Origin: Pectobacterium zantedeschiae
Lineage (GTDB): Bacteria; Pseudomonadota; Gammaproteobacteria; Enterobacterales; Enterobacteriaceae
Assembly (NCBI RefSeq): GCF_004137795.1
Contig: NZ_NWTM01000001.1
Span: 310,001 to 374,000 of the forward strand
Reading direction: 5' to 3'
DNA: 64,000 nt
Part shown: positions 1-64,000 of the stretch, piece by piece
Layout: each line of letters opens with the position of its first letter
Numbering within the stretch: the stretch's first letter is position 1
Position numbers and translations under genes: made by a program
The notes under the pieces: generated by a model
What the model was told of the DNA's origin: nothing
What the model saw: the letters and a program-made list of their open reading frames with translations, nothing else
The model's database searches: none

Positions 1-238
1 CTTCGACTGGTTATTCTGCGTTGCGGCGGGTTTTCCGTTTAACGTTAGCTGCGACAACCTGAACGGCGACTGCGAGCCGGACCGAATTGATTTCCAACGA
101 CGTGTGCATGCGCAAGTGATGCAGTATCTGGAAGAGGGGATTCCCGCGCGCCCGGCAAGCTTTATTCGTGCATTACAATCGTTTTACAATACGCCACCGC
201 TGACGGCGGCGAGCTTCCCGTATCCAGCCGATCTGTGA
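1..238 (+). CDS. epmC: EpmC (YfcM), elongation factor P hydroxylase, C-terminal part
   Basis: An open frame enters from the left edge (codons begin at base 2) and stops with TGA at 236-238, giving the last 78 residues or so of a longer protein. The translated end carries blocks such as FDWLFCVAAGFPFNV and an Asn/Asp/Cys stretch that I recognise as YfcM/EpmC. EpmC hydroxylates the beta-lysyl-modified lysine of elongation factor P. The next genes, yfcL and mnmC, are its neighbours in E. coli, which supports the call. The start and most of the protein lie outside the window. Confidence 0.8.
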   Translation, partial: FDWLFCVAAGFPFNVSCDNLNGDCEPDRIDFQRRVHAQVMQYLEEGIPARPASFIRALQSFYNTPPLTAASFPYPADL

Positions 239-271
239 TGAACGGGAACAGTAAAAACTTGAGGATAAGAA

Positions 272-556
272 ATGATCGCAGAATTTGAAACGCGCATTCT
301 GGCGCTGATTGATGACATGGTAGAGCATGCCAGCGACGACGAACTGTTTGCTGGCGGCTATTTGCGCGGTCATCTGACAGTGTCAGTCGCAGAAGCGGAA
401 GATAACGGGGAACACACGCTTGAAGCACTGCATGTGCGCGTTAGCGACAGCATTAATAATGCCATCAAAAACGGTGAACTGTCACCGCCAGATCAGGTAC
501 TGGTTAACGGGATGTGGGAACGTCTGTTCCAGCAGGCACAAAACAGTACGCATTGA
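272..556 (+). CDS. yfcL: YfcL family protein
   Basis: A 94-residue protein starting at ATG 272, preceded by a GAGGATAAG ribosome site, 33 bases after the epmC stop and probably cotranscribed with it. It is acidic, small and soluble, with no signal peptide or membrane segment. Length and position (epmC-yfcL-mnmC) match E. coli YfcL, about 92 residues, whose function is not established as far as I know. Its product converges on mnmC, which reads from the other strand. Confidence 0.85.
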
Positions 557-624
557 TTTTCATGTACGCCTATCGTTAATCCGCCAGTGCTGGCTTAGTC
601 GAGCCAGCACCTCTTCTTCCCCGA

Positions 625-2652
625 TTAATCCTGTGTCACGGGTTTGCCTTTAAGCAGTTTCCTTATCCAGAAGCGATTTGGGTTTAGCGCGGCTAGCGTG
701 TCACGATCCAGCGGCAGTGGTTCTCTATACATCTGCGAAGCCAAAATTTCCGCTGCGAGTGGGGCAGAGCAGAGTCCGCGTGAGCCTAATGCACCGATAA
801 TAAACAGATCCTGCCAATAAGGTGCGTTCGGCACGGTGTCGGCGCGGTGCTGGGGATGCAGCCTATCTTCATACTCTGTCAGCGTTTGCTCATAGTCCGG
901 CACAGAGCCCAATAGCGGTAAATGATCGCGCAGTGCGCAGCGGACACCCTGACGTGCCTGTCCATCGCTGACATCAATGGTTTTGGCCCAGTCAGCATTC
1001 GGCAAACAATTCAGCAGCCGTTGGCGGTTCTCCTGTTGTTCTTCTTCCCGATAATCGCACTGTGTTTCGCCTCGTAGGTAGCTTGCCCCGATGCAGTGCG
1101 TTTTATGCTGCGGGCTCACTGGCGTCAGGTAGCCGTCGTAGCATAACACCTGCTTCAACTGCCCCAATACAGGGTTAGTCGGAATGTGGCTGACCTGCCC
1201 GCGCACGGCGTAGCCGGGTAAATGACAGGTTTGTGTCCAGTCGGTAATGTGGTGACCATTTGCCAGCACCACCACTGCGTGATTTACCGGTTGGCCCGTG
1301 CTTAAGCTGAGCGCCCAGCCGCTATCGGTTTTTTCCAACGCAGAAACGGTAGTATCCATCTGTACTGACAGGCCGTTTTGCTGCGCCAGTTTCAGTGCTG
1401 CGGCTGTCAGTTCTGCCGGACACAGCCAGCCGCCGTCGGGGTAGGTAATACCGTTTACGCCGGGATTTAGGCCGCTTTGTTTTTCCAGTTGCTGGGCATC
1501 CGCGCTAACGACCAATTCTTCCGGCCATTCTCCTTGCAGAATCTGTTCGATTTTACGCGCGCTTTTTTCATCCCAAGCGAGCTGGCTTACGCCACACCAC
1601 TGGTGTTCAAATTCCAGACCTTGCTGTGCCAGTGCCGTGTAGCTACGGTGGGCGAAGTTAAAGGCGAGTGAGAAAAAGCGGGACACGGCATCGTGTCGGT
1701 TATTCAGCAGGGGATACAGCGCGCCCTGACGATTGCCAGATGCGCCAGTGGCTGGCTGTGACTCAGCGCAGTAGAGCGTGACGTTTGCGCCGCGCCGTTG
1801 CAGAGCCAGCGCAGTAAGCACGCTGGCGATGCCGCCGCCAATAATAGCGATGTCATCAGTCGTGCTGGCTGCGGGGCGCGCATACCACGGTGTCGGCGAA
1901 GTGACGGGAAGTGTATCAGGAAGGATACCGCTCAGCATTTCCCGCTTCTGCCCGAATCCTTTGACTTTACTAACGTGAAAACCCGCCTGTTGTAGACCGC
2001 GTCGCACAAAGCCGGCGGCGGTAAAGGTGGCAAATGTCCCTTCTTGGCGACACAGACGTGCCATTGCCTGAAACAGATTATCCGTCCACATGTCAGGGTT
2101 CTTGGAAGGAGCGAAGCCGTCTAGAAACCAGGCGTCGACCTGATGATTCTGGGTATCATCCAGCTCAGGCAGTAAGACGTTAACATCACCGAACCATAAA
2201 TCGAGCGTGATACTGCCTTGCGCCAGAATCAGACGGTGACAACCTGGCAGCGCCACCGGCCATTGCTGGCGCAACTCATTCGCGAATGTTGCCAATTCCG
2301 GCCACTGTGCGTGTGCGGCAGCCAGATCGTGCTGACGCAGGGGGAATTTCTCGAAGCTGATGAAGTGCAGATGTCGCAGAGTTGCCTGTGGCTGCTGTTG
2401 ACGAAAGTGAGCAAAAGCTTGCCACAGCGTGAGAAAATTCAGGCCGGTGCCAAAGCCGGTTTCCGCGATCACGCAGGCAGCACGTGGATGCGTGCTGAAA
2501 CGTTCAGGAAACTGATTGCCCTGTAAAAACACATAACGGGTTTCGGCCAACCCATCCTGATTCGAAAAATAGACGTCATCAAACTGTTGCGATACAGGTG
2601 TACCCTGAGCGTTCCAACTTAACGACGCGTGTTGGATGGGAAGGTTAGCCAC
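625..2652 (-). CDS. mnmC: MnmC, bifunctional tRNA 5-methylaminomethyl-2-thiouridine biosynthesis protein
   Basis: A 675-residue cytosolic enzyme that finishes the mnm5s2U modification at the wobble base of several tRNAs. The N-terminal half is the SAM-dependent methyltransferase (motif [11 protein letters not shown] near residue 65; [15 protein letters not shown] near 175). The C-terminal half is the FAD-dependent oxidase that removes the carboxymethyl group, with the dinucleotide-binding signature [17 protein letters not shown] near residue 270. Both domains look intact and the length agrees with E. coli MnmC (about 668). It is transcribed divergently from fabB; the 172 bases between them hold the fabB control region. 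Confidence 0.97.
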
Positions 2653-2738
2653 GGCAAAAGCTCATTATTCAAGTGATGGCGAGATTTTAACGAGCTGAAT
2701 ATCGTGGTGCAAATTTAGCAATAATTTCGCGATAGTTC

Positions 2739-2779
2739 GGCTGATCGGACTTGTTCAGCTTACAACTGTACGCTAAAGT
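2739..2779 (+). promoter_or_regulatory. fabB promoter with FadR-like and FabR-like operators
   Basis: Three overlapping signals are visible. Bases 2739-2755 read GGCTGATCGGACTTGTT, close to the FadR operator I know from fabA and fabB. Bases 2757-2774 read AGCTTACAACTGTACGCT, a near-palindrome matching the FabR operator of E. coli fabB. A promoter TTGTTC (2751-2756), 17 bases, TAAAGT (2774-2779) is laid over both. This is the expected arrangement: FadR activates and FabR represses unsaturated fatty-acid synthesis. Factor identities are inferred from sequence only. Confidence 0.75.
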
Positions 2780-2824
2780 GCGAAGCGAAATCCCAAACTC
2801 TATAAGTGGAAAAAGAGGTATTAA

Positions 2825-4042
2825 ATGAAACGTGCAGTGATTACTGGCCTGGGGATCGTATCAAGCATCGGTAATAACCAGCAGGAAGTTCTGGCATCAT
2901 TGCGGGAAGGCCGCTCGGGTATTACTTTCTCTCAAGAGCTGAAAGATTCCGGTATGCGTAGTCACGTCTGGGGGAATGTCAAACTGGACACCACTGGCCT
3001 CATCGATCGCAAAGTTGTACGTTTTATGAGTGATGCATCGATTTATGCCTACTTATCCATGGAGCAGGCGATTCAAGATTCTGGGCTGTCTGATGAGGTT
3101 TATCAGAATAACCCACGCGTTGGCCTGATTGCCGGTTCCGGTGGCTCCGCGCGTTATCAGGTATTTGGTGCTGACGCGATGCGCAGCCCGCGTGGCCTGA
3201 AAGCTGTTGGCCCTTACGTGGTGACCAAGTCCATGGGTTCTGCGGTATCCGCCTGTCTGGCAACGCCGTTTAAAATTCACGGTGTGAACTACTCCATCAG
3301 CTCTGCTTGTGCGACCTCTGCACACTGCATCGGTAACGCCGTTGAGCAAATCCAGATGGGTAAACAGGACATTGTGTTCGCCGGTGGTGCTGAAGAGCTA
3401 TGCTGGGAACTGGCCTGTGAGTTTGATGCCATGGGCGCACTGTCTACCAAATACAATGAGACGCCAGAAAAAGCCTCCCGTACCTATGATGCGGGTCGTG
3501 ATGGTTTCGTGATTGCAGGCGGCGGCGGTATGGTCGTGGTAGAAGAATTGGAACACGCGCTGGCTCGCGGTGCGCATATCTACGCAGAAGTGGTCGGCTA
3601 TGGTGCGACCTCTGACGGTGCAGATATGGTTGCCCCATCTGGCGAAGGTGCTGTGCGCTGTATGCGGATGGCAATGAACGGTGTTGATACCCCGATTGAC
3701 TACCTGAACTCTCACGGTACTTCTACGCCAGTTGGCGATGTGAAGGAACTGGGCGCGATTCGTGAAGTGTTTGGTGATAACTCGCCAGCTATCTCCGCGA
3801 CGAAAGCGATGACCGGTCACTCTCTGGGCGCTGCTGGCGTTCAGGAAGCTATTTACTCCCTGCTAATGCTGGAGCACAGCTTCGTTGCACCGAGCATCAA
3901 CGTGGAAAATCTGGACGAGCAGGCTGCTGGCCTGAATATCGTGACTGAACCGACGGAACGTAAACTGACCACGGTGATGTCTAACAGCTTCGGGTTCGGT
4001 GGTACGAACGCGACGCTGGTGATGAGAAAACTCGATAAATAA
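2825..4042 (+). CDS. fabB: FabB, 3-oxoacyl-[acyl-carrier-protein] synthase I
   Basis: A 405-residue condensing enzyme of type II fatty-acid synthesis, needed for the unsaturated branch. The thiolase-fold active site is complete: catalytic Cys162 in SSACATSAH, His297 in [11 protein letters not shown] and His332 in [11 protein letters not shown]; the C-terminal [10 protein letters not shown] loop is present. It is one residue shorter than E. coli FabB because of a change in the AGSGG loop near residue 105. Start ATG 2825 follows AAAGAGGTATTAA. It is monocistronic, with its own promoter and a strong terminator just downstream. Confidence 0.98.
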
Positions 4043-4064
4043 TCGGATTCTCACACTGATAAAT

Positions 4065-4097
4065 AAAAACCCCGCAGGCGCAAGCCGCGGGGTTTTT
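4065..4097 (+). terminator. Rho-independent terminator between fabB and flk
   Basis: Perfect 11-bp stem AAAAACCCCGC (4065-4075) with GCGGGGTTTTT (4087-4097) around an 11-base loop. Runs of A before and T after let it serve both convergent genes, fabB on plus and flk on minus. Confidence 0.9.
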
Positions 4098-4153
4098 ACT
4101 TTTGATGCGTGTCGTGATGATGAACTGCAATCGTATCCTGAATGAGGAGGGGC

Positions 4154-5407
4154 TTAGATCAGTACCCAGAGCAGAAACGCAGCCACACAGGTACTGACAA
4201 TCACCAGAAACATCGGTTTATGGAACAGGGATTGCCAACTGAGCGGTAGCGAGGCAATCAACGGGTTGAACAGCGGATGCAGGAGCTGTGAGGTTGTTGT
4301 CCAGTCAGTTTCCTGTGAGCGCTGAATACGTTGTGTAAACAGGAACGTCAGTAGATCGCTGACCTGCATCGGCGTCAACGGGGTTTGCAAGCCCATATTG
4401 AAGCGGTTCTGTGTGTAATCCATCAACAATTGCTGTTCCTGCACGGTCATCGGTTGTTGCAGCAGAGCCTGCAACGGGGCGAGGTTCGGGGAAAGCAGCG
4501 CGTTCTGTGTTGGCAGTTGCTGTGATGATAGGTTCGTTGCTGATGCCTGATTCGCGTTAACCGTGTTTGTTGTGTTGGCTGTCAGTGATTCCGGCGACGC
4601 ACCAGCCGTTCCTGCATGGGTCTGCGTTCCCTGTGGCGTCAAGGTGGTGCGGAGCAACGTCTGCGTCTGCTGTAGCTCAACCTGCGCTTGCAGGAACTGC
4701 GTGAGCATCGGCAGATGCTTTAACGGGATCGCGTCGCCCGCGTTAAGATTCTGCATCATCATCAGATTGCTCAATACTCTCGCAGGTTGCTCCCCAGTCA
4801 TGGTCGCTAACCGGGTGACTAACTGATTCAAGCCGCGTTGTTCAGCGGGCGAGAGCGGACGTTCGGGCGAATTGACGGCCTGAGCCGATTGCGGCGCTGA
4901 GGCTGACGCCGTTGACTGCGGAATTTGCCCATTTTGCAGCAGCGTAACAACCTGCTGTAGCTGCGTTTTATTCAGACTGCTTAGCGTGGTGCTGCCGAAC
5001 TGTTGCCGGATGAAATCACTGACTGCCTGCCGGTTATTCCCCTGAGATAGCATATCCGTCAGGCGTTGGAGCAACGGCTGACGCTCACCGCTATCTTGCG
5101 CCTGTGTTAAACGCGTCTGGAGTATTTGCTCTGCTGGCTGGTAGTGCCGGGACAGCAGTTCATTATTGTCTGCCAGCCCTAGCCCCTGTTTTACGGTCGT
5201 CCAGACTTCCGCAGCTTTTGAGGTTGTGAGCGCGGCAACTTTAAGCACCAGATTTTCCAGCGTCGTGCGTTGCGCTAGCGTCAGAGGTCTATCGCCATTG
5301 GCGGAGCCTGCGGCGTTAGAGGAGGATGCAGAGGTTGATGATGTGGTTGTCGGCGTAACCGAGCGTTCGCCGGGCAGCGGGGCACCTGGGCCGCTTACAG
5401 GTTGCAT
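4154..5407 (-). CDS. flk: Flk, flagellar regulator (RflH-like)
   Basis: A 417-residue Gln/Ser/Thr-rich protein with a single C-terminal membrane anchor (about residues 399-416), as in E. coli Flk, which couples export control of FlgM and hook-length control to flagellar ring assembly. I chose ATG 5407 over the longer frame from 5431 because GTGAGGATAACCGAT gives a good ribosome site and MQPVSGP lines up with the MIQPISGP start of E. coli Flk. It is longer than E. coli Flk (about 331) through low-complexity insertions at roughly 180-200 and 265-305. It sits between fabB and pdxB as in E. coli. Confidence 0.85.
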   Translation of the reverse strand: MQPVSGPGAPLPGERSVTPTTTSSTSASSSNAAGSANGDRPLTLAQRTTLENLVLKVAALTTSKAAEVWTTVKQGLGLADNNELLSRHYQPAEQILQTRLTQAQDSGERQPLLQRLTDMLSQGNNRQAVSDFIRQQFGSTTLSSLNKTQLQQVVTLLQNGQIPQSTASASAPQSAQAVNSPERPLSPAEQRGLNQLVTRLATMTGEQPARVLSNLMMMQNLNAGDAIPLKHLPMLTQFLQAQVELQQTQTLLRTTLTPQGTQTHAGTAGASPESLTANTTNTVNANQASATNLSSQQLPTQNALLSPNLAPLQALLQQPMTVQEQQLLMDYTQNRFNMGLQTPLTPMQVSDLLTFLFTQRIQRSQETDWTTTSQLLHPLFNPLIASLPLSWQSLFHKPMFLVIVSTCVAAFLLWVLI

Positions 5408-5500
5408 ATCGGTTATCCTCACTGCCGTCATGATTGAGATGAATCATAGCAATCTCCCGTGACGGCCGATAGTCATGCGTTGCCTAAAACGACACGAATC

Positions 5501-6379
5501 TTAAGCGGTGCGTCCGAGTGGGATGCGCAAACGTTGGGCAAGAATAACGCCGAGTAACGTGATGCCACCGCCAACCAGATGATAATGGTGCAAAGGTTCA
5601 TGTAAGAAACCAATTGCAATCATCGCCGCAAAGATCGGCGTCAGGTTCATAAAGATGGCTGTTTTGCTCGCTCCCAGACGCATAACTCCTTGAATCCACA
5701 GAAACGGCGCAATAATTGAGGCCATGATGCCAGCGAAAACTACCAGCGGCAGATTTTCGCTGTTTAGCTGCACATTGTCCGTCAGCAAGAAATTTGGAAT
5801 CAGCAGTACCACGCCAAAGGCAATTTGCACATAGAGCGATACCCAGTTGGGCAGCGGGATGCTCCAGCGTTTGGTCAGCACGCCATATATTGCATAGGAC
5901 AACGCGGCACAAAACATCATGAATTCACCGGTACCGATACCCTGTGCCAGAATCTGTTCAGGGTGCCCGCCGCTGATCAGCCAGACAATCCCTGCCAGTG
6001 ACAGCAGGCTACCGAGTAGCACGCCCAGCGTGGGCGCCACGCGCAGTAGAGGAATGCTGAGTAAAACGGTGAGTAGCGGCACCAGCGATCCCATTATTCC
6101 CATCATCACGGCACTGATCGTGTGTGCGGCGTAGTAGGCCAGACTTTGATACAACACCATGCCGAGCAGACCCAACACCAGTAGTTTCCATGCATTTTGG
6201 CGAATGGTCGTAGCATGGTGGCGAAGGCCTGGCAGCATGAACGGCGTCATGACGAGAAACGCCAGCAGCCAGCGGTAAAACGAAATAGCGGCCGGGTCGA
6301 TAACGGTAGCGGAGAGCTTGTTGACGATGACGTTAACTGACCAAATCAGGACGGCGATAATGGGAAATAGGGCGTTCAA
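5501..6379 (-). CDS. EamA/DMT-superfamily transporter
   Basis: A polytopic inner-membrane protein with about ten helices in two EamA repeats (first from IAVLIWSVNVIVNKLS, second from MFCAALSYAIYGVLTKRW). The substrate is unknown; family members export amino acids or metabolites. The frame stays open to an ATG at 6511, but those extra 44 residues are Cys- and Arg-rich and unlike the family. TTG 6379, just before NALFPIIAV, gives about 292 residues, the usual length, so I prefer it; the ribosome site there is weak and the start is uncertain. E. coli has no such gene between flk and pdxB, so this is a lineage-specific insertion. Confidence 0.8.
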   Translation of the reverse strand: MNALFPIIAVLIWSVNVIVNKLSATVIDPAAISFYRWLLAFLVMTPFMLPGLRHHATTIRQNAWKLLVLGLLGMVLYQSLAYYAAHTISAVMMGIMGSLVPLLTVLLSIPLLRVAPTLGVLLGSLLSLAGIVWLISGGHPEQILAQGIGTGEFMMFCAALSYAIYGVLTKRWSIPLPNWVSLYVQIAFGVVLLIPNFLLTDNVQLNSENLPLVVFAGIMASIIAPFLWIQGVMRLGASKTAIFMNLTPIFAAMIAIGFLHEPLHHYHLVGGGITLLGVILAQRLRIPLGRTA

Positions 6380-6699
6380 CGTGGTTTTCTCATAGCGAAC
6401 CAGACGGAAAATGCACCGGTTGCCAGTCTGGTAGATAAAAATGGGGCAAGTGCGGCAATGGCAAACAACATAACAGAGCCATGTGACGACTATCAACCTT
6501 GTAGGAGGCAATCCGATATGCCCTTTAACGCGGTCTGGCCGCGGTAAATTGCCACTTATCGTAGGATCGATAGCGATGTGATATCGATATGAACCGATGG
6601 AGGAAGGATATCTCGTCGTAATTGCCTTGGGTTTCTACACCATTCGGTGGCAAAATATCTCCCCGCTTTTTTGGCTGGCTACAGGTCCCGGAGAAAACA

Positions 6700-7836
6700 A
6701 TGAAGATTCTGGTTGATGAAAATATGCCGTATGCTCGCGAGCTTTTCAGCCGTTTGGGTGAGGTTCAGGCTGTACCGGGACGTCCTTTGCCGCGCGATTT
6801 GCTGGTGGGCGCAGATGCGCTGATGGTGCGCTCGGTTACGAAGGTGAATGCGGATCTGTTGTCAGGCTCGGCGGTAAAATTTGTTGGCAGCGCGACGGCA
6901 GGCACCGACCATGTCGACGATACCTGGCTGAATGCCAACGGCATCGCGTTTTCTGCTGCCCCCGGCTGCAATGCTATTGCGGTAGTGGAGTATGTATTTT
7001 CCTCTTTGCTGATGCTCGCCGAACGTGATGGTTTTCAACTGCGTGATAAAACGGTCGGCATTGTCGGCGTGGGGAATGTCGGCAGGCGTCTGGATGCGCG
7101 ACTGAAAGCCTGGGGTGTAAAAACGCTGTTGTGCGATCCACCGCGTGCCGATCGCGGTGATGTGGGTGATTTCCTGCCGTTAGAAACTCTGGTGCGTGAT
7201 GCCGATATCCTGACGCTGCATACGCCGCTGTATCTCGACGGGCCGTACCGAACGCATCATTTGGTTGATGCTACGGTACTGAACGCGTTTGCGGATGGAC
7301 GTATTCTGATTAACGCCTGCCGTGGCCCGGTGGTGGATAATGTGGCATTGCTTGAGGCTCTGCAACAGGGCAAAAAACTCAGCGTGATCCTTGACGTGTG
7401 GGAACCCGAACCTGCGTTATCGACCGATCTGCTGGCGCGAGTGGACATCGGCACGGCGCATATCGCTGGTTATACGCTGGAAGGAAAAGCGCGCGGTACC
7501 ACACAGGTTTTTGAAGCCTGGAGCGAGTTTATCGGCACACCGCAGCAGATTGCGCTTTCGTCGCTTTTACCTGAGCCGGACTATGCCGAAGTGACATTAA
7601 CCGTACCGGTGGATGAGGCGCTACTAAAACGTCTGGTGCATCTGGTGTATGATGTGCGCCGAGACGATGCGCTGTTGCGCCATGTTGCGCATCAGGAAGG
7701 CGAGTTTGATCGCCTGCGTAAACATTATCAAGAACGACGCGAATGGTCGTCACTCCATGTCATCTGCGCTGATGCTGAGAGCGCAGATTGTCTGAACGCG
7801 CTGGGATTCACGGCGTCAGTGCGGGGCACACGCTAA
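6700..7836 (+). CDS. pdxB: PdxB, erythronate-4-phosphate dehydrogenase
   Basis: A 378-residue NAD-dependent enzyme for the second step of the DXP-dependent pyridoxal-5-phosphate pathway. It shows the D-2-hydroxyacid dehydrogenase fold: nucleotide-binding [13 protein letters not shown], catalytic Arg in [10 protein letters not shown], the acidic residue in WEPEPALS, and His in [15 protein letters not shown], with the C-terminal PdxB dimerisation domain. The frame is open further up to 6622, but ATG 6700 has a GGAG site at 6690-6693 and gives exactly the E. coli length. It leads the pdxB-usg-truA group. Confidence 0.97.
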
Positions 7837-7950
7837 CGGCGTTCCGCACTATATTACTCTTTTTTATTCATGAGCTGACAGCGAGTATCGCTATCGTCTG
7901 TCGGTTTCATTCATGGTTTGTGTTTCATTCAAAATTTGGGAGAGAACCAA

Positions 7951-8961
7951 ATGTCTGACGGCTGGAATATTGCTCTGCTGGGCGCAACGGGCGCAGTGGG
8001 CACGGCGTTACTGGAATTATTGCAGGAACGTGAATTCCCAGTGGGTGAACTGTATCCGTTGGCCAGCGAACGTAGCGCGGGTGAAACCATACGTTTTAAC
8101 GGCAAATCCTGTGTGGTCACCGATGTGGCTGATTTTGACTGGTCACAGGCGCAGCTGGCGTTTTTTGTTGCCGGTCAAGACGCCAGCGCACGCTATGCAG
8201 AAGCTGCGGGAGATGCCGGCTGTCTGGTCATCGACAGCAGCGGCCTGTTTGCATTAGAACCGGATGTGCCGCTGGTCGTGCCTGGCGTGAATACGCATAC
8301 GCTGGCGGATTACCGTAACCGTAATATTGTTGCGGTGGCGGATAGCCTGACTAGCCAACTGCTGACGGCGATTAAACCACTGACTGATGCGGCGGGGCTT
8401 TCGCGTTTGCATGTCGTCAATATGCTGTCCGTTTCTGCGCTCGGCAAAGCGGCGATAGACGATCTGGCTGGGCAAAGTGCCCGTCTGCTGAATGGTATCC
8501 CGCCTGAAGAAGGGCTTTTCCCGAAACAGCTGGCGTTCAATTTGTTGCCTTTACTGCCCGATGATGCAGGCAGCGTGCGCGAAGAACGCAGTCTGGTCGA
8601 TCAGGTGCGCAAAGTCTTACAGGATGATGGGTTGCCGGTTTCAGTGACCTGCATCCAGTCCCCTGTGTTCTATGGTCATGCACAAATTGTTCATCTCGAA
8701 TCATTGCGTCCGCTGTCTGCGGAAGAAGCGCGCGATGAACTGCTTAATGCCGGGAATATTGAGGTCAGCGACGAGCAGGATTACCCGACTCAGGTGGGTG
8801 ATGCTTCCGGCAATGGGCAATTGAGCGTCGGCTGTTTGCGTAATGATTACGGTATTCCTGAACTGCTGCAATTCTGGTCGGTTGCTGATAACGCTCGCTT
8901 TGGCGGCGCGCTGATGGCAGTGGAAACGGCAGAATGTCTGGTGCAGGAGTATCTTGGGTAA
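7951..8961 (+). CDS. usg: USG-1 protein, aspartate-semialdehyde dehydrogenase family
   Basis: A 336-residue protein starting at ATG 7951 behind a GGGAGAG site. The N-terminal Rossmann motif [17 protein letters not shown] and overall layout match aspartate-semialdehyde dehydrogenase. At the place of the catalytic Cys of the true enzyme (SNCxT-type motif) this protein reads [10 protein letters not shown], so the nucleophile is missing. That is the usual state of the Usg group and argues against dehydrogenase activity; its role is not known to me. Its stop codon overlaps the truA start (TAATG), indicating translational coupling. Confidence 0.93.
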
Positions 8962-9812
8962 TGTTGGAAAGCACTCAGGCGGCGGCTATTCAAGCCGCCG
9001 CCGTTGCGGAGAACGAACGAGCCCCGCTGAAGATCGCGCTGGGCATTGAGTACGACGGTAGCCAGTATTATGGCTGGCAGCGTCAGAATGACGTCGCTAG
9101 CGTACAGGCCTGTCTTGAAAAGGCGTTGAGTAAAGTTGCAGATGAACCGATAGAAGTGTTTTGCGCCGGACGAACCGATGCCGGAGTTCATGGTACCGGG
9201 CAAGTTGTGCACTTCACCACGCAGGCGATCAGAAAAGATGCTGCCTGGACGATGGGCGTGAATGCGAATTTACCGCCAGATATCGCCGTACGTTGGGTGA
9301 AAACGGTGGATGCGGATTTCCATGCACGCTTCAGCGCAACGGCACGTCGCTACCGTTATGTTATCTACAATCACCGTTATCGTCCTGCGGTGCTCTCGCA
9401 TGGCATGACGCACTTTTATCATCCGCTGGATGTGGAACGGATGGAGCGCGCCGGACAGTGTCTGCTGGGGGAGAATGATTTCACCTCTTTTCGGGCGGTA
9501 CAGTGCCAGTCGCGCACGCCATGGCGCAATGTAAATCATTTAAAGGTTACACGTCACGGTGACTATATCGTGGTAGATATTAAGGCCAATGCGTTCGTTC
9601 ACCATATGGTGCGCAATATTGTTGGCAGCCTGATGGAAGTGGGGTGTGGCAATCGTCCCGAGTCGTGGATTGCGGAACTGCTGGTAGCTAAAGATCGTAC
9701 ATTGGCAGGCGCAACGGCCAGAGCTGAAGGGTTATATTTGGTGGCAGTGGATTACCCCGCGCGTTTTGCTTTGCCGCAGCCCACAATGGGGCCGCTTTTT
9801 TTAGCGGATTGA
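8961..9812 (+). CDS. truA: TruA, tRNA pseudouridine(38-40) synthase
   Basis: A 283-residue enzyme isomerising uridines 38-40 in tRNA anticodon stems. Catalytic Asp73 lies in [18 protein letters not shown]; the family blocks [14 protein letters not shown] and [13 protein letters not shown] are present. ATG 8961 overlaps the usg stop. The product has a short Ala-rich N-terminal extension (about 13 residues) compared with E. coli TruA (270 residues). Position after usg is conserved. Confidence 0.97.
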
Positions 9813-10005
9813 CGGTTTTGGCTGTAACGAGTACGCCTTTTACGTGTTGCACGCTGCAGATGGCTGTGAGCCAAAAGTAGTGTGCTGCGCGTATTAAGGA
9901 TGATGCTATTTAGCATGCTATACGCAAGGCAACACGGATAGTGCGGGCTGCTTTGCGTATATCGACCGCGTGCGATCGCTATATACTTTGGGAGAAGAAG
10001 TTGTG

Positions 10006-10668
10006 ATGGAGTTTATACAGTTTATTATTGATTTTATTCTACACATTGACGTTCATCTGGCGGAACTGGTGGCGCAATATGGTGTCTGGGTTTATGCCAT
10101 TTTGTTCCTGATCTTGTTCTGTGAAACCGGGTTGGTGGTGACACCGTTTTTACCGGGAGATTCGTTGCTGTTTGTTGCTGGGGCACTGGCGGCGTTACCG
10201 TCGAACGATCTGAATGTGCATACGATGGTGTTCCTGATGATTATTGCCGCGATTACGGGCGATGCAGTGAACTACACGATTGGGCGGCTGTTCGGTGAGA
10301 AGTTGTTTAGCAATCCGAACTCAAAGATTTTCCGCCGCAGCTATCTGGATAAAACGCATGCGTTTTACGCACGCCACGGTGGTAAGACGATAATTCTGGC
10401 GCGCTTTGTCCCGATTGTGAGAACATTTGCGCCGTTTGTCGCCGGGATGGGGCACATGAGCTATCGGCATTTTGCAGCCTATAATGTCATTGGTGCGCTG
10501 CTGTGGGTATTATCGTTCACCTATGCAGGCTACCTGTTTGGCGATTTGCCCGTGGTGCAGGAAAATCTGAAATTACTGATTGTCGCGATTATTTTTCTCT
10601 CTATCCTGCCGGGTATTATTGAAATTGCCCGCCACCGTAGAGCAGCCACGCGCGGCAATGTGAAATAA
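10006..10668 (+). CDS. dedA: DedA, DedA-family inner-membrane protein
   Basis: A 220-residue membrane protein of the DedA/SNARE-associated (VTT) family, thought to act in lipid-carrier or phospholipid translocation and proton-motive-force homeostasis. Conserved acidic residues Glu40 (FCETGLVV) and Asp52 (FLPGDSLLF) and the Arg-containing [18 protein letters not shown] reentrant motif are present. Start ATG 10006 has a GGGAGAAGAAG site and gives the E. coli length (219); the frame is open to 9970 without a better site. The stop is followed immediately by a small open frame and then accD. Confidence 0.95.
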
Positions 10669-10896
10669 GTGAAGTATTTTAACATCCGGTTTGACCAGTT
10701 TTTTATCCACAGTCCCGGAGCGTTATGGTTTAATGGGCAGCATTTATGGTCTGTTCTTGGGAACATCCTTGGTGCCGATGCCTTTGTACCGCGACTGTCG
10801 TGCGTCTCAGGCATTTTTTCATTGGCAATGTTGTCAGGGAATAACATGAACAGCGGACTGGCATTTGCCAGGTTCAAGCAGAAAGGTTATCAATGA
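10669..10896 (+). CDS. Possible small ORF bridging dedA and accD
   Basis: A 75-codon frame begins with GTG immediately after the dedA stop and ends with TGA overlapping the accD ATG (ATGA at 10893-10896). The product would be hydrophobic/aromatic with no recognisable motif, and no ribosome site precedes the GTG except sequence inside dedA. If translated, it would couple accD to dedA translation. It may equally be the untranslated accD leader; I know of no annotated counterpart in E. coli. Confidence 0.2.
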
Positions 10897-11810
10897 GCTG
10901 GATTGAACGAATTCTTAACAAAAGCAATATCACACCGACCCGTAAAGCGAACATCCCTGAAGGGGTCTGGACAAAATGTGATAGCTGCGGTCAGGTTCTT
11001 TATCGTGCTGAGCTGGAACGTAATTTGGGAGTCTGCCCGAAGTGCGATCACCATATGCGTCTGTCTGCACGGGCCCGTCTACAGGCTTTTCTGGATAAAG
11101 AAAACACTGTCGAGCTGGGAAGCGAACTGGAACCGAAGGATGTCCTGAAATTTCGGGATTCCAAAAAATATAAAGATCGTCTGGTTTCTGCGCAGAAACA
11201 GTCCGATGAGAAAGACGCGCTGGTCGTCATGAAAGGTACTCTATACGGCATGCCTGTTGTAGGCGCGTCGTTTGAGTTCGCTTTTATGGGCGGTTCAATG
11301 GCGTCCGTCGTAGGTGCGCGTTTTGTGCGTGCCGTTGAGCAGGCATTAGAAGATGGCTGCCCGCTGGTGTGTTTCTCCGCCAGTGGCGGTGCGCGTATGC
11401 AGGAAGCGCTAATGTCGCTGATGCAAATGGCGAAAACCAGTGCGGCACTGGCAAAAATGCGCGAGCGCGGCTTGCCTTATATCTCCGTGCTGACTGACCC
11501 AACCATGGGCGGTGTTTCTGCAAGTCTGGCGATGCTGGGTGACCTGAATATTGCCGAACCGAAAGCGCTGATCGGTTTTGCCGGTCCACGTGTTATCGAA
11601 CAAACCGTGCGTGAAAAACTGCCGCCGGGCTTCCAGCGCAGTGAATTCCTGATTGAGAAAGGGGCGATTGATATGATCGTGCGTCGCCCGGAAATGCGCT
11701 ACAAGCTGGCCACTATTCTTGCCAAACTGACGAATCATCCAGAACCGGGCAATGATGACGTGGAAATCCGCAGCGATGCGCCGTCTGAATCATCACAGGA
11801 TGACGCATAA
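10893..11810 (+). CDS. accD: AccD, acetyl-CoA carboxylase carboxyltransferase beta subunit
   Basis: A 305-residue subunit that with AccA forms the carboxyltransferase of acetyl-CoA carboxylase, the committed step of fatty-acid synthesis. The N-terminal four-Cys zinc ribbon is intact (Cys29, Cys32, Cys48, Cys51), followed by the crotonase-type domain with [12 protein letters not shown] and [14 protein letters not shown] 10893 follows GAAAGG. It is separated from folC by 105 bases containing a long imperfect stem. Synteny dedA-accD-folC is as in E. coli. Confidence 0.98.
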
Positions 11811-11820
11811 TTGACATGAT

Positions 11821-11884
11821 GGGCAGGGCGTGTGGCACTCGACCACGTCGTTCTCGACTGCGTTGTAATGTGCACGCTCTGCCC
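11821..11884 (+). other. Long-range stem-loop in the accD-folC intergenic region
   Basis: GGGCAGGGCGTG (11821-11832) pairs with CACGCTCTGCCC (11873-11884) with one non-Watson-Crick position. The 40-base interior contains a further GTGG/CCAC pairing. It starts ten bases after the accD stop and has no following T-run, so it looks like an mRNA 3'-end or processing structure rather than a classical terminator. Confidence 0.4.
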
Positions 11885-11915
11885 GCAATGAACCGTAAGC
11901 CAGTGAACGGGACTC

Positions 11916-13184
11916 ATGGATACTCTTCAAATACCTCAAGCCACGTCACCTTTGGTCACGTGGCTTCATTATCTTGAGCACCTGCACGCTCAGGCCATTG
12001 ATTTAGGTCTGGATCGCGTTAAACAGGTTGCTAAACATCTTCAACTGCTACAGCCTGCCGCCACGATTTTCACCGTTGCGGGGACGAACGGCAAAGGAAC
12101 CACCTGTTGTACGCTGGAGTCCATCCTGTTGGCCGCCGGGCTACGGGTTGGGGTATACAGTTCTCCTCATCTTGTTCGCTATACCGAGCGAGTGCGTATT
12201 CAGGGCAACGAATTGTCAGAAGCGCAGCATACTCAAGCGTTTGCGGATATCGAAGCAGGAAGAGGGGCCGTATCGCTCACCTATTTTGAATTCGGTACGC
12301 TGTCCGCATTGCAACTCTTCAAACAAGCGAATCTGGATGTCGTCATTCTGGAAGTAGGATTAGGCGGGCGCCTGGATGCTACCAATATTGTGGATGCGGA
12401 TGTCTCTGTGGTCACCAGTATTGCTATCGACCACACCGACTGGCTAGGTAATGATCGAGAGAGTATCGGTCGTGAAAAAGCCGGGATATTCCGACAGGGT
12501 AGACCTGCCGTCGTTGGTGAGCCGGATATGCCGGGAACGATTGCCGATGTTGCTGCGGAGAAAGATGCACTGTTGCGTCGTCGTGGTCGCGACTGGGAGT
12601 TTTCAGTTCAGCGCGAAACATGGAGTTGGCAGGATAAACTGCGTGAATTGTCGCGCTTGCCACTCCCGAATGTCCCACTGCCGAACGCCGCCACAGCGCT
12701 GGCTGCACTGCACTATTCCTCACTCAACGTGAGCGAAGATGCGATTCGTCAGGGGTTACGGCGCGCGGCATTGCCGGGCCGTTTTCAGATTGTTCAGGAA
12801 TCGCCGCGGTTGATTCTTGATGTTGCACACAACCCCCATGCGGCGGCCTATCTGGCAAAACGTTTGGCCGAGTTGCCGAAAACCGGAAAAGCGCGGGCTG
12901 TTATCGGCATGCTATCGGATAAAGATATCGCAGGTACGCTGGCCCACTTAACGCCGTTGATTGATGAATGGTACTGTGCACCGTTAGAAGGCCCGCGTGG
13001 CGCAACGGCTCAGCAAATTACCGAGCACCTGACGCGCAGTCAATCGTTCCCCGATGTCGTTACCGCCTGGCAGCAGGCGATGTCAGAAGCGACGGAACAG
13101 GATATTGTCATTGTGTGTGGATCTTTTCATACGGTAGCGCATGTGATGGAAGCGCTGGATGAGGAGAAGGCGAATGGCGAGTAA
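11916..13184 (+). CDS. folC: FolC, dihydrofolate synthase / folylpolyglutamate synthase
   Basis: A 422-residue Mur-ligase-family enzyme that adds glutamate to dihydropteroate and then to folates. The P-loop is FTVAGTNGKGTTC near residue 50; further ligase blocks are VYSSPHLVRYTERVR, EVGLGGRLDATN and the C-terminal LDVAHNPHA. Length agrees with E. coli FolC (422). The last codons overlap the dedD start by eleven bases, so the two are coupled. Confidence 0.97.
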   Translation: MDTLQIPQATSPLVTWLHYLEHLHAQAIDLGLDRVKQVAKHLQLLQPAATIFTVAGTNGKGTTCCTLESILLAAGLRVGVYSSPHLVRYTERVRIQGNELSEAQHTQAFADIEAGRGAVSLTYFEFGTLSALQLFKQANLDVVILEVGLGGRLDATNIVDADVSVVTSIAIDHTDWLGNDRESIGREKAGIFRQGRPAVVGEPDMPGTIADVAAEKDALLRRRGRDWEFSVQRETWSWQDKLRELSRLPLPNVPLPNAATALAALHYSSLNVSEDAIRQGLRRAALPGRFQIVQESPRLILDVAHNPHAAAYLAKRLAELPKTGKARAVIGMLSDKDIAGTLAHLTPLIDEWYCAPLEGPRGATAQQITEHLTRSQSFPDVVTAWQQAMSEATEQDIVIVCGSFHTVAHVMEALDEEKANGE

Positions 13185-13926
13185 ATTTCAGAACCGCCTG
13201 GTCGGCACGGTCATTCTGGTCGCGTTGGGCGTGATTGTCTTACCCGGCCTGCTGGACGGTAAGAAAAAGCACTATGAAGATGAGTTTGCATCGATTCCGC
13301 TGATTCCTAAGCCGGGCGACAGCAATGAGATGGAATCGCTGCCTGCGCTGAACCCGTCGTTGCCGAGTCAGCCACCGGAAGGGGCGGAAGCGGCGATGCA
13401 AAACAGTACGGAAACCGAAGCGCCGGAAGCTAAATTACCTGAAACCAAGGCTCCCGAAGCTTCAATGCCGCCATCATCGTCTCGTTCAGGGACAAATACG
13501 CCAGCTCTGACGGCACCGCCGGTGGTAGTGGAGCGTCCGCCAATTCAGACGCCAACGCCAGTGACACCGAAGACTCAGCCAAAGCCTGAGGTGAAGCCAG
13601 AAGTGAAACCGAAGCCAGAGCCTAAACCGGAACCCAAACCGGAAGTGAAACCTGAAACGCAGCCGACGCCGCAAGCGCCTGTCGGACAGGCCTATATTGT
13701 GCAGCTTGGTGCGTTGAAAAATGCGGATAAGGTGAACGAAATTGTCGCTAAGCTCCGCCTCTCTGGCTATAGAGCGTATACCGTGCCGTCAACGCCAGTT
13801 TCAGGCGAAATTACCCGTATTTACGTGGGACCGGATGCGTCTAAACAGAAGCTGGAGTCTTCATTGGGCGAGCTGAAGCAGCTCAGCGGACTCAGCGGGC
13901 AGGTACGAGCACATTCCGTGCGGTAA
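13174..13926 (+). CDS. dedD: DedD, SPOR-domain cell-division protein
   Basis: A 250-residue bitopic membrane protein. A short cytoplasmic start is followed by one helix (about 10-27, VGTVILVALGVIVLPGLL), a long periplasmic linker very rich in Pro, Lys and Glu with KPEPKPEPKPE-type repeats (about 130-170), and a C-terminal SPOR domain (about 175-250) that binds denuded septal peptidoglycan. It supports septation with FtsN. The linker is longer than in E. coli (220 residues), which is common for this repeat tract. I chose ATG 13174 rather than 13159 because MASKFQNRLVG matches the family start. Confidence 0.94.
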   Translation: MASKFQNRLVGTVILVALGVIVLPGLLDGKKKHYEDEFASIPLIPKPGDSNEMESLPALNPSLPSQPPEGAEAAMQNSTETEAPEAKLPETKAPEASMPPSSSRSGTNTPALTAPPVVVERPPIQTPTPVTPKTQPKPEVKPEVKPKPEPKPEPKPEVKPETQPTPQAPVGQAYIVQLGALKNADKVNEIVAKLRLSGYRAYTVPSTPVSGEITRIYVGPDASKQKLESSLGELKQLSGLSGQVRAHSVR

Positions 13927-14240
13927 GATTGCAAGCGTGATAATAGCGTGATGGATTGTCCGCAATCAGCCACGTCAGTAAGTAAAAACAGGTGGCGGGG
14001 ATGAGGTTCACACCAGTGATACTCGGCCCCGCATCCGTTTTAAGATGCTTGTAGTGAGTTTTGAGATGCCGATAGTTAATGGAATCAGGCATGACGTGCT
14101 GTCAGTTTTTTCGCCTGATTATCTATCGATGAAATCGGCGGAAATACGCTACGCAAACGTTTTCTTTTTCTGTTAGAATGCGCCGCGAACAGGATGACGT
14201 AGCGGCTTATCGGTAGCATCGTTCATTATTAGGATAGTTC
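13927..14240. other. Intergenic region dedD-cvpA
   Basis: A gene-free stretch of 314 bases. Its left part contains an imperfect stem (GCGGGG near 13995 with CCCCGC near 14026) that may end the dedD transcript. Its right part holds the PurR operator and promoter of cvpA-purF. A minus-strand open frame across 13892-14092 has no ribosome site or recognisable product and is ignored. Confidence 0.6.
14151..14179 (+). promoter_or_regulatory. PurR operator and -10 of cvpA-purF
   Basis: ACGCAAACGTTTTCTT at 14151-14166 matches the PurR operator consensus essentially base for base. A -10 like TAGAAT lies at 14174-14179. The operator covers the -35 zone, so hypoxanthine/guanine-bound PurR would block transcription of cvpA-purF, as known in E. 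coli. Confidence 0.88.
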
Positions 14241-14741
14241 ATGGTTTGGGTTGATTACGTCATTATTGGCATCATCGGATTTTCGGCTCTGGTTAGCCTT
14301 ATCCGGGGGTTTGTTCGCGAAGCGCTGTCGTTAGTAACCTGGGGATGTGCTTTTTTTGTTGCCAGTCACTACTACGCCTACCTCGCGGTCTACTTCACCC
14401 GTTTTGATGATGAACTGGTGCGTAACGGCATTGCGATTGCCATTCTGTTTATTGCAACGTTGATTGTGGGAGCTATCGTCAACTATGTGATCAGTTCACT
14501 GGTTGAACGTACCGGATTATCCGGCACCGATCGCGTTCTGGGCATCTGTTTTGGTGCACTGCGCGGGGTGCTGATCGTTTCCGCACTGCTATTCTTTCTG
14601 GATACTTTCACCGGTTTTTCACAAAGTGATGACTGGAAGCAGTCCCAGTTAATCCCGCAGTTCAGTTATATTATCAGGTGGTTTTTTGACTACCTGCAAA
14701 GCACGTCAAGTTTCTTGCCGCAGCATTTACCGCTGCGGTAG
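14241..14741 (+). CDS. cvpA: CvpA, colicin V production-associated membrane protein
   Basis: A 166-residue inner-membrane protein with four predicted helices. Family blocks include [28 protein letters not shown] split across the first helix, and [16 protein letters not shown]. First described as needed for colicin V export, and later linked to envelope stress resistance; its exact role is unsettled. It precedes purF by 21 bases under the same PurR-controlled promoter. Confidence 0.95.
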
Positions 14742-14762
14742 CGCTGATGAGGAAAAGACACC

Positions 14763-16280
14763 ATGTGCGGTATTGTCGGTATCGCCGGTTTTACACCGGT
14801 CAACCAGTCGATTTATGACGCGTTAACGGTGTTGCAACACCGTGGGCAGGATGCTGCGGGTATTGTGACCATCGATGCCTTTAATTGTTTTCGCCTGCGT
14901 AAAGCCAATGGCCTGGTGAAAGATGTGTTTGAAGCGCGGCACATGCAACGCTTACAGGGAAACATGGGGCTTGGCCATGTGCGCTATCCGACCGCAGGCA
15001 GCTCCAGCGCCTCGGAAGCACAGCCCTTCTATGTTAACTCTCCGTTCGGCATCACGCTGGCTCACAACGGTAACCTGACTAACGCCCACGAACTGCGTAA
15101 AAAGCTGTTCGAGCAGGAGCGTCGTCACGTTAACACCACGTCTGATTCTGAAATTCTGTTGAATATTTTCGCCAGAGAACTGGACCGTTTCCAACATTAC
15201 CCGCTGGAAGCCGATAATATTTTTGCGGCCGTTGCCGCGACGCATCAGCAAATTCGTGGTGCCTATGCCTGTGTTGGCATGATTATCGGTCATGGTATGG
15301 TCGCTTTCCGCGATCCTAACGGGATTCGTCCTCTGGTTATCGGTAAGCGCGATCTGGAAGATGGCCGCAGTGAATATATGGTGGCGTCTGAAAGCGTCGC
15401 GCTGGATACGCTGGGTTTTGAATTTTTACGCGATGTTGCGCCGGGAGAAGCGATCTACATTACGGAAAAAGGGCAGCTGTTTACCCGCCAGTGTGCAGAG
15501 AATCCAAAGAGCAATCCGTGCCTGTTTGAATATGTCTACTTCGCTCGCCCGGACTCTTTCATCGATAAAATTTCGGTCTACAGCGCACGCGTTCGTATGG
15601 GCCAGAAGCTCGGTGAAAAAATTGCGCGTCAGTGGGAAGATCTCGATATTGATGTCGTGATTCCGATTCCTGAAACCTCTTGTGATATCGCGCTGGAAAT
15701 CGCGCGCATTATCAACAAACCGTATCGTCAGGGATTCGTGAAAAACCGCTATGTTGGCCGCACCTTTATTATGCCAGGGCAACAGGCACGTAAGAAATCA
15801 GTACGCCGTAAGCTTAACGCAAACCGTGCCGAATTCCGTGACAAAAATGTGCTGCTGGTCGATGACTCTATCGTGCGCGGTACAACGTCGGAGCAGATTG
15901 TAGAGATGGCGCGTGAAGCAGGTGCCAAGCGTGTTTATCTGGCCTCTGCGGCACCGGAAATTCGCTTCCCTAACGTGTATGGTATTGATATGCCGAGCGT
16001 TAATGAACTGATTGCTCACGGTCGCGAAGTGGATGAGATCTGTAAGATTATTGGTGCCGATGAGCTGATATTCCAGGATCTCGACGATTTGATCGACGCG
16101 GCGCGTGAAGATAATCCTGATATTGTTCAGTTCGAATGTTCCGTCTTCAACGGGATTTACGTGACTAAGGACGTCGATCAAGGCTATCTGGACTATCTGG
16201 AAATGCTGCGCAACGACGATGCCAAAGCGTTACGTAGCCAGAATGAAGTCGAAGATCTGGAACTGCACAACGAAGGTTAA
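14763..16280 (+). CDS. purF: PurF, amidophosphoribosyltransferase
   Basis: A 505-residue enzyme catalysing the first committed step of purine synthesis (PRPP plus glutamine to phosphoribosylamine). The N-terminal glutamine amidotransferase domain begins with the nucleophile Cys2 ([10 protein letters not shown]). The C-terminal phosphoribosyltransferase domain has the PRPP loop [18 protein letters not shown] near residue 363. Length matches E. coli PurF (505). It is cotranscribed with cvpA. Confidence 0.98.
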
Positions 16281-16311
16281 CGGCTAGTCGTACGTTAGGA
16301 CTGGTTTTTTT

Positions 16312-16345
16312 GAAGGGGGAGGGTGCGAAAGTGTCTTCCCCCTTC
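16312..16345 (+). terminator. Hairpin downstream of purF
   Basis: Nine-bp stem GAAGGGGGA (16312-16320) with TCCCCCTTC (16337-16345). The downstream T content is poor, so it is a weak terminator or a 3'-end stabiliser. Confidence 0.5.
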
Positions 16346-16352
16346 TTGTATC

Positions 16353-16400
16353 TAGAAAACCGGCTGTATATAGAAAAATCTGGTTGTATATAAAAATACC
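16353..16400 (+). repeat. Short imperfect tandem repeat between purF and ubiX
   Basis: TAGAAAACCGGCTGTATA (16353-16370) is followed directly by TAGAAAAATCTGGTTGTATA (16371-16390) and a partial third unit TAAAAATACC. This is a local A/T-rich duplication upstream of ubiX. Confidence 0.5.
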
Positions 16401-16501
16401 GTTTCGGTGCTTATTCTTGCTTATCGCTAATCAATGCGGCAAAGTTTGCGCAGATGATTTTTCCGCGTTTCTGCTGACGCGGCCAGCCAGAGGCAGTATG
16501 A

Positions 16502-17074
16502 ATGAAGCGACTCATTGTAGGAATTTCCGGCGCCAGTGGTGTCATTTATGGCATCCGACTGCTACAGGTGTTACAGACGCTGGAAGGCATCGAAACCCAT
16601 CTGATTATGAGCCAGGCTGCCCGACAGACGCTAGCGCTGGAAACGGATTTTAGCCTGCGTGACATACAGGCTTTGGCTGATGTGGTACATGACGCGCGCG
16701 ATATTGCTGCGAGTGTTTCTTCAGGGTCGTTTAAAACAGCAGGGATGGTGATTCTACCCTGTTCGATAAAAACCCTTTCCGGCATTGTGCACAGCTACAG
16801 CGACAATCTGTTGACCCGTGCCGCTGATGTAGTGTTGAAGGAACGTCGTCCTCTGGTATTGGGGGTGCGTGAAACGCCGCTACATTTAGGGCATTTACGG
16901 CTGATGACCACCGCCGTTGAGTTGGGTGCGATAATCATGCCTCCGGTACCTGCTTTTTATCATCGCCCAGAAAGTGTGCAAGATATTGTCGATCAGACGG
17001 TGAATCGTATTCTGGATCAGTTTGATATCGACCTGCCGGAAGATCTCTTTACTCGCTGGCGTGGGGCGTCATAG
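16502..17074 (+). CDS. ubiX: UbiX, flavin prenyltransferase
   Basis: A 190-residue enzyme that makes prenylated FMN, the cofactor of the UbiD decarboxylase in ubiquinone synthesis. The flavin-binding start VGISGASGVIYGIRLLQ and the VLGVRETPLHLGHLRLM and MPPVPAFYHRP blocks are diagnostic. ATG 16502 follows GAGGCAGT. It stands between purF and the his transport genes as in E. coli and ends in a strong terminator. Confidence 0.96.
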   Translation: MKRLIVGISGASGVIYGIRLLQVLQTLEGIETHLIMSQAARQTLALETDFSLRDIQALADVVHDARDIAASVSSGSFKTAGMVILPCSIKTLSGIVHSYSDNLLTRAADVVLKERRPLVLGVRETPLHLGHLRLMTTAVELGAIIMPPVPAFYHRPESVQDIVDQTVNRILDQFDIDLPEDLFTRWRGAS

Positions 17075-17110
17075 CAGGATAGATACCGAGACGCGCTATT
17101 TTTTTCTTAT

Positions 17111-17140
17111 AGGGCAGTAAAGCTTTACTGCCCTTTTTTT
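17111..17140 (+). terminator. Rho-independent terminator of ubiX
   Basis: A perfect 24-base palindrome made of AGGGCAGTAAAG and its exact complement (17111-17134), followed by a T-run to 17140. Confidence 0.93.
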
Positions 17141-17421
17141 GTGCTTTTTTATCGAATTGCACCAATTTTGATCGCGAAAGCACTTAAATGGTGCGTTTGG
17201 TTTTTTGTATTCGCCCCAATGTTATCTATTCTTATTGTTATGTGCCCCAAGGAAAATAGGAAAATATTTATTAATCAATTGATTAATCATTATTTTGGCG
17301 TGTTTTACTCGTGGTTTTTTTACAACAACCTTATTTTCATTGTGGCATGAAAACTGCTTATGAAAATTGTAATAGTCGGTGTAGAAAACAAATAGCACTC
17401 ATATCGTTCATATTTAAAGCA

Positions 17422-17554
<133 letters not shown>

Positions 17555-17609
17555 ATCGTTCCGACATTGACGACACACGACATCAATCACTCATGATAAG
17601 GGTAGCAAT

Positions 17610-18389
17610 ATGAATAAACTGATCAAAGTTTTGCCGTTGGCACTTATTCTGGCTGCGGGCAGCGCCATGGCGGAGATTCCTAAAAATATTAAAATCGGCA
17701 CCGATCCCACCTATGCTCCCTTTGAATCCAAAAATGCCAGCGGCGAACTGGTTGGGTTTGATATCGATCTGGCAAAAGAGCTGTGCAAGCGTATCGAAGC
17801 TAACTGTACGTTTGTGGAAAGCGACTTTGATGCGTTAATTCCTTCTCTTAAAGCTAAAAAAATCGATGCCATCATCTCTTCACTGTCCATTACTGAAAAA
17901 CGCCAGCAGGAAATTGCCTTCACAGAGAAGCTGTATGCAGCCAATGCTCGCTTGATTGCGAAGAAAGGCGCGAGCATCGAACCAACGCTGGCTTCTTTGG
18001 GCGGTAAGCGTGTTGGTGTACTGCAAGCATCGACTCAGGAAGCTTTTGCCAATGCGAACTGGCAGCCAAAAGGTGTTGAAGTTGTCGCTTATCAAAATCA
18101 GGATCTGATTTACGCCGATCTGAGTGCTGGTCGTATCGATGCGGCATTTCAGGATGAAGTGGCAGGCAGTGAAGGTTTTCTGAAGCTTGATATGGGCAAA
18201 GACTATGCGTTTGCTGGTCCGGCAGTCAAAGACGACAAGTTCTTCGGTGTTGGTACGGGTATGGGTCTGCGTAAAACGGATACCGAACTGAAAGCTGCGC
18301 TAGATAAAGCCTTTGAAGCGATGCGTAAAGATGGCACCTATGACACCTTCGCGAAAAAATACTTCGATTTTGACGTCTACGGCGGCTAA
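17610..18389 (+). CDS. hisJ: HisJ/ArgT-type periplasmic histidine/basic amino-acid binding protein
   Basis: A 259-residue solute-binding protein with a signal peptide ([21 protein letters not shown], cleavage after Ala21). Family blocks are [21 protein letters not shown]-type N-lobe ligand residues, [16 protein letters not shown], and the [11 protein letters not shown] end. It feeds the HisQMP permease encoded next. E. coli carries two such genes here, argT and hisJ; this window has one, and it mixes features of both ([11 protein letters not shown] as in His[11 protein letters not shown] as in ArgT). The split in specificity between His and Lys/Arg/Orn therefore cannot be read; hisJ is chosen by overall similarity. 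Confidence 0.88.
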
Positions 18390-18453
18390 TTTCGCCATAA
18401 CGAGGCATATCTCTTTATCACAGTACCATTGTGTAGCGAGATCGTAGGGCAAT

Positions 18454-18482
18454 ACGACACGGGAACGTTCCTCTCGTGTCGT
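18454..18482 (+). other. Intercistronic stem-loop between hisJ and hisQ
   Basis: ACGACACGGGAA (18454-18465) can pair with TTCC (18468-18471) and CGTGTCGT (18475-18482) across a three-base bulge. No T-run follows. In E. coli and Salmonella a REP element in this gap stabilises the upstream hisJ mRNA and lets the binding protein be made in excess; this unrelated hairpin could do the same. Confidence 0.55.
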
Positions 18483-18527
18483 GCCTGAATGATAACGCAC
18501 TGTGCCCTATTTCAACGGATATAATCG

Positions 18528-19217
18528 ATGCTCTATGGCTATTCCCAGCTGATTCTGGATGGTGCCATCATGACGCTGGAGCTGGCGGTAAGTTCGCTAC
18601 TGCTAGCGCTGGCTATCGGCCTGATTGGCGCGTCGGCGAAACTGTCTTCTCATCGCCTGTTGGCAGGGGGTTTTTCCTGCTATACCACGTTGATTCGCGG
18701 CGTCCCCGATTTGGTGCTGATGCTGCTGATTTTCTATGGTCTGCAAATTGTCTTAAACGGCGTGACGGAATCGATCGGCCTGGAGCAGATTGACATCGAT
18801 CCTTTGACCGCAGGGGTTATTACGCTGGGCTTTATTTATGGCGCGTATTTCACGGAAACCTTTCGTGGCGCGTATCTTGCCGTGCCACGCGGACAAATTG
18901 AAGCCGCTGTCGCATTCGGTTTTTCTCCCACCAAGGTTTTCCGCCGTATTCTGTTTCCTTCCATGATGCGCTTTGCGTTGCCGGGCATTGGTAATAACTG
19001 GCAGGTGATTCTGAAAGCGACAGCGCTGGTGTCATTGCTTGGTCTGAATGATGTGATCAAGGCGACGCAATTGGCTGGCAAGGGGGCGCATGAACCGTTT
19101 TATTTCGCACTGGTTGCTGGGGCGATGTACCTGATTTTTACCACCGTTTCTAACGGCGTGTTGTGGTGGTTGGAAAGACATTATTCGCAGGGAGTCAAGA
19201 AAGTAAACTATGAGTGA
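18528..19217 (+). CDS. hisQ: HisQ, histidine/basic amino-acid ABC transporter permease
   Basis: A 229-residue inner-membrane permease of the HisMQ family with five or so helices and the ABC-contacting EAA loop at GQIEAAVAFGFSPTKVFRRI. It pairs with HisM in the HisQMP2 complex. It starts 138 bases after hisJ, and its end overlaps the hisM start by eight bases, so HisQ and HisM are translationally coupled. Confidence 0.96.
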   Translation: MLYGYSQLILDGAIMTLELAVSSLLLALAIGLIGASAKLSSHRLLAGGFSCYTTLIRGVPDLVLMLLIFYGLQIVLNGVTESIGLEQIDIDPLTAGVITLGFIYGAYFTETFRGAYLAVPRGQIEAAVAFGFSPTKVFRRILFPSMMRFALPGIGNNWQVILKATALVSLLGLNDVIKATQLAGKGAHEPFYFALVAGAMYLIFTTVSNGVLWWLERHYSQGVKKVNYE

Positions 19218-19926
19218 GATCCTGCAACAATATTGGCAACCGCTACTGTGGAGTGATGGTTACCGCCTGACCGGGCTGGCGATGACGCTCTGGCTGCTCA
19301 TTTCCTCTGTGGTCATCGGTGGCCTGCTGGCGTTGCCGCTGGCGATTGCTCGCGTGTCGCCGCGACGCCGATTCAGTCTTCCTGTTTGGCTGTTTACCTA
19401 TATTTTCCGCGGCACGCCGCTCTATGTGCAGCTCCTGGTGTTCTATTCTGGCGTATATAGTCTGGAAATCGTACGCGGCACCGATCTACTGAACGCATTT
19501 TTCCGCAGCGGACTGAACTGCGCCATTTTGGCGCTGGCGCTCAATACCTGTGCGTACACCACCGAGATTTTCGCGGGGGCAATCCGCTCTGTTCCCCATG
19601 GGGAAATTGAAGCCGCCAGAGCATACGGTTTCTCCCGTTTTAAACAGTATCGCTGCATTATTTTGCCGGGCGCGCTGCGTATTGCGCTGCCAGCCTACAG
19701 TAATGAAGTGATCCTGATGCTGCATTCGACGGCGCTGGCTTTTACCGTAACCGTGCCGGATATTCTGAAGATTGCCCGTGATATTAATGCTGCAACCTAC
19801 CAGCCGTTTTATGCGTTCGGTATTGCTGCTGTCATTTATCTGGCAATCTCGTTTGTGCTAATCGGGCTGTTCAAAAAGGCGGAACGGCACTGGTTGCGTC
19901 ATCTTTATACCCGTTCATCTCATTAA
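19210..19926 (+). CDS. hisM: HisM, histidine/basic amino-acid ABC transporter permease
   Basis: A 238-residue permease, partner of HisQ, with the EAA loop at GEIEAARAYGFSRFKQYRCI and the family block FRGTPLYVQLLVFYSG. It overlaps the end of hisQ and is followed 15 bases later by hisP, giving the full order hisJ-hisQ-hisM-hisP. Confidence 0.96.
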   Translation: MSEILQQYWQPLLWSDGYRLTGLAMTLWLLISSVVIGGLLALPLAIARVSPRRRFSLPVWLFTYIFRGTPLYVQLLVFYSGVYSLEIVRGTDLLNAFFRSGLNCAILALALNTCAYTTEIFAGAIRSVPHGEIEAARAYGFSRFKQYRCIILPGALRIALPAYSNEVILMLHSTALAFTVTVPDILKIARDINAATYQPFYAFGIAAVIYLAISFVLIGLFKKAERHWLRHLYTRSSH

Positions 19927-19941
19927 GCGCAGGAAAAAAGT

Positions 19942-20715
19942 ATGTCGAATAAAAAATTGATGGTGACGGAACTGCGTAAACGTTATGGCCAGCATGAGGT
20001 GCTCAAAGGGATCTCATTGCAGGCGAAAGCGGGTGATGTTATTTCGATTATCGGATCGTCCGGTTCGGGAAAAAGTACCTTACTGCGCTGTATTAATTTT
20101 CTGGAAAAGCCCTGCGAAGGCGCGATTTACGTTAGCGATCAGGAAATCCGCATGGTGCGTGATACTGACGGACAGTTGAAAGTCTTTGATAAAAAGCAGC
20201 TTCAGATGCTGCGGACGCGCCTGACGATGGTCTTTCAGCACTTCAACCTGTGGAGTTTCATGACCGCATTGGAGAATGTGATGGAAGCGCCGATTCAGGT
20301 GTTAGGGCTCAGTAAGGCGGAAGCGCGTGATAGGGCGGTATTCTATCTGAACAAGGTTGGGATCACGGATTCTGCTCAACAGAAATACCCGTCGGATCTT
20401 TCCGGTGGTCAGCAGCAGCGTGTATCTATTGCGCGGGCGCTAGCGATGGAGCCAGAAGTATTGCTATTTGATGAGCCAACATCGGCGCTTGACCCTGAAC
20501 TGGTCGGAGAGGTGTTGCGCATCATGCAGCAGCTTGCGGAGGAAGGGAAAACGATGGTGGTGGTGACGCATGAGATGGAGTTTGCCCGCCATGTTTCCAG
20601 CCACGTTATCTTCCTGCATCAGGGCGTGATCGAAGAGGAAGGACCACCGGAGCAGCTCTTTGGTAGCCCGAAAAGTGCGCGTTTACAGCAGTTTTTGTCA
20701 GGCGCGTTGAAGTAG
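19942..20715 (+). CDS. hisP: HisP, ATP-binding subunit of the histidine/basic amino-acid transporter
   Basis: A 257-residue ABC ATPase. Walker A is GSSGSGKST near residue 38, the Q-loop VFQHFNLW, the signature [14 protein letters not shown], Walker [15 protein letters not shown], and the switch His in VVVTHEM. Length and sequence match E. coli HisP (257). It closes the operon; a 7-bp hairpin follows eight bases after the stop. Confidence 0.97.
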
Positions 20716-20722
20716 GTTTCGG

Positions 20723-20740
20723 GGCTGATGATTATCAGCC
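20723..20740 (+). terminator. Hairpin after hisP
   Basis: GGCTGAT (20723-20729), loop GATT, ATCAGCC (20734-20740). There is no clear T-run, so it is either a weak terminator or an mRNA-end stem. Confidence 0.4.
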
Positions 20741-20841
20741 TCTAACGGTTAACTGGTACTCATGCTGTAGCATTTCACCATTCTATGTCGGATAGAGTAA
20801 AAGTTTTGTGCGTGTTAACCGCCTGCGACGCGACTACTCGC

Positions 20842-20894
20842 CCCATAAATGGGACTCGCCCTTCGAGTCAGCACAAGTGCCGCATATATGCGGC
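20842..20894. repeat. Cluster of three adjacent palindromes between hisP and yfcH
   Basis: Three hairpins follow each other: CCCAT/ATGGG near 20842-20853, GACTCG/CGAGTC at 20853-20869, and the perfect 16-base palindrome GCCGCATATATGCGGC at 20879-20894. They lie between the convergent hisP and yfcH. The cluster may be a terminator region or a REP-like structured element. Confidence 0.45.
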
Positions 20895-20968
20895 TATCAC
20901 GCGGTTATGCCCACCGCAGCACAATTTTTACGCCAGAAATGCAGAATATTTGGGCATTTTATCAAACT

Positions 20969-21874
20969 TCAGCTCGGTTTCTTGACGACGTCTTGCAGGG
21001 CTTCTTCCAGCTCAAAGAAGCGGAAACCAAAGCCTGCGTCTTCTAACCGCTGTGGGATAGCGCGCTGTCCGCCCAGAACCAGCGTTGAGGCTTCGCCCAT
21101 CAGCAATTTGATCGCAAAAGCGGGCGCTCGCACAAAACCGGGGCGATCCAACACATGCGCCAGCATGGCGGAAAATTGTTCGTTATGAACAGGATAGGGC
21201 GCAACCATGTTGAAAGGGCCGCGCAATATCGGCTGGTCCAGCAGATAGATAATGCCGTTAACCATATCATCAATATGAATCCACGGCATATATTGCCTGC
21301 CGGAACCCATTGGCCCACCGAGTCCCAGGCGGAAAATAGGCAGCATTTTTGCCAGTGCACCGCCCTGTGCCGAAAGAACAATGCCAGTACGCAGCAGGCA
21401 GACGCGAGTTTTGTCGCTTTCAGCGGACCGCGCCAGCGCCTCCCAGCGGGCACACAGGTGGTGTGTGAATTCATCAACAGGGGACTCATCTTCCGTGACC
21501 AGCGCCTCGCCTTGATCGCCATAGTATCCGACAGCGGAGCCTGAGATAAAAACGGCGGGTGGTTCGCTACTGGCTTTAATCAGCGTGGCAAGTTGTTCGG
21601 TGATGCTCCAGCGGCTTTGTGCCAGCCGTTGCTTTTGTTGTGACGTCCAGCGTTTGTCGGCGATAGGCTCACCCGCCAGATTGATAACGCCATCAAAGTC
21701 GTTCAACGAGGTGATATTGCTCAGCGTGGACCAATATTCCACCTGATTGCCGAGAACACCTCGTGCGCGCTCAGGATCGCGTGTCAGTACCGTAATGTGA
21801 TGGGAAAGCAGCTGTAATCGTTGGATAAGATGGCGGCCAATAAGGCCGGTTCCGCCTGTTATTAGTAGTTGCAT
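20969..21874 (-). CDS. yfcH: YfcH, TIGR01777-type NAD-dependent epimerase
   Basis: A 301-residue extended short-chain dehydrogenase/epimerase with the N-terminal dinucleotide motif [15 protein letters not shown] and the active-site region [11 protein letters not shown] (Tyr of the YxxxK-type site), followed by the family-specific C-terminal block FEHPWFRYP-like sequence expressed here as [19 protein letters not shown]. The substrate is unknown. It is the first-transcribed side of yfcH, with folX starting just upstream on the same strand, as in E. coli. Confidence 0.92.
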
Positions 21875-21891
21875 CGCGTGTTCCCATATCT

Positions 21892-22263
21892 TTATGTCTT
21901 GTGATAACGCAGAGCCATAGAAACCGAATCGGCGTATCGCAGGGCAAATGGTTTATCGACTTCTACTTCAGCATAGGTTATCCATTCGTGATCGCTGGCG
22001 ATGTTGAGCACATCCTGCGTTAATTTTTCCAGCAAAGCGAAGCGGTTATCTTCCACGTGGCTGATGATCTTTTTGGTGATGGTGCGGTAATTCAACGCAT
22101 CAGCGATATTCTCGCTGTTACGCGCCTGCTCTGCTGGGTAGTGAATCACAACATTGATGATCACATCCTGCTTATTCGTGATTTCCTCATCTTTGATACC
22201 GATGAAGGTGCGTAGCCGCAGATTTTTTATACGAATAATGGCGTCAGAATGATGATGTGGCAT
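21892..22263 (-). CDS. folX: FolX, dihydroneopterin triphosphate 2'-epimerase
   Basis: A 123-residue member of the FolB/FolX tunnelling fold. [19 protein letters not shown] at the start and the C-terminal [19 protein letters not shown] block match FolX, which epimerises dihydroneopterin triphosphate at C2' (related to monapterin synthesis). It lies 17 bases upstream of yfcH and is probably cotranscribed with it. FolB (aldolase) is the alternative, but the neighbours are those of FolX. Confidence 0.92.
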
Positions 22264-22420
22264 TGCTCGGCCCTCGGTTGCTTCTGTTACTGAGAATAAA
22301 TCACAGCGTCAGGGGTATCGTTAACAGGTAAGCTGCTCGTTGGTAACAGTATCATTAACAACGATATGTTGATTACCATAACAGAAGATACCCAAAGGCC
22401 GAATGAGATACGCCAGAATT

Positions 22421-23047
22421 TTACTGCTCTGCCCGCTGGTAAGCCCGTTGCGTTGCAGGGCGATCGCTAATGCGTGTATACCACGCTTTTACTGCTGGAT
22501 AATCATCAAGGTCGACGCGCTGGCGGGCGTAAGAAACAACCCATGGGTAAGTCGCAATATCGGCAATACTGTAATTTTCGCCTGCTAGCCAAGGGCTGTC
22601 TTGCAGATGTTTATCCAGCACGCGATACAGACGCTGAGTTTCCTGTTGATAGCGTTCAATCGCGTAAGGCACTGGCTGAGGTGCATAATGATTAAAATGA
22701 TGATTCTGCCCCAGCATCGGCCCGAAACCAGCGACCTGCCAGAACAGCCACTGTAGCGTGGCGGTACGCTCGCGTAGCGATGAACCCAAGAGTACGCCGT
22801 GTTTTTCCGCCAGATAGAGTAGGATCGCCCCTGATTCAAACAGGTTAATCGGCGTGTCACCTTCTGCTGGCTGCGAGTCGACAATCGCGGGGATTTTGTT
22901 GTTAGGCGAAATAGCCAAAAATTCCGGCTTGAACTGCTCGCCTTTACTGATGTTTACGCGGTGGAGTTGGTAGGGGAGATTAGCTTCTTCCAGAAACAGG
23001 GTGATCTTGTGCCCGTTAGGGGTTGGTGCGTAATACAGGTCAATCAT
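22421..23047 (-). CDS. yfcG: YfcG, glutathione S-transferase-like disulfide reductase
   Basis: A 208-residue Nu-class glutathione transferase relative. The N-terminal thioredoxin-like domain opens with MIDLYYAPTPNGHKITLFLEE, with NNKIPAIVD and FESGAILLYLAEK forming the glutathione site; the C-terminal helical domain carries LQWLFWQVAGFGPMLGQNHHFNHYAP split over several helices. E. coli YfcG acts as a glutathione-dependent disulfide-bond oxidoreductase. It is a little shorter at the C-terminus than E. coli YfcG (215). Confidence 0.92.
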   Translation of the reverse strand: MIDLYYAPTPNGHKITLFLEEANLPYQLHRVNISKGEQFKPEFLAISPNNKIPAIVDSQPAEGDTPINLFESGAILLYLAEKHGVLLGSSLRERTATLQWLFWQVAGFGPMLGQNHHFNHYAPQPVPYAIERYQQETQRLYRVLDKHLQDSPWLAGENYSIADIATYPWVVSYARQRVDLDDYPAVKAWYTRISDRPATQRAYQRAEQ

Positions 23048-23301
23048 GAATCAAGTCTCCGTTTTAATTCAGAAAAACATCATGGAACTGTATGGCAGTT
23101 ATTCGCCTCAGAGAGCGATGTGCTGTCAGAATAGCGTGGGCTCTTACCCTACCACTTCTGCGGGTGAAAAATAAGCGATGGCGCACGTCGTTGCACGATC
23201 TTTACCGGAAGCGCTTAGCCAACTTTGATAGACTACCTCTAATAACGGGTGAGGGTGTTGTGGATACAACATGGTTGATATAAACGTTGTGGGGATAAGC
23301 G

Positions 23302-23853
23302 ATGAAATTGATGTTTGCGTCCGATATACACGGTTCTCTCAGCGCGACGGAGCGCGTGCTGGCGATCTTTGAGCAGAGTCATGCTGACTGGCTTATTTTA
23401 TTGGGCGATTTTCTCAATCATGGTCCGCGCAACCCGTTGCCGGAGAAATATCAGCCCGCAGAGGTGGCAAATCGGTTGAACGCTTATGCGTCACGTATCA
23501 TCGCCGTGCGGGGAAATTGTGACAGCGAGGTGGATCAGATGTTGTTGACCTTTCCGATCACGGCATCGTGGCAACATGTGCTATTGCCACAGAATCGCCT
23601 TTTCCTGACGCACGGTCATCTTTATCATCCAGAGAACCTACCGCCGTTACACACGGGGGATGTATTGGTATATGGCCACACCCATATCCCGGTTGCTGAG
23701 CAGCGCGATGAATATTATTTTTTTAATCCCGGCTCAGTGAGCTTGCCGAAAGGGGGATACCCCGCGAGCTACGGTTTACTTGAACAAGGTGAGTTGCGGG
23801 TTCTGCCGCTATACGGTGGTGAGCCTATTGCACAGGTCGTGATTAGGCATTAA
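23302..23853 (+). CDS. yfcE: YfcE, metallophosphodiesterase
   Basis: A 183-residue calcineurin-like phosphodiesterase of the MJ0936/YfcE family. Metal ligands are visible in order: DIHGS (Asp and His near residues 8-10), GDFLNHG, GNCDSE, LTHGHLY and GHTHIP. E. coli YfcE hydrolyses artificial phosphodiesters with Mn; the natural substrate is not known. ATG 23302 follows GTGGGGATAAGCG. Confidence 0.94.
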   Translation: MKLMFASDIHGSLSATERVLAIFEQSHADWLILLGDFLNHGPRNPLPEKYQPAEVANRLNAYASRIIAVRGNCDSEVDQMLLTFPITASWQHVLLPQNRLFLTHGHLYHPENLPPLHTGDVLVYGHTHIPVAEQRDEYYFFNPGSVSLPKGGYPASYGLLEQGELRVLPLYGGEPIAQVVIRH

Positions 23854-23977
23854 TTTAGAGCAAAATCCTGTTTTTGACCTTGAATAATGGCAAGGTAGCA
23901 GGGAATATTCGCAGCAAAGATCGATCATTTAAAACAGACGCGCGTAGCAACGTGCCAATACTAAAGGGTTTCAGAGG

Positions 23978-24628
23978 ATGGCGGAACAAAGTCAGGCAGC
24001 AGGCACAGAGTGGGTTGATATCGTCAATGAAAACAACGAGGTAATTGCTCAGTCAAGTCGTCAGCAGATGCGTGCTCAGAGTCTTCGTCATCGCGCCACT
24101 TACATTGTTGTGCATGATGGCATGGGTAAAATTCTGGTGCAGCGTCGGACGAAAATCAAAGACTTCTATCCAGGCTGGCTGGACGCAACGGCGGGCGGCG
24201 TGGTGCAAAGCGGCGAACAGATGCTGGAATCTGCGCGTCGTGAAGCGGAAGAAGAGCTTGGCATTGCTGGCGTGCCGTTCGCGGAACACGGTTTGTTCTA
24301 TTACGAAGGCGAAAATTGCCGAGTGTGGGGCGGGTTATTTAGCTGTGTCACTCACGGGCCGTTCGCGCTACAGGAAGAAGAAGTTGATGAAGTCAGCTGG
24401 CTGACGCCGCAAGAAATTACCGCACGCTGCGATGAGTTTACGCCGGATTCACTGAAAGCCCTGTCGCTATGGCTGACGCGCTATAGCGATCAGGAATATG
24501 GCAAGCCGATTTCACGTCAGTTGATCGAAGCGGTAGAAGCCTCTGCGACGCCTGCTGTTTATGATGAAAGTACTCATGACGAAAGCGATAGCAACACAGA
24601 GTCACCGGAAGCCGATTCGCAGAAATAA
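23978..24628 (+). CDS. yfcD: YfcD, Nudix hydrolase
   Basis: A 216-residue Nudix protein. The Nudix box reads [20 protein letters not shown] then ELGI, complete for the GX5EX7REUXEEXGU pattern, near residues 75-97. The N-terminal half resembles isopentenyl-diphosphate isomerase. The C-terminal 30 residues form an acidic Ser/Asp/Glu tail that E. coli YfcD (about 180 residues) lacks. The substrate is unknown. Confidence 0.92.
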
Positions 24629-24653
24629 CCCAACGTCAGACACATTCTTACCT

Positions 24654-24679
24654 CGCCGCTGCTTTTTTCCGCAGCGGCG
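24654..24679. terminator. Hairpin between convergent yfcD and DUF817 gene
   Basis: CGCCGCTGC (24654-24662) pairs with GCAGCGGCG (24671-24679) around a T-rich loop. It is followed by TCTATTTT, so it probably ends yfcD transcription and may serve the opposing gene. Confidence 0.7.
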
Positions 24680-24709
24680 TCTATTTTCCGAATGAGGGTA
24701 CGCTGTTCA

Positions 24710-25570
24710 TCATTCAGGAACATGAATACTCTTTTTGATGTCCTTCAGGTAAATCACGATGGTGAACGTCATGATCACCAGCAAAGCCCATGAACTCCAT
24801 TTCCCTACGTGAACCATCGACCAAGCGCCGAGCTGTTCTGGATAGCTCCAGATACTGAAAAACGTACTGATATTTTCAGCTAGCCAGATGAAAAAGCCGA
24901 TCAGAATAAAAGCCAACGACAGCGGCATTCGTCGTTCCCGATCGCAAGGTGTGAAAATGACGGTGGTTCGCGCATAGAGCCCGACGGCGAGTGCGGCGAT
25001 GTACCAGCGGTAATCGCCGATGTAGTGGTGGGTGAAGAAATTGGCATAAATCAGGATCGCAACGAGCGTTGCCAGCCAGTAGGGCGGGTGATGGCGAATT
25101 TTAAGATCGAATAGCCGCCAGGACTGAATGATATAGCTACCTACAGAGGCGTACATGAATCCGGCGAACAGCGGCACACCGAATAATTTGGTGTAGGCGA
25201 AATCAGGGTAAGACCAGGAACGAATACCTGATGAGGTTTTAAAGACCTCAAGAGCAAAACCCACGAGGTGAAACAGCGTAACGGCTTTTAGCTCGTCCCA
25301 GGTTTCCAGTTTGCTGGCAACCATCCATCCCTGAATCAGAATGGCGAATATCAGCAGCAAATCATAGCGTGGGATAGAAAACCAGCCAGCTTTCGGCACG
25401 CTGAAAACCGCAAGGAAGAACAGACCAACGAAAATACAGGCGCGGGCTTCTTTGACACCAAAATAGAGGAATTCAATAAAAAAACGGGCTAACCCTTGCG
25501 GCGATGAAGGTGTGATCCCTTTTTCCAATTGCTGCTGAAAGTGTTGATCTAATAGTCGTATTACAGTCAT
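24710..25570 (-). CDS. DUF817 family integral membrane protein
   Basis: A 286-residue protein with about seven to eight membrane helices and family blocks SYPDFAYTKLFGVPLFAGFMYASVG (broken here by helix ends), NFFTHHYIGDYRW and WLAENISTFFSIWSYPEQ. These identify the DUF817 (YoaT-like) family; no function is established to my knowledge. ATG 25570 follows AGGGTCG; the frame continues upstream into a dispersed repeat, which argues against the longer start. E. coli has yfcC at this place, so the gene is a replacement or insertion. Confidence 0.85.
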   Translation of the reverse strand: MTVIRLLDQHFQQQLEKGITPSSPQGLARFFIEFLYFGVKEARACIFVGLFFLAVFSVPKAGWFSIPRYDLLLIFAILIQGWMVASKLETWDELKAVTLFHLVGFALEVFKTSSGIRSWSYPDFAYTKLFGVPLFAGFMYASVGSYIIQSWRLFDLKIRHHPPYWLATLVAILIYANFFTHHYIGDYRWYIAALAVGLYARTTVIFTPCDRERRMPLSLAFILIGFFIWLAENISTFFSIWSYPEQLGAWSMVHVGKWSSWALLVIMTFTIVIYLKDIKKSIHVPE

Positions 25571-25962
25571 CCATCGACCCTGTTTTATGGTTATTTTTGT
25601 GTCTGCTCGGTGTGGTTTTTTGTGCGTATAGCAATAAAAAATGCCAGCCCTAAGGCTGGCATAGAAGATAACAGAATTAATCTGAATATATCCGTCATAC
25701 TTCAAGCTGATTGTGCGTTGTCTGCCTTTAAATACTCGGCCCGTCGTGGGCCTCACCCTAAAGGGCCGCTGCAAGCAGCGTTCAAATCTGCTCCCGGCAG
25801 ATTTGTCACCCAGTCACTTACTTGAGTAAGCTCCTGGGGATTAATGAGCCTCATTTGCGAGGCTCACCCTTCGGGCTAGCGTTCACGCTGTTCAAATCGG
25901 TCTGGAACCGATTTGTCGTGCAGTTGCCGCCTTCAAGCAACTCGAATTATTTAGGATATAGA
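25571..25962. other. Intergenic region between pta and DUF817 gene
   Basis: 392 bases with no supported gene. The left hundred or so bases form the DUF817 gene leader and a small GCCAGCCCTAAGGCTGGC palindrome near 25642-25659. The rest is a long palindromic repeat that ends two bases before the pta stop codon. Confidence 0.6.
25686..25961 (-). repeat. Dispersed palindromic repeat, copy 2 (about 276 bp)
   Basis: The same element as copy 1 but inverted and longer. The left end ATATATCCGTCATACTTCAA is the complement of the copy 1 right end, and the right end (25936-25961) complements the copy 1 left end. The central CTTACTTGAGTAAG (25817-25830) is shared, with TCACCC on one side and GGGATT on the other. 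Extra internal hairpins (GGCCC/GGGCC, CAAATC/GATTTG, GAGCC/GGCTC) account for the added length. It adjoins the pta stop and may act as its 3' end. Confidence 0.8.
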
Positions 25963-28101
25963 TTAGAGCTGTGTAGCCTGAATGGCGGTCAGAGCGACGG
26001 TATAAACGATATCGTCTACCAGTGCGCCACGAGACAGGTCGTTAACCGGTTTGCGCATGCCTTGCAGCATTGGCCCGATGGAGATCAGGTCGGCAGAACG
26101 CTGTACCGCTTTGTACGTGGTATTACCGGTGTTCAGATCAGGGAAGATGAACACGGTAGCTTTACCCGCAACAGGTGAATTCGGTGCTTTAGACTGTGCA
26201 ACATCGGCCATGATAGCGGCGTCGTATTGCAGCGGACCATCGATAACCAGATCAGGACGTTTTTCCTGCGCCAGACGGGTCGCTTCACGCACTTTCTCAA
26301 CATCGCTACCTGCACCGGAGTTACCGGTAGAGTAGGAGATCATTGCAACACGCGGGTCGATACCGAATGCGGTAGCGGAGTCAGCAGACTGGATTGCGAT
26401 TTCAGCCAGTTGCTCTGCGGTTGGATCTGGGTTGATGGCACAGTCGCCGTAGACCAGAACTTGTTCAGGCAGCAGCATGAAGAACACGGAAGACACCAGC
26501 GAGCTGCCCGGCGCAGTTTTGATCAACTGTAGCGGCGGACGGATGGTGTTAGCGGTGGTATGAACGGCACCTGAAACCAGACCGTCAACTTCACCCTGTT
26601 CCAGCATCAGCGTACCCAGAACCACATTGTCTTCGAGCTGTTCACGCGCAACCACTTCGGTCATGCCTTTGCTCTTACGCAGTTCAACCAGACGTGCAAC
26701 ATAGCGCTCACGCACGGCAATCGGGTCGACGATTTCGATGCCTTTGCCCAATTCTACGCCCTGAGCGGCGGCAACACGTTGAATCTCTTCTGGATTACCG
26801 ATCAGCACACAGTGTGCAATACCGCGTTCAGCACAGATAGACGCTGCTTTAACGGTACGTGGTTCATCACCCTCTGGCAGAACGATACGTTTGCCCGCTT
26901 TGCGCGCCAGTTCGGTCAACTGGTAGCGGAATGCAGGCGGAGACAGGCGACGTGAACGCTCAGACTCGGCGCTTAGTGAATCGATCCATTGGGTGTCGAT
27001 GTGGCGTGCGACATATTCTTGCACTTTCTCGACGCGCTGACGGTCATCAGCCGGAACTTCAAGATTGAAGCTTTGCAGGCTGAGTGAGGTCTGCCAGGTG
27101 TTGGTGTCGACCATGAATACTGGCAGGCCAGTCTGGAAGGCACGTTCGCACAGTTTGGCAATGCTCGGATCCATTTCGTAGCCGCCAGTCAGCAGCAGGG
27201 CACCGATTTCCACGCCATTCATGGCAGCCAGACAGGCGGCAACCAGAACGTCAGGACGGTCAGCGGAAGTCACCAGCAGTGAGCCCGGACGGAAATGCTC
27301 CAGCATATGAGGAATGCTACGTGCACAGAAAGTGACAGACTTAACGCGGCGTGTCTGAATATCACCTTCATTGATGATGCGGGCATTCAGGTGCTTCGCC
27401 ATATCGACGGCACGCGTAGCAATCAGGTCAAAGCTCCATGGAATGCAGCCCAAAACCGGCAGCGGGCTGTTAGCGAAAAGCTGCTTAGGATCGATGTTGG
27501 CAACGCTGGCTTTCGTGGAGTCGTCAAAGATTTCAGACAGGTCAGGGCGAGTGCGGCCCTGGTCGTCTACTGGCGCATTCAATTTGTTGATGATCACGCC
27601 AGTGATGTTTTTGTTTTTGCTGCCGCCGAAGCTGGAACGCGCCAGTTCGATGCGGTCTTTCAACTGTGCCGGGGAATCGTTACCCAGCGCCAGTACGAAG
27701 ACGATTTCTGCGTTCAGCGTTTTGGCGATTTCATAGTTCAGCGCGTTAGCAAACTGGTGCTTACGGGTAGGAACCAGGCCTTCTACCAGAACGACTTCAG
27801 CGTCTTTGGTATTTTCGTGGTAGCGCGCGATGATTTCTTCCATCAACACGTCTTGCTGGTTGGAGCTCAGCAGGGCTTCAACGCGGCTCATCGCCAGCGG
27901 CTCGGCGGCGCTGATGGCGGAATTAGCACGAATAATGGTGGTGGTTTGATCTGGCGTATTGTCGCCACTGCGCGGCTGGGCGATAGGTTTGAACACGCTC
28001 AGGCGAACGCCTTTCTGTTCCATGGAGCGGATGACACCCAGGCTGACGCTTGTCAGACCAACGCTGGTGCCAGTTGGGATCAACATGATTATACGGGACA
28101 C
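25963..28101 (-). CDS. pta: Pta, phosphate acetyltransferase (long form)
   Basis: A 712-residue enzyme converting acetyl-CoA and phosphate to acetyl phosphate. It has the three-part enterobacterial layout: an N-terminal P-loop dethiobiotin-synthetase-like domain ([16 protein letters not shown]), a middle DRTGG domain (about 215-330), and the C-terminal catalytic domain from about 390 ([26 protein letters not shown]). Length matches E. coli Pta (714). It lies 79 bases downstream of ackA with a terminator-like hairpin between. Confidence 0.98.
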
Positions 28102-28130
28102 GGCCGAACCTCTTTACGGTTGCTCGTTAG

Positions 28131-28167
28131 TCAAAAACAACACCGTCAGCCTTGGCTGACGGTGTTG
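28131..28167 (-). terminator. Terminator-like hairpin between ackA and pta
   Basis: In the direction of transcription, CAACACCGTCAGC (complement of 28155-28167) pairs perfectly with GCTGACGGTGTTG (complement of 28138-28150) around a four-base loop and is followed at once by TTTTTGA. By the usual rules this is an intrinsic terminator, placed between two genes normally treated as one operon. Confidence 0.8.
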
Positions 28168-28180
28168 GGAGTTACGTGTT

Positions 28181-29383
28181 TTACGCGGTCAGACGGTAAG
28201 CGTCTTCGGCGATGACCAATTCTTCATTGGTCGGGATAACCAGCGCCGGACGGGTGCCATCTTTCGCGATGTTGCCACCTTTACCGAAGCGTGCAGCCAG
28301 GTTACGTTCGTGATCGACGTCAAAGCCCAGCAGACCCAGTTTTTTCAGCGACAGTTCGCGAACCATTGCTGCGTTTTCACCGATACCACCGGTGAAGATG
28401 ACGGCATCCAGACGGCCTTCCATCAGTGCCGCGTAAGAACCGATGTATTTAGCCAGGCGGTGGCAGTAAACGTCCATTGCACGTTTAGCGTCTGCTTTCG
28501 TCTCGTAGTTATCTTCAACGTAGCGGCAGTCGCTGGTTACTTCAGTCAGACCCAGCAGACCAGATTCTTTGGTCAGCAGAGTGTTGATGCTGGCAACATC
28601 CATACCCAGTGCGTCGTGCAGATGGAAAATGATGGCAGGATCGATATCACCGGAACGTGTTCCCATTACCAGCCCTTCCAGCGGGGTCAGACCCATAGAG
28701 GTGTCAACGCATTCACCGTTACGGATTGCAGTAACGGAACCACCGTTGCCCAGGTGGCAAGTGATGACATTCAGCTCTTCTACTGGCTTGTTCAGCACTT
28801 TTGCAGCTTCGCGAGAAACGAAGTAGTGACTGGTGCCGTGCGCGCCATAACGACGGATGTGGTTTTCTTTATACAGTTTGTACGGCAGTGCATAAAGGTA
28901 GGATTCTTCCGGCATGGTCTGATGGAACGCGGTGTCGAAAACAGCAACGTTTTTGTCAGCCAGGTGTGGGAAAGATTTCAGTGCTTCGTCGATACCGATC
29001 AGGTGCGCCGGGTTGTGCAAAGGTGCAAAAGGTACGGAATCTTTGATACCCTGAAGAACATCATCAGTGATGATCGCGGATTGGGTGAACTTCTCACCGC
29101 CGTGAACGATACGGTGGCCAATAGCAACCAACTGAGCAGACAGATCTGGCTTCTGAGACAGAATGGTATTGACGATGAAGTTCAGCGCTTCGCTGTGAGC
29201 TGCACCGGCACCCAGTTCGGCGTCGTGTTTACCGCCGTCCATTTTCCATTTGATGCGGGCTTCAGGCAGGTTGAAACATTCGGCTAAACCAGACAGGTAC
29301 TCTTCTCCGTTAATCGCATCGATGATCGCGAATTTCAGGGATGAACTACCGCAGTTAAGAACCAGTACTAACTTACTCGACAT
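28181..29383 (-). CDS. ackA: AckA, acetate kinase
   Basis: A 400-residue kinase that makes ATP and acetate from acetyl phosphate. The ASKHA-fold signature [16 protein letters not shown] opens the protein; [33 protein letters not shown] and [10 protein letters not shown] are all present. Length matches E. coli AckA (400). The pta stop lies downstream on the same strand, giving the usual ackA-pta order for acetate overflow and acetyl phosphate signalling. Confidence 0.98.
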
Positions 29384-29812
29384 GGAAGTACCTACTTGTT
29401 ATACATGGTTAAAAAAATGTCATACAGGGCATAGCGTATCGCATGCCGCCACTGGCATTTATGATTAACATCATACCTTGGTGTGATACACCAGACACAA
29501 TGGTGAAATAGGGTCGATACTATGACGTATGTTATATCGAATTATCGCTACAACAATGCGACAGCGACCTAATGTAAACCGCAGCTTTTAAAGCGATGGA
29601 TAACCGCGTTATGGCCGTTGGCTGCGCTTATATCGCGAAGGGAATTATACTCCTTGCGTGTAGTCATACTACTTTAGGTATACAGCGGCCAAAAGGCCGG
29701 TTTAGGATACCGATAGCGTAGGCTAAACACAAAATATATTTTAACCTTATCAACTTGAGTTGTTGATTTGTGCAAAAGTTTTATTTTTTATCTGTAAAGT
29801 TGAGGTGTGGCT
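29384..29812. other. Divergent intergenic region ackA-yfbV
   Basis: 429 bases holding the control regions of ackA and yfbV. Visible symmetric sites are ATGATTAACATCAT (29461-29474), TGGTGTGATACACCA (29479-29493), and ATCAAC with GTTGAT (29749-29767). I see no reading frame of interest. Confidence 0.55.
29461..29493 (-). promoter_or_regulatory. Candidate FNR-type operator and adjacent palindrome upstream of ackA
   Basis: 29461-29474 reads ATGAT-TAAC-ATCAT, one base per arm away from the FNR consensus TTGAT-N4-ATCAA. 29479-29493 is the separate palindrome TGGTGT-GAT-ACACCA. They lie about 80-110 bases before the ackA start. Anaerobic control of ackA is known in E. coli; the site assignment here is inferred. 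Confidence 0.4.
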
Positions 29813-30268
29813 ATGGCGACGAAACCAGACAGTAGAATTAGTTGGCTACAGTTACTCCAACGTGGGCAGCATTACATGAAGACGTGGCCAGCAGAAAAGC
29901 AACTGGCACCTATATTTCCTGAAAACCGTGTGGTGCGAGCGACGCGGTTTGGTATTCGCATCATGCCGCCACTGGCGGTCTTCACACTAACGTGGCAGAT
30001 TGCGCTTGGTGGCCAGCTCGGTCCAGCCATCGCCACCGCACTTTTTGCCTGTAGCCTACCGCTGCAAGGTCTCTGGTGGCTTGGTCGCCGTTCTGTTACT
30101 CCTCTACCGCCGACGCTAGCGCAGTGGTTCCATGAAATTCGCCATAAGCTATTGGAGTCAGGTCAGGCATTAGCGCCTTTGGAAGAGGCACCGACTTACC
30201 AAACCTTGGCGGATGTGCTGAAACGCGCATTTAATCAGCTTGATAAAACCTTCCTTGATGATTTGTGA
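29813..30268 (+). CDS. yfbV: YfbV, UPF0208 membrane protein (MatP-region condensation factor)
   Basis: A 151-residue protein with two membrane helices (about 46-85), including [20 protein letters not shown] and [10 protein letters not shown], and the conserved end [15 protein letters not shown]. coli YfbV affects long-range DNA contacts around the terminus macrodomain. ATG 29813 has GAGG seven bases upstream and gives exactly the E. coli length; a GTG two codons earlier is possible. Confidence 0.92.
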
Positions 30269-30433
30269 TCGGCGTCAGGCTGTGTGCGGGTTGATGGCTA
30301 TTTTGTTCTTTCCCCTGTTTCAAATCAAAGAAGCGGTGGCTACCGCTATCGTGACACGATTCAGTATGCGATTCTGCGGTTAATACCTATTTAGCGACAT
30401 TGGCTTACACCAAAGAGGGTTCAGGAGAGCAAC

Positions 30434-30928
30434 ATGGAAATGACGAATGCCCAGAGATTGATCCTTTCAAACCAATACAAAATGATGACGATGCTCGATC
30501 CAGATAACGCTGAGCGCTATCGTCGGCTACAAACTATCATCGAGCGTGGCTACGGTTTGCAGATGCGCGAACTGGATCGTGAATTTGGTGAACTGACCGA
30601 AGACGTTTGCCGCACCATTATTAACGTCATGGAAATGCATCATGCTTTACAGGTGTCGTGGACCAATCTGAAAGATAAGCAGGATCTGGATGAACGACGT
30701 CTGACTTTCCTGGGTTTTGATGCCGCAACAGAAGCGCGCTACCTTGGCTTTGTACGCTTTATGGTACATGTAGAAGGTCGCTATCCTCACTTTGACGCGG
30801 GCACACATGGTTTTAACGCTCAGACGAAAATGTGGGAAAAATACAATAGAATGCTGGCTGTCTGGCAATCCTGCCCGCGTCAGTATCACTTGAGTGCAGT
30901 TGAGATCGCACAGATCATCAACGCCTGA
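30434..30928 (+). CDS. yfbU: YfbU family protein
   Basis: A 164-residue soluble helical protein, nearly identical in blocks to E. coli YfbU ([38 protein letters not shown]). Overexpression in E. coli has been linked to toxicity, but the function is unknown. ATG 30434 follows CAGGAGAGCAAC. It is followed closely by hxpA and is probably cotranscribed. Confidence 0.93.
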
Positions 30929-30949
30929 TTAATGAAAAAGGGGCTTTCT

Positions 30950-31606
30950 GTGGAGTGTAAAGGTTTTCTGTTCGACCTCGATGGTACGCTGGTTGATTCA
31001 CTGCCTGCTGTAGAACGTGCGTGGATTAACTGGGCAAAAGATCACGATATTGAACCACAGGAAGTGCTGGATTTTATTCATGGCAAGCAGGCAATCACGT
31101 CCTTGCGTCACTTTCTTCAGGGGCAGAGCGAAGAAACGATTCAACAGGAGTTTGATGCGCTGGAGAAAACAGAGGCTTCTGATACACAAGGTATTGTTGC
31201 AATGCCAGGAGCGAAAGCGCTGTTGGATCGTTTAGATGCGTTGGATATTCCCTGGGCAATAGTGACATCAGGTACGGTGCCGATTGCCAGCGCACGTCAT
31301 CAACGTGGAGAACTGCCTGCTCCTCACGCCTTTATTACGGCGGAGCAGGTTGCTAAAGGCAAGCCAAACCCCGATGCCTATTTACTGGGTGCACAGCAGT
31401 TAGGGCTGAAGCCAGAAGAGTGTGTGGTTGTTGAGGATGCACCAGCGGGCGTGTTATCAGGTCTGGCGGCTGGCTGCAAAGTTATCGCGGTGAAGGCGCC
31501 AGCGGATACGCCGAGGTTAGATGAGGTCGATCTGATCCTTGATTCACTGGAGCAGATAGAAATAGAGCCATTGCCTAACGGTGCTAAGGTGCTTCTGCGC
31601 CAGTAG
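30950..31606 (+). CDS. hxpA: HxpA (YfbT), HAD-family sugar phosphatase
   Basis: A 218-residue HAD-IA phosphatase with motif I FDLDGTLVDS, motif II VTSG, motif III Lys in KGKPNPDAYLLGA and motif IV VVEDAPAGVLSG; the cap domain follows motif I. E. coli HxpA hydrolyses sugar phosphates such as fructose-1-phosphate. I chose GTG 30950, which has AAAAGGGG upstream and starts VECKGFLFD like the MRCKGFLFD of E. coli; ATG 30932 in the same frame lacks a ribosome site. Confidence 0.92.
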   Translation: MECKGFLFDLDGTLVDSLPAVERAWINWAKDHDIEPQEVLDFIHGKQAITSLRHFLQGQSEETIQQEFDALEKTEASDTQGIVAMPGAKALLDRLDALDIPWAIVTSGTVPIASARHQRGELPAPHAFITAEQVAKGKPNPDAYLLGAQQLGLKPEECVVVEDAPAGVLSGLAAGCKVIAVKAPADTPRLDEVDLILDSLEQIEIEPLPNGAKVLLRQ

Positions 31607-31648
31607 GTCGTCTGTAACATAATGACAAAACTGTGACTAAATATGATC

Positions 31649-31674
31649 AAACCTCGCATCCGCGAGGTTTTTTT
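31649..31674 (+). terminator. Rho-independent terminator of yfbU-hxpA
   Basis: AAACCTCGC (31649-31657) pairs with GCGAGGTTT (31662-31670) and is followed by TTTT to 31674. Confidence 0.92.
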
Positions 31675-31675
31675 A

Positions 31676-31752
31676 TGGCAGACTATCCCTGTCTGCCACA
31701 CTTAACTTAGGCCACCGCACAGCGGTGTTAAAAAATGCTCCTGCATTTTTTT
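31676..31752 (+). promoter_or_regulatory. Structured leader with terminator hairpin upstream of yfbS
   Basis: Three hairpins in a row: TGGCAGAC/GTCTGCCA (31676-31698), CACCGC/GCGGTG (31713-31727), and AAAAAATGC/GCATTTTTT (31730-31751) ending in a T-run. The last has the form of an intrinsic terminator 55 bases before the yfbS start. It may be a second terminator for hxpA or an attenuator-type leader of yfbS; I see no convincing promoter in between. Confidence 0.45.
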
Positions 31753-31807
31753 ATGGCATGCTGAAACTCACACCTCTCAATATGTATTTTCCGTCAGGGG
31801 AACCGTT

Positions 31808-33640
31808 TTGAATAGCGAACTTCTCTGGGTTTTATCCCTGTTGCTGATCGCCATTGTGTTGTTTACCACTAATAAATTACGCATGGATGTCGTAGCGCTA
31901 TTGGTCATTATCGCCTTTGTATTGAGCGGTACATTGACGCTATCTGAAGCGTTGACAGGGTTCAGCGATCCTAATGTGATATTGATTGCTGCCCTGTTTG
32001 TCATTGGTGAAGGATTGGTTCGTACCGGCGTTGCTTATCAGGTCGGTGACTGGCTGGTTCGCGTTGCGGGCAGCAATGAGATGAAGATGCTGATCTTATT
32101 GATGTTCACCGTTGCGCTATTGGGGGCCTTCATGAGTTCTACCGGCGTTGTCGCGATTTTTATTCCCGTGGTGTTGAGTGTTTCCGCACGGATGAAAATT
32201 TCCCCCGGAAGGCTGATGATGCCGCTGAGCTTTGCTGGGTTGATTAGTGGCATGATGACGCTGGTAGCGACGCCGCCGAATATGGTGGTGAGCAGCGAAC
32301 TGATGCGTGAGGGTGTTGCGGGTTTTGGGTTCTTTGGCGTGACACCGATAGGTATGGTTGTGCTGCTGCTGGGCGTGGCGTATATGATGGTGGCGCGTTA
32401 CTGGCTTGGCGAGGCTGAGACGGCAACAGCAAAAGAAATATGGAAGAGAAGAACATTTCGCGATCTGATCCGCGATTACCGATTGACGGGCAGGGCACGC
32501 CGACTGGCAATTCGGCCAGGATCGCCTTTTATCGGCCACCGTCTGGATGATTTACGTCTGCGCCAGCGTTTTGGTGCGAATGTCGTCGGGATTGAGCGCT
32601 GGCGTAAGTTTCGCCGCGTGATGATCAGCGTGGCTGGCAATACAGAGCTTCGCCTGAATGATGTCTTACTGATTGATATGTCAGCATCTGAAGTGGATTT
32701 ACGCGAGTTTTGTACCGGGCAGCGGCTTGAACCGATGGTGCTGCGCGGTGAGTATTTTTCTGAACAGGCGCGTGATGTGGGGATGGCCGAAGTCTCTCTC
32801 ATCCCTGACTCTGAACTATTAGGGAAAACGCTTTACGACGTCGGCTTTCGTAGCCGTTACGGCCTGAGCGTCGTGGGGATTCGCCGCGCAGGTGAAGCGA
32901 TGGAGGGTATCCTCGCCGATGAGCCGCTCCAGCTCGGCGATATTCTGCTGGTGATGGGCGACTGGCGCATGATTCGACAGCTGCACACGCAGAAAAACGA
33001 CTTCCTTTTGCTTAATCTCCCTGCCGAAGTGGATGATGTCGCCCCCGCGGTGAGTCAGGCTCCACACGCGCTGTTTTGTCTGGCATTGATGGTGGCGATG
33101 ATGCTGACGGATGAAATACCGAATGCAGTTGCCGCGCTGATCGCCTGTTTGCTGATGGGCAAGTTCCGCTGTATTGATATGGAGAGCGCCTACCGGGCTA
33201 TTCACTGGCCGAGCATTATTCTTATCGTCGGAATGATGCCATTTGCGTTGGCGTTGCAGCAAACCGGCGGTGTGGCATTGATTGTTAAAGGGCTGATGGA
33301 TGTCGCCGGAAATGCAGGGCCGCATGTGATGCTGGTGTGCCTGTTCGTGTTGTGTGCCGTGATCGGTCTGTTTATTTCCAACACGGCGACGGCGGTGTTG
33401 ATGGCACCCATTGCGATTGCTGCGGCGAAGCAGATGGGCGTGTCACCTTATCCTTTTGCTATGATCATCGCGATTGCGGCATCTGCTGCCTTTATGACGC
33501 CCGTGTCGTCACCGGTGAATACATTGGTATTGGGGCCGGGTGGCTATAAATTTGGGGACTTTGTGCGCATTGGCGTCCCCTTTACCGTACTGGTGATGCT
33601 TGTCAGCGTAGTGATGGTGCCGTGGCTGTATCCGTTCTGA
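31808..33640 (+). CDS. yfbS: YfbS, SLC13/DASS-type anion transporter with TrkA-C domains
   Basis: A 610-residue inner-membrane transporter. Two membrane halves (about 5-185 and 415-608) of the SLC13 type flank a soluble insert with two RCK_C/TrkA-C domains (about 215-390). Conserved blocks are [44 protein letters not shown] and [15 protein letters not shown]. The start is TTG 31808 with CAGGGGAACC upstream; no ATG in frame fits and this reproduces the E. coli length (610). The substrate is unknown. Confidence 0.94.
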
Positions 33641-33686
33641 CGGTGCCAGCTGTTCTCATTGATGCATGTTCTTATCAAGGCAAATG

Positions 33687-34286
33687 TTACAGCGGCGAAT
33701 CTTGGCTGATTTCGTCCAGCGACAGGCTGAAACTGGGAACGAACACCGTCATGAAATAATCCATTTCCGGGCTATGGCGTAGTTGCAATGTTTTTTCCAA
33801 CCGCGCTTTGGCAAGCGTGAACTCGGCGTTTCCTGCGGATAACTCTTCCAGGCACTTCAGGTAGGCGCAAAGTGCGTCTGCCTGCTTAACAATGGCGCGT
33901 TCTTCTTCGCTGGTGTAGTTGTCATCCAGCAGCATCCGATAATCCTGCTGCAATTCTTCAGGTAGCATCTCGATCAGCTTCTGCTGTGCAATCTTCTCTA
34001 TCTTCTTGTACTCATGAGCGATCTGCGCGTTGTAGTATTTGATTGGCGTCGGCATATCGCCCGTCAATACTTCACTGGCGTCATGATACATCGCTAATAG
34101 CGCGATGCGTTCAGCGTTCAGGTTTCCCTCGAATTTGCGGTTTTTGATCACCGCCAGTGCGTGAGCGACAAAGGCGACCTGAAGACTATGTTCGGAGACG
34201 TTTTCTGTGCGCACGTTGCGCATCAGCGGCCAACGACTGATAAGTTTTAGACGGGATAAGTGGGCGAAAAAGTGGCTCTGATTCAT
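33687..34286 (-). CDS. yfbR: YfbR, 5'-deoxynucleotidase
   Basis: A 199-residue HD-domain phosphohydrolase that dephosphorylates deoxyribonucleoside 5'-monophosphates. Catalytic residues are in place: Arg18, His33 ([14 protein letters not shown]), His68-Asp69 ([15 protein letters not shown]) and the late Asp in [11 protein letters not shown]. Length matches E. coli (199). It lies downstream of alaA on the same strand. Confidence 0.95.
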
Positions 34287-34380
34287 TGCGATCTCTCAGA
34301 CAACAGCGCGGTGAAATATCAATATCGTGGACGTCTATTGTGAGCATTTGCCGAAGATTATGCAAACGAAGGTCGGGTTT

Positions 34381-34408
34381 TCGCCGGGCGACAACGACTG
34401 CCCGGCGA
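34381..34408. other. Stem-loop between yfbR and alaA
   Basis: TCGCCGGGC (34381-34389) pairs with GCCCGGCGA (34400-34408). GC-rich, with no T-run on the alaA strand; it is a possible 3'-end structure of the alaA message. Confidence 0.5.
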
Positions 34409-34428
34409 TGGGGGCGATTATTACTGGG

Positions 34429-35643
34429 CTATTGGTGATAGTGCCCCAGGAAGCGCCCTAATTTGTGAATTGCCATATCTAACTCATCAACGCGTGGTAG
34501 CGTGACGATACGCACATGATCCGGGTGAGGCCAGTTAAAGGCGGTTCCCTGAACCAGTAACACTTTCTCCTGTAACAGGAGATCCAGCACCAGTTTTTGG
34601 TCGTCGTGGATATTAAAGCGTTTGGCATCAATGCGCGGGAACATATACAGCGCGCCGCGTGGTTTTACACATGACACGCCGGGAATCTGATTGATCAATT
34701 CCCAAGAGCGGTTGCGCTGTTCATACAGGCGTCCACCAGGTTGAATAAATTCGCTGATGCTTTGGTAGCCACCCAAGGCGGTCTGAATCGCATGCTGCAT
34801 TGGCACGTTGGCACACAAACGCATGGACGCTAGCATTTCCAGCCCTTCAATGTACCCTTTTGCGTGCTTTTTCGGGCCGTTCAGGACCATCCAGCCTTGA
34901 CGGAAACCCGCCACGCGGTACGTTTTGGACAGCCCATTGAACGTGACTGTCAGCAGATCCGGTGCTAGTGCTGCTATTGAGTGATGCTGCGCATCGTCAT
35001 ATAGAATTTTGTCGTAAATTTCATCGGCGAAAATGATCAGGTTATGTTCACGCGCGATAGCCACGATATCCAGCAGCAGCTCTTTGCTGTAGACCGCACC
35101 TGTCGGATTGTTCGGGTTGATGATGACAATACCGCGAGTATTGGACGTGATCTTTTTGCGGATATCGTCCAGATCGGGGAACCAATCGGAGGACTCATCG
35201 CAGAGATAGTGAACGGCATTGCCGTTAGACAGGGAAACCGCCGCTGTCCAGAGTGGGTAATCCGGTGCGGGAACCAGCATTTCATCACCCGGATTGAGTA
35301 ACGCCTGCATGGATTGCACGATGAGTTCGGAAACACCGTTGCCAATATAGACATCTTCAACCGTAATATCGCGCATATCCCGCGCCTGATAGTGCTGAAC
35401 GATAGCTTTACGGGCGGAATAGAGACCTTTGGAATCACAATAGCCCTGTGCAGTGGGCAGGTTACGGATGACATCGACCAGAATTTCGTCTGGTGCCTCG
35501 AAGCCGAAAGGGGCAGGGTTGCCAATATTCAGTTTAAGGACTTTGTTACCTTCTTCTTCAAGCCGCTTGGCTTCCTTTAAGACTGGGCCACGGATGTCAT
35601 AGCATACGTTCTCCAGTTTCTTGGATTTTTCAATCGGAGACAT
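34429..35643 (-). CDS. alaA: AlaA (YfbQ), alanine transaminase
   Basis: A 404-residue PLP-dependent class I aminotransferase, the main glutamate-pyruvate transaminase of enterics. The PLP lysine lies in NGLSKTYRVAGFRQG; NPNNPTGAVYSKELL and FADEIYDKI are the standard cofactor-contact blocks. It is almost identical to E. coli AlaA (405). A palindrome TATTCC-N5-GGAATA at 35675-35691 lies in the leader. Confidence 0.96.
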   Translation of the reverse strand: MSPIEKSKKLENVCYDIRGPVLKEAKRLEEEGNKVLKLNIGNPAPFGFEAPDEILVDVIRNLPTAQGYCDSKGLYSARKAIVQHYQARDMRDITVEDVYIGNGVSELIVQSMQALLNPGDEMLVPAPDYPLWTAAVSLSNGNAVHYLCDESSDWFPDLDDIRKKITSNTRGIVIINPNNPTGAVYSKELLLDIVAIAREHNLIIFADEIYDKILYDDAQHHSIAALAPDLLTVTFNGLSKTYRVAGFRQGWMVLNGPKKHAKGYIEGLEMLASMRLCANVPMQHAIQTALGGYQSISEFIQPGGRLYEQRNRSWELINQIPGVSCVKPRGALYMFPRIDAKRFNIHDDQKLVLDLLLQEKVLLVQGTAFNWPHPDHVRIVTLPRVDELDMAIHKLGRFLGHYHQ

Positions 35644-36145
35644 AAATAGTACGAACCTTTTGCGAGAGAGCGCATATTCCCAGATGGAATAGCATAACCT
35701 GCTTAATGTACTCCTCCTATAGTACCTTTTGAAGAATGATTATCGCTTTTGCTGCAAATGATTGCGCATCTGCACTATATGGTTGTGTACTCGTTGGATG
35801 GTGCGATATGGTAGGGGGCGGACGACTGTTCATGCCGCACTTTTTTAGCGCCAAAATAAGGTGACAGGGAAAGCGGGTTTATTTAAGTGTAGGGCGTATT
35901 TATTTCGTAGGATGAAATAAAGAGAGAGTGTCGTTGTTATTGAATTAAGGATTAAGACTGGGGAGCCATTTAATTACATGATGTCTTACCAATGGAAAAG
36001 CGATAGGGGTAACGAAATATAAGTATTTTTTTGCCCTTATCGTGCGTCTGCGATAGTGTCTTTAAATGTATCGGTCATTACCTTTACATGTAATAAAACA
36101 CCAGGAATATTTTGTTAAAATTAAAATAGATAAGTGAAAAATCGT
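35644..36145. other. Divergent intergenic region alaA-hexA
   Basis: About 500 bases, A/T-rich towards hexA. Visible elements are the palindrome TATTCC-N5-GGAATA (35675-35691), a pair of half-sites TGCACT and GGTGCG (35771-35804) reminiscent of NtrC operators, and TTACATGTAA (36084-36093) about 50 bases before hexA. No supported gene lies here. Confidence 0.5.
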
Positions 36146-37096
36146 ATGACCAGTGCAAATCGACCAGTACTTAATCTCGATCTTGATTTACTGAGGACGT
36201 TTGTTGCCGTTGCAGATTTAAATACATTTGCAGCCGCGGCGGCCGCAGTTAATCGAACTCAATCGGCTGTCAGTCAGCAGATGCAGCGACTGGAACAGCT
36301 CATCGGAAAGGAACTTTTTGCCCGCCACGGGCGTAATAAATTGCTAACCGAGCATGGTATCCAGTTTCTTGGTTATGCCAGAAAAATACTACAATTCAAT
36401 GATGAAGCCTGTATTTCATTAATGTACAGCGATATTCAGGGTACGCTGACCATTGGGGCATCTGACGATACTGCAGATACTATCCTCCCTTATATTTTAC
36501 ACCGGGTGACATCCGTATTTCCCAAACTCTCCGTCAACGTTAGTGTAAAGCGTAGCGCTGAAATGATGGAAATGCTGAGTCAGGGGAAAATAGATCTGGT
36601 CATTACCACAATGAACGGTGTGGTGTTTCCTCACGTGTTATTGCGTAGTTCTCCGACGCTATGGTACTGCGCTGCAGATTATCAGTTTAGAGCGCAAGAG
36701 CCCGTGCCTTTGGTTGTGTTGGATGAGCCGAGTCCTTTCCGTACGCTGGCTACGCAGCAACTGACGGCCGCAGGAATCCCCTGGAGAATCGCCTATGTGG
36801 CTTCAACGCTATCTGCTGTGCGAGCTGCGGTGAAAGCAGGAATGGGGATTACCGTGCGCTCAGTTGAAATGATGAGCCCAGAGCTACGAGTGTTAGGCGA
36901 GGAGGAAGGGTTGCCGAGATTGCCTGAAACACGCTATTTCCTCTGTCAGAACCCTAGCCAGGAGAATGAACTGGCGACGGCAATTTTTAATGTGATTGAA
37001 TCAGGGAAGCCCACTCACATTACGCCTGTCAACGTGTTAGAAAACAGCACGAATGGAAGGCTGTCTTCCGATCCATCGCTGAAGGACGTGATTTAA
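36146..37096 (+). CDS. hexA: HexA/LrhA, LysR-type regulator of exoenzymes and motility
   Basis: A 316-residue LysR-family transcription factor. The N-terminal winged helix-turn-helix (about 15-70) includes [20 protein letters not shown] and [16 protein letters not shown], nearly identical to E. coli LrhA; the effector domain follows from about 90. In Erwinia/Pectobacterium this protein is called HexA and represses plant-cell-wall-degrading exoenzymes and motility. ATG 36146 matches the E. coli start; GTG 36134 is an alternative. The C-terminal 25 residues are divergent. Neighbouring nuo on the same strand is as in E. coli. Confidence 0.93.
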
Positions 37097-37115
37097 TCGT
37101 AATGGGTAGTTAACT

Positions 37116-37151
37116 ATCATTCGGGGAGGGTAGGGATACACCCCGAATGAT
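37116..37151 (+). terminator. Inverted repeat downstream of hexA
   Basis: ATCATTCGGGG (37116-37126) is exactly complementary to CCCCGAATGAT (37141-37151). It lies 20 bases after the hexA stop. There is no strong T-run, so termination would be weak or Rho-assisted. Confidence 0.55.
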
Positions 37152-37454
37152 GATGATTTATGACCAATATGTTAAACCCGCGTCGACAGCGTCTTATTGA
37201 CCTGCCCCTTCCTTGCTTTCTTCCCCTTTACGTTTTCCATTTGGCATCAATAGACTAGGTGCCGCGAGATAAAGCGCCTTCCTGCGTTTATAAAACGACG
37301 GTTCTATTTTTTTAAAATTATGTTATGGGAAATGATGTCCGACCTTACCCTTGAAGTAGTGTGGTTTTTTTACTAACTAAATTGGTAAAAATGTGTGCTG
37401 GATCAAAAAATACCCCTAATAACCCCATGGGGGAACAGGCATTTTCTGTGAAAA

Positions 37455-37463
37455 TGGTATAGT
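37455..37463 (+). promoter_or_regulatory. Candidate nuo promoter, extended -10
   Basis: TGGTATAGT is an extended -10 (TGn plus TATAGT). The -35 position, ACAGGC, is poor. A start near 37470 would leave a leader of about 300 bases before nuoA. Confidence 0.35.
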
Positions 37464-37550
37464 GACGCAGTAAACTTGCTTTCTGTGTGGCTGTACTCTG
37501 GTTAACCAACGGAAGTACTGACTCGATTTAGCTACGAGTGAGGACACAAA

Positions 37551-37598
37551 ATGTTAACAAAACAGCGTGCATGTAAAGTAATGTACTGTTATTTTTAG
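37551..37598 (+). CDS. Possible 15-residue leader peptide in the nuo 5' region
   Basis: ATG 37551 is preceded by GTGAGGA with a six-base spacer, a better ribosome site than many genes here. The frame reads MLTKQRACKVMYCYF and stops at TAG 37596-37598. There are two Cys and two Tyr but no run of one amino acid, so classical amino-acid attenuation is not indicated. It lies in the leader of nuo, 177 bases before nuoA. Real translation is unproven. Confidence 0.35.
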   Translation: MLTKQRACKVMYCYF

Positions 37599-37775
37599 TA
37601 AGGTTGAAAAAAAGGTTACAAATTTAGGGGCTCAACCATACCAAGCAAGGGTTACCTGATACGTTTCCATGCTTTTTTGTGGTTATTAATCCTTCCTTTT
37701 AATCGATGTGGCGCATTAACTGCCGATAACAGAGCAGAGATGTTACCCGCCACTTTTGATGAGTAAGCAAAGAGA

Positions 37776-38216
37776 ATGTCAACAACTACTGAAATCCTCG
37801 CCCATCATTGGGCGTTTGCGCTATTCCTTATCATCGCCATAGGCCTTTGCGTGTTCATGCTGACCGGTGGATTCTTGCTGGGTGGGAGAGCCAAGGCCAG
37901 GGCCAAAAACGTACCTTATGAATCTGGGATTGACTCAGTAGGTTCAGCGCGGTTACGTCTGTCTGCTAAATTTTATCTTGTCGCTATGTTCTTCGTTATC
38001 TTCGACGTTGAAGCCCTCTATCTTTACGCTTGGGCTGTGTCTATCAAAGAAAGCGGCTGGATTGGCTTCATCGAAGCAACCATTTTCATTTTGGTGCTGT
38101 TGGCTGGTTTGATTTACCTGGTACGCGTTGGGGCACTTGACTGGACCCCGGTACGTTCCAAGAGACAAGTCGTTAAATCAGACATCATCAACACTACCAA
38201 CACTCATCCGCAGTAA
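37776..38216 (+). CDS. nuoA: NuoA, NADH-quinone oxidoreductase subunit A
   Basis: A 146-residue membrane subunit of complex I with three helices. The conserved loop between helices 1 and 2 is [20 protein letters not shown], followed by [15 protein letters not shown] with the conserved Asp/Glu. It opens the thirteen-gene nuo operon; nuoB starts 17 bases after it. Confidence 0.97.
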
Positions 38217-38233
38217 CAGCGAGGCATTTTAAG

Positions 38234-38908
38234 ATGGACTATACGCTCACCCGCATAGAGCCGGACGGTGAGAATGACCGTTATCCCCTGCAACGTCAGG
38301 AGATCGTTTCCGACCCTCTGGAGCAACATGTTCACCGCAGTGTCTATATGGGCAAACTGGAACATGCATTACACGATACGGTGAACTGGGGTCGTCAGAA
38401 TTCCCTGTGGCCGTATAACTTCGGCCTTTCCTGTTGCTACGTAGAAATGGTGACATCATTTACCGCCGTCCATGACGTAGCGCGTTTTGGCGCTGAAGTT
38501 CTGCGTGCATCGCCACGTCAGGCTGATTTCATGGTGGTTGCGGGTACCTGTTTTACCAAAATGGCCCCCGTTATTCAGCGTCTTTACGAGCAAATGCTTG
38601 AGCCTAAATGGGTTATCTCCATGGGCGCGTGCGCCAATTCCGGCGGTATGTACGATATCTATTCCGTCGTTCAGGGTGTGGATAAATTCCTGCCTGTTGA
38701 TGTGTATATTCCGGGCTGCCCTCCGCGTCCTGAAGCCTATATGCAGGCGCTGCTGCTGCTGAAAGAATCCATCGGTAAAGAACGCCGTCCTCTGTCATGG
38801 GTGGTGGGTGAACAGGGCGTTTACCGCGCCAACATGCAATCTGAGCGTGAGCGCAAACGCGGCGAGCGAATCGCTGTGACTAACCTGCGTTCGCCTGATG
38901 AGATTTGA
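38234..38908 (+). CDS. nuoB: NuoB, complex I subunit B (cluster N2)
   Basis: A 224-residue peripheral-arm subunit carrying the terminal 4Fe-4S cluster N2. Ligand cysteines are seen in GLSCCYVEM (the adjacent pair), [15 protein letters not shown] and GCPPRPEAY. It hands electrons to ubiquinone at the NuoD interface. A 98-base gap separates it from nuoCD. Confidence 0.98.
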
Positions 38909-39006
38909 CCTGTAGATGATAAACCCGGTGGCCGTGTAATACCCCGATAATAGTGTGCGGTCATTATCAGATACAGAAATAGCACATTTAATGTGGTGAC
39001 ATATTT

Positions 39007-40806
39007 ATGACAGATTTAACGACGCACGATCTCGCTCAGCCAGGCTGGCAAACCCGCGATCACCTTAACGATCCGGTCGTTGGCGAACTGTGTAACCGTT
39101 TTGGACCAGATGCATTTACTGTACAGGCAACCCGCACAGGTATTCCCGTTGTGTGGGTCAAACGTGAGCAATTATTGGATGTTGTCGCATTCCTGAAAAA
39201 ACAGCCAAAGCCTTATGTCATGCTGTTTGACCTGCACGGTATGGATGAGCGTCTGCGTACCCATCGTGAAGGTTTACCTGCCGCCGACTACTCCGTTTTT
39301 TACCACTTCATTTCCATCGAGCGTAACCGCGACATCATGCTGAAAGTCGCGTTGGCCGAGAATGACCTGCACGTACCCACCATGACTAAACTGTTCCCGA
39401 ATGCCAACTGGTATGAGCGGGAAACGTGGGAGATGTTTGGTATTACGTTCAATGGTCACCCGCACCTGACGCGCATTATGATGCCGCAGACGTGGGAAGG
39501 GCACCCGCTGCGTAAAGACTATCCGGCGCGTGCGACCGAATTCGATCCTTTCGAGCTGACCAAGCAGAAAGAAGATCTGGAAATGGAGTCGCTGACGTTC
39601 AAACCGGAAGAGTGGGGAATGAAGCGCGGCACTGAAAATGAGGACTTCATGTTCCTCAACCTCGGTCCGAACCACCCATCTTCGCACGGTGCGTTCCGTA
39701 TTATCCTGCAATTGGATGGTGAAGAAGTCATCGACTGCGTACCTGATGTGGGTTACCACCATCGTGGCGCGGAGAAAATGGGCGAGCGTCAGTCTTGGCA
39801 TAGCTACATCCCTTATACTGACCGTATTGAATACCTCGGCGGCTGCGTTAACGAAATGCCGTACGTACTGGCCGTTGAAAAACTGGCAGGTATTGAGGTG
39901 CCGGATCGCGTCAAAACGATTCGCGTGATGCTGTCCGAGCTGTTCCGCATTAATAGCCACCTGTTGTATATCAGTACTTATATTCAGGACGTCGGTGCTA
40001 TGACCCCGGTGTTCTTTGCGTTTACCGATCGCCAGAAAATTTACGATTTAGTTGAAGCGATTACCGGCTTCCGTATGCACCCAGCCTGGTTCCGCATCGG
40101 CGGTGTGGCACACGATTTGCCACGCGGCTGGGAGCGTCTGCTGCGTGAATTCCTCGATTGGATGCCGAGTCGTCTGGACACCTACGTTAAAGCTGCACTA
40201 CAAAACACCATTCTGAAAGGCCGTACTCAGGGCGTCGCCGCCTACAATGCGAAAGAAGCATTGGAATGGGGCGTAACGGGTGCGGGTCTACGTGCTACAG
40301 GTATCGGTTTCGACGTGCGTAAATGGCGTCCGTATTCTGGCTACGAAAACTTTGACTTTGAAGTACCTGTAGGCGACGGCATCAGCGATTGCTATAGCCG
40401 CGTTATGCTGAAAGTCGAAGAGCTGCGTCAGAGCCTGCGTATTCTGGATCAGTGCCTCAAGAACATGCCTGAAGGGCCGTTCAAGGCGGATCACCCGCTG
40501 ACGACGCCGCCACCAAAAGAGCGCACGTTGCAGCATATCGATACGCTGATCAACCACTTCCTTCAGGTTTCCTGGGGACCGGTTATGCCTGCCAATGAAT
40601 CATTCCAGATGGTTGAGGCAACAAAAGGCATCAACAGCTATTACCTGACCAGTGACGGCGGCACGATGAGTTACCGTACCCGTATTCGCACGCCGAGCTA
40701 TGCGCATCTGCAACAGATTCCTTCTGTAATTCGCGGATGTCTGGTATCCGACCTGATCGTTTACCTCGGCAGTATTGATTTCGTAATGTCAGATGTGGAC
40801 CGCTAA
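39007..40806 (+). CDS. nuoC: NuoCD, fused complex I subunit C/D
   Basis: A 599-residue protein in which NuoC (about 1-180) is fused to NuoD (about 205-599), as in E. coli and other gamma-proteobacteria. NuoC shows [14 protein letters not shown] near the junction; NuoD begins [18 protein letters not shown] and has the quinone-site residues in [10 protein letters not shown] and the C-terminal [19 protein letters not shown]. It forms the quinone-binding connection module with NuoB. Confidence 0.97.
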
Positions 40807-40808
40807 TT

Positions 40809-41354
40809 ATGCATGATCACAACAATCACGATCATATTGACGCTCAGGGACAACCTGCTGCCGATTCGCTGACAAAAGAAAACACTTTTGTATTGAGTGA
40901 CGCTGAACGTGACGCCATTGAGCACGAAAAACATCACTACGAAGATGCGCGTGCTGCGTCAATTGAAGCACTGAAAATTGTGCAGAAAGAACGCGGCTGG
41001 GTGCCGGATGGTGCTATCAACGCGATTGCCGATCTGCTGGGGATCCCCGCCAGTGACGTGGAAGGTGTGGCAACGTTCTATAGTCAGATTTATCGCCAAC
41101 CTGTCGGGCGTCACATTATTCGTTATTGCGACAGCGTCGTGTGCCACATCAATGGCTATCAGGGCGTGCAGGCTGCACTTGAGCGTAAGCTCAGCATCAA
41201 ACCGGGGCAGACAACGTTCGATGGACGTTTCACGCTGTTGCCGACCTGCTGTCTGGGTAACTGTGACAAGGGGCCGTCAATGATGATTGACGACGATACC
41301 CACAGCCATGTGACGCCGGAAGGTATTGAATCGTTATTGGAGCAGTATCAATGA
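40809..41354 (+). CDS. nuoE: NuoE, complex I subunit E (2Fe-2S)
   Basis: A 181-residue thioredoxin-fold subunit of the NADH dehydrogenase module. Cluster N1a ligands are visible as CDSVVC and CCLGNC. The N-terminus is His/Asp-rich and longer than in E. coli NuoE (166). It starts two bases after nuoCD and overlaps nuoF by four bases (ATGA). Confidence 0.97.
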
Positions 41355-42700
41355 GTAAAGACATTGTTCTGACTGCTGAGCAGCATCCTCTGACCTGGCG
41401 TTTACGCGCAGATAAACAGCCAGTATGGCTGGATGAGTATCGCAGCAAAAATGGTTATGTCGCCGCGCAAAAAGCGTTAACGGGCATGGCGCAGGATGAA
41501 GTGGTCTCACTGGTTAAAGACGCTGGTCTGAAAGGGCGTGGCGGTGCGGGCTTTTCAACAGGCTTGAAGTGGAGCCTGATGCCGAAAGACGAAAGCATGA
41601 ACATCCGCTACCTGCTGTGTAACGCGGATGAGATGGAGCCTGGTACTTATAAAGACCGCCTGTTGATGGAGCAAGAGCCTCATCTGCTGGTTGAAGGCAT
41701 GCTAATCAGCGCTTTTGCGCTGAAAGCCTACCGCGGTTACATCTTCCTGCGTGGTGAGTACATCGAAGCTGCTGTTCACTTGCGTCGCGCAATTGAAGAA
41801 GCAAAAGCCGCTGGTTTGCTGGGCAAGAATATTCTGGGCAGCGGATTTGATTTCGAGCTGTTCGTGCATACGGGCGCTGGGCGTTACATCTGTGGTGAAG
41901 AAACTGCACTGATTAACTCGCTGGAAGGCCGTCGTGCCAACCCTCGTTCCAAGCCGCCTTTCCCGGCGTCTGCTGGTGTTTGGGGCAAGCCAACTTGCGT
42001 TAATAACGTCGAAACGCTGTGTAACGTACCGGCAATTATCGAACACGGAGCGGCTTGGTATCAGGGACTGTCTGCGGGTAAAAGTAAAGATGCAGGCACG
42101 AAACTGATGGGCTTCTCTGGTCGCGTCAAGAATCCGGGCCTGTGGGAATTGCCCTTCGGCACCACGGCACGTGAGATTCTGGAAGACTACGCGGGTGGCA
42201 TGCGTGATGGTCTGAAACTGAAAGCCTGGCAGCCGGGCGGAGCAGGTACGGATTTCCTGACGGAAAGCCATCTCGATCTGCCGATGGATTTTGAGCACAT
42301 TGCGAAAGCAGGTAGCCGTATGGGTACCGCACTGGCGATGGCCGTCGATCACGAAATCAATATGGTCTCGTTGACGCGCAATCTTGAAGAGTTCTTCGCC
42401 CGTGAATCCTGTGGCTGGTGTACGCCGTGTCGTGATGGCCTGCCGTGGAGCGTGAAGATTCTGCGTGCGCTGGAGAATGGCGAAGGCCAGCCTGGCGATA
42501 TAGAAACGCTGGAGCAGCTCTGTCGTTTCCTCGGGCCAGGTAACACCTTCTGTGCGCATGCTCCGGGTGCGGTCGAACCGTTGCAAAGTGCCATCAAGTA
42601 TTTCCGGGAAGAATTCGAAGCGGGTATCTCTAAACAGTATTTAGGCAACCTCAAAACGATTGGCGGTATCCAGCCTAACCTGTTGAAAGAGCGCTGGTAA
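41351..42700 (+). CDS. nuoF: NuoF, complex I subunit F (NADH/FMN, 4Fe-4S)
   Basis: A 449-residue NADH-oxidising subunit. The FMN/NADH site is [17 protein letters not shown] and the [21 protein letters not shown] block; N3 cluster ligands are in [11 protein letters not shown] plus the later [11 protein letters not shown] cysteine. It overlaps nuoE at the start. The gap to nuoG is unusually long because it holds a remnant of the dispersed repeat. Confidence 0.98.
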
Positions 42701-42774
42701 GCCAGTGTTTAACACGTGCGAGATGCAGTGAATGTATCCGCAGGGTGGCGCAAATAAGCCACCCTCATAAACCC

Positions 42775-42834
42775 AATATATTTCAAGGCGCAGGTAGCCA
42801 ACGCATTTGCGGTTTGAAAGATGAGGGTATACAG
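42775..42834 (+). repeat. Dispersed palindromic repeat, copy 3 (short form) between nuoF and nuoG
   Basis: The segment begins AATATATTTCAAGGCGCAGG and ends GATGAGGGTATACAG. Its right half, GCCAACGCA..TTGAA..ATGA.GGTATA, lines up with the right end of copy 1 (from 17518) at most positions, and the two ends are inversely related. It is about 60 bases, so it would be an internally deleted copy lacking the CTTACTTGAGTAAG centre. Confidence 0.6.
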
Positions 42835-42887
42835 AATTTTTGATTAGCGCCTGTGGCAACACGGGCCATTATGGAAGCATGCTGACT

Positions 42888-45614
42888 ATGGCTACTATTC
42901 ATGTAGACGGCAAAGAGTATGAAGTAAACGGAGCGGACAACCTTCTGGAAGCTTGCCTGACTCTGGGACTTGATATTCCTTACTTTTGCTGGCACCCCGC
43001 GCTCGGGAGCGTCGGATCCTGCCGCCTCTGTGCGGTAAAACAGTATCAAAACGCGGAAGACACCCGCGGTCGTCTGGTGATGTCTTGTATGACACCAGCA
43101 ACCGAAGGAACGTTCATTGCGATTGAAGATGAAGAAGCGAAACTATTCCGTAAGACGATAGTTGAGTTTCTGATGACTAACCACCCGCATGATTGTCCGG
43201 TGTGTGAGGAAGGCGGTAACTGTCATTTGCAGGATATGACAGTCATGACGGGACAAAACTTCCGTCGCTATCGCTTTACCAAGCGTACTCACCGCAATCA
43301 GGATCTTGGGCCGTTTATTTCTCATGAGATGAACCGCTGTATCGCGTGCTATCGCTGCGTGCGTTACTACAAAGACTATGCGGATGGCAAAGATCTTGGC
43401 GTTTACGGCGCGCATGACAACGTTTACTTCGGTCGCCCGGAAGATGGCACGCTGGAAAGCGAGTTCTCCGGTAACTTGGTTGAAGTCTGCCCTACTGGTG
43501 TATTCACCGATAAAACGCACTCCGAACGCTATAACCGTAAATGGGATATGCAGTTTGCACCGAGCGTCTGCCAACAGTGCAGCATCGGCTGTAATACTAG
43601 TCCCGGTGAACGCTATGGTGAACTGCGCCGCATCGAAAACCGTTTCAACGGCAGCGTAAACCACTATTTTCTGTGTGATCGCGGCCGTTTTGGTTACGGC
43701 TATGTCAATCAGAAAGACCGTCCGAACCAACCGCTCCAGCGTCGTGGTGGTGATTGGATCGCGCTGAATGCCGATCAAGCACTGCAAGGCGCGGCGGATG
43801 TGCTGCGTCAGGCGAAGAAAACCATCGGCATAGGTTCGCCGCGTGCCAGCATCGAAAGTAACTTTGCGTTGCGTGAGCTGGTGGGAGCGGAGAACTTCTA
43901 CACGGGTATCGCGCAGGAAGAACAGAATCGTCTGCAATTGATCCTGAAAGTGTTACGCGAAAGCGGCGTAAGAACGCCAGCCCTGCGTGAGATCGAAGGC
44001 TATGATGCCGTTCTGATTCTGGGTGAAGACTTAACGCAGACCGGTGCGCGCATCGCGCTGGCCGTTCGTCAGGCCGTTAAAGGCAAAGCCCGCGAAATGG
44101 CGGCAGCACAGAAAGTGGCTGACTGGCAGATTGCGGCGATCATGAACATTGGTCAGCATGCCAAGCACCCGCTGTTTGTCACCAACGTCGACAACACCCG
44201 TCTGGACGACATTGCAGCATGGAATTACCGTGCGCCGGTTGCCGATCAGGCGCGTCTTGGTTTTGCGATTGCACACGGATTAGATAGCAGCGCCCCGGCA
44301 GTCACCGACCTGGCCGCAGGTCTGGATCAGAAAGTCGATATCATCGTGCAGGCGCTTGCTGGTGCGAAAAAGCCACTCATCATCTCCGGTACAAACGCCG
44401 GTAGCGAGGACGTTATCTCTGCTGCGGCAAACGTTGCCAAAGCGCTGAAGAGTCGCGGGTCTGACGTCGGCATTACCTTTGTTGCTCCCGCTGCAAACAG
44501 CATCGGGTTGTCAATTATGGGTGGTGGTTCTCTGGATGACGCGCTGGTGCAGTTGGAAAACGGTGACGCTGACAGCGTGGTGGTTCTGGAGAACGATCTC
44601 TACCGTCATGCACCCGTTGCTCGCGTTGATGCGGCGTTGGAAAAAGCAGAGAACCTGATTGTGGTTGACCATCAGCGTACTCGCATCATGGACAAGGCCA
44701 GCATCATTCTGTCTGCCGCCAGCTTTGCTGAAAGCGACGGTACGCTGGTGAATCAGGAAGGTCGCGCGCAGCGTTTCTTCCAGGTCTATGACCCAACGTA
44801 CTACAACGATAAAGTTGTGATGCTGGAAAGCTGGCGCTGGCTGCACTCGCTGTATACCACCTATAACAGCCGTCAGGTTGACTGGACGCAACTGGATAAC
44901 GTGATTGACGCGTGTGTCGCTGCATTGCCGCAATTGGCTGCGATTAAAGATGCCGCGCCGGATGCCTCGTTCCGTATTCGTGGTCAGAAACTGTCGCGTT
45001 CACCGATCCGCTCAAGTGGTCGTACTGCGATGCGCGCCAATATCAGCGTGCATGAACCGCGTCAGCCAGTCGATAAAGACACGATGTTTGCCTTCTCAAT
45101 GGAAGGGAACAACAGTCCGACAGCCAACCGTCAGCAGATTCCGTTTGCCTGGGCACCGGGCTGGAACTCACCGCAGGCCTGGAACAAATTCCAGGACGAA
45201 GTGGGCGGACATTTACGTCATGGCGATCCGGGTGTTCGTATGATCGAAGCCGGAGAAGGTTCGCTGGCGTACTTCGACAACATCCCTGCGGCTTTCGTCC
45301 CACAAGCGGGTCAGTGGCGCGTTGCGCCGTATTATCACCTGTTTGGCAGTGATGAAATGTCACAGCGTTCTGACGTGATTCAGCAGCGTATGCCAGAGCC
45401 TTACGTGATGGTGAACCCGGCTGATGCGGCGACGCTGGGCGTAAACGCTGGTACGTTGCTGGAGTTGACCTGTGCAGGGCAAACGCTACGTCTGCCACTG
45501 CGCTTAAGTGCGGCATTAAGTCAGGGACAGGTTGGTTTACCGCTAGGCTTGCCGGGTATTGCACCGGTGCTGGCGGGTGCAACCGTTGAAAATCTGCGGG
45601 AGGCCGCACAATGA
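42888..45614 (+). CDS. nuoG: NuoG, complex I subunit G (multiple Fe-S clusters)
   Basis: A 908-residue subunit of the peripheral arm. N-terminal 2Fe-2S ferredoxin domain ([15 protein letters not shown]), the His-ligated cluster [25 protein letters not shown], and the extra cluster CQQCSIGCN with a distant Cys in YFLCDRGRF; the rest is a molybdopterin-oxidoreductase-like domain. I chose ATG 42888 (GGAAG ten bases before; exactly the E. coli length); ATG 42879 and 42840 are in frame but less suited. It overlaps nuoH by four bases. Confidence 0.97.
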
Positions 45615-46585
45615 GTTGGTTAACGCCGGAATTAATCGAAATTCTGATCACCGTCGGAAAAGCGATCGTGATTCTGCTGGTTGTGGTGACCTGTGGCGCA
45701 TTCATGAGTATGGGTGAACGTCGATTGCTCGGCCTCTTCCAGGGACGCTATGGACCGAACCGGGTAGGTTGGGGCGGTTCATTACAGCTTGTCGCTGACA
45801 TGATCAAAATGTTCTTCAAAGAAGACTGGGTGCCGAACTTTACCGATAAGGTGATCTTCACATTGGCACCGATGATCGCTTTCACGTCAATGCTGATTGC
45901 CTTCGCGATTGTGCCGATTACGCCAACCTGGGGTGTCGCCGATCTTAACATCGGTATCCTGTTCTTCCTGATGATGGCGGGTTTGGCTGTTTATGCGGTG
46001 CTATTTGCTGGTTGGGCGAGTAACAACAAATACTCGCTGCTCGGCGCGGTACGTGCTTCCGCTCAGACCGTGAGCTACGAAGTCTTCATCGGCCTGTCGC
46101 TGATGGGGGTTGTCGCGCAGGCGGGATCGTTCAACATGCGTGACATCGTCGATTCTCAGGAACATTTGTGGAACGTTATTCCACAGTTCTTCGGCTTTAT
46201 CACGTTTGCCATCGCAGGCGTGGCGGTGTGTCACCGTCACCCGTTTGACCAGCCTGAAGCTGAACAGGAACTGGCCGATGGTTACCACATTGAATATTCC
46301 GGTATGAAGTTCGGTCTGTTCTTCGTGGGCGAATATATCGGGATCGTTACCGTTTCTGCGCTGATGGTGACCTTATTCTTCGGTGGCTGGCATGGTCCGT
46401 TCTTGCCACCGTTTGTTTGGTTTGCGCTGAAAACAGGCTTTTTCATGATGATGTTCATCCTGATTCGTGCTTCGTTACCCCGTCCACGTTATGACCAGGT
46501 GATGGCTTTCGGTTGGAAAGTCTGTCTGCCGATAACGCTTTTGAATCTGCTGGCGACAGCTGCCGTCATTTTGTACAACGCTTAA
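45611..46585 (+). CDS. nuoH: NuoH, complex I subunit H
   Basis: A 324-residue membrane subunit with eight helices at the junction of the two arms, forming part of the quinone cavity. Conserved blocks are [40 protein letters not shown] and [20 protein letters not shown] with charged residues implicated in proton coupling. Confidence 0.98.
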
Positions 46586-46602
46586 GAAGGGGTGAATAAA
46601 CC

Positions 46603-47145
46603 ATGACATTGAAAGAGTTAGTGGTTGGTTTCGGCACCCAGATACGCAGTATCTGTATGGTGGGATCGAATGCTTTCAAGAAGCGCGAAACCAGGATGTA
46701 CCCAGAAGAGCCTGTGAATCCGCCGCCGCGTTACCGTGGTCGTATCGTGCTGACGCGCGATCCCGATGGTGAAGAGCGTTGTGTTGCCTGCAATCTGTGT
46801 GCGGTGGCCTGCCCGGTCGGCTGTATTTCATTACAGAAAGCGGAAACCAAAGATGGTCGCTGGTATCCCGAGTTCTTCCGCGTCAACTTCTCGCGCTGCA
46901 TTTTCTGTGGCTTCTGCGAAGAAGCGTGTCCGACAACGGCTATCCAACTGACGCCGGATTTCGAGATGGGCGATTATAAACGTCAGGATCTGGTGTACGA
47001 GAAAGAAGATCTGCTGATATCGGGGCCGGGTAAATATCCGGAATACAATTTCTACCGGATGGCTGGTATGGCAATCGATGGGAAAGACAAAGGCGAAGCT
47101 GAAAACGAAGCCAAACCTATTGATGTCAAAGGCCTGTTGCCCTAA
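46603..47145 (+). CDS. nuoI: NuoI, complex I subunit I (two 4Fe-4S clusters)
   Basis: A 180-residue ferredoxin-like subunit. Two complete CxxCxxCxxxCP motifs are seen, [15 protein letters not shown] and [15 protein letters not shown], for clusters N6a and N6b. An N-terminal amphipathic helix rests on the membrane arm. It follows nuoH by 17 bases. Confidence 0.98.
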
Positions 47146-47154
47146 GGAGCTAGC

Positions 47155-47715
47155 ATGGAATTCGCTTTTTATACCACAGGTTTGATTGCGATATTGGCGA
47201 CACTGCGCGTCATTACGCATACCAACCCTGTGCATGCACTGTTGTATATGGTCACCTCGCTTATGGCGATTGCAGGCGTATTTTTCTCGCTGGGCGCTAA
47301 TTTTGCTGGCGCGCTGAGCATCATCGTGTATGCCGGTGCCATCATGGTGCTGTTTGTGTTCGTCGTCATGATGCTCAACCTCGGTAATTCCGTCGAAGAA
47401 CAAGAGCGGAATTGGCTGAAACCCAGCGTCTGGATTGGTCCAAGCATTCTTTCACTGGCGTTACTGGTGATTGTAGTCAACGCCATCCTTAGCCTTAAAG
47501 AGCAGGGAATCACTGGCACGCCTGTTGAGGCGAAAGCGGTGGGTATCAGCCTGTTTGGGCCTTATGTTCTGGCAGTTGAATTGGCGTCAATGCTGCTGCT
47601 GGCGGGATTGGTTGTCGCTTTCCACATTGGTCGTGAAGATAAACGTGGTGACGTTGTCAGTAAAGAAGGCGCGAACCAGGACGTTGAGAAGAAAATAACG
47701 GGGGAACGCGCATGA
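47155..47715 (+). CDS. nuoJ: NuoJ, complex I subunit J
   Basis: A 186-residue membrane subunit with five helices and the conserved loop [20 protein letters not shown] (pi-bulge region) and [16 protein letters not shown]. The C-terminal tail is charged. It overlaps nuoK by four bases. Confidence 0.97.
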
Positions 47716-48014
47716 TTCCGTTACAACATGGGCTGATTTTAGCCGCCATTCTGTTTGTTCTTGGGCTGACTGGTCTGTTGATTCGTCGTAACTTGCTGTT
47801 TATGTTGATCAGTCTGGAAATTATGATCAACGCTGCCGCACTGGCCTTTGTCGTCGCAGGCAGCTACTGGCAGCAGCCGGATGGTCAGGTGATGTACATT
47901 CTGGCGATTACGCTGGCAGCGGCTGAGGCCAGTATTGGTCTGGCATTGTTGTTGCAGATGTATCGTCGTCGTCAGACCCTGAATATTGATACAGTCAGTG
48001 AGATGCGCGGATGA
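47712..48014 (+). CDS. nuoK: NuoK, complex I subunit K
   Basis: A 100-residue, three-helix membrane subunit with the two conserved membrane glutamates ([13 protein letters not shown] and [13 protein letters not shown]) of the proton path. It has the same length as in E. coli and overlaps both neighbours by four bases. Confidence 0.97.
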
Positions 48015-49858
48015 ACTTACTCTATTTAACAATACTCTTCCCGCTGCTCGGCTTTCTGTTGCTGGCATTTTCTCGTGGTCGCTGGTCGGAGAATACGTCC
48101 GCGACCGTCGGTGTTGGCTCGATTGGTCTGGCAGCGTTGGTTACCGCTTGGGTTGTGGTCGATTTTATGGGCCAACAGCACGGTGGCGTGACCTTCTTTA
48201 ATCAGCATTTGTGGACGTGGATGGCTGTTGGCAATTTCGACATCAGCGTAACGCTGACGCTCGATGGTCTTGCTGTAACGATGTTGTCCGTGGTGACGGG
48301 CGTCGGCTTCTTCATCCACCTCTTTGCTTCGTGGTATATGCGTGGGGAAGAGGGATATTCTCGCTTCTTTGCCTATACCAACTTGTTTATTGCCAGCATG
48401 GTTGTTCTGGTTCTGGCTGATAACCTGTTACTGATGTATCTCGGTTGGGAAGGGGTAGGGCTGTGTAGTTATCTGCTGATCGGTTTCTACTACACCAATC
48501 CGAAGAACGGCGCGGCAGCGATGAAGGCCTTCATCGTTACACGCGTAGGTGACGTCTTTCTGGCCTTTGCTCTCTTCATCCTTTACAAAGAGTTGGGTAC
48601 GCTCAATTTCCGCGAGCTGATGGTATTGGCACCGCAGAAGCTTGCTGAAGGTTCACCGGAAATTACGTGGGCTACGCTGATGTTGCTGGGTGGTGCGGTC
48701 GGTAAATCAGCACAGTTGCCGCTGCAAACCTGGCTGGCAGATGCGATGGCTGGCCCAACACCAGTATCTGCACTGATCCACGCCGCCACGATGGTTACCG
48801 CAGGTGTTTACCTGATTGCGCGTACCAACGGCCTGTTCCTGATGGCGCCGGATGTTCTGCATCTGGTGGGGATTGTGGGGGCAGTGACGCTGGTGCTGGC
48901 AGGCTTTGCTGCACTGGTTCAAACCGACATCAAACGCGTGCTGGCCTATTCTACGATGAGCCAGATTGGTTACATGTTCCTGGCGCTGGGCGTTCAGGCA
49001 TGGGATGCCGCGATTTTCCACCTGATGACGCACGCATTCTTTAAAGCACTGCTGTTCCTCTCTTCTGGTTCGGTGATTTTGGCCTGCCACCACGAGCAGA
49101 ACATCTTCAAGATGGGCGGACTGCGTAAAACGATTCCACTGGTTTATGTCTGCTTCCTGGTCGGGGGCGCGGCGCTGGCTGCACTGCCGCTGGTTACCGC
49201 AGGCTTCTTCAGTAAAGACGAGATTTTGGCTGGCGCATGGGCAAATGGTCACATCAACCTGATGGTGGCAGGATTGGCCGGTGCCTTCATGACCTCGCTG
49301 TATACGTTCCGTATGATTTTCATCGTGTTCCACGGTGAAGAGAAAACCAAGGCGCATGCAGGAAAAGGTATTTCTCACCACTTACCGCTGGTTGTGCTGA
49401 TGATTCTGTCCACCTTTATTGGTGCGATGATTGTTCCGCCGTTGCACGGTGTATTACCGGCGACGACTGAACTTGAACATGGCCAGTTGATGACGCTGGA
49501 AATTACTTCTGGCGTAGTGGCGATTGCCGGTATTCTGCTTGCCGCAGTGCTGTGGCTGGGTAAACGTCAGGCAGTGAATAGCATCGCGAAGAGTGCCCCT
49601 GGCCGTTTCTTCTCGACCTGGTGGTTCCACGCGTGGGGCTTCGACTGGCTGTACGATCACGTCTTTGTTAAACCGTATCTGGCTATCGCGAAGCTGTTGC
49701 AGCGTGATCCGTTAAATGCATTGATGACCCTTCCCGCCACCGTTACCCGCTGGGGTAATCGTGGGCTGGCGCTCAGTGCGAATGGTCAGTTGCGCTGGTA
49801 CGTTGCTTCTATGGGCTTTGGTGCCGTACTGGTACTGGGCTTGTTACTGCTGGTGTAA
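48011..49858 (+). CDS. nuoL: NuoL, complex I subunit L (antiporter-like)
   Basis: A 615-residue antiporter-type subunit at the distal end of the membrane arm. Landmarks are the helix-5 Glu in [19 protein letters not shown], the broken-helix Lys in [32 protein letters not shown] (here split by length), [18 protein letters not shown], and the long lateral helix plus extra helix at the C-terminus. Confidence 0.97.
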
Positions 49859-49958
49859 GGCAGAATCCGGTAACGTATAAAAGGTAGGGCATTCCGCAGA
49901 CAGGGATGCCCGCCACGGCAAGTTTTCAGATTTCTTTAATTTAGGGACACAAAACGCC
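49859..49958 (+). other. Hundred-base gap with a hairpin between nuoL and nuoM
   Basis: Other membrane-subunit genes in the operon overlap, but nuoL and nuoM are 100 bases apart. GGGCAT (49887-49892) can pair with ATGCCC (49906-49911), giving an interrupted stem inside the operon. No gene is seen. Confidence 0.4.
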
Positions 49959-51494
49959 ATGCTACTACCTTGGCTAATTCTTCTCCCCTTTATCGGCGGT
50001 CTGCTGTGCTGGCAGTTAGAGCGTTTTGGTACGAAAGTACCGCGCTGGATAGCGTTGATTGCAATGGGGCTGACTCTCGCTCTGTCTCTGCAACTGTGGT
50101 TGCAAGGCGGTTACTCACTGACGGCGCCGACAGGCGTACCACAATGGCAATCCGAATTTTATGTGCCGTGGATCCCGCGCTTCGGTATCGGCATCCATCT
50201 TGCGCTGGATGGCCTGTCGCTGCTGATGGTGGTGCTGACAGGGTTGTTGGGCGTGTTGGCAATCCTCTGTTCTTGGAATGAAATTCAGCGCTATCAGGGC
50301 TTCTTCCACCTGAACCTGCTGTGGATTCTGGGCGGCGTTATCGGCGTGTTCCTTGCCATCGACATGTTCCTGTTCTTCTTCTTCTGGGAAATGATGCTGG
50401 TACCGATGTACTTCCTGATTGCGCTGTGGGGGCACAAAGGCTCTGACGGTAAAACCAGAATTACGGCGGCAACCAAGTTCTTCATTTATACCCAGGCAAG
50501 CGGCCTGATCATGTTGATCGCGATTCTGGCGCTGGTCTTTGTGCATCACAATGCCACCGGCGTTTGGACGTTCAACTATGAAGATCTGCTGAAAACGCCG
50601 ATGTCATATGGTGTTGAATATCTTCTGATGCTGGGCTTCTTCATCGCGTTTGCTGTAAAAATGCCGGTCGTGCCGTTGCACGGTTGGTTACCGGATGCGC
50701 ACAGTCAGGCTCCAACTGCGGGTTCCGTTGACCTGGCGGGTATCCTGCTGAAAACGGCGGCTTATGGTCTGCTGCGTTTCAGCCTGCCGTTGTTCCCGAA
50801 TGCCTCCCATGCCTTTGCACCGATCGCCATGTGGCTGGGTGTGATTGGTATCTTCTACGGCGCATGGCTGGCGTTCAAACAGACGGATATCAAACGCCTG
50901 ATTGCTTACACCTCGGTGTCGCACATGGGCTTTGTGATGATTGCCATTTACTCCGGTAATCAACTGGCTTATCAGGGCGCAGTGATTCAGATGATTGCGC
51001 ACGGTCTGTCTGCTGCGGGTCTGTTTATTCTGTGTGGTCAACTGTACGAACGTCTGCATACCCGTGACATGCGTGAAATGGGTGGTCTGTGGGCGCGTCT
51101 GAAATACCTGCCAGCGCTGTCTCTGTTTTTTGCTGTGGCGACATTGGGTATGCCGGGTACGGGCAACTTTGTCGGCGAATTCATGATTCTGTTCGGCAGC
51201 TATCAGGTTGTACCGGTGATTACGGTGATCTCAACCTTCGGTCTGGTATTTGCATCGGTCTACTCACTGATCATGATTCAGCGTGCTTATTACGGTACGC
51301 CTAAATCTGATGAACCATTGAAGAGTATGTCGATCCGCGAATTGTCTATCGTGATGCTGTTGGTGGTATTACTGGTGTTGTTAGGGGTTTACCCGCAACC
51401 GATTCTGGATACCTCCAGTGCCGCGATGTCAAATATCCAGCAGTGGTTTATGTCGTCTGCTCCAGATTCAATTATTTCAACAACAAGGCCGTAA
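49959..51494 (+). CDS. nuoM: NuoM, complex I subunit M (antiporter-like)
   Basis: A 511-residue proton-pumping subunit with fourteen helices. The key Glu is in FFFWEMMLVPMYFLIALWG, the Lys in AVKMPVVPLHGWLPDAHSQ, and TDIKRLIAYTSVSHMGFV follows. Length agrees with E. coli NuoM (509). Confidence 0.97.
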   Translation: MLLPWLILLPFIGGLLCWQLERFGTKVPRWIALIAMGLTLALSLQLWLQGGYSLTAPTGVPQWQSEFYVPWIPRFGIGIHLALDGLSLLMVVLTGLLGVLAILCSWNEIQRYQGFFHLNLLWILGGVIGVFLAIDMFLFFFFWEMMLVPMYFLIALWGHKGSDGKTRITAATKFFIYTQASGLIMLIAILALVFVHHNATGVWTFNYEDLLKTPMSYGVEYLLMLGFFIAFAVKMPVVPLHGWLPDAHSQAPTAGSVDLAGILLKTAAYGLLRFSLPLFPNASHAFAPIAMWLGVIGIFYGAWLAFKQTDIKRLIAYTSVSHMGFVMIAIYSGNQLAYQGAVIQMIAHGLSAAGLFILCGQLYERLHTRDMREMGGLWARLKYLPALSLFFAVATLGMPGTGNFVGEFMILFGSYQVVPVITVISTFGLVFASVYSLIMIQRAYYGTPKSDEPLKSMSIRELSIVMLLVVLLVLLGVYPQPILDTSSAAMSNIQQWFMSSAPDSIISTTRP

Positions 51495-51500
51495 TTCGCC

Positions 51501-52958
51501 ATGACAATAACTCTTCAACAACTAATTGCGCTATCGCCGCTGTTGATCGTCGGATTGACGGTAGTGGTTGTGATGCTGTGCATTGCGTGGCGACGCAACC
51601 ATTTTGTCAACGCAACCATGACGGTTATCGGCCTGAATATTGCGTTGCTGTCACTGTACTTTGTCGGCCAGGCTGGCCCAACGGACGTGACGCCGCTGCT
51701 GCGTGTTGATGGCTTCTCGATGTTCTATACCGGGCTGGTACTGCTTGCCAGTCTGGCAACCAGTACGTTTGCCTATCCGTGGCTGCAAGGCTACCCGGAC
51801 AACCGTGATGAGTTCTATCTGCTGGTTCTCATTGCTGCGTTAGGTGGGATCCTGCTGTCGAGCGCCAACCATCTGGCTTCGCTGTTCATCGGGATTGAAC
51901 TGCTTTCCCTCCCGTTGTTTGGTCTGGTCGGCTATGCCTTCCGTCTGAAGCGTTCGCTGGAAGCCAGTATTAAATACATGCTGCTGTCGGCAGCGGCGTC
52001 TTCCTTCCTGCTGTTTGGTATGGCGCTGATTTATGCTGAGTCAGGTGATATGAGCTTTGCCAGCCTCGGTAAGAGCCTGAGCGATCACCAAATCCATGAG
52101 CCTCTGTTGCTGGCAGGTCTGGGGATGATGATTGTCGGTCTGGGCTTTAAACTGTCTCTGGTTCCGTTCCAACTGTGGACGCCTGATGTGTATCAGGGCG
52201 CACCTGCACCCGTGTCTACGTTTCTGGCGACGGCCGGTAAGATTGCTGTTTTTGGTGCGGTAATGCGTTTGTTCCTGTACGCGCCGGTGGCTGACAGCGA
52301 ATCCGTCAGAATCGTGCTAGGTGTTATCGCGTTCGCGTCGATCCTGTTTGGTAACGTGATGGCGGTATCGCAGACCAATATCAAACGTCTTCTCGGTTAC
52401 TCCTCGATCGCGCATCTGGGCTACTTGCTGGTTGCCCTGATCGCGGTTCAGAGTCATCAACTGGCGTTGGAAACGGTTGGCGTGTATCTGGTGGGTTACC
52501 TGTTCAGCAGCCTGGGTGCGTTTGGTGTGGTTAGCCTGATGTCCAGCCCGTATCGCGGTGCAGATACCGATTCACTGTTCTCTTACCGTGGTTTGTTCTG
52601 GCATAAGCCGATCCTCTCTGCGGTGATGACGGTAATGATGCTGTCGCTGGCGGGTATTCCGATGACGCTGGGCTTCTTCGGTAAATTCTACGTGCTGGCT
52701 GTCGGTGTTAATGCTGAACTGTGGTGGCTGACTGGTGCGGTCGTTCTGGGTAGCGCCATTGGCTTGTACTACTATCTGCGTGTGATGGTCAGCTTGTTCC
52801 TGAATGCGCCGCAGGTATTGCAGCGTGATACGCCAAGCAACTGGGCATTAACCGCTGGTGGTGTGGTTGTACTGATCTCCTCTATCGCAGTGCTGTTCTT
52901 TGGTTTGTACCCGCAACCGCTTATCTCTCTGGTGCAATTGGCGCAGCCAATGATGTAA
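51501..52958 (+). CDS. nuoN: NuoN, complex I subunit N (antiporter-like)
   Basis: A 485-residue antiporter-type subunit, the last gene of the operon, six bases after nuo[20 protein letters not shown] carries the membrane Glu, [19 protein letters not shown] the pumping Lys, and [18 protein letters not shown] the second Lys. A strong terminator follows. Confidence 0.97.
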
Positions 52959-52986
52959 CCACTAGCGAGAGTTAGATTGAGTCATT

Positions 52987-53020
52987 AAACGCCGTTGATG
53001 AGAGTCAGCGGCGTTTTTTT
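52987..53020 (+). terminator. Rho-independent terminator of the nuo operon
   Basis: AAACGCCG (52987-52994) pairs with CGGCGTTT (53009-53016), with further TGA/TCA pairing inside, followed by a seven-base T-run to 53020. Confidence 0.92.
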
Positions 53021-53147
53021 ATACCAGTAAAATATGTTTTAGGAATGATCTGGTCTATTGAAACCGTAGAAGTCGCGCAAAATTGTCTATAGTTAAGAAG
53101 GCAACAATTTATAACTAATGACTTTTCATAATAGAAGGAAGCACTTT

Positions 53148-53459
53148 ATGGCGGCGACAAAAAAACAGCCTGAAGAAATTCGTGTTGATGATGATTTAAA
53201 ACTTCTGTCTGAAACGCTGGAGGAGGTGCTGCGCTATACGGGCGATCAGGCAGACCAAGCCTATGTTGATTTGAAGAAAGGTGCGGAAAAAGCGCTGCTG
53301 GAAGTTAAAGCTCGCATTGGTGTGACTGACAGCTATTATGCGCGTGCAAAGCAGGTGGCTGATAAAGCTGATGTGTATGTGCATGATAAACCTTGGCACG
53401 GTATCGGTATCGGTGCCACTGTCGGTCTGGTGCTGGGACTCCTGTTAGCTAAGCGCTAG
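53148..53459 (+). CDS. elaB: ElaB, DUF883 ribosome-associated inner-membrane protein
   Basis: A 103-residue protein of the ElaB/YqjD/YgaM group. A soluble helical charged domain is followed by a C-terminal membrane anchor (GIGIGATVGLVLGLLLAKR, about 84-103) preceded by the family mark HDKPWHGIG. Relatives bind ribosomes in stationary phase. ATG 53148 gives MAATKKQ and close to E. coli length (101); a frame from 53118 is open but unsupported. Position after nuo fits elaB, although elaA, elaC and elaD are missing. Confidence 0.88.
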   Translation: MAATKKQPEEIRVDDDLKLLSETLEEVLRYTGDQADQAYVDLKKGAEKALLEVKARIGVTDSYYARAKQVADKADVYVHDKPWHGIGIGATVGLVLGLLLAKR

Positions 53460-53592
53460 TTTCCGCCGTACCGAGTCAACGTTGCTCGATGGCACATTGC
53501 TCTGTAATCCTTTGTTCTATAGTTATCTTTTGGTAACGACTAGCAAGGTCAGGACGAGTTCTGAATAATTCATGTAAGACGTTTGATAATCG

Positions 53593-53616
53593 ATGTAGCG
53601 GGGTTGCCCGCTACAT
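53593..53616. terminator. Bidirectional hairpin between elaB and treC
   Basis: ATGTAGCGGG (53593-53602), loop GTTG, CCCGCTACAT (53607-53616), perfect over ten pairs, between convergent genes. Confidence 0.75.
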
Positions 53617-53629
53617 TTCCTCATATTCT

Positions 53630-55321
53630 CTATTCCTGAATCTTATCCTCTTTCTCTTGCATCCCCTGTATCCAATATATGGCTTCAAATGGGCGAAGCT
53701 CCAACATTGCCGGTTGCGGCTGTGCATCTGAGTAATTGCTAAATAAGAGCCGCCAGCGGTGGTCGTGGGTATCGATTGGAGGGTGCCAGCGCTGAGGTTG
53801 CTTGCCAAGATTTGCCAAAACCAGAAGCCGTTGTCCCTCCCAGACACGCTGGTAACACCAGACAGTGGGGTGGTCTGGTAGCAAATCCTGATAGTCGCCG
53901 TGCGTGAGTAGCGGCAAGGCTTTACGCATAGCAATAAGCTGCTGATAGGTATAAAAGACGGACTCTTTGTTTGCCTGCGCCTGTCCCGCGTTGATGTGGG
54001 GAAAGTTCTTGCATGGGATTATCCACGGTGTGCCAGTGGTAAACCCAGCATGCTCGCTGTCATCCCATTGCATTGGCGTTCGGCCATTATCGCGTGATTT
54101 GCTGGCGAGGATCGCTAAGATATGGTCATCTGTCTGACCTCGATCGCGCTGTTCGGCAAATTGATTCAGGCTTTCAATATCACGGTATTGTTCAATCTGC
54201 GTATAGCCAGGATTAGTCATACCGAGTTCTTCGCCCTGATAAATATAGGGCGTTCCCTGCATACCGTGAAGTACCATCGCCAGCATTTTGGCGGATTGCA
54301 CACGGAATTCGCCTTCATCGCCAAAACGCGACACGATGCGTGGCTGGTCGTGATTACACCAGAACAGCGCATTCCAGGCGTGATTGTGCATGCCCTGTTG
54401 CCAGTGATTAAAAATCTGCTTGAGTTGGATAAAATCAGGTTCCGCTAGCGTCCATTTTTCCCCATTGGGATAATCGACTTTCAGATGATGAAAATTGAAG
54501 GTCATGGAGAGTTCACCGCCGTCCAGTGCGGCGTAGCGACGGCAGTGTTCCAGTGAAGTCGATGACATCTCACCGACTGTCATTAAGCTGCGGCGCTGAA
54601 AAACATCCTGACTGAATTCCTGTAAGTAATCGTGAATAAGTGGCCCATCGGTATAGAAACGGCGCCCATCGCCCTGTGTATCTGATGGGAAATCCTGCTG
54701 CTTGGAGACTAGGTTAATCACATCCAGCCTCAGTCCGTCTACGCCTTTATCCGCCCAAAATTCACAGACCTGCTTTAATTCATCGCGTACGCGCGGGTGT
54801 TCCCAATTCAGATCGGCCTGTTCGGTGGCGAAAAGGTGCAGATAGTATTGTTTGCTTTCCGCGTGCCACTTCCAGGCTGAGCCACCAAATTTTGAACGCC
54901 AGTTATTGGGGGGCGCACCGTCATTACCATCACGCCAGATATAGAAATGACGATAAGGGCTGCGGCGATCCTGAGCGTTTTGGAACCAGTGATGCTGTGT
55001 AGAGGTATGGTTGAACACCATATCCATGACGATACGAATACGGCGTCGATGCGCTTCGGCGATCAGTTTTTCCATATCGACCATCGTGCCGTAGGTTGGG
55101 TCGATGGCACAGTAGTCGGCCACGTCATAGCCGTTGTCAACCTGAGGAGAAAGGTAAACCGGCGTCAGCCAGATAGCGTCGACGCCCAACTGTTGCAGGT
55201 AATCGAGTCGAGCGGTGACGCCAGCGATGTCGCCAATGCCATTTCCGGTACTGTCCTGAAAGCTCTTCGGATAGATTTGATAAATCACGCCGTTTTGCCA
55301 CCAGGGGAGTGAAGTACTCAT
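53630..55321 (-). CDS. treC: TreC, alpha,alpha-phosphotrehalase
   Basis: A 563-residue cytosolic GH13 hydrolase that splits trehalose-6-phosphate into glucose and glucose-6-phosphate. GH13 regions are complete: DMVFNHTS, the nucleophile Asp in GLRLDVINLVSK, the acid Glu in TVGEMSS and the Asp in WCNHDQPRIVSRFGD. ATG 55321 follows AGGAGGATTTTTC; an open frame reaches 55357 without a better site. It lies downstream of treB as in E. coli. Related oligo-1,6-glucosidases are the alternative, but the treB neighbour settles it. Confidence 0.95.
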   Translation of the reverse strand: MSTSLPWWQNGVIYQIYPKSFQDSTGNGIGDIAGVTARLDYLQQLGVDAIWLTPVYLSPQVDNGYDVADYCAIDPTYGTMVDMEKLIAEAHRRRIRIVMDMVFNHTSTQHHWFQNAQDRRSPYRHFYIWRDGNDGAPPNNWRSKFGGSAWKWHAESKQYYLHLFATEQADLNWEHPRVRDELKQVCEFWADKGVDGLRLDVINLVSKQQDFPSDTQGDGRRFYTDGPLIHDYLQEFSQDVFQRRSLMTVGEMSSTSLEHCRRYAALDGGELSMTFNFHHLKVDYPNGEKWTLAEPDFIQLKQIFNHWQQGMHNHAWNALFWCNHDQPRIVSRFGDEGEFRVQSAKMLAMVLHGMQGTPYIYQGEELGMTNPGYTQIEQYRDIESLNQFAEQRDRGQTDDHILAILASKSRDNGRTPMQWDDSEHAGFTTGTPWIIPCKNFPHINAGQAQANKESVFYTYQQLIAMRKALPLLTHGDYQDLLPDHPTVWCYQRVWEGQRLLVLANLGKQPQRWHPPIDTHDHRWRLLFSNYSDAQPQPAMLELRPFEAIYWIQGMQEKEDKIQE

Positions 55322-55386
55322 GAAAAATCCTCCTGCAACGATATAGCCGAGTCCCAAAAGACACGGCTGAATAGAGGTTAGGACGG

Positions 55387-56805
55387 TTATGCGGGGTCCA
55401 GCGTGCCATTGCGACTTTTGCGCTTATAGACCAGCACGGTCAGCACAATCGGAATGACGGCGGCAACCAACATCGCGAGAGCAAAGATTCCCCAAAACTG
55501 TGGTTTGATGGAGAGGATGCCCGGCAATCCGCCTACGCCGATGCCATTTGCCGTTACGCCATACAGGCCGCAAATGAGCGCCGCGGCGGCGGAGCCGAAC
55601 ATGGCGCACAGCATCGGAAAGCGGTATTTCAGATTGATACCGTACATGGCTGGCTCGGTCACGCCCAGAAAGGCGGAAATTGCTGCGGGAACAGAGATTT
55701 CTCGTTCGTTGGCTTTCCTACTGACGATAATCACTCCGACGACGGCAGCCGCTTGCGCAATATTGGACAGCGCGATGAGTGGCCAGACTGGTGTACCGCC
55801 CATACTTTGAATCATCTGCATATCAATCGCTAACGTTGTTTGGTGCACGCCCGTGATGACCAGCGGCGCATACAGAAACCCAAACAGCGCAGCGCCAACT
55901 GGTGCGAAGCTACCTGTCATGACCGCCTTAACGGCCCAGGCGACGCCATCGCCAATCATTCGACCAAACGGGCCAATCAACGTGTGTGCCAGGAAAACGG
56001 CCAGAATGAGTGATGTTACGGGGACGACCACCAAATAGAGGTAATCCGGCACGATTTTTTTCAGCCGTATTTCGATCAACGCCAGCGCCATCCCAGCTAA
56101 TACAGAAGGGATGACCTGCGCCTGATAGCCTATCTTCTCTATGGTGAACCAGCCAAAATCCCACACTTCAGGCGTTTGTTGGCCAATGAGATAGGCGTTC
56201 ATTAACTGTGGTGATACAAGCGTGATGCCCAGCACGATGCCGAGGATGGGCGTGCCGCCCATTTTGCGTACGGTTGACCAGCAGACGGCAACTGGGAGAT
56301 AGAAGAAGATGGCTTCGCCCAGTAGCCAGAGGAAATCATAGACGGTTTGCCAAATTGGGTAGATCTGTACCAGCGTTTGCCCATCGCGCATCGGGATGTC
56401 ACCGATAACGTTACGCGCCCCGAGGATCAAGCCCCCGCTGATGAGCGCGGGAAGCAGGGGAAAGAAGATCTCGGCGAAATGTGAAATGCTGCGTTCAAAC
56501 CAGCTCATGTTCTGGCGGGCGGCGACTTTGGCTTCTTCCTTATTAATCTCTCCTTTTCCCGTGGTGGCGAGCAGCGCTTTGTAATACTCATCTACGTCGG
56601 TGCCAATCACGACCTGGAATTGTCCTGCGTTCGTGAAGCAACCTTTCACCATCCGCATTTCTTCAATATTTTTGGGATGAGCCTTAGAAGCATCATGTAA
56701 GACGAAGCGAAGGCGGGTGATGCAGTGCGTGACGGCCGCGATGTTTTCACGTCCACCGACTAGTTCGATCAGACGGTCAATATCCTGTTGTTTCACTTTA
56801 CTCAT
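55387..56805 (-). CDS. treB: TreB, PTS trehalose-specific EIIBC
   Basis: A 472-residue sugar-PTS permease that imports trehalose as trehalose-6-phosphate. The EIIB domain (1-80) has the phosphorylated Cys28 in VTHCITRLRF; the EIIC domain (about 110-470) has the family block ALFGFLYAPLVITGVHQTTLAID and GVTEPAMYGINLKY. ATG 56805 is about eight bases after AAGGAC and gives the E. coli length (473). There is no treR gene beside it in this window. Confidence 0.95.
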   Translation of the reverse strand: MSKVKQQDIDRLIELVGGRENIAAVTHCITRLRFVLHDASKAHPKNIEEMRMVKGCFTNAGQFQVVIGTDVDEYYKALLATTGKGEINKEEAKVAARQNMSWFERSISHFAEIFFPLLPALISGGLILGARNVIGDIPMRDGQTLVQIYPIWQTVYDFLWLLGEAIFFYLPVAVCWSTVRKMGGTPILGIVLGITLVSPQLMNAYLIGQQTPEVWDFGWFTIEKIGYQAQVIPSVLAGMALALIEIRLKKIVPDYLYLVVVPVTSLILAVFLAHTLIGPFGRMIGDGVAWAVKAVMTGSFAPVGAALFGFLYAPLVITGVHQTTLAIDMQMIQSMGGTPVWPLIALSNIAQAAAVVGVIIVSRKANEREISVPAAISAFLGVTEPAMYGINLKYRFPMLCAMFGSAAAALICGLYGVTANGIGVGGLPGILSIKPQFWGIFALAMLVAAVIPIVLTVLVYKRKSRNGTLDPA

Positions 56806-57020
56806 AGTCATGTCCTTATATCTTTTAGCGCAGACGTCGGGGACGCGAAGTAAGTACAACTACAGAAAAGCATAGTCTGTTAATGATGTTTTTGCCGTGA
56901 GAGAAAAATGCATTGGGCTGTTTTTAAAAGAGAATGTTCAGACATGCGGCGTGCTGCACAAATCTGTGTTGTACGAGTAGACAAAAAGAAAGGAGGATGA
57001 AGGTAATAGTGGGACGAGAG

Positions 57021-57052
57021 AAAAACAAAAGCCGCCTATAGAAGGCGGCTTT
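57021..57052 (-). terminator. Rho-independent terminator of the small gene upstream of treB
   Basis: Read on the minus strand, AAAGCCGCC (57052-57044) pairs with GGCGGCTTT (57036-57028), followed by TGTTTTT. Confidence 0.88.
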
Positions 57053-57072
57053 AGAGATTGTTTATATCACAA

Positions 57073-57171
57073 TCAGAACGGGCTGATGATTGACCCAATA
57101 CGTTCACAGTAACTGACATAAACATCTCCCATTCTTTTAAAGAATTTGCTGATTTTACGAAACATAGTCAT
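57073..57171 (-). CDS. Unrecognised 32-residue basic amphipathic small protein
   Basis: A short gene on the minus strand. ATG 57171 is preceded by AGAGGAG with a seven-base spacer, and the frame reads MTMFRKISKFFKRMGDVYVS then YCERIGSIISPF, stopping at TGA 57073. The N-terminal half is strongly basic and would form an amphipathic helix, as in membrane-associated microproteins. It has its own promoter (TTGAAA, 17 bases, TACCAT), two CRP-like sites around it, and a Rho-independent terminator, so it looks like a complete transcription unit of about 195 bases. I do not recognise the family. The layout recalls E. coli AzuC/AzuCR (28 residues, CRP-repressed), but visible sequence similarity is slight. 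Alternatively it is a leader of treBC. Confidence 0.65.
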   Translation of the reverse strand: MTMFRKISKFFKRMGDVYVSYCERIGSIISPF

Positions 57172-57200
57172 TATCAGACTCCTCTAACGGGTTAATTAAG

Positions 57201-57273
57201 TGTGATGTTCATCACGTTTTTAATGGTAGCGGAGATGAAATTGGATTTCAACATTTTTGTGATGTTAATCACA
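57201..57273 (-). promoter_or_regulatory. Promoter of the small gene with two CRP-like operators
   Basis: On the minus strand -35 TTGAAA (57251-57246) and -10 TACCAT (57228-57223) are 17 bases apart, giving a start near 57216. TGTGATGTTAATCACA (57258-57273) is a perfect TGTGA-N6-TCACA site centred about 50 bases upstream of that start. TGTGATGTTCATCACG (57201-57216) lies over or just after it. The downstream site would be expected to repress. Confidence 0.65.
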
Positions 57274-57379
57274 AAAATATAACGAGTTGGCAAATTACGC
57301 TCACCGTAGAGAGAAATGAACCTGATGCGCGCCCGATAGCGCCGCGAATCAGGTGGGAGGAATGCAATACGAGGTCGTG

Positions 57380-57937
57380 TCAGGCGGAATAGTGATAAAT
57401 ATTGTGATCGAACCACTGCTCGCCAATCTGCTCTGCATCTTTCTCTGTGTGATGAAAACGGAAGCCGAGACGTTGGGCCACGGCGTTGCTACGCGTGTTG
57501 GCGGTTGACGCTTTGATGACGCAGCGCTCAACGAGGTTCGCATCGGTATAGGCCGCTATTAGCGTGCCGACCGCCTGAGAAATGATGCCTTTACCTTCAA
57601 ATGCTTCGGCGATCCAGTAGCCGATGACGCCTTCCTTATCCTGAATCGTGTTGAAGGACACGATGCCTGCCAGCGCGTCGTCCCAGCGGATGACGTATAC
57701 GGCGGCTGTTTTGGCGAAGAACGTCTTTCTGTTATCGCGAATGGTTTCACGCGTGTCATCGACGCTCTTGACGGAATCCGGCCAGGGCAATGTTCGTCGC
57801 AGGCGTGGTTTTTCCTGCTGAATCAGAGTAAAAAGCGCATCGGCGTCACTCTCTTCCTGTATTGTTAGGCACAGATGGGGCTGTTGGCGTAGCTCATACA
57901 GCTTGTCTAATAACGTATCTACAATCGGCGTTTCCAT
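57380..57937 (-). CDS. GNAT-family N-acetyltransferase (RimL-like)
   Basis: A 185-residue protein with the GNAT fold of the RimJ/RimL type: IRWDDALAGIVSF (strand 4), GVIGYWIAEAFEGKGIISQAV (acetyl-CoA loop, Q/RxxGxG/A variant) and NTRSNAVAQRLGFRFH near the end. It may acetylate a ribosomal protein, an antibiotic or another small amine; the substrate cannot be read. It is followed twelve bases upstream by the phzF-type gene on the same strand. Confidence 0.85.
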   Translation of the reverse strand: METPIVDTLLDKLYELRQQPHLCLTIQEESDADALFTLIQQEKPRLRRTLPWPDSVKSVDDTRETIRDNRKTFFAKTAAVYVIRWDDALAGIVSFNTIQDKEGVIGYWIAEAFEGKGIISQAVGTLIAAYTDANLVERCVIKASTANTRSNAVAQRLGFRFHHTEKDAEQIGEQWFDHNIYHYSA

Positions 57938-57949
57938 AAAACCCTCTCT

Positions 57950-58846
57950 TTACCCTTGCAATGTACCATCAACGATTGTGACGCTGTGCCCGCCGATCCA
58001 AGGTTCATCATTCAGGTAAGTCACAGTAATACGGCCATCGCAGTGAAGCATGGTGCCTTGTCGCACAAGATAACTGAGTGGTGCGGCGACATTATTCGTG
58101 GAATGCTGCTGACGAAGCAGTGCTGCCAGACAGGCATTGGCGCTGCCCGTAACCGGATCTTCTTTAAGATGGCCACGTTCAATATAGAACGCGCGAACTT
58201 CATAATCAGCCGGTGTCGCGTTATCGTGTGGGCCGTAGATGGCGATACCGTTGGTCTGGCTGAGGTTTTCCACTGCTGCGAGCGCCTCTGCATCCGGTAG
58301 GGTATTCAGACAGGTATCGGCACTGTCTACACGAACCACAAGCCAGCGAATACCCATGTGTACGGCGGTAGGTGGATAGCGCTTATCGATGCGGGTAGTT
58401 CCATGGTTGGTCATGCCCAGCGCTTTTTCCAGCAGCGGCATATGCTCATCGCCAAACGGAACGATGGTGGCCTGCGGGGCGTGAAAAGCGAGGCTACCAT
58501 CATTATCGATGTTGATTGGAACTAAACCAACGCCACATTGTTGTATCAACTGCCCTGGAGATTTAGGGCGCAATCCTTCTTCCAGCAGCGCATGTGCGGT
58601 GCCTAGTGTGGGGTGTCCGGCAAAGGGCATCTCCGATTCTGGCGTAAAAATACGGACATGATAATCCGCCAAGGGATCGGTAGCGGGCAGGACAAACGTG
58701 GTTTCTGACAGGTTTGTCCAACGCGCGATATCCTGCATTTGCGCATCGGTTAACCCATTCGCCTCCATAACCACGGCAAGCGGATTGCCCTTGAAAGGCT
58801 GCTGGGTGAAAACATCGACCTGTTTGAAACGACGTACTATAGGCAT
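57950..58846 (-). CDS. PhzF-family isomerase/epimerase-like protein
   Basis: A 298-residue protein of the PhzF/YddE family (diaminopimelate-epimerase fold). The start [20 protein letters not shown], the catalytic Glu in [24 protein letters not shown] and [15 protein letters not shown] are diagnostic. Housekeeping members have unknown substrates; nothing around it suggests phenazine synthesis. Probably cotranscribed with the GNAT gene. Confidence 0.9.
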
Positions 58847-58963
58847 CGCATTTCTCTCCTGTATGCGCTATCGCTTAAATATTACTCAAAACTAACCGCG
58901 ATCCTAGCGCGCGCTTGTGTCATAATGCGCGCCAAATCACATTCCGACTCGAGTATAAGTGCT

Positions 58964-60556
58964 GTGTTAAGTACCAACAATATCACCATGCAGTTCGGCA
59001 GCAAGCCGTTGTTTGAAAACATTTCCGTTAAATTTGGCGGCGGCAACCGTTACGGTTTGATTGGCGCGAATGGCTGCGGTAAATCCACCTTTATGAAGAT
59101 TCTCGGCGGCGATCTAGTGCCGAGCGGTGGTAATGTCTTCCTCGATCCTAATGAACGTCTGGGTAAACTGCGTCAGGATCAGTTCGCGTTTGAAAAATAT
59201 AGCGTCCTGGATACCGTTATCATGGGCCACGGTGAGCTGTGGGCGGTAAAAGAAGAGCGCGACCGTATCTACTCATTGGCTGAAATGAGCGAAGCCGACG
59301 GCTATAAAGTTGCCGATCTGGAAGTGGCATACGGTGAGATGGATGGCTACAGCGCAGAATCACGTGCGGGCGAACTGCTACTCGGCGTGGGGATCCCTGT
59401 TGAGCAGCACTATGGCTTGATGAGCGAGATTGCCCCTGGCTGGAAACTGCGTGTTCTGTTGGCGCAGGCGCTGTTTGCCGATCCTGATATTCTGCTGCTT
59501 GACGAACCAACCAACAACCTGGATATCGATACTATCCGCTGGTTAGAGCAGGTGCTGAATGAACGTAACAGCACCATGATCATTATCTCGCATGACCGTC
59601 ACTTCCTGAACATGGTCTGTACGCACATGGCGGATCTGGATTATGGTGAACTGCGTATTTATCCCGGTAACTACGATGAATACATGACGGCAGCGACGCA
59701 GGCTCGTGAGCGTTTACTGGCCGATAACGCCAAGAAGAAAGCGCAAATTTCCGAACTGCAATCGTTTGTTAGCCGCTTTAGCGCCAACGCCTCTAAATCC
59801 AAGCAGGCAACCTCGCGTGCGCGCCAGATCGATAAAATTCAACTTGATGAAGTGAAAGCATCCAGCCGTCAAAACCCGTTTATCCGTTTTGATCAGGATA
59901 AGAAACTGTTCCGTAATGCGTTGGAAGTTGAAGCATTGAGCAAAGGTTTTGATAACGGTCCGTTGTTTAGCAAGCTGGGTCTGATGGTCGAAGTCGGTGA
60001 GAAAGTCGCTATTCTGGGGACCAACGGTATTGGTAAATCGACGCTGTTGAAAACGCTGGTTGGTGATTTCGAAGCCGATAGCGGCACCGTGAAGTGGTCA
60101 GAAAATGCCAAAATTGGCTACTACGCGCAGGATCACGAATACGAATTCGATGAGACGCTGACGGTGTTTGACTGGATGAGCCAGTGGAAACAGGAAAAAG
60201 ACGACGAGCAAGCGGTACGTAGCGTACTGGGTCGTTTGCTGTTCAGCCAGGATGATATCAAGAAGAAAGTGAAGGTGTTATCCGGTGGTGAAAAAGGCCG
60301 CATGCTGTTCGGTAAGCTGATGATGCAGCGTCCGAATATTCTGGTAATGGATGAACCGACCAACCACCTTGATATGGAATCCATTGAATCGCTGAACATG
60401 GCGTTGGAAATGTATGAAGGGACGCTGTTGTTCGTTTCTCATGACCGTGAATTTGTTAGCTCGCTGGCAACCCGTATTCTGGAAATGACGCCAAATAAAG
60501 TGAACGATTTCACCGGTAACTATGAAGATTACCTGCGTAGTCAGGGTATTCAGTAA
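58964..60556 (+). CDS. ybiT: YbiT, ABC-F family ATPase
   Basis: A 530-residue cytosolic tandem ABC protein of the ABC-F translation-factor group. First Walker [10 protein letters not shown], signature-type [18 protein letters not shown] region, Walker [15 protein letters not shown]; the interdomain linker [15 protein letters not shown]; second Walker [10 protein letters not shown], signature [12 protein letters not shown], Walker [17 protein letters not shown] 58964 reproduces the E. coli length; a longer frame to ATG 58925 adds thirteen unlikely residues. In E. coli ybiT is elsewhere on the chromosome. Confidence 0.94.
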
Positions 60557-60563
60557 TCGCGTT

Positions 60564-60591
60564 GATACGGCCTCATTATCGAGGCCGTATC
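60564..60591. terminator. Hairpin between ybiT and the heme-type binding-protein gene
   Basis: GATACGGCCTC (60564-60574) is exactly complementary to GAGGCCGTATC (60581-60591). It lies between convergent genes and probably ends both transcripts. Confidence 0.75.
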
Positions 60592-60608
60592 ATTTAGGGA
60601 ATGTAAGT

Positions 60609-61439
60609 TTAGTCAGGATAAAAACCGCGATTTAATGCTTCAACCGCCTCGGCAACGCGCGGCCCCATGCCCAGTAAAATCGCCTGATCGAGCGCGATAA
60701 TACGTTGGTTTTTCCAGGCTGAGGTTTGCACCAGCCCCGGAATTGCCGCCAGAGCCTCCACGCCGTTTACGACATTTTGCGTGGTTACTACAATCACGTC
60801 AGGATTCACCGCAATCATCGCCTCGCCTCCGTAAGTACGGTACTGACTATGCGTGGCAACATTCCTACCACCCGCCAACGTGATTAGACTATCTACAACG
60901 GTATTTTTTCCCGCAACCTGCGCTGCACCGCCGCCGACACTCAGCAGAAACACGACGTTGACGCGATTCTTCTGCGTCGTCAGCCGCTCTGTTATGGCAC
61001 CCAACTGTTGAGAGAGATGACTAGCCAACTGCTCGGCAGCATCAGAGCGATGAAGCAGTGCGCCAGCCTGACGAATATTGCTAAGCAACTGCTCTGGTGT
61101 GCTGGGCGTGCGGGTAAAACGCGACACCGTTACGCCAGCCTGCGCTAGCTGATTGAGCACCTGCGGCGGATTGGCGTCCTGCCAGGTCATCAACAGCGTT
61201 GGGTGCAGTGACAAAATACCTTCGCTCGTCAACTGCTGCCAGTTGCTGACCTTTGGCAGCGTTGCCGTTTGTGGCGGATAGGTGGTGGTTTGATCTACGC
61301 CCACCACCATATCGCCAGCACCGAGTGCATAAACAATTTCTACCAGCGAGCCACCGGCAATCACTACGCGCGGGGTGGTCGCGCAGGTGAAGGAAGACAG
61401 TACAAAGAGCATTAACGCGATTATCGCCTTCATCAACAT
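60609..61439 (-). CDS. HmuT-like heme/hemin ABC transporter substrate-binding protein
   Basis: A 276-residue periplasmic protein with an N-terminal signal peptide (about 1-22; the lone Cys is not in a proper lipobox). The class III binding-protein fold is shown by VVIAGGSLVEIVYALGAGDMVVG and SEGILSLHPTLLMTWQDANPP at the N-lobe, with YRTYGGEAMIAVNPDVIVV in the C-lobe, matching HmuT-type hemin carriers. It starts five bases after the receptor stop, so both are coupled. No permease or ATPase genes follow; ybiT converges instead. Confidence 0.82.
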   Translation of the reverse strand: MLMKAIIALMLFVLSSFTCATTPRVVIAGGSLVEIVYALGAGDMVVGVDQTTTYPPQTATLPKVSNWQQLTSEGILSLHPTLLMTWQDANPPQVLNQLAQAGVTVSRFTRTPSTPEQLLSNIRQAGALLHRSDAAEQLASHLSQQLGAITERLTTQKNRVNVVFLLSVGGGAAQVAGKNTVVDSLITLAGGRNVATHSQYRTYGGEAMIAVNPDVIVVTTQNVVNGVEALAAIPGLVQTSAWKNQRIIALDQAILLGMGPRVAEAVEALNRGFYPD

Positions 61440-61444
61440 GAATC

Positions 61445-63643
61445 TCAGAAGGAGAACGCCGCGCCAATCGCGGTGCTGAAGCCGGATGCCGGAATGCTTT
61501 CATGCGCGGTGGTATAGCGCTTATCCAGCAGGTTATTCAATGCCAATGTGATCTGATACTGATTCTCGCTGCCGAAGGTACTGGTGAACTCCAGATTGGT
61601 CGTTGCCCAGCCGCTATGCTGGACGGCGGTGTCTGCTGTTTCATCCTTCGCGCGTGAGGCCGCCCGGAGGTAGAGATCCGATTCCAGCTCCATGCGCTCG
61701 AACAGCATGATGTTTTTGACCCCGACGCGGCCGGTAAAGGTGGGTTCACCGGTGCGGTAGGTACTGCGAGTCGGCAATTCCAGCTCACGACGGATGATGT
61801 TGCCGTTAACGTAAGGCGACAGCGTCCAGCCAAGGTATTCCGCATACATTTCCATCCCGTACGTGGTTGCACGGTTGGCATTGGCATAATAGCGGCTACT
61901 GCTGTCCGTGCTGCCGGAACAGGCTGCGTTACCAGCACAATTAAGCGTGGTGATGTAGTCTTTGGCGCGTGAGTGATAGATCGCGCTGTCCAGCAGCCAG
62001 CTATCGTCTTTATAGCGCATGCCGACTTCATAATTATCCGACTTTTCGGCCTTTAGGCTGGCGTTGCCGTAGGTCGTACTTCCACCTGCCGCCGTGTCGT
62101 AAAACTTATGCGTCAGCGTAGGGTAGACATAACCTTGCGCAAAGGAGGCACGAAGCTGGATATTGTCGAAGCCGGAATAACGCAGGCTGCTGGCGGTGAC
62201 TAAGGTACTGTCGTTTTCCTTCTTGGCGGCGGACGTACTGTTGCTTGGTATCACCATACCGTTCATTCTCACGGTGCCGGTCTTCTGCCCGCCGTATGAG
62301 AGCGATTCAACCCAGTATTGGCGTGCGCCTAGCGTCCACGTCCAGTCCGGCGTCATTTTCCATTCATCCTGTGCGAACAGCGCCCAGCTGTTTTGCCGCC
62401 AGTGGTTATTGGATACCGAGCTGGGATTAACCGACAACGAAGGTGTGCCCAGAGGAGATAATGATCCCGTTACTCGAACATCGGAGAAGGCGTTTTGCTT
62501 CACGACATCGGAGAGCCATTGTCCCCCAGCAATCAGCGTATGGTTGGTTAATGGCGTGATATCTGCCTGTAGGGTTAATCCCCGGCTGGTCTGTTTATCA
62601 TCCGTTCCCGTGCTCATCGCCATTTTGCCCTGATAAAGCGCCATGTTGTTATAGCGTAGCGGATTACCGCTCTGTGACAGGGCGTTACGGAATTCGCGTT
62701 TGATGTTTTGCTGATAGGCGTCCAGATGCAGGCTTTTCAGCATATCGTCGCCGATCTGCCAGTCATAAAACAGACCAACCTTCTTCCTTTCCAACTCAGG
62801 AATGCGCACGCTGAAGCTGTCGTATTCATCCGAGTCGGTGTAGGTCTGCGTGCTGAGTTTGAAGCTGTCCAGCGACAGTCCAAATTTATGATCGCCAAGG
62901 CGATAGCCGAGCCAGGCGGACTGGCCGCTGTTGCGAAAGTGGGTATCCGGCAGTCTGCCATCTGGCGTGCTGCGGTTGCCTTGATCGCTATAGCTGCCGC
63001 TGAGACGGTAGTCGAAATTGCCGATGGAACCGTAAGCCAAGCCTGATTCCTGCCAGCCTGCGGTGGCGCTATCATAAACGGCTTTAATTTTGCCGCTTAG
63101 CGGTTTGTCTCCGCCTTTACGAGTAATAAAGTTGATAACGCCGCCGATGGCCTGCGAACCATATAATACGGAATGTGGGCCTTTTACTACCTCGATACGT
63201 TCAATATAAGAAGGATCGATTAATAATCCGAGGCTGTAATTTGGCCCAGCACGTTGATAAGTGACTTCCTGTCCGTCAATTAACACTAATACGCGTGAGG
63301 CTTCTTCACCGCGAATACGTATTTGTTTACGGCCCGCTAATGCGGTATCGGTAATATCGACGCCGGGAATATCGCGCAACGCTTCGGCAATAGAATCACC
63401 GGTATATTTATTCAGTTTTTCATTATCGATAACCTGCATGGTGACCGGACTTTCCCATAAATTCTGTTCCGTTCTCCCTGCACTAATAACGGTTATTTCA
63501 TCGTGATTAGTGGAAGCGTTACTTGCAGACGAATTATCTATGGTGGAATTGTTAATATATGAATCGCTGGTGGCCGCATTAATCGCGCCGCTATAAATAG
63601 CAGGCAGCATAAAGAGAGCCCAGCATGTGGTCTTTTTATTCAT
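61445..63643 (-). CDS. TonB-dependent outer-membrane receptor, probably for heme or another iron carrier
   Basis: A 732-residue receptor. Signal peptide to about residue 23, a Ser/Asn/Thr-rich spacer, TonB box DEITV near 48, plug domain about 60-165 (IPGVDITDTALAGRKQIRIRG; VEVVKGPHSVLYGSQAIGGV-type segment, shortened here), then a beta-barrel ending in an aromatic Phe (AIGAAFSF). A YVYPTLTHKF...NASLKAEKSDNYE stretch corresponds in position to the FRAP/NPNL region of heme receptors, but the residues are changed. Fur control and the linked HmuT-like gene favour heme or another iron ligand. The exact substrate is unsettled. Confidence 0.85.
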   Translation of the reverse strand: MNKKTTCWALFMLPAIYSGAINAATSDSYINNSTIDNSSASNASTNHDEITVISAGRTEQNLWESPVTMQVIDNEKLNKYTGDSIAEALRDIPGVDITDTALAGRKQIRIRGEEASRVLVLIDGQEVTYQRAGPNYSLGLLIDPSYIERIEVVKGPHSVLYGSQAIGGVINFITRKGGDKPLSGKIKAVYDSATAGWQESGLAYGSIGNFDYRLSGSYSDQGNRSTPDGRLPDTHFRNSGQSAWLGYRLGDHKFGLSLDSFKLSTQTYTDSDEYDSFSVRIPELERKKVGLFYDWQIGDDMLKSLHLDAYQQNIKREFRNALSQSGNPLRYNNMALYQGKMAMSTGTDDKQTSRGLTLQADITPLTNHTLIAGGQWLSDVVKQNAFSDVRVTGSLSPLGTPSLSVNPSSVSNNHWRQNSWALFAQDEWKMTPDWTWTLGARQYWVESLSYGGQKTGTVRMNGMVIPSNSTSAAKKENDSTLVTASSLRYSGFDNIQLRASFAQGYVYPTLTHKFYDTAAGGSTTYGNASLKAEKSDNYEVGMRYKDDSWLLDSAIYHSRAKDYITTLNCAGNAACSGSTDSSSRYYANANRATTYGMEMYAEYLGWTLSPYVNGNIIRRELELPTRSTYRTGEPTFTGRVGVKNIMLFERMELESDLYLRAASRAKDETADTAVQHSGWATTNLEFTSTFGSENQYQITLALNNLLDKRYTTAHESIPASGFSTAIGAAFSF

Positions 63644-64000
63644 GGCTTTTTCTCTGAAAAGTTAATGATTCTTATTAACATTATCATTTGAGCGATAGCG
63701 GCGATAACTAAATCTGGAAGAATATTAAAAAATGTGACTGTAATCTCATTTATTATTAAATAAGGACTTGCAATATTTTTATGGTTTTTAAGTTAACGAA
63801 CTTTAATGTAGTAATTTCCGTTTTCATTTATTTAACATTTTAACGTGATGTAGTGGGGTAATGCTATGAAAATAATGGGGAATAATAATTTTTATTTACT
63901 CTGAATATTTTAAATAAAATAAGCAGAACGGTTAATTTAAAGAGAAAATTACGCGAAAAGAATAACCAGCCACCTTTTTGCCTGCCAGGCAGGTTGCCAA
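63644..64000. other. A/T-rich upstream region of the TonB-dependent receptor gene
   Basis: 357 bases to the window end. It holds a Fur box near the receptor start and otherwise low-complexity A/T-rich sequence with no supported reading frame. At the extreme right, CCTGCC and GGCAGG (63981-63993) form a small palindrome that may belong to a terminator of the next gene outside the window. Confidence 0.55.
63667..63685 (-). promoter_or_regulatory. Fur box upstream of the receptor-HmuT-like operon
   Basis: On the minus strand the 19 bases read GATAATGTTAATAAGAATC, matching the Fur consensus GATAATGATAATCATTATC at 15 of 19 positions. It ends 24 bases before the receptor ATG (63643), the expected place for iron repression. 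Confidence 0.75.

Follow-up and report, generated by a model that had tools for sequence, protein, structure and literature searches.

The minus strand of the window (the whole 64,000-nucleotide stretch of Pectobacterium zantedeschiae DNA analysed here) carries at 57021–57273 a short transcription unit whose 32-codon frame, as comparison among genomes indicates, is a conserved gene for a small protein of 29–32 residues. It is a real small-protein gene, belonging to no known family but to a known regulatory kind. The unit stands free and encodes a real peptide, as had been proposed from the letters of the window: it is conserved, it is under purifying selection, and it is found intact without treB. 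Probably, the product is a free-standing, CRP-repressed, sugar-induced small protein of the same kind as AzuCR and VcdRP, where transcription, repression, induction and target are steps that we infer.

Layout of the transcription unit

From 5' to 3' on the minus strand, the locus comprises:

57258..57273, minus strand: CRP-type site 1, TGTGATTAACATCACA, TGTGA-N6-TCACA, 10/10 with 0 mismatches
57246..57251, minus strand: -35 hexamer TTGAAA, from the promoter scan and its recurrence across loci
57223..57228, minus strand: -10 hexamer TACCAT, after a 17-bp spacer; the hexamers score 9/12
57201..57216, minus strand: CRP-type site 2, CGTGATGAACATCACA, 9/10 with 1 mismatch
57179..57185, minus strand: ribosome binding site AGAGGAG, read from the sequence and seen also in other loci
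57073..57171, minus strand: the 32-codon gene and its stop, MTMFRKISKFFKRMGDVYVSYCERIGSIISPF, from the open reading frame, homologue searches and codon tests
57053..57072, minus strand: 3' untranslated stretch, kept in Pectobacterium, with predicted pairing to ~57129–57114 within the frame
57028..57052, minus strand: intrinsic terminator with a 10-bp stem and a T-rich tail as far as ~57020

A promoter with CRP-type sites, a ribosome site, a frame under selection and a terminator are the marks of a CRP-controlled small-protein unit, and all of them appear to be present. The predicted mRNA is ~195 nt long, and the frame begins ~45 nt behind the predicted start. CRP-type site 1 is centred at about -49.5 relative to this start, and CRP-type site 2 overlaps it, with a centre at about +8.5, positions that depend on the start being predicted at 57216. 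From centre to centre, the two sites are 57 bp apart.

Taken one at a time, these elements occur at chance level. The promoter scan alone gave 1 hit against a shuffle mean of 2.1, the terminator scan alone gave 1 against 1.8, and CRP-type sites of at least 9/10 numbered 3 within the window against 2.09 expected. Two of those three sites are the pair at this locus, spaced 57 bp; when the 249-nt region was shuffled 20000 times with its dinucleotides preserved, no shuffle contained two CRP-type sites of at least 9/10. The unit is judged to be real because conservation decides where scans for single elements stay near chance: sites, hexamers, spacing, ribosome site and frame all recur at loci of other genera. 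The terminator recurs in most of these genera. (Two loci, L037 and L038, of Yersinia and Serratia, show no obvious terminator directly 3' of the frame.) The original prediction had described two CRP-like palindromes, a 17-bp-spaced promoter between them, a ribosome site, the 32-codon frame and a terminator, with the downstream palindrome on the expected start point, and it was accurate in each of these parts. The palindromes lie where they were placed, the promoter is present as TTGAAA-17-TACCAT and recurs as TTG-17-TA...T in all 53 loci, the remaining elements are all present, and site 2, at 57216–57201, covers the predicted start at ~57216.

Distribution of the gene

A search for the peptide among relatives, suggested along with the prediction, found the gene in the soft-rot bacteria and in some of their relatives. 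With the single peptide as query it was present in 25/25 Pectobacterium genomes, one match each. The Dickeya genus carries it in 9/9 genomes, again with one match each, the genus that includes Yersinia massiliensis in 4/25, and the genus that includes Serratia sp. Ag1 in 3/7. In these last two, distant genera, the gene is dispensable, since those few genomes alone carry it. A profile search of 392 family genomes, run at E up to 10 with the 19 matches at E < 1e-6 making up the counted set, found the gene in seven genera beyond Pectobacterium. A DNA pattern scan yielded 20 stretches, from Pectobacterium, Samsonia, Candidatus Symbiopectobacterium, Dickeya, Edaphovirga, Serratia sp. Ag1 and Yersinia massiliensis, and genus g125 also carries the gene. 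When the profile search was made order-wide (394 genomes, E up to 0.02), 11 genomes matched, 3 of them Pectobacterium; outside the family there were 8 weak partial matches alone, the best at E 0.001. In E. coli, blastn of the unit gave no match at E up to 1e-5.

The peptide has no counterpart among the Pfam and NCBIfam models (E up to 10). Rfam gives nothing at gathering level at the locus, and its 17 sub-gathering matches there (E up to 10) were judged to be chance. (Elsewhere in the window, an ordinary nuoG RNA element lies at 42834–42877 on the plus strand: Rfam RF01748, 55.6 bits.) Literature searches returned no paper attributable to this unit, and a text search with the peptide sequence came back empty. 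The available main text of two papers on soft-rot bacteria (PMC4710047, PMC9239193) does not mention treB. The former, as far as its available text goes, is a P. atrosepticum study of 137 sRNAs that were called under starvation (PMC4710047). A CRP-repressed gene would be off at that time. It is possible that the unit has been detected earlier as a nameless transcript.

Selection on the peptide

Codon comparisons show strong purifying selection on the peptide. Between genera, codon changes are mostly silent: over the last 24 codons, the window and Dickeya genes differ with a pS of 0.86 and a pN of 0.07, and the two Yersinia-type loci that were compared gave 0.65 and 0.02. When equal numbers of changes were placed at random, an outcome as conservative as the real one never arose in 5000 placements for either pair; four further pairs gave 17 to 123 such outcomes out of 5000. 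(L078, which enters the codon and promoter comparisons, is the same contig as L114.) A codon-substitution test had been put forward as a check on the frame, and this excess of silent changes speaks in its favor. Among 20 distinct Pectobacterium sequences, the core has a pN of 0.006 against a pS of 0.163.

In the soft-rot genera, the core of the peptide reads FFK(R/K)(M/L)G(D/N)(V/I)YVSYCERIGS(I/V)ISPF with few exceptions, and the Yersinia, Serratia and Edaphovirga peptides retain much of C.R(I/V)G....PF. The Dickeya peptide starts three residues later and has 29 residues. An AlphaFold model from the single sequence predicts one helix, spanning residues 4–29, with a mean pLDDT of 81. The peptide had been described as basic and amphipathic. 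The second of these properties holds for the family, being conserved in the three members tested (shuffled P 0.0008–0.003), but the first does not: the net charge is +4 in the window, +1 in Dickeya and 0 in Yersinia.

Repression or activation by CRP

Comparison of the loci shows the promoter to be fixed in place between two CRP-type sites. At 53/53 loci (51 of them found by a strict motif, with L116 and L117 measured separately), TTG-17-TA...T is flanked by two CRP-type palindromes, whose centres are 57 bp apart in 49 loci, including both L116 and L117, 58 bp in 3 and 56 bp in 1. These loci represent 49 distinct genomes, as L118–L121 repeat L033, L035, L036 and L034. Site 1 scores 9 or 10 of 10 in 51/51 loci, and 10/10 in L116 and L117; site 2 scores 8 to 10 of 10 in 51 loci. 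The centre of each site lies ~14.5 bp outside the promoter, counted from the first base of the -35 or the last base of the -10.

How would CRP act at such a promoter? Its usual activating positions are -41.5 and -61.5. Repression would be the natural reading of the arrangement, because site 1, at about -49.5, stands at neither of these and site 2, lying over the predicted start, would block it. The opposite reading, that CRP activates the promoter, would account for two near-consensus sites at a fixed spacing, one of them upstream of the -35, but it is rather unlikely given these same positions. The azuCR promoter of E. coli, which is reported to be CRP-repressed, has its own site 1 at about -48.5, and vcdRP is CRP-repressed too, according to the available part of PMC8672173.

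Probable constraint on the RNA in Pectobacterium

In Pectobacterium, the RNA itself is probably constrained as well, by structure or by base-pairing. Over the 25 Pectobacterium loci, the frame has a pS of 0.178 against 0.407 and 0.404 in two upstream genes; over 20 loci, the values are 0.153 for the frame and 0.397 for treB. None of 176 overlapping 32-codon windows in the neighboring genes (0/52, 0/38 and 0/86, with median pS of 0.409, 0.385 and 0.397) is as low. The 20 nt after the stop show 1.4% pairwise difference among Pectobacterium, against 38.5% in the upstream flank, and the folding of the window RNA exceeds that of shuffled sequences, with a z-score of -3.8. Perhaps the Pectobacterium RNA is a dual-function RNA.

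This structure does not extend through the family. The helix between the 3' stretch and the frame (~57129–57114) is predicted in L001, in L020, in Samsonia L026 and in a 17-locus consensus fold; in Pectobacterium L008, one of three Pectobacterium loci that were folded singly, it is not. Eleven loci of other genera were folded, and 10 of these have different pairs between frame and 3' stretch (5–17), while L037 has none. Fold z-scores range from -3.6 to +0.8 over 15 loci, and from -3.3 to +0.8 in the other genera. In the 17-locus consensus, made from closely related loci, 0/53 pairs have two-sided compensatory changes. Between genera, the peptide is kept and the 3' stretch with its helix is not. 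RNA structure was rejected as the conserved feature of the family, the Pectobacterium helix being missing from those 11 loci and from L008. What is retained throughout the family is the peptide, and the constraint on the RNA belongs to the Pectobacterium clade.

These results also bear on the view that the unit matters chiefly as a small RNA that base-pairs, or as one of dual function, with the frame secondary. The low pS of the Pectobacterium frame, the nearly invariant 3' stretch and a fold better than that of shuffled sequences all lend it something. It is nevertheless quite improbable, with the 3' stretch and helix lost between genera that retain the peptide, z-scores as high as +0.8, none of the pairs compensatory, and pairing to treB at the level of shuffled sequences. 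An RNA as the sole product would be at odds with the pattern of silent changes.

Comparison with known systems

Several sugar-related systems offer points of comparison, all of them as described in the available part of PMC8672173. AzuCR is CRP-repressed, and AzuC binds and activates GlpD. Transcription of vcdRP in V. cholerae is repressed by CRP and responds to glucose. VcdP has citrate synthase as its binding partner, and the VcdRP RNA represses PTS mRNAs. Spot 42 is also repressed by CRP. In sgrS, a small frame lies upstream of the pairing part, and sgrST is activated by SgrR.

The E. coli AzuCR resembles the window unit in having a short amphipathic peptide, a terminator of its own and two CRP-type sites at the promoter. 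The dimensions are similar: the AzuC frame starts 42 nt behind the annotated RNA end (~45 nt behind the predicted start here), the RNA has 159 nt (~195 nt predicted here), and site 1 is at about -48.5 from the annotated azuR end (-49.5 here). On the other hand, the second azuCR site lies between the -35 and the -10, 30 bp from the first, so that there is no 57-bp bracket, and the genome neighbors of azuCR are different. By these tests the window peptide is not an AzuC (hhalign probability 4.3%, E 0.0096, 10 columns). Against NCBIfam, including the AzuC model NF033642, it gave 0 families at E up to 10; E. coli AzuC matches NF033642 at 1.3e-21 in the same library. The kinship in kind with AzuCR that the original prediction had pointed to is upheld by an AzuC-like peptide behind an identical bracket elsewhere in the genome of the window.

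VcdRP of V. cholerae, also an RNA under CRP control and linked to sugar, has a 29-residue frame and ends in a terminator of its own (PMC8672173, available part). A CRP-type site at the promoter, judged by sequence match, is a feature of the window unit as well. A difference is that V. cholerae is described with its CRP site on the upstream side of the -35 box. Identity with VcdP was not supported in an hhalign comparison with the frame of L103, which we take to be VcdP-like, in place of the V. cholerae VcdP itself (E 0.69, probability 0.1%). The VcdRP pairing seed, CCCC downstream of the frame, is absent from the transcript strand at 57072–57020. SgrS/SgrT and Spot 42 are sugar-related, as is the role proposed for the window unit; the window locus has no gathering-level Rfam match.

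Toxins and treBC

A small amphipathic helix, basic in Pectobacterium, might also suggest a type I toxin or some other membrane-active peptide under antisense control. This has very little likelihood. No second sigma-70-type site was found on either strand at 56500–58000 (a weak promoter could escape), the gene is single-copy in the 25 Pectobacterium and 9 Dickeya-type genomes, the charge falls to +1 in Dickeya and 0 in Yersinia, and tblastn of the peptide at E up to 1 found no match among 72,556 plasmid records or 50,697 phage records. For want of such plasmid or phage matches, a mobile element or toxin was rejected.

A link to treBC, the next genes on the same strand, had been part of the original prediction and is not supported. 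Of 39 loci with ~1.5 kb of flanking sequence at either end, 26 have treB downstream (Pectobacterium 20/25, Samsonia 1/1, Symbiopectobacterium 5/5); in the other 13 it was not found, although the unit is intact in all of them. The latter are 5 in Pectobacterium (L008, L009, L013, L015 and L024), 4 in Dickeya, 1 in g125 and 3 distant loci (Yersinia, Serratia and Edaphovirga). The treBC genes are a segment that comes and goes at the locus, because in Dickeya L063 the unit sits between what we take to be a PhzF-type gene and an apparent nuoN. In the window, treB starts at 56805, ~220 bases after the end of the unit's terminator. The frame has no run of any single regulatory residue, and the predicted RNA pairing with the treB start region was equaled by 75/300 shuffled RNAs. 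That the unit is a leader or attenuator of treBC is scarcely credible: treB being next on the strand here and within 1.5 kb downstream in most Pectobacterium, and a weak Rfam Phe_leader match (30.3 bits, where gathering requires 55, E 0.0044), would speak for it, but the separate terminator, the lack of a regulatory run and the 13/39 loci without treB speak against it, and the synteny together with the pairing test refutes it as a general account.

The treBC segment itself varies. A treC remnant is kept in L013 and L024, with treB missing near the unit; the Symbiopectobacterium-type loci L060, L067, L068 and L071 have a tandem pair of treB-like genes, some in pieces; and the treB alignment is gapped by ~42 residues or split in two in L003, L005, L006, L022 and L018. 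A repeat-like stretch, ATACCCTAAATAATTCGAGTTGC, occurs just before treB in L018 and L022.

The same bracket before other small-protein genes

In the genome of the window, a loose form of the bracket pattern matches three places: the unit described here, one spaced by 66 nt, and one with an identical 71-base layout. The last of these is followed by a 23-residue MKLLNKIIAMFENININFGTFNQ and then by a 28-residue MRVVRKINQILKALGKTYRGVNPHAIFR. It and the family to which its first frame leads are located as follows:

L128 1501–1850 (G000:C3:2734048 onward), outside the window: second bracketed unit, with two short frames of 23 and 28 residues
L130, L131, L133–L140, L143–L150, L152, L154, L156: 23-residue family, MKL(L/I)NKIIA.F...FGTFN, in other Enterobacteriaceae genera

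The second unit adjoins what is presumably an allantoinase-like gene. The 28-residue peptide resembles E. coli AzuC (E 7e-05, blastp of the two sequences alone) and has no match to the NCBIfam AzuC model NF033642 at E up to 1. The 23-residue family shares the identical 71-base bracket, with the frame 28–34 nt behind it, but its peptide is unrelated to that of the window, and it reaches further genera. Neither of two members tested matched Pfam or NCBIfam (E up to 1), and one member of the 23-residue unit had no blastn match in E. coli at E up to 1e-5.

The 71-base pattern, which was built after the two units of the window's genome had been viewed, was found with up to 2 mismatches 30 times, in 24/198 family genomes and 18/154 genera, many of the matches being from related genomes; the reversed pattern, as a control, gave 0 matches in the 198. 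All 27 exact matches (27/27) are followed, 25–34 nt on, by an ATG with a ribosome site that opens a frame of 16–33 residues, whereas the same test passed at 69/20000 random places in the window. Six of the 27 belong to the 32-residue family of the window and 21 to the MKLLNKIIAMF 23-residue family, to which L149/L150 (16 residues) and L152/L156 (24 residues, no FGTFN) were assigned by eye. Since the pattern was derived from units of the window's genome, the six are not independent evidence. An AzuC-like second frame is present in 11 of the 21. The three inexact matches comprise L139, a member of the 23-residue family, and L132 and L142, which belong to neither family. In L142 (G580), a 26-residue frame, MLNALKNVVVSYFISLAEVHPEVTRF, and a hairpin resembling a terminator come after a degenerate bracket, possibly a further family.

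Across 295 order genomes, a search tolerating one mismatch picked out 7, of which 4 belong to the family and 3 lie outside it. Among the latter, L158 alone has an exact bracket, which precedes a VcdP-like MVGSNASYWFAHALYTQSFQYPNPFRR; in L160 and L161, with one mismatch, the bracket precedes a longer, unrelated gene. MVGSNASYWFAHALYTQSFQYPNPFRR is akin to frames adjoining pepD in L103, L107 and L091, which have a CRP-type site ~170–220 bases upstream. From the pepD neighborhood, the size and this kinship we infer that the frames of all four loci are VcdP-like.

Does the bracket mark a class of genes? It may be that the 57-bp CRP bracket is the common mark of an overlooked set of small-protein genes induced by sugar, which includes the window family, the MKLLNKIIAMF/AzuC-like family and, in one related lineage or more, a VcdP-like family, a proposition for and against which the arguments seem evenly balanced. 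No description of a promoter device shared by unrelated peptides was found in the literature searched.

Proposed role

If the preferred reading of a CRP-repressed, sugar-induced small protein is right, the promoter would be held shut whenever sugar is scarce. CRP-cAMP would then occupy the site that abuts the -35 as well as the site at the start point, and RNA polymerase would be excluded. With glucose or another preferred sugar, cAMP would fall, and the ~195-nt mRNA would be produced and translated. Its product, a predicted amphipathic helix whose conserved tail in the soft-rot genera is CERIGSIISPF, would bind some protein of carbon or energy metabolism, whose activity it would adjust. The nature of this target is a guess, made by analogy with the known systems; the genome neighbors of the unit, which we take to be a PhzF-type gene and the end of nuo and, in Yersinia and Serratia, a sugar symporter, point to none.

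Why should a cell retain such tiny proteins for its change to a preferred sugar? AzuC and VcdP, the CRP-repressed small proteins named in the available part of PMC8672173, are single cases. The bracket is specific enough to locate such small-protein genes from DNA alone, which makes this question testable, and with it the role of the CRP sandwich as a tight off-switch. If the bracket does define a common set, then the unrelated peptides behind it would be modular regulators of metabolism, released together as cAMP falls.
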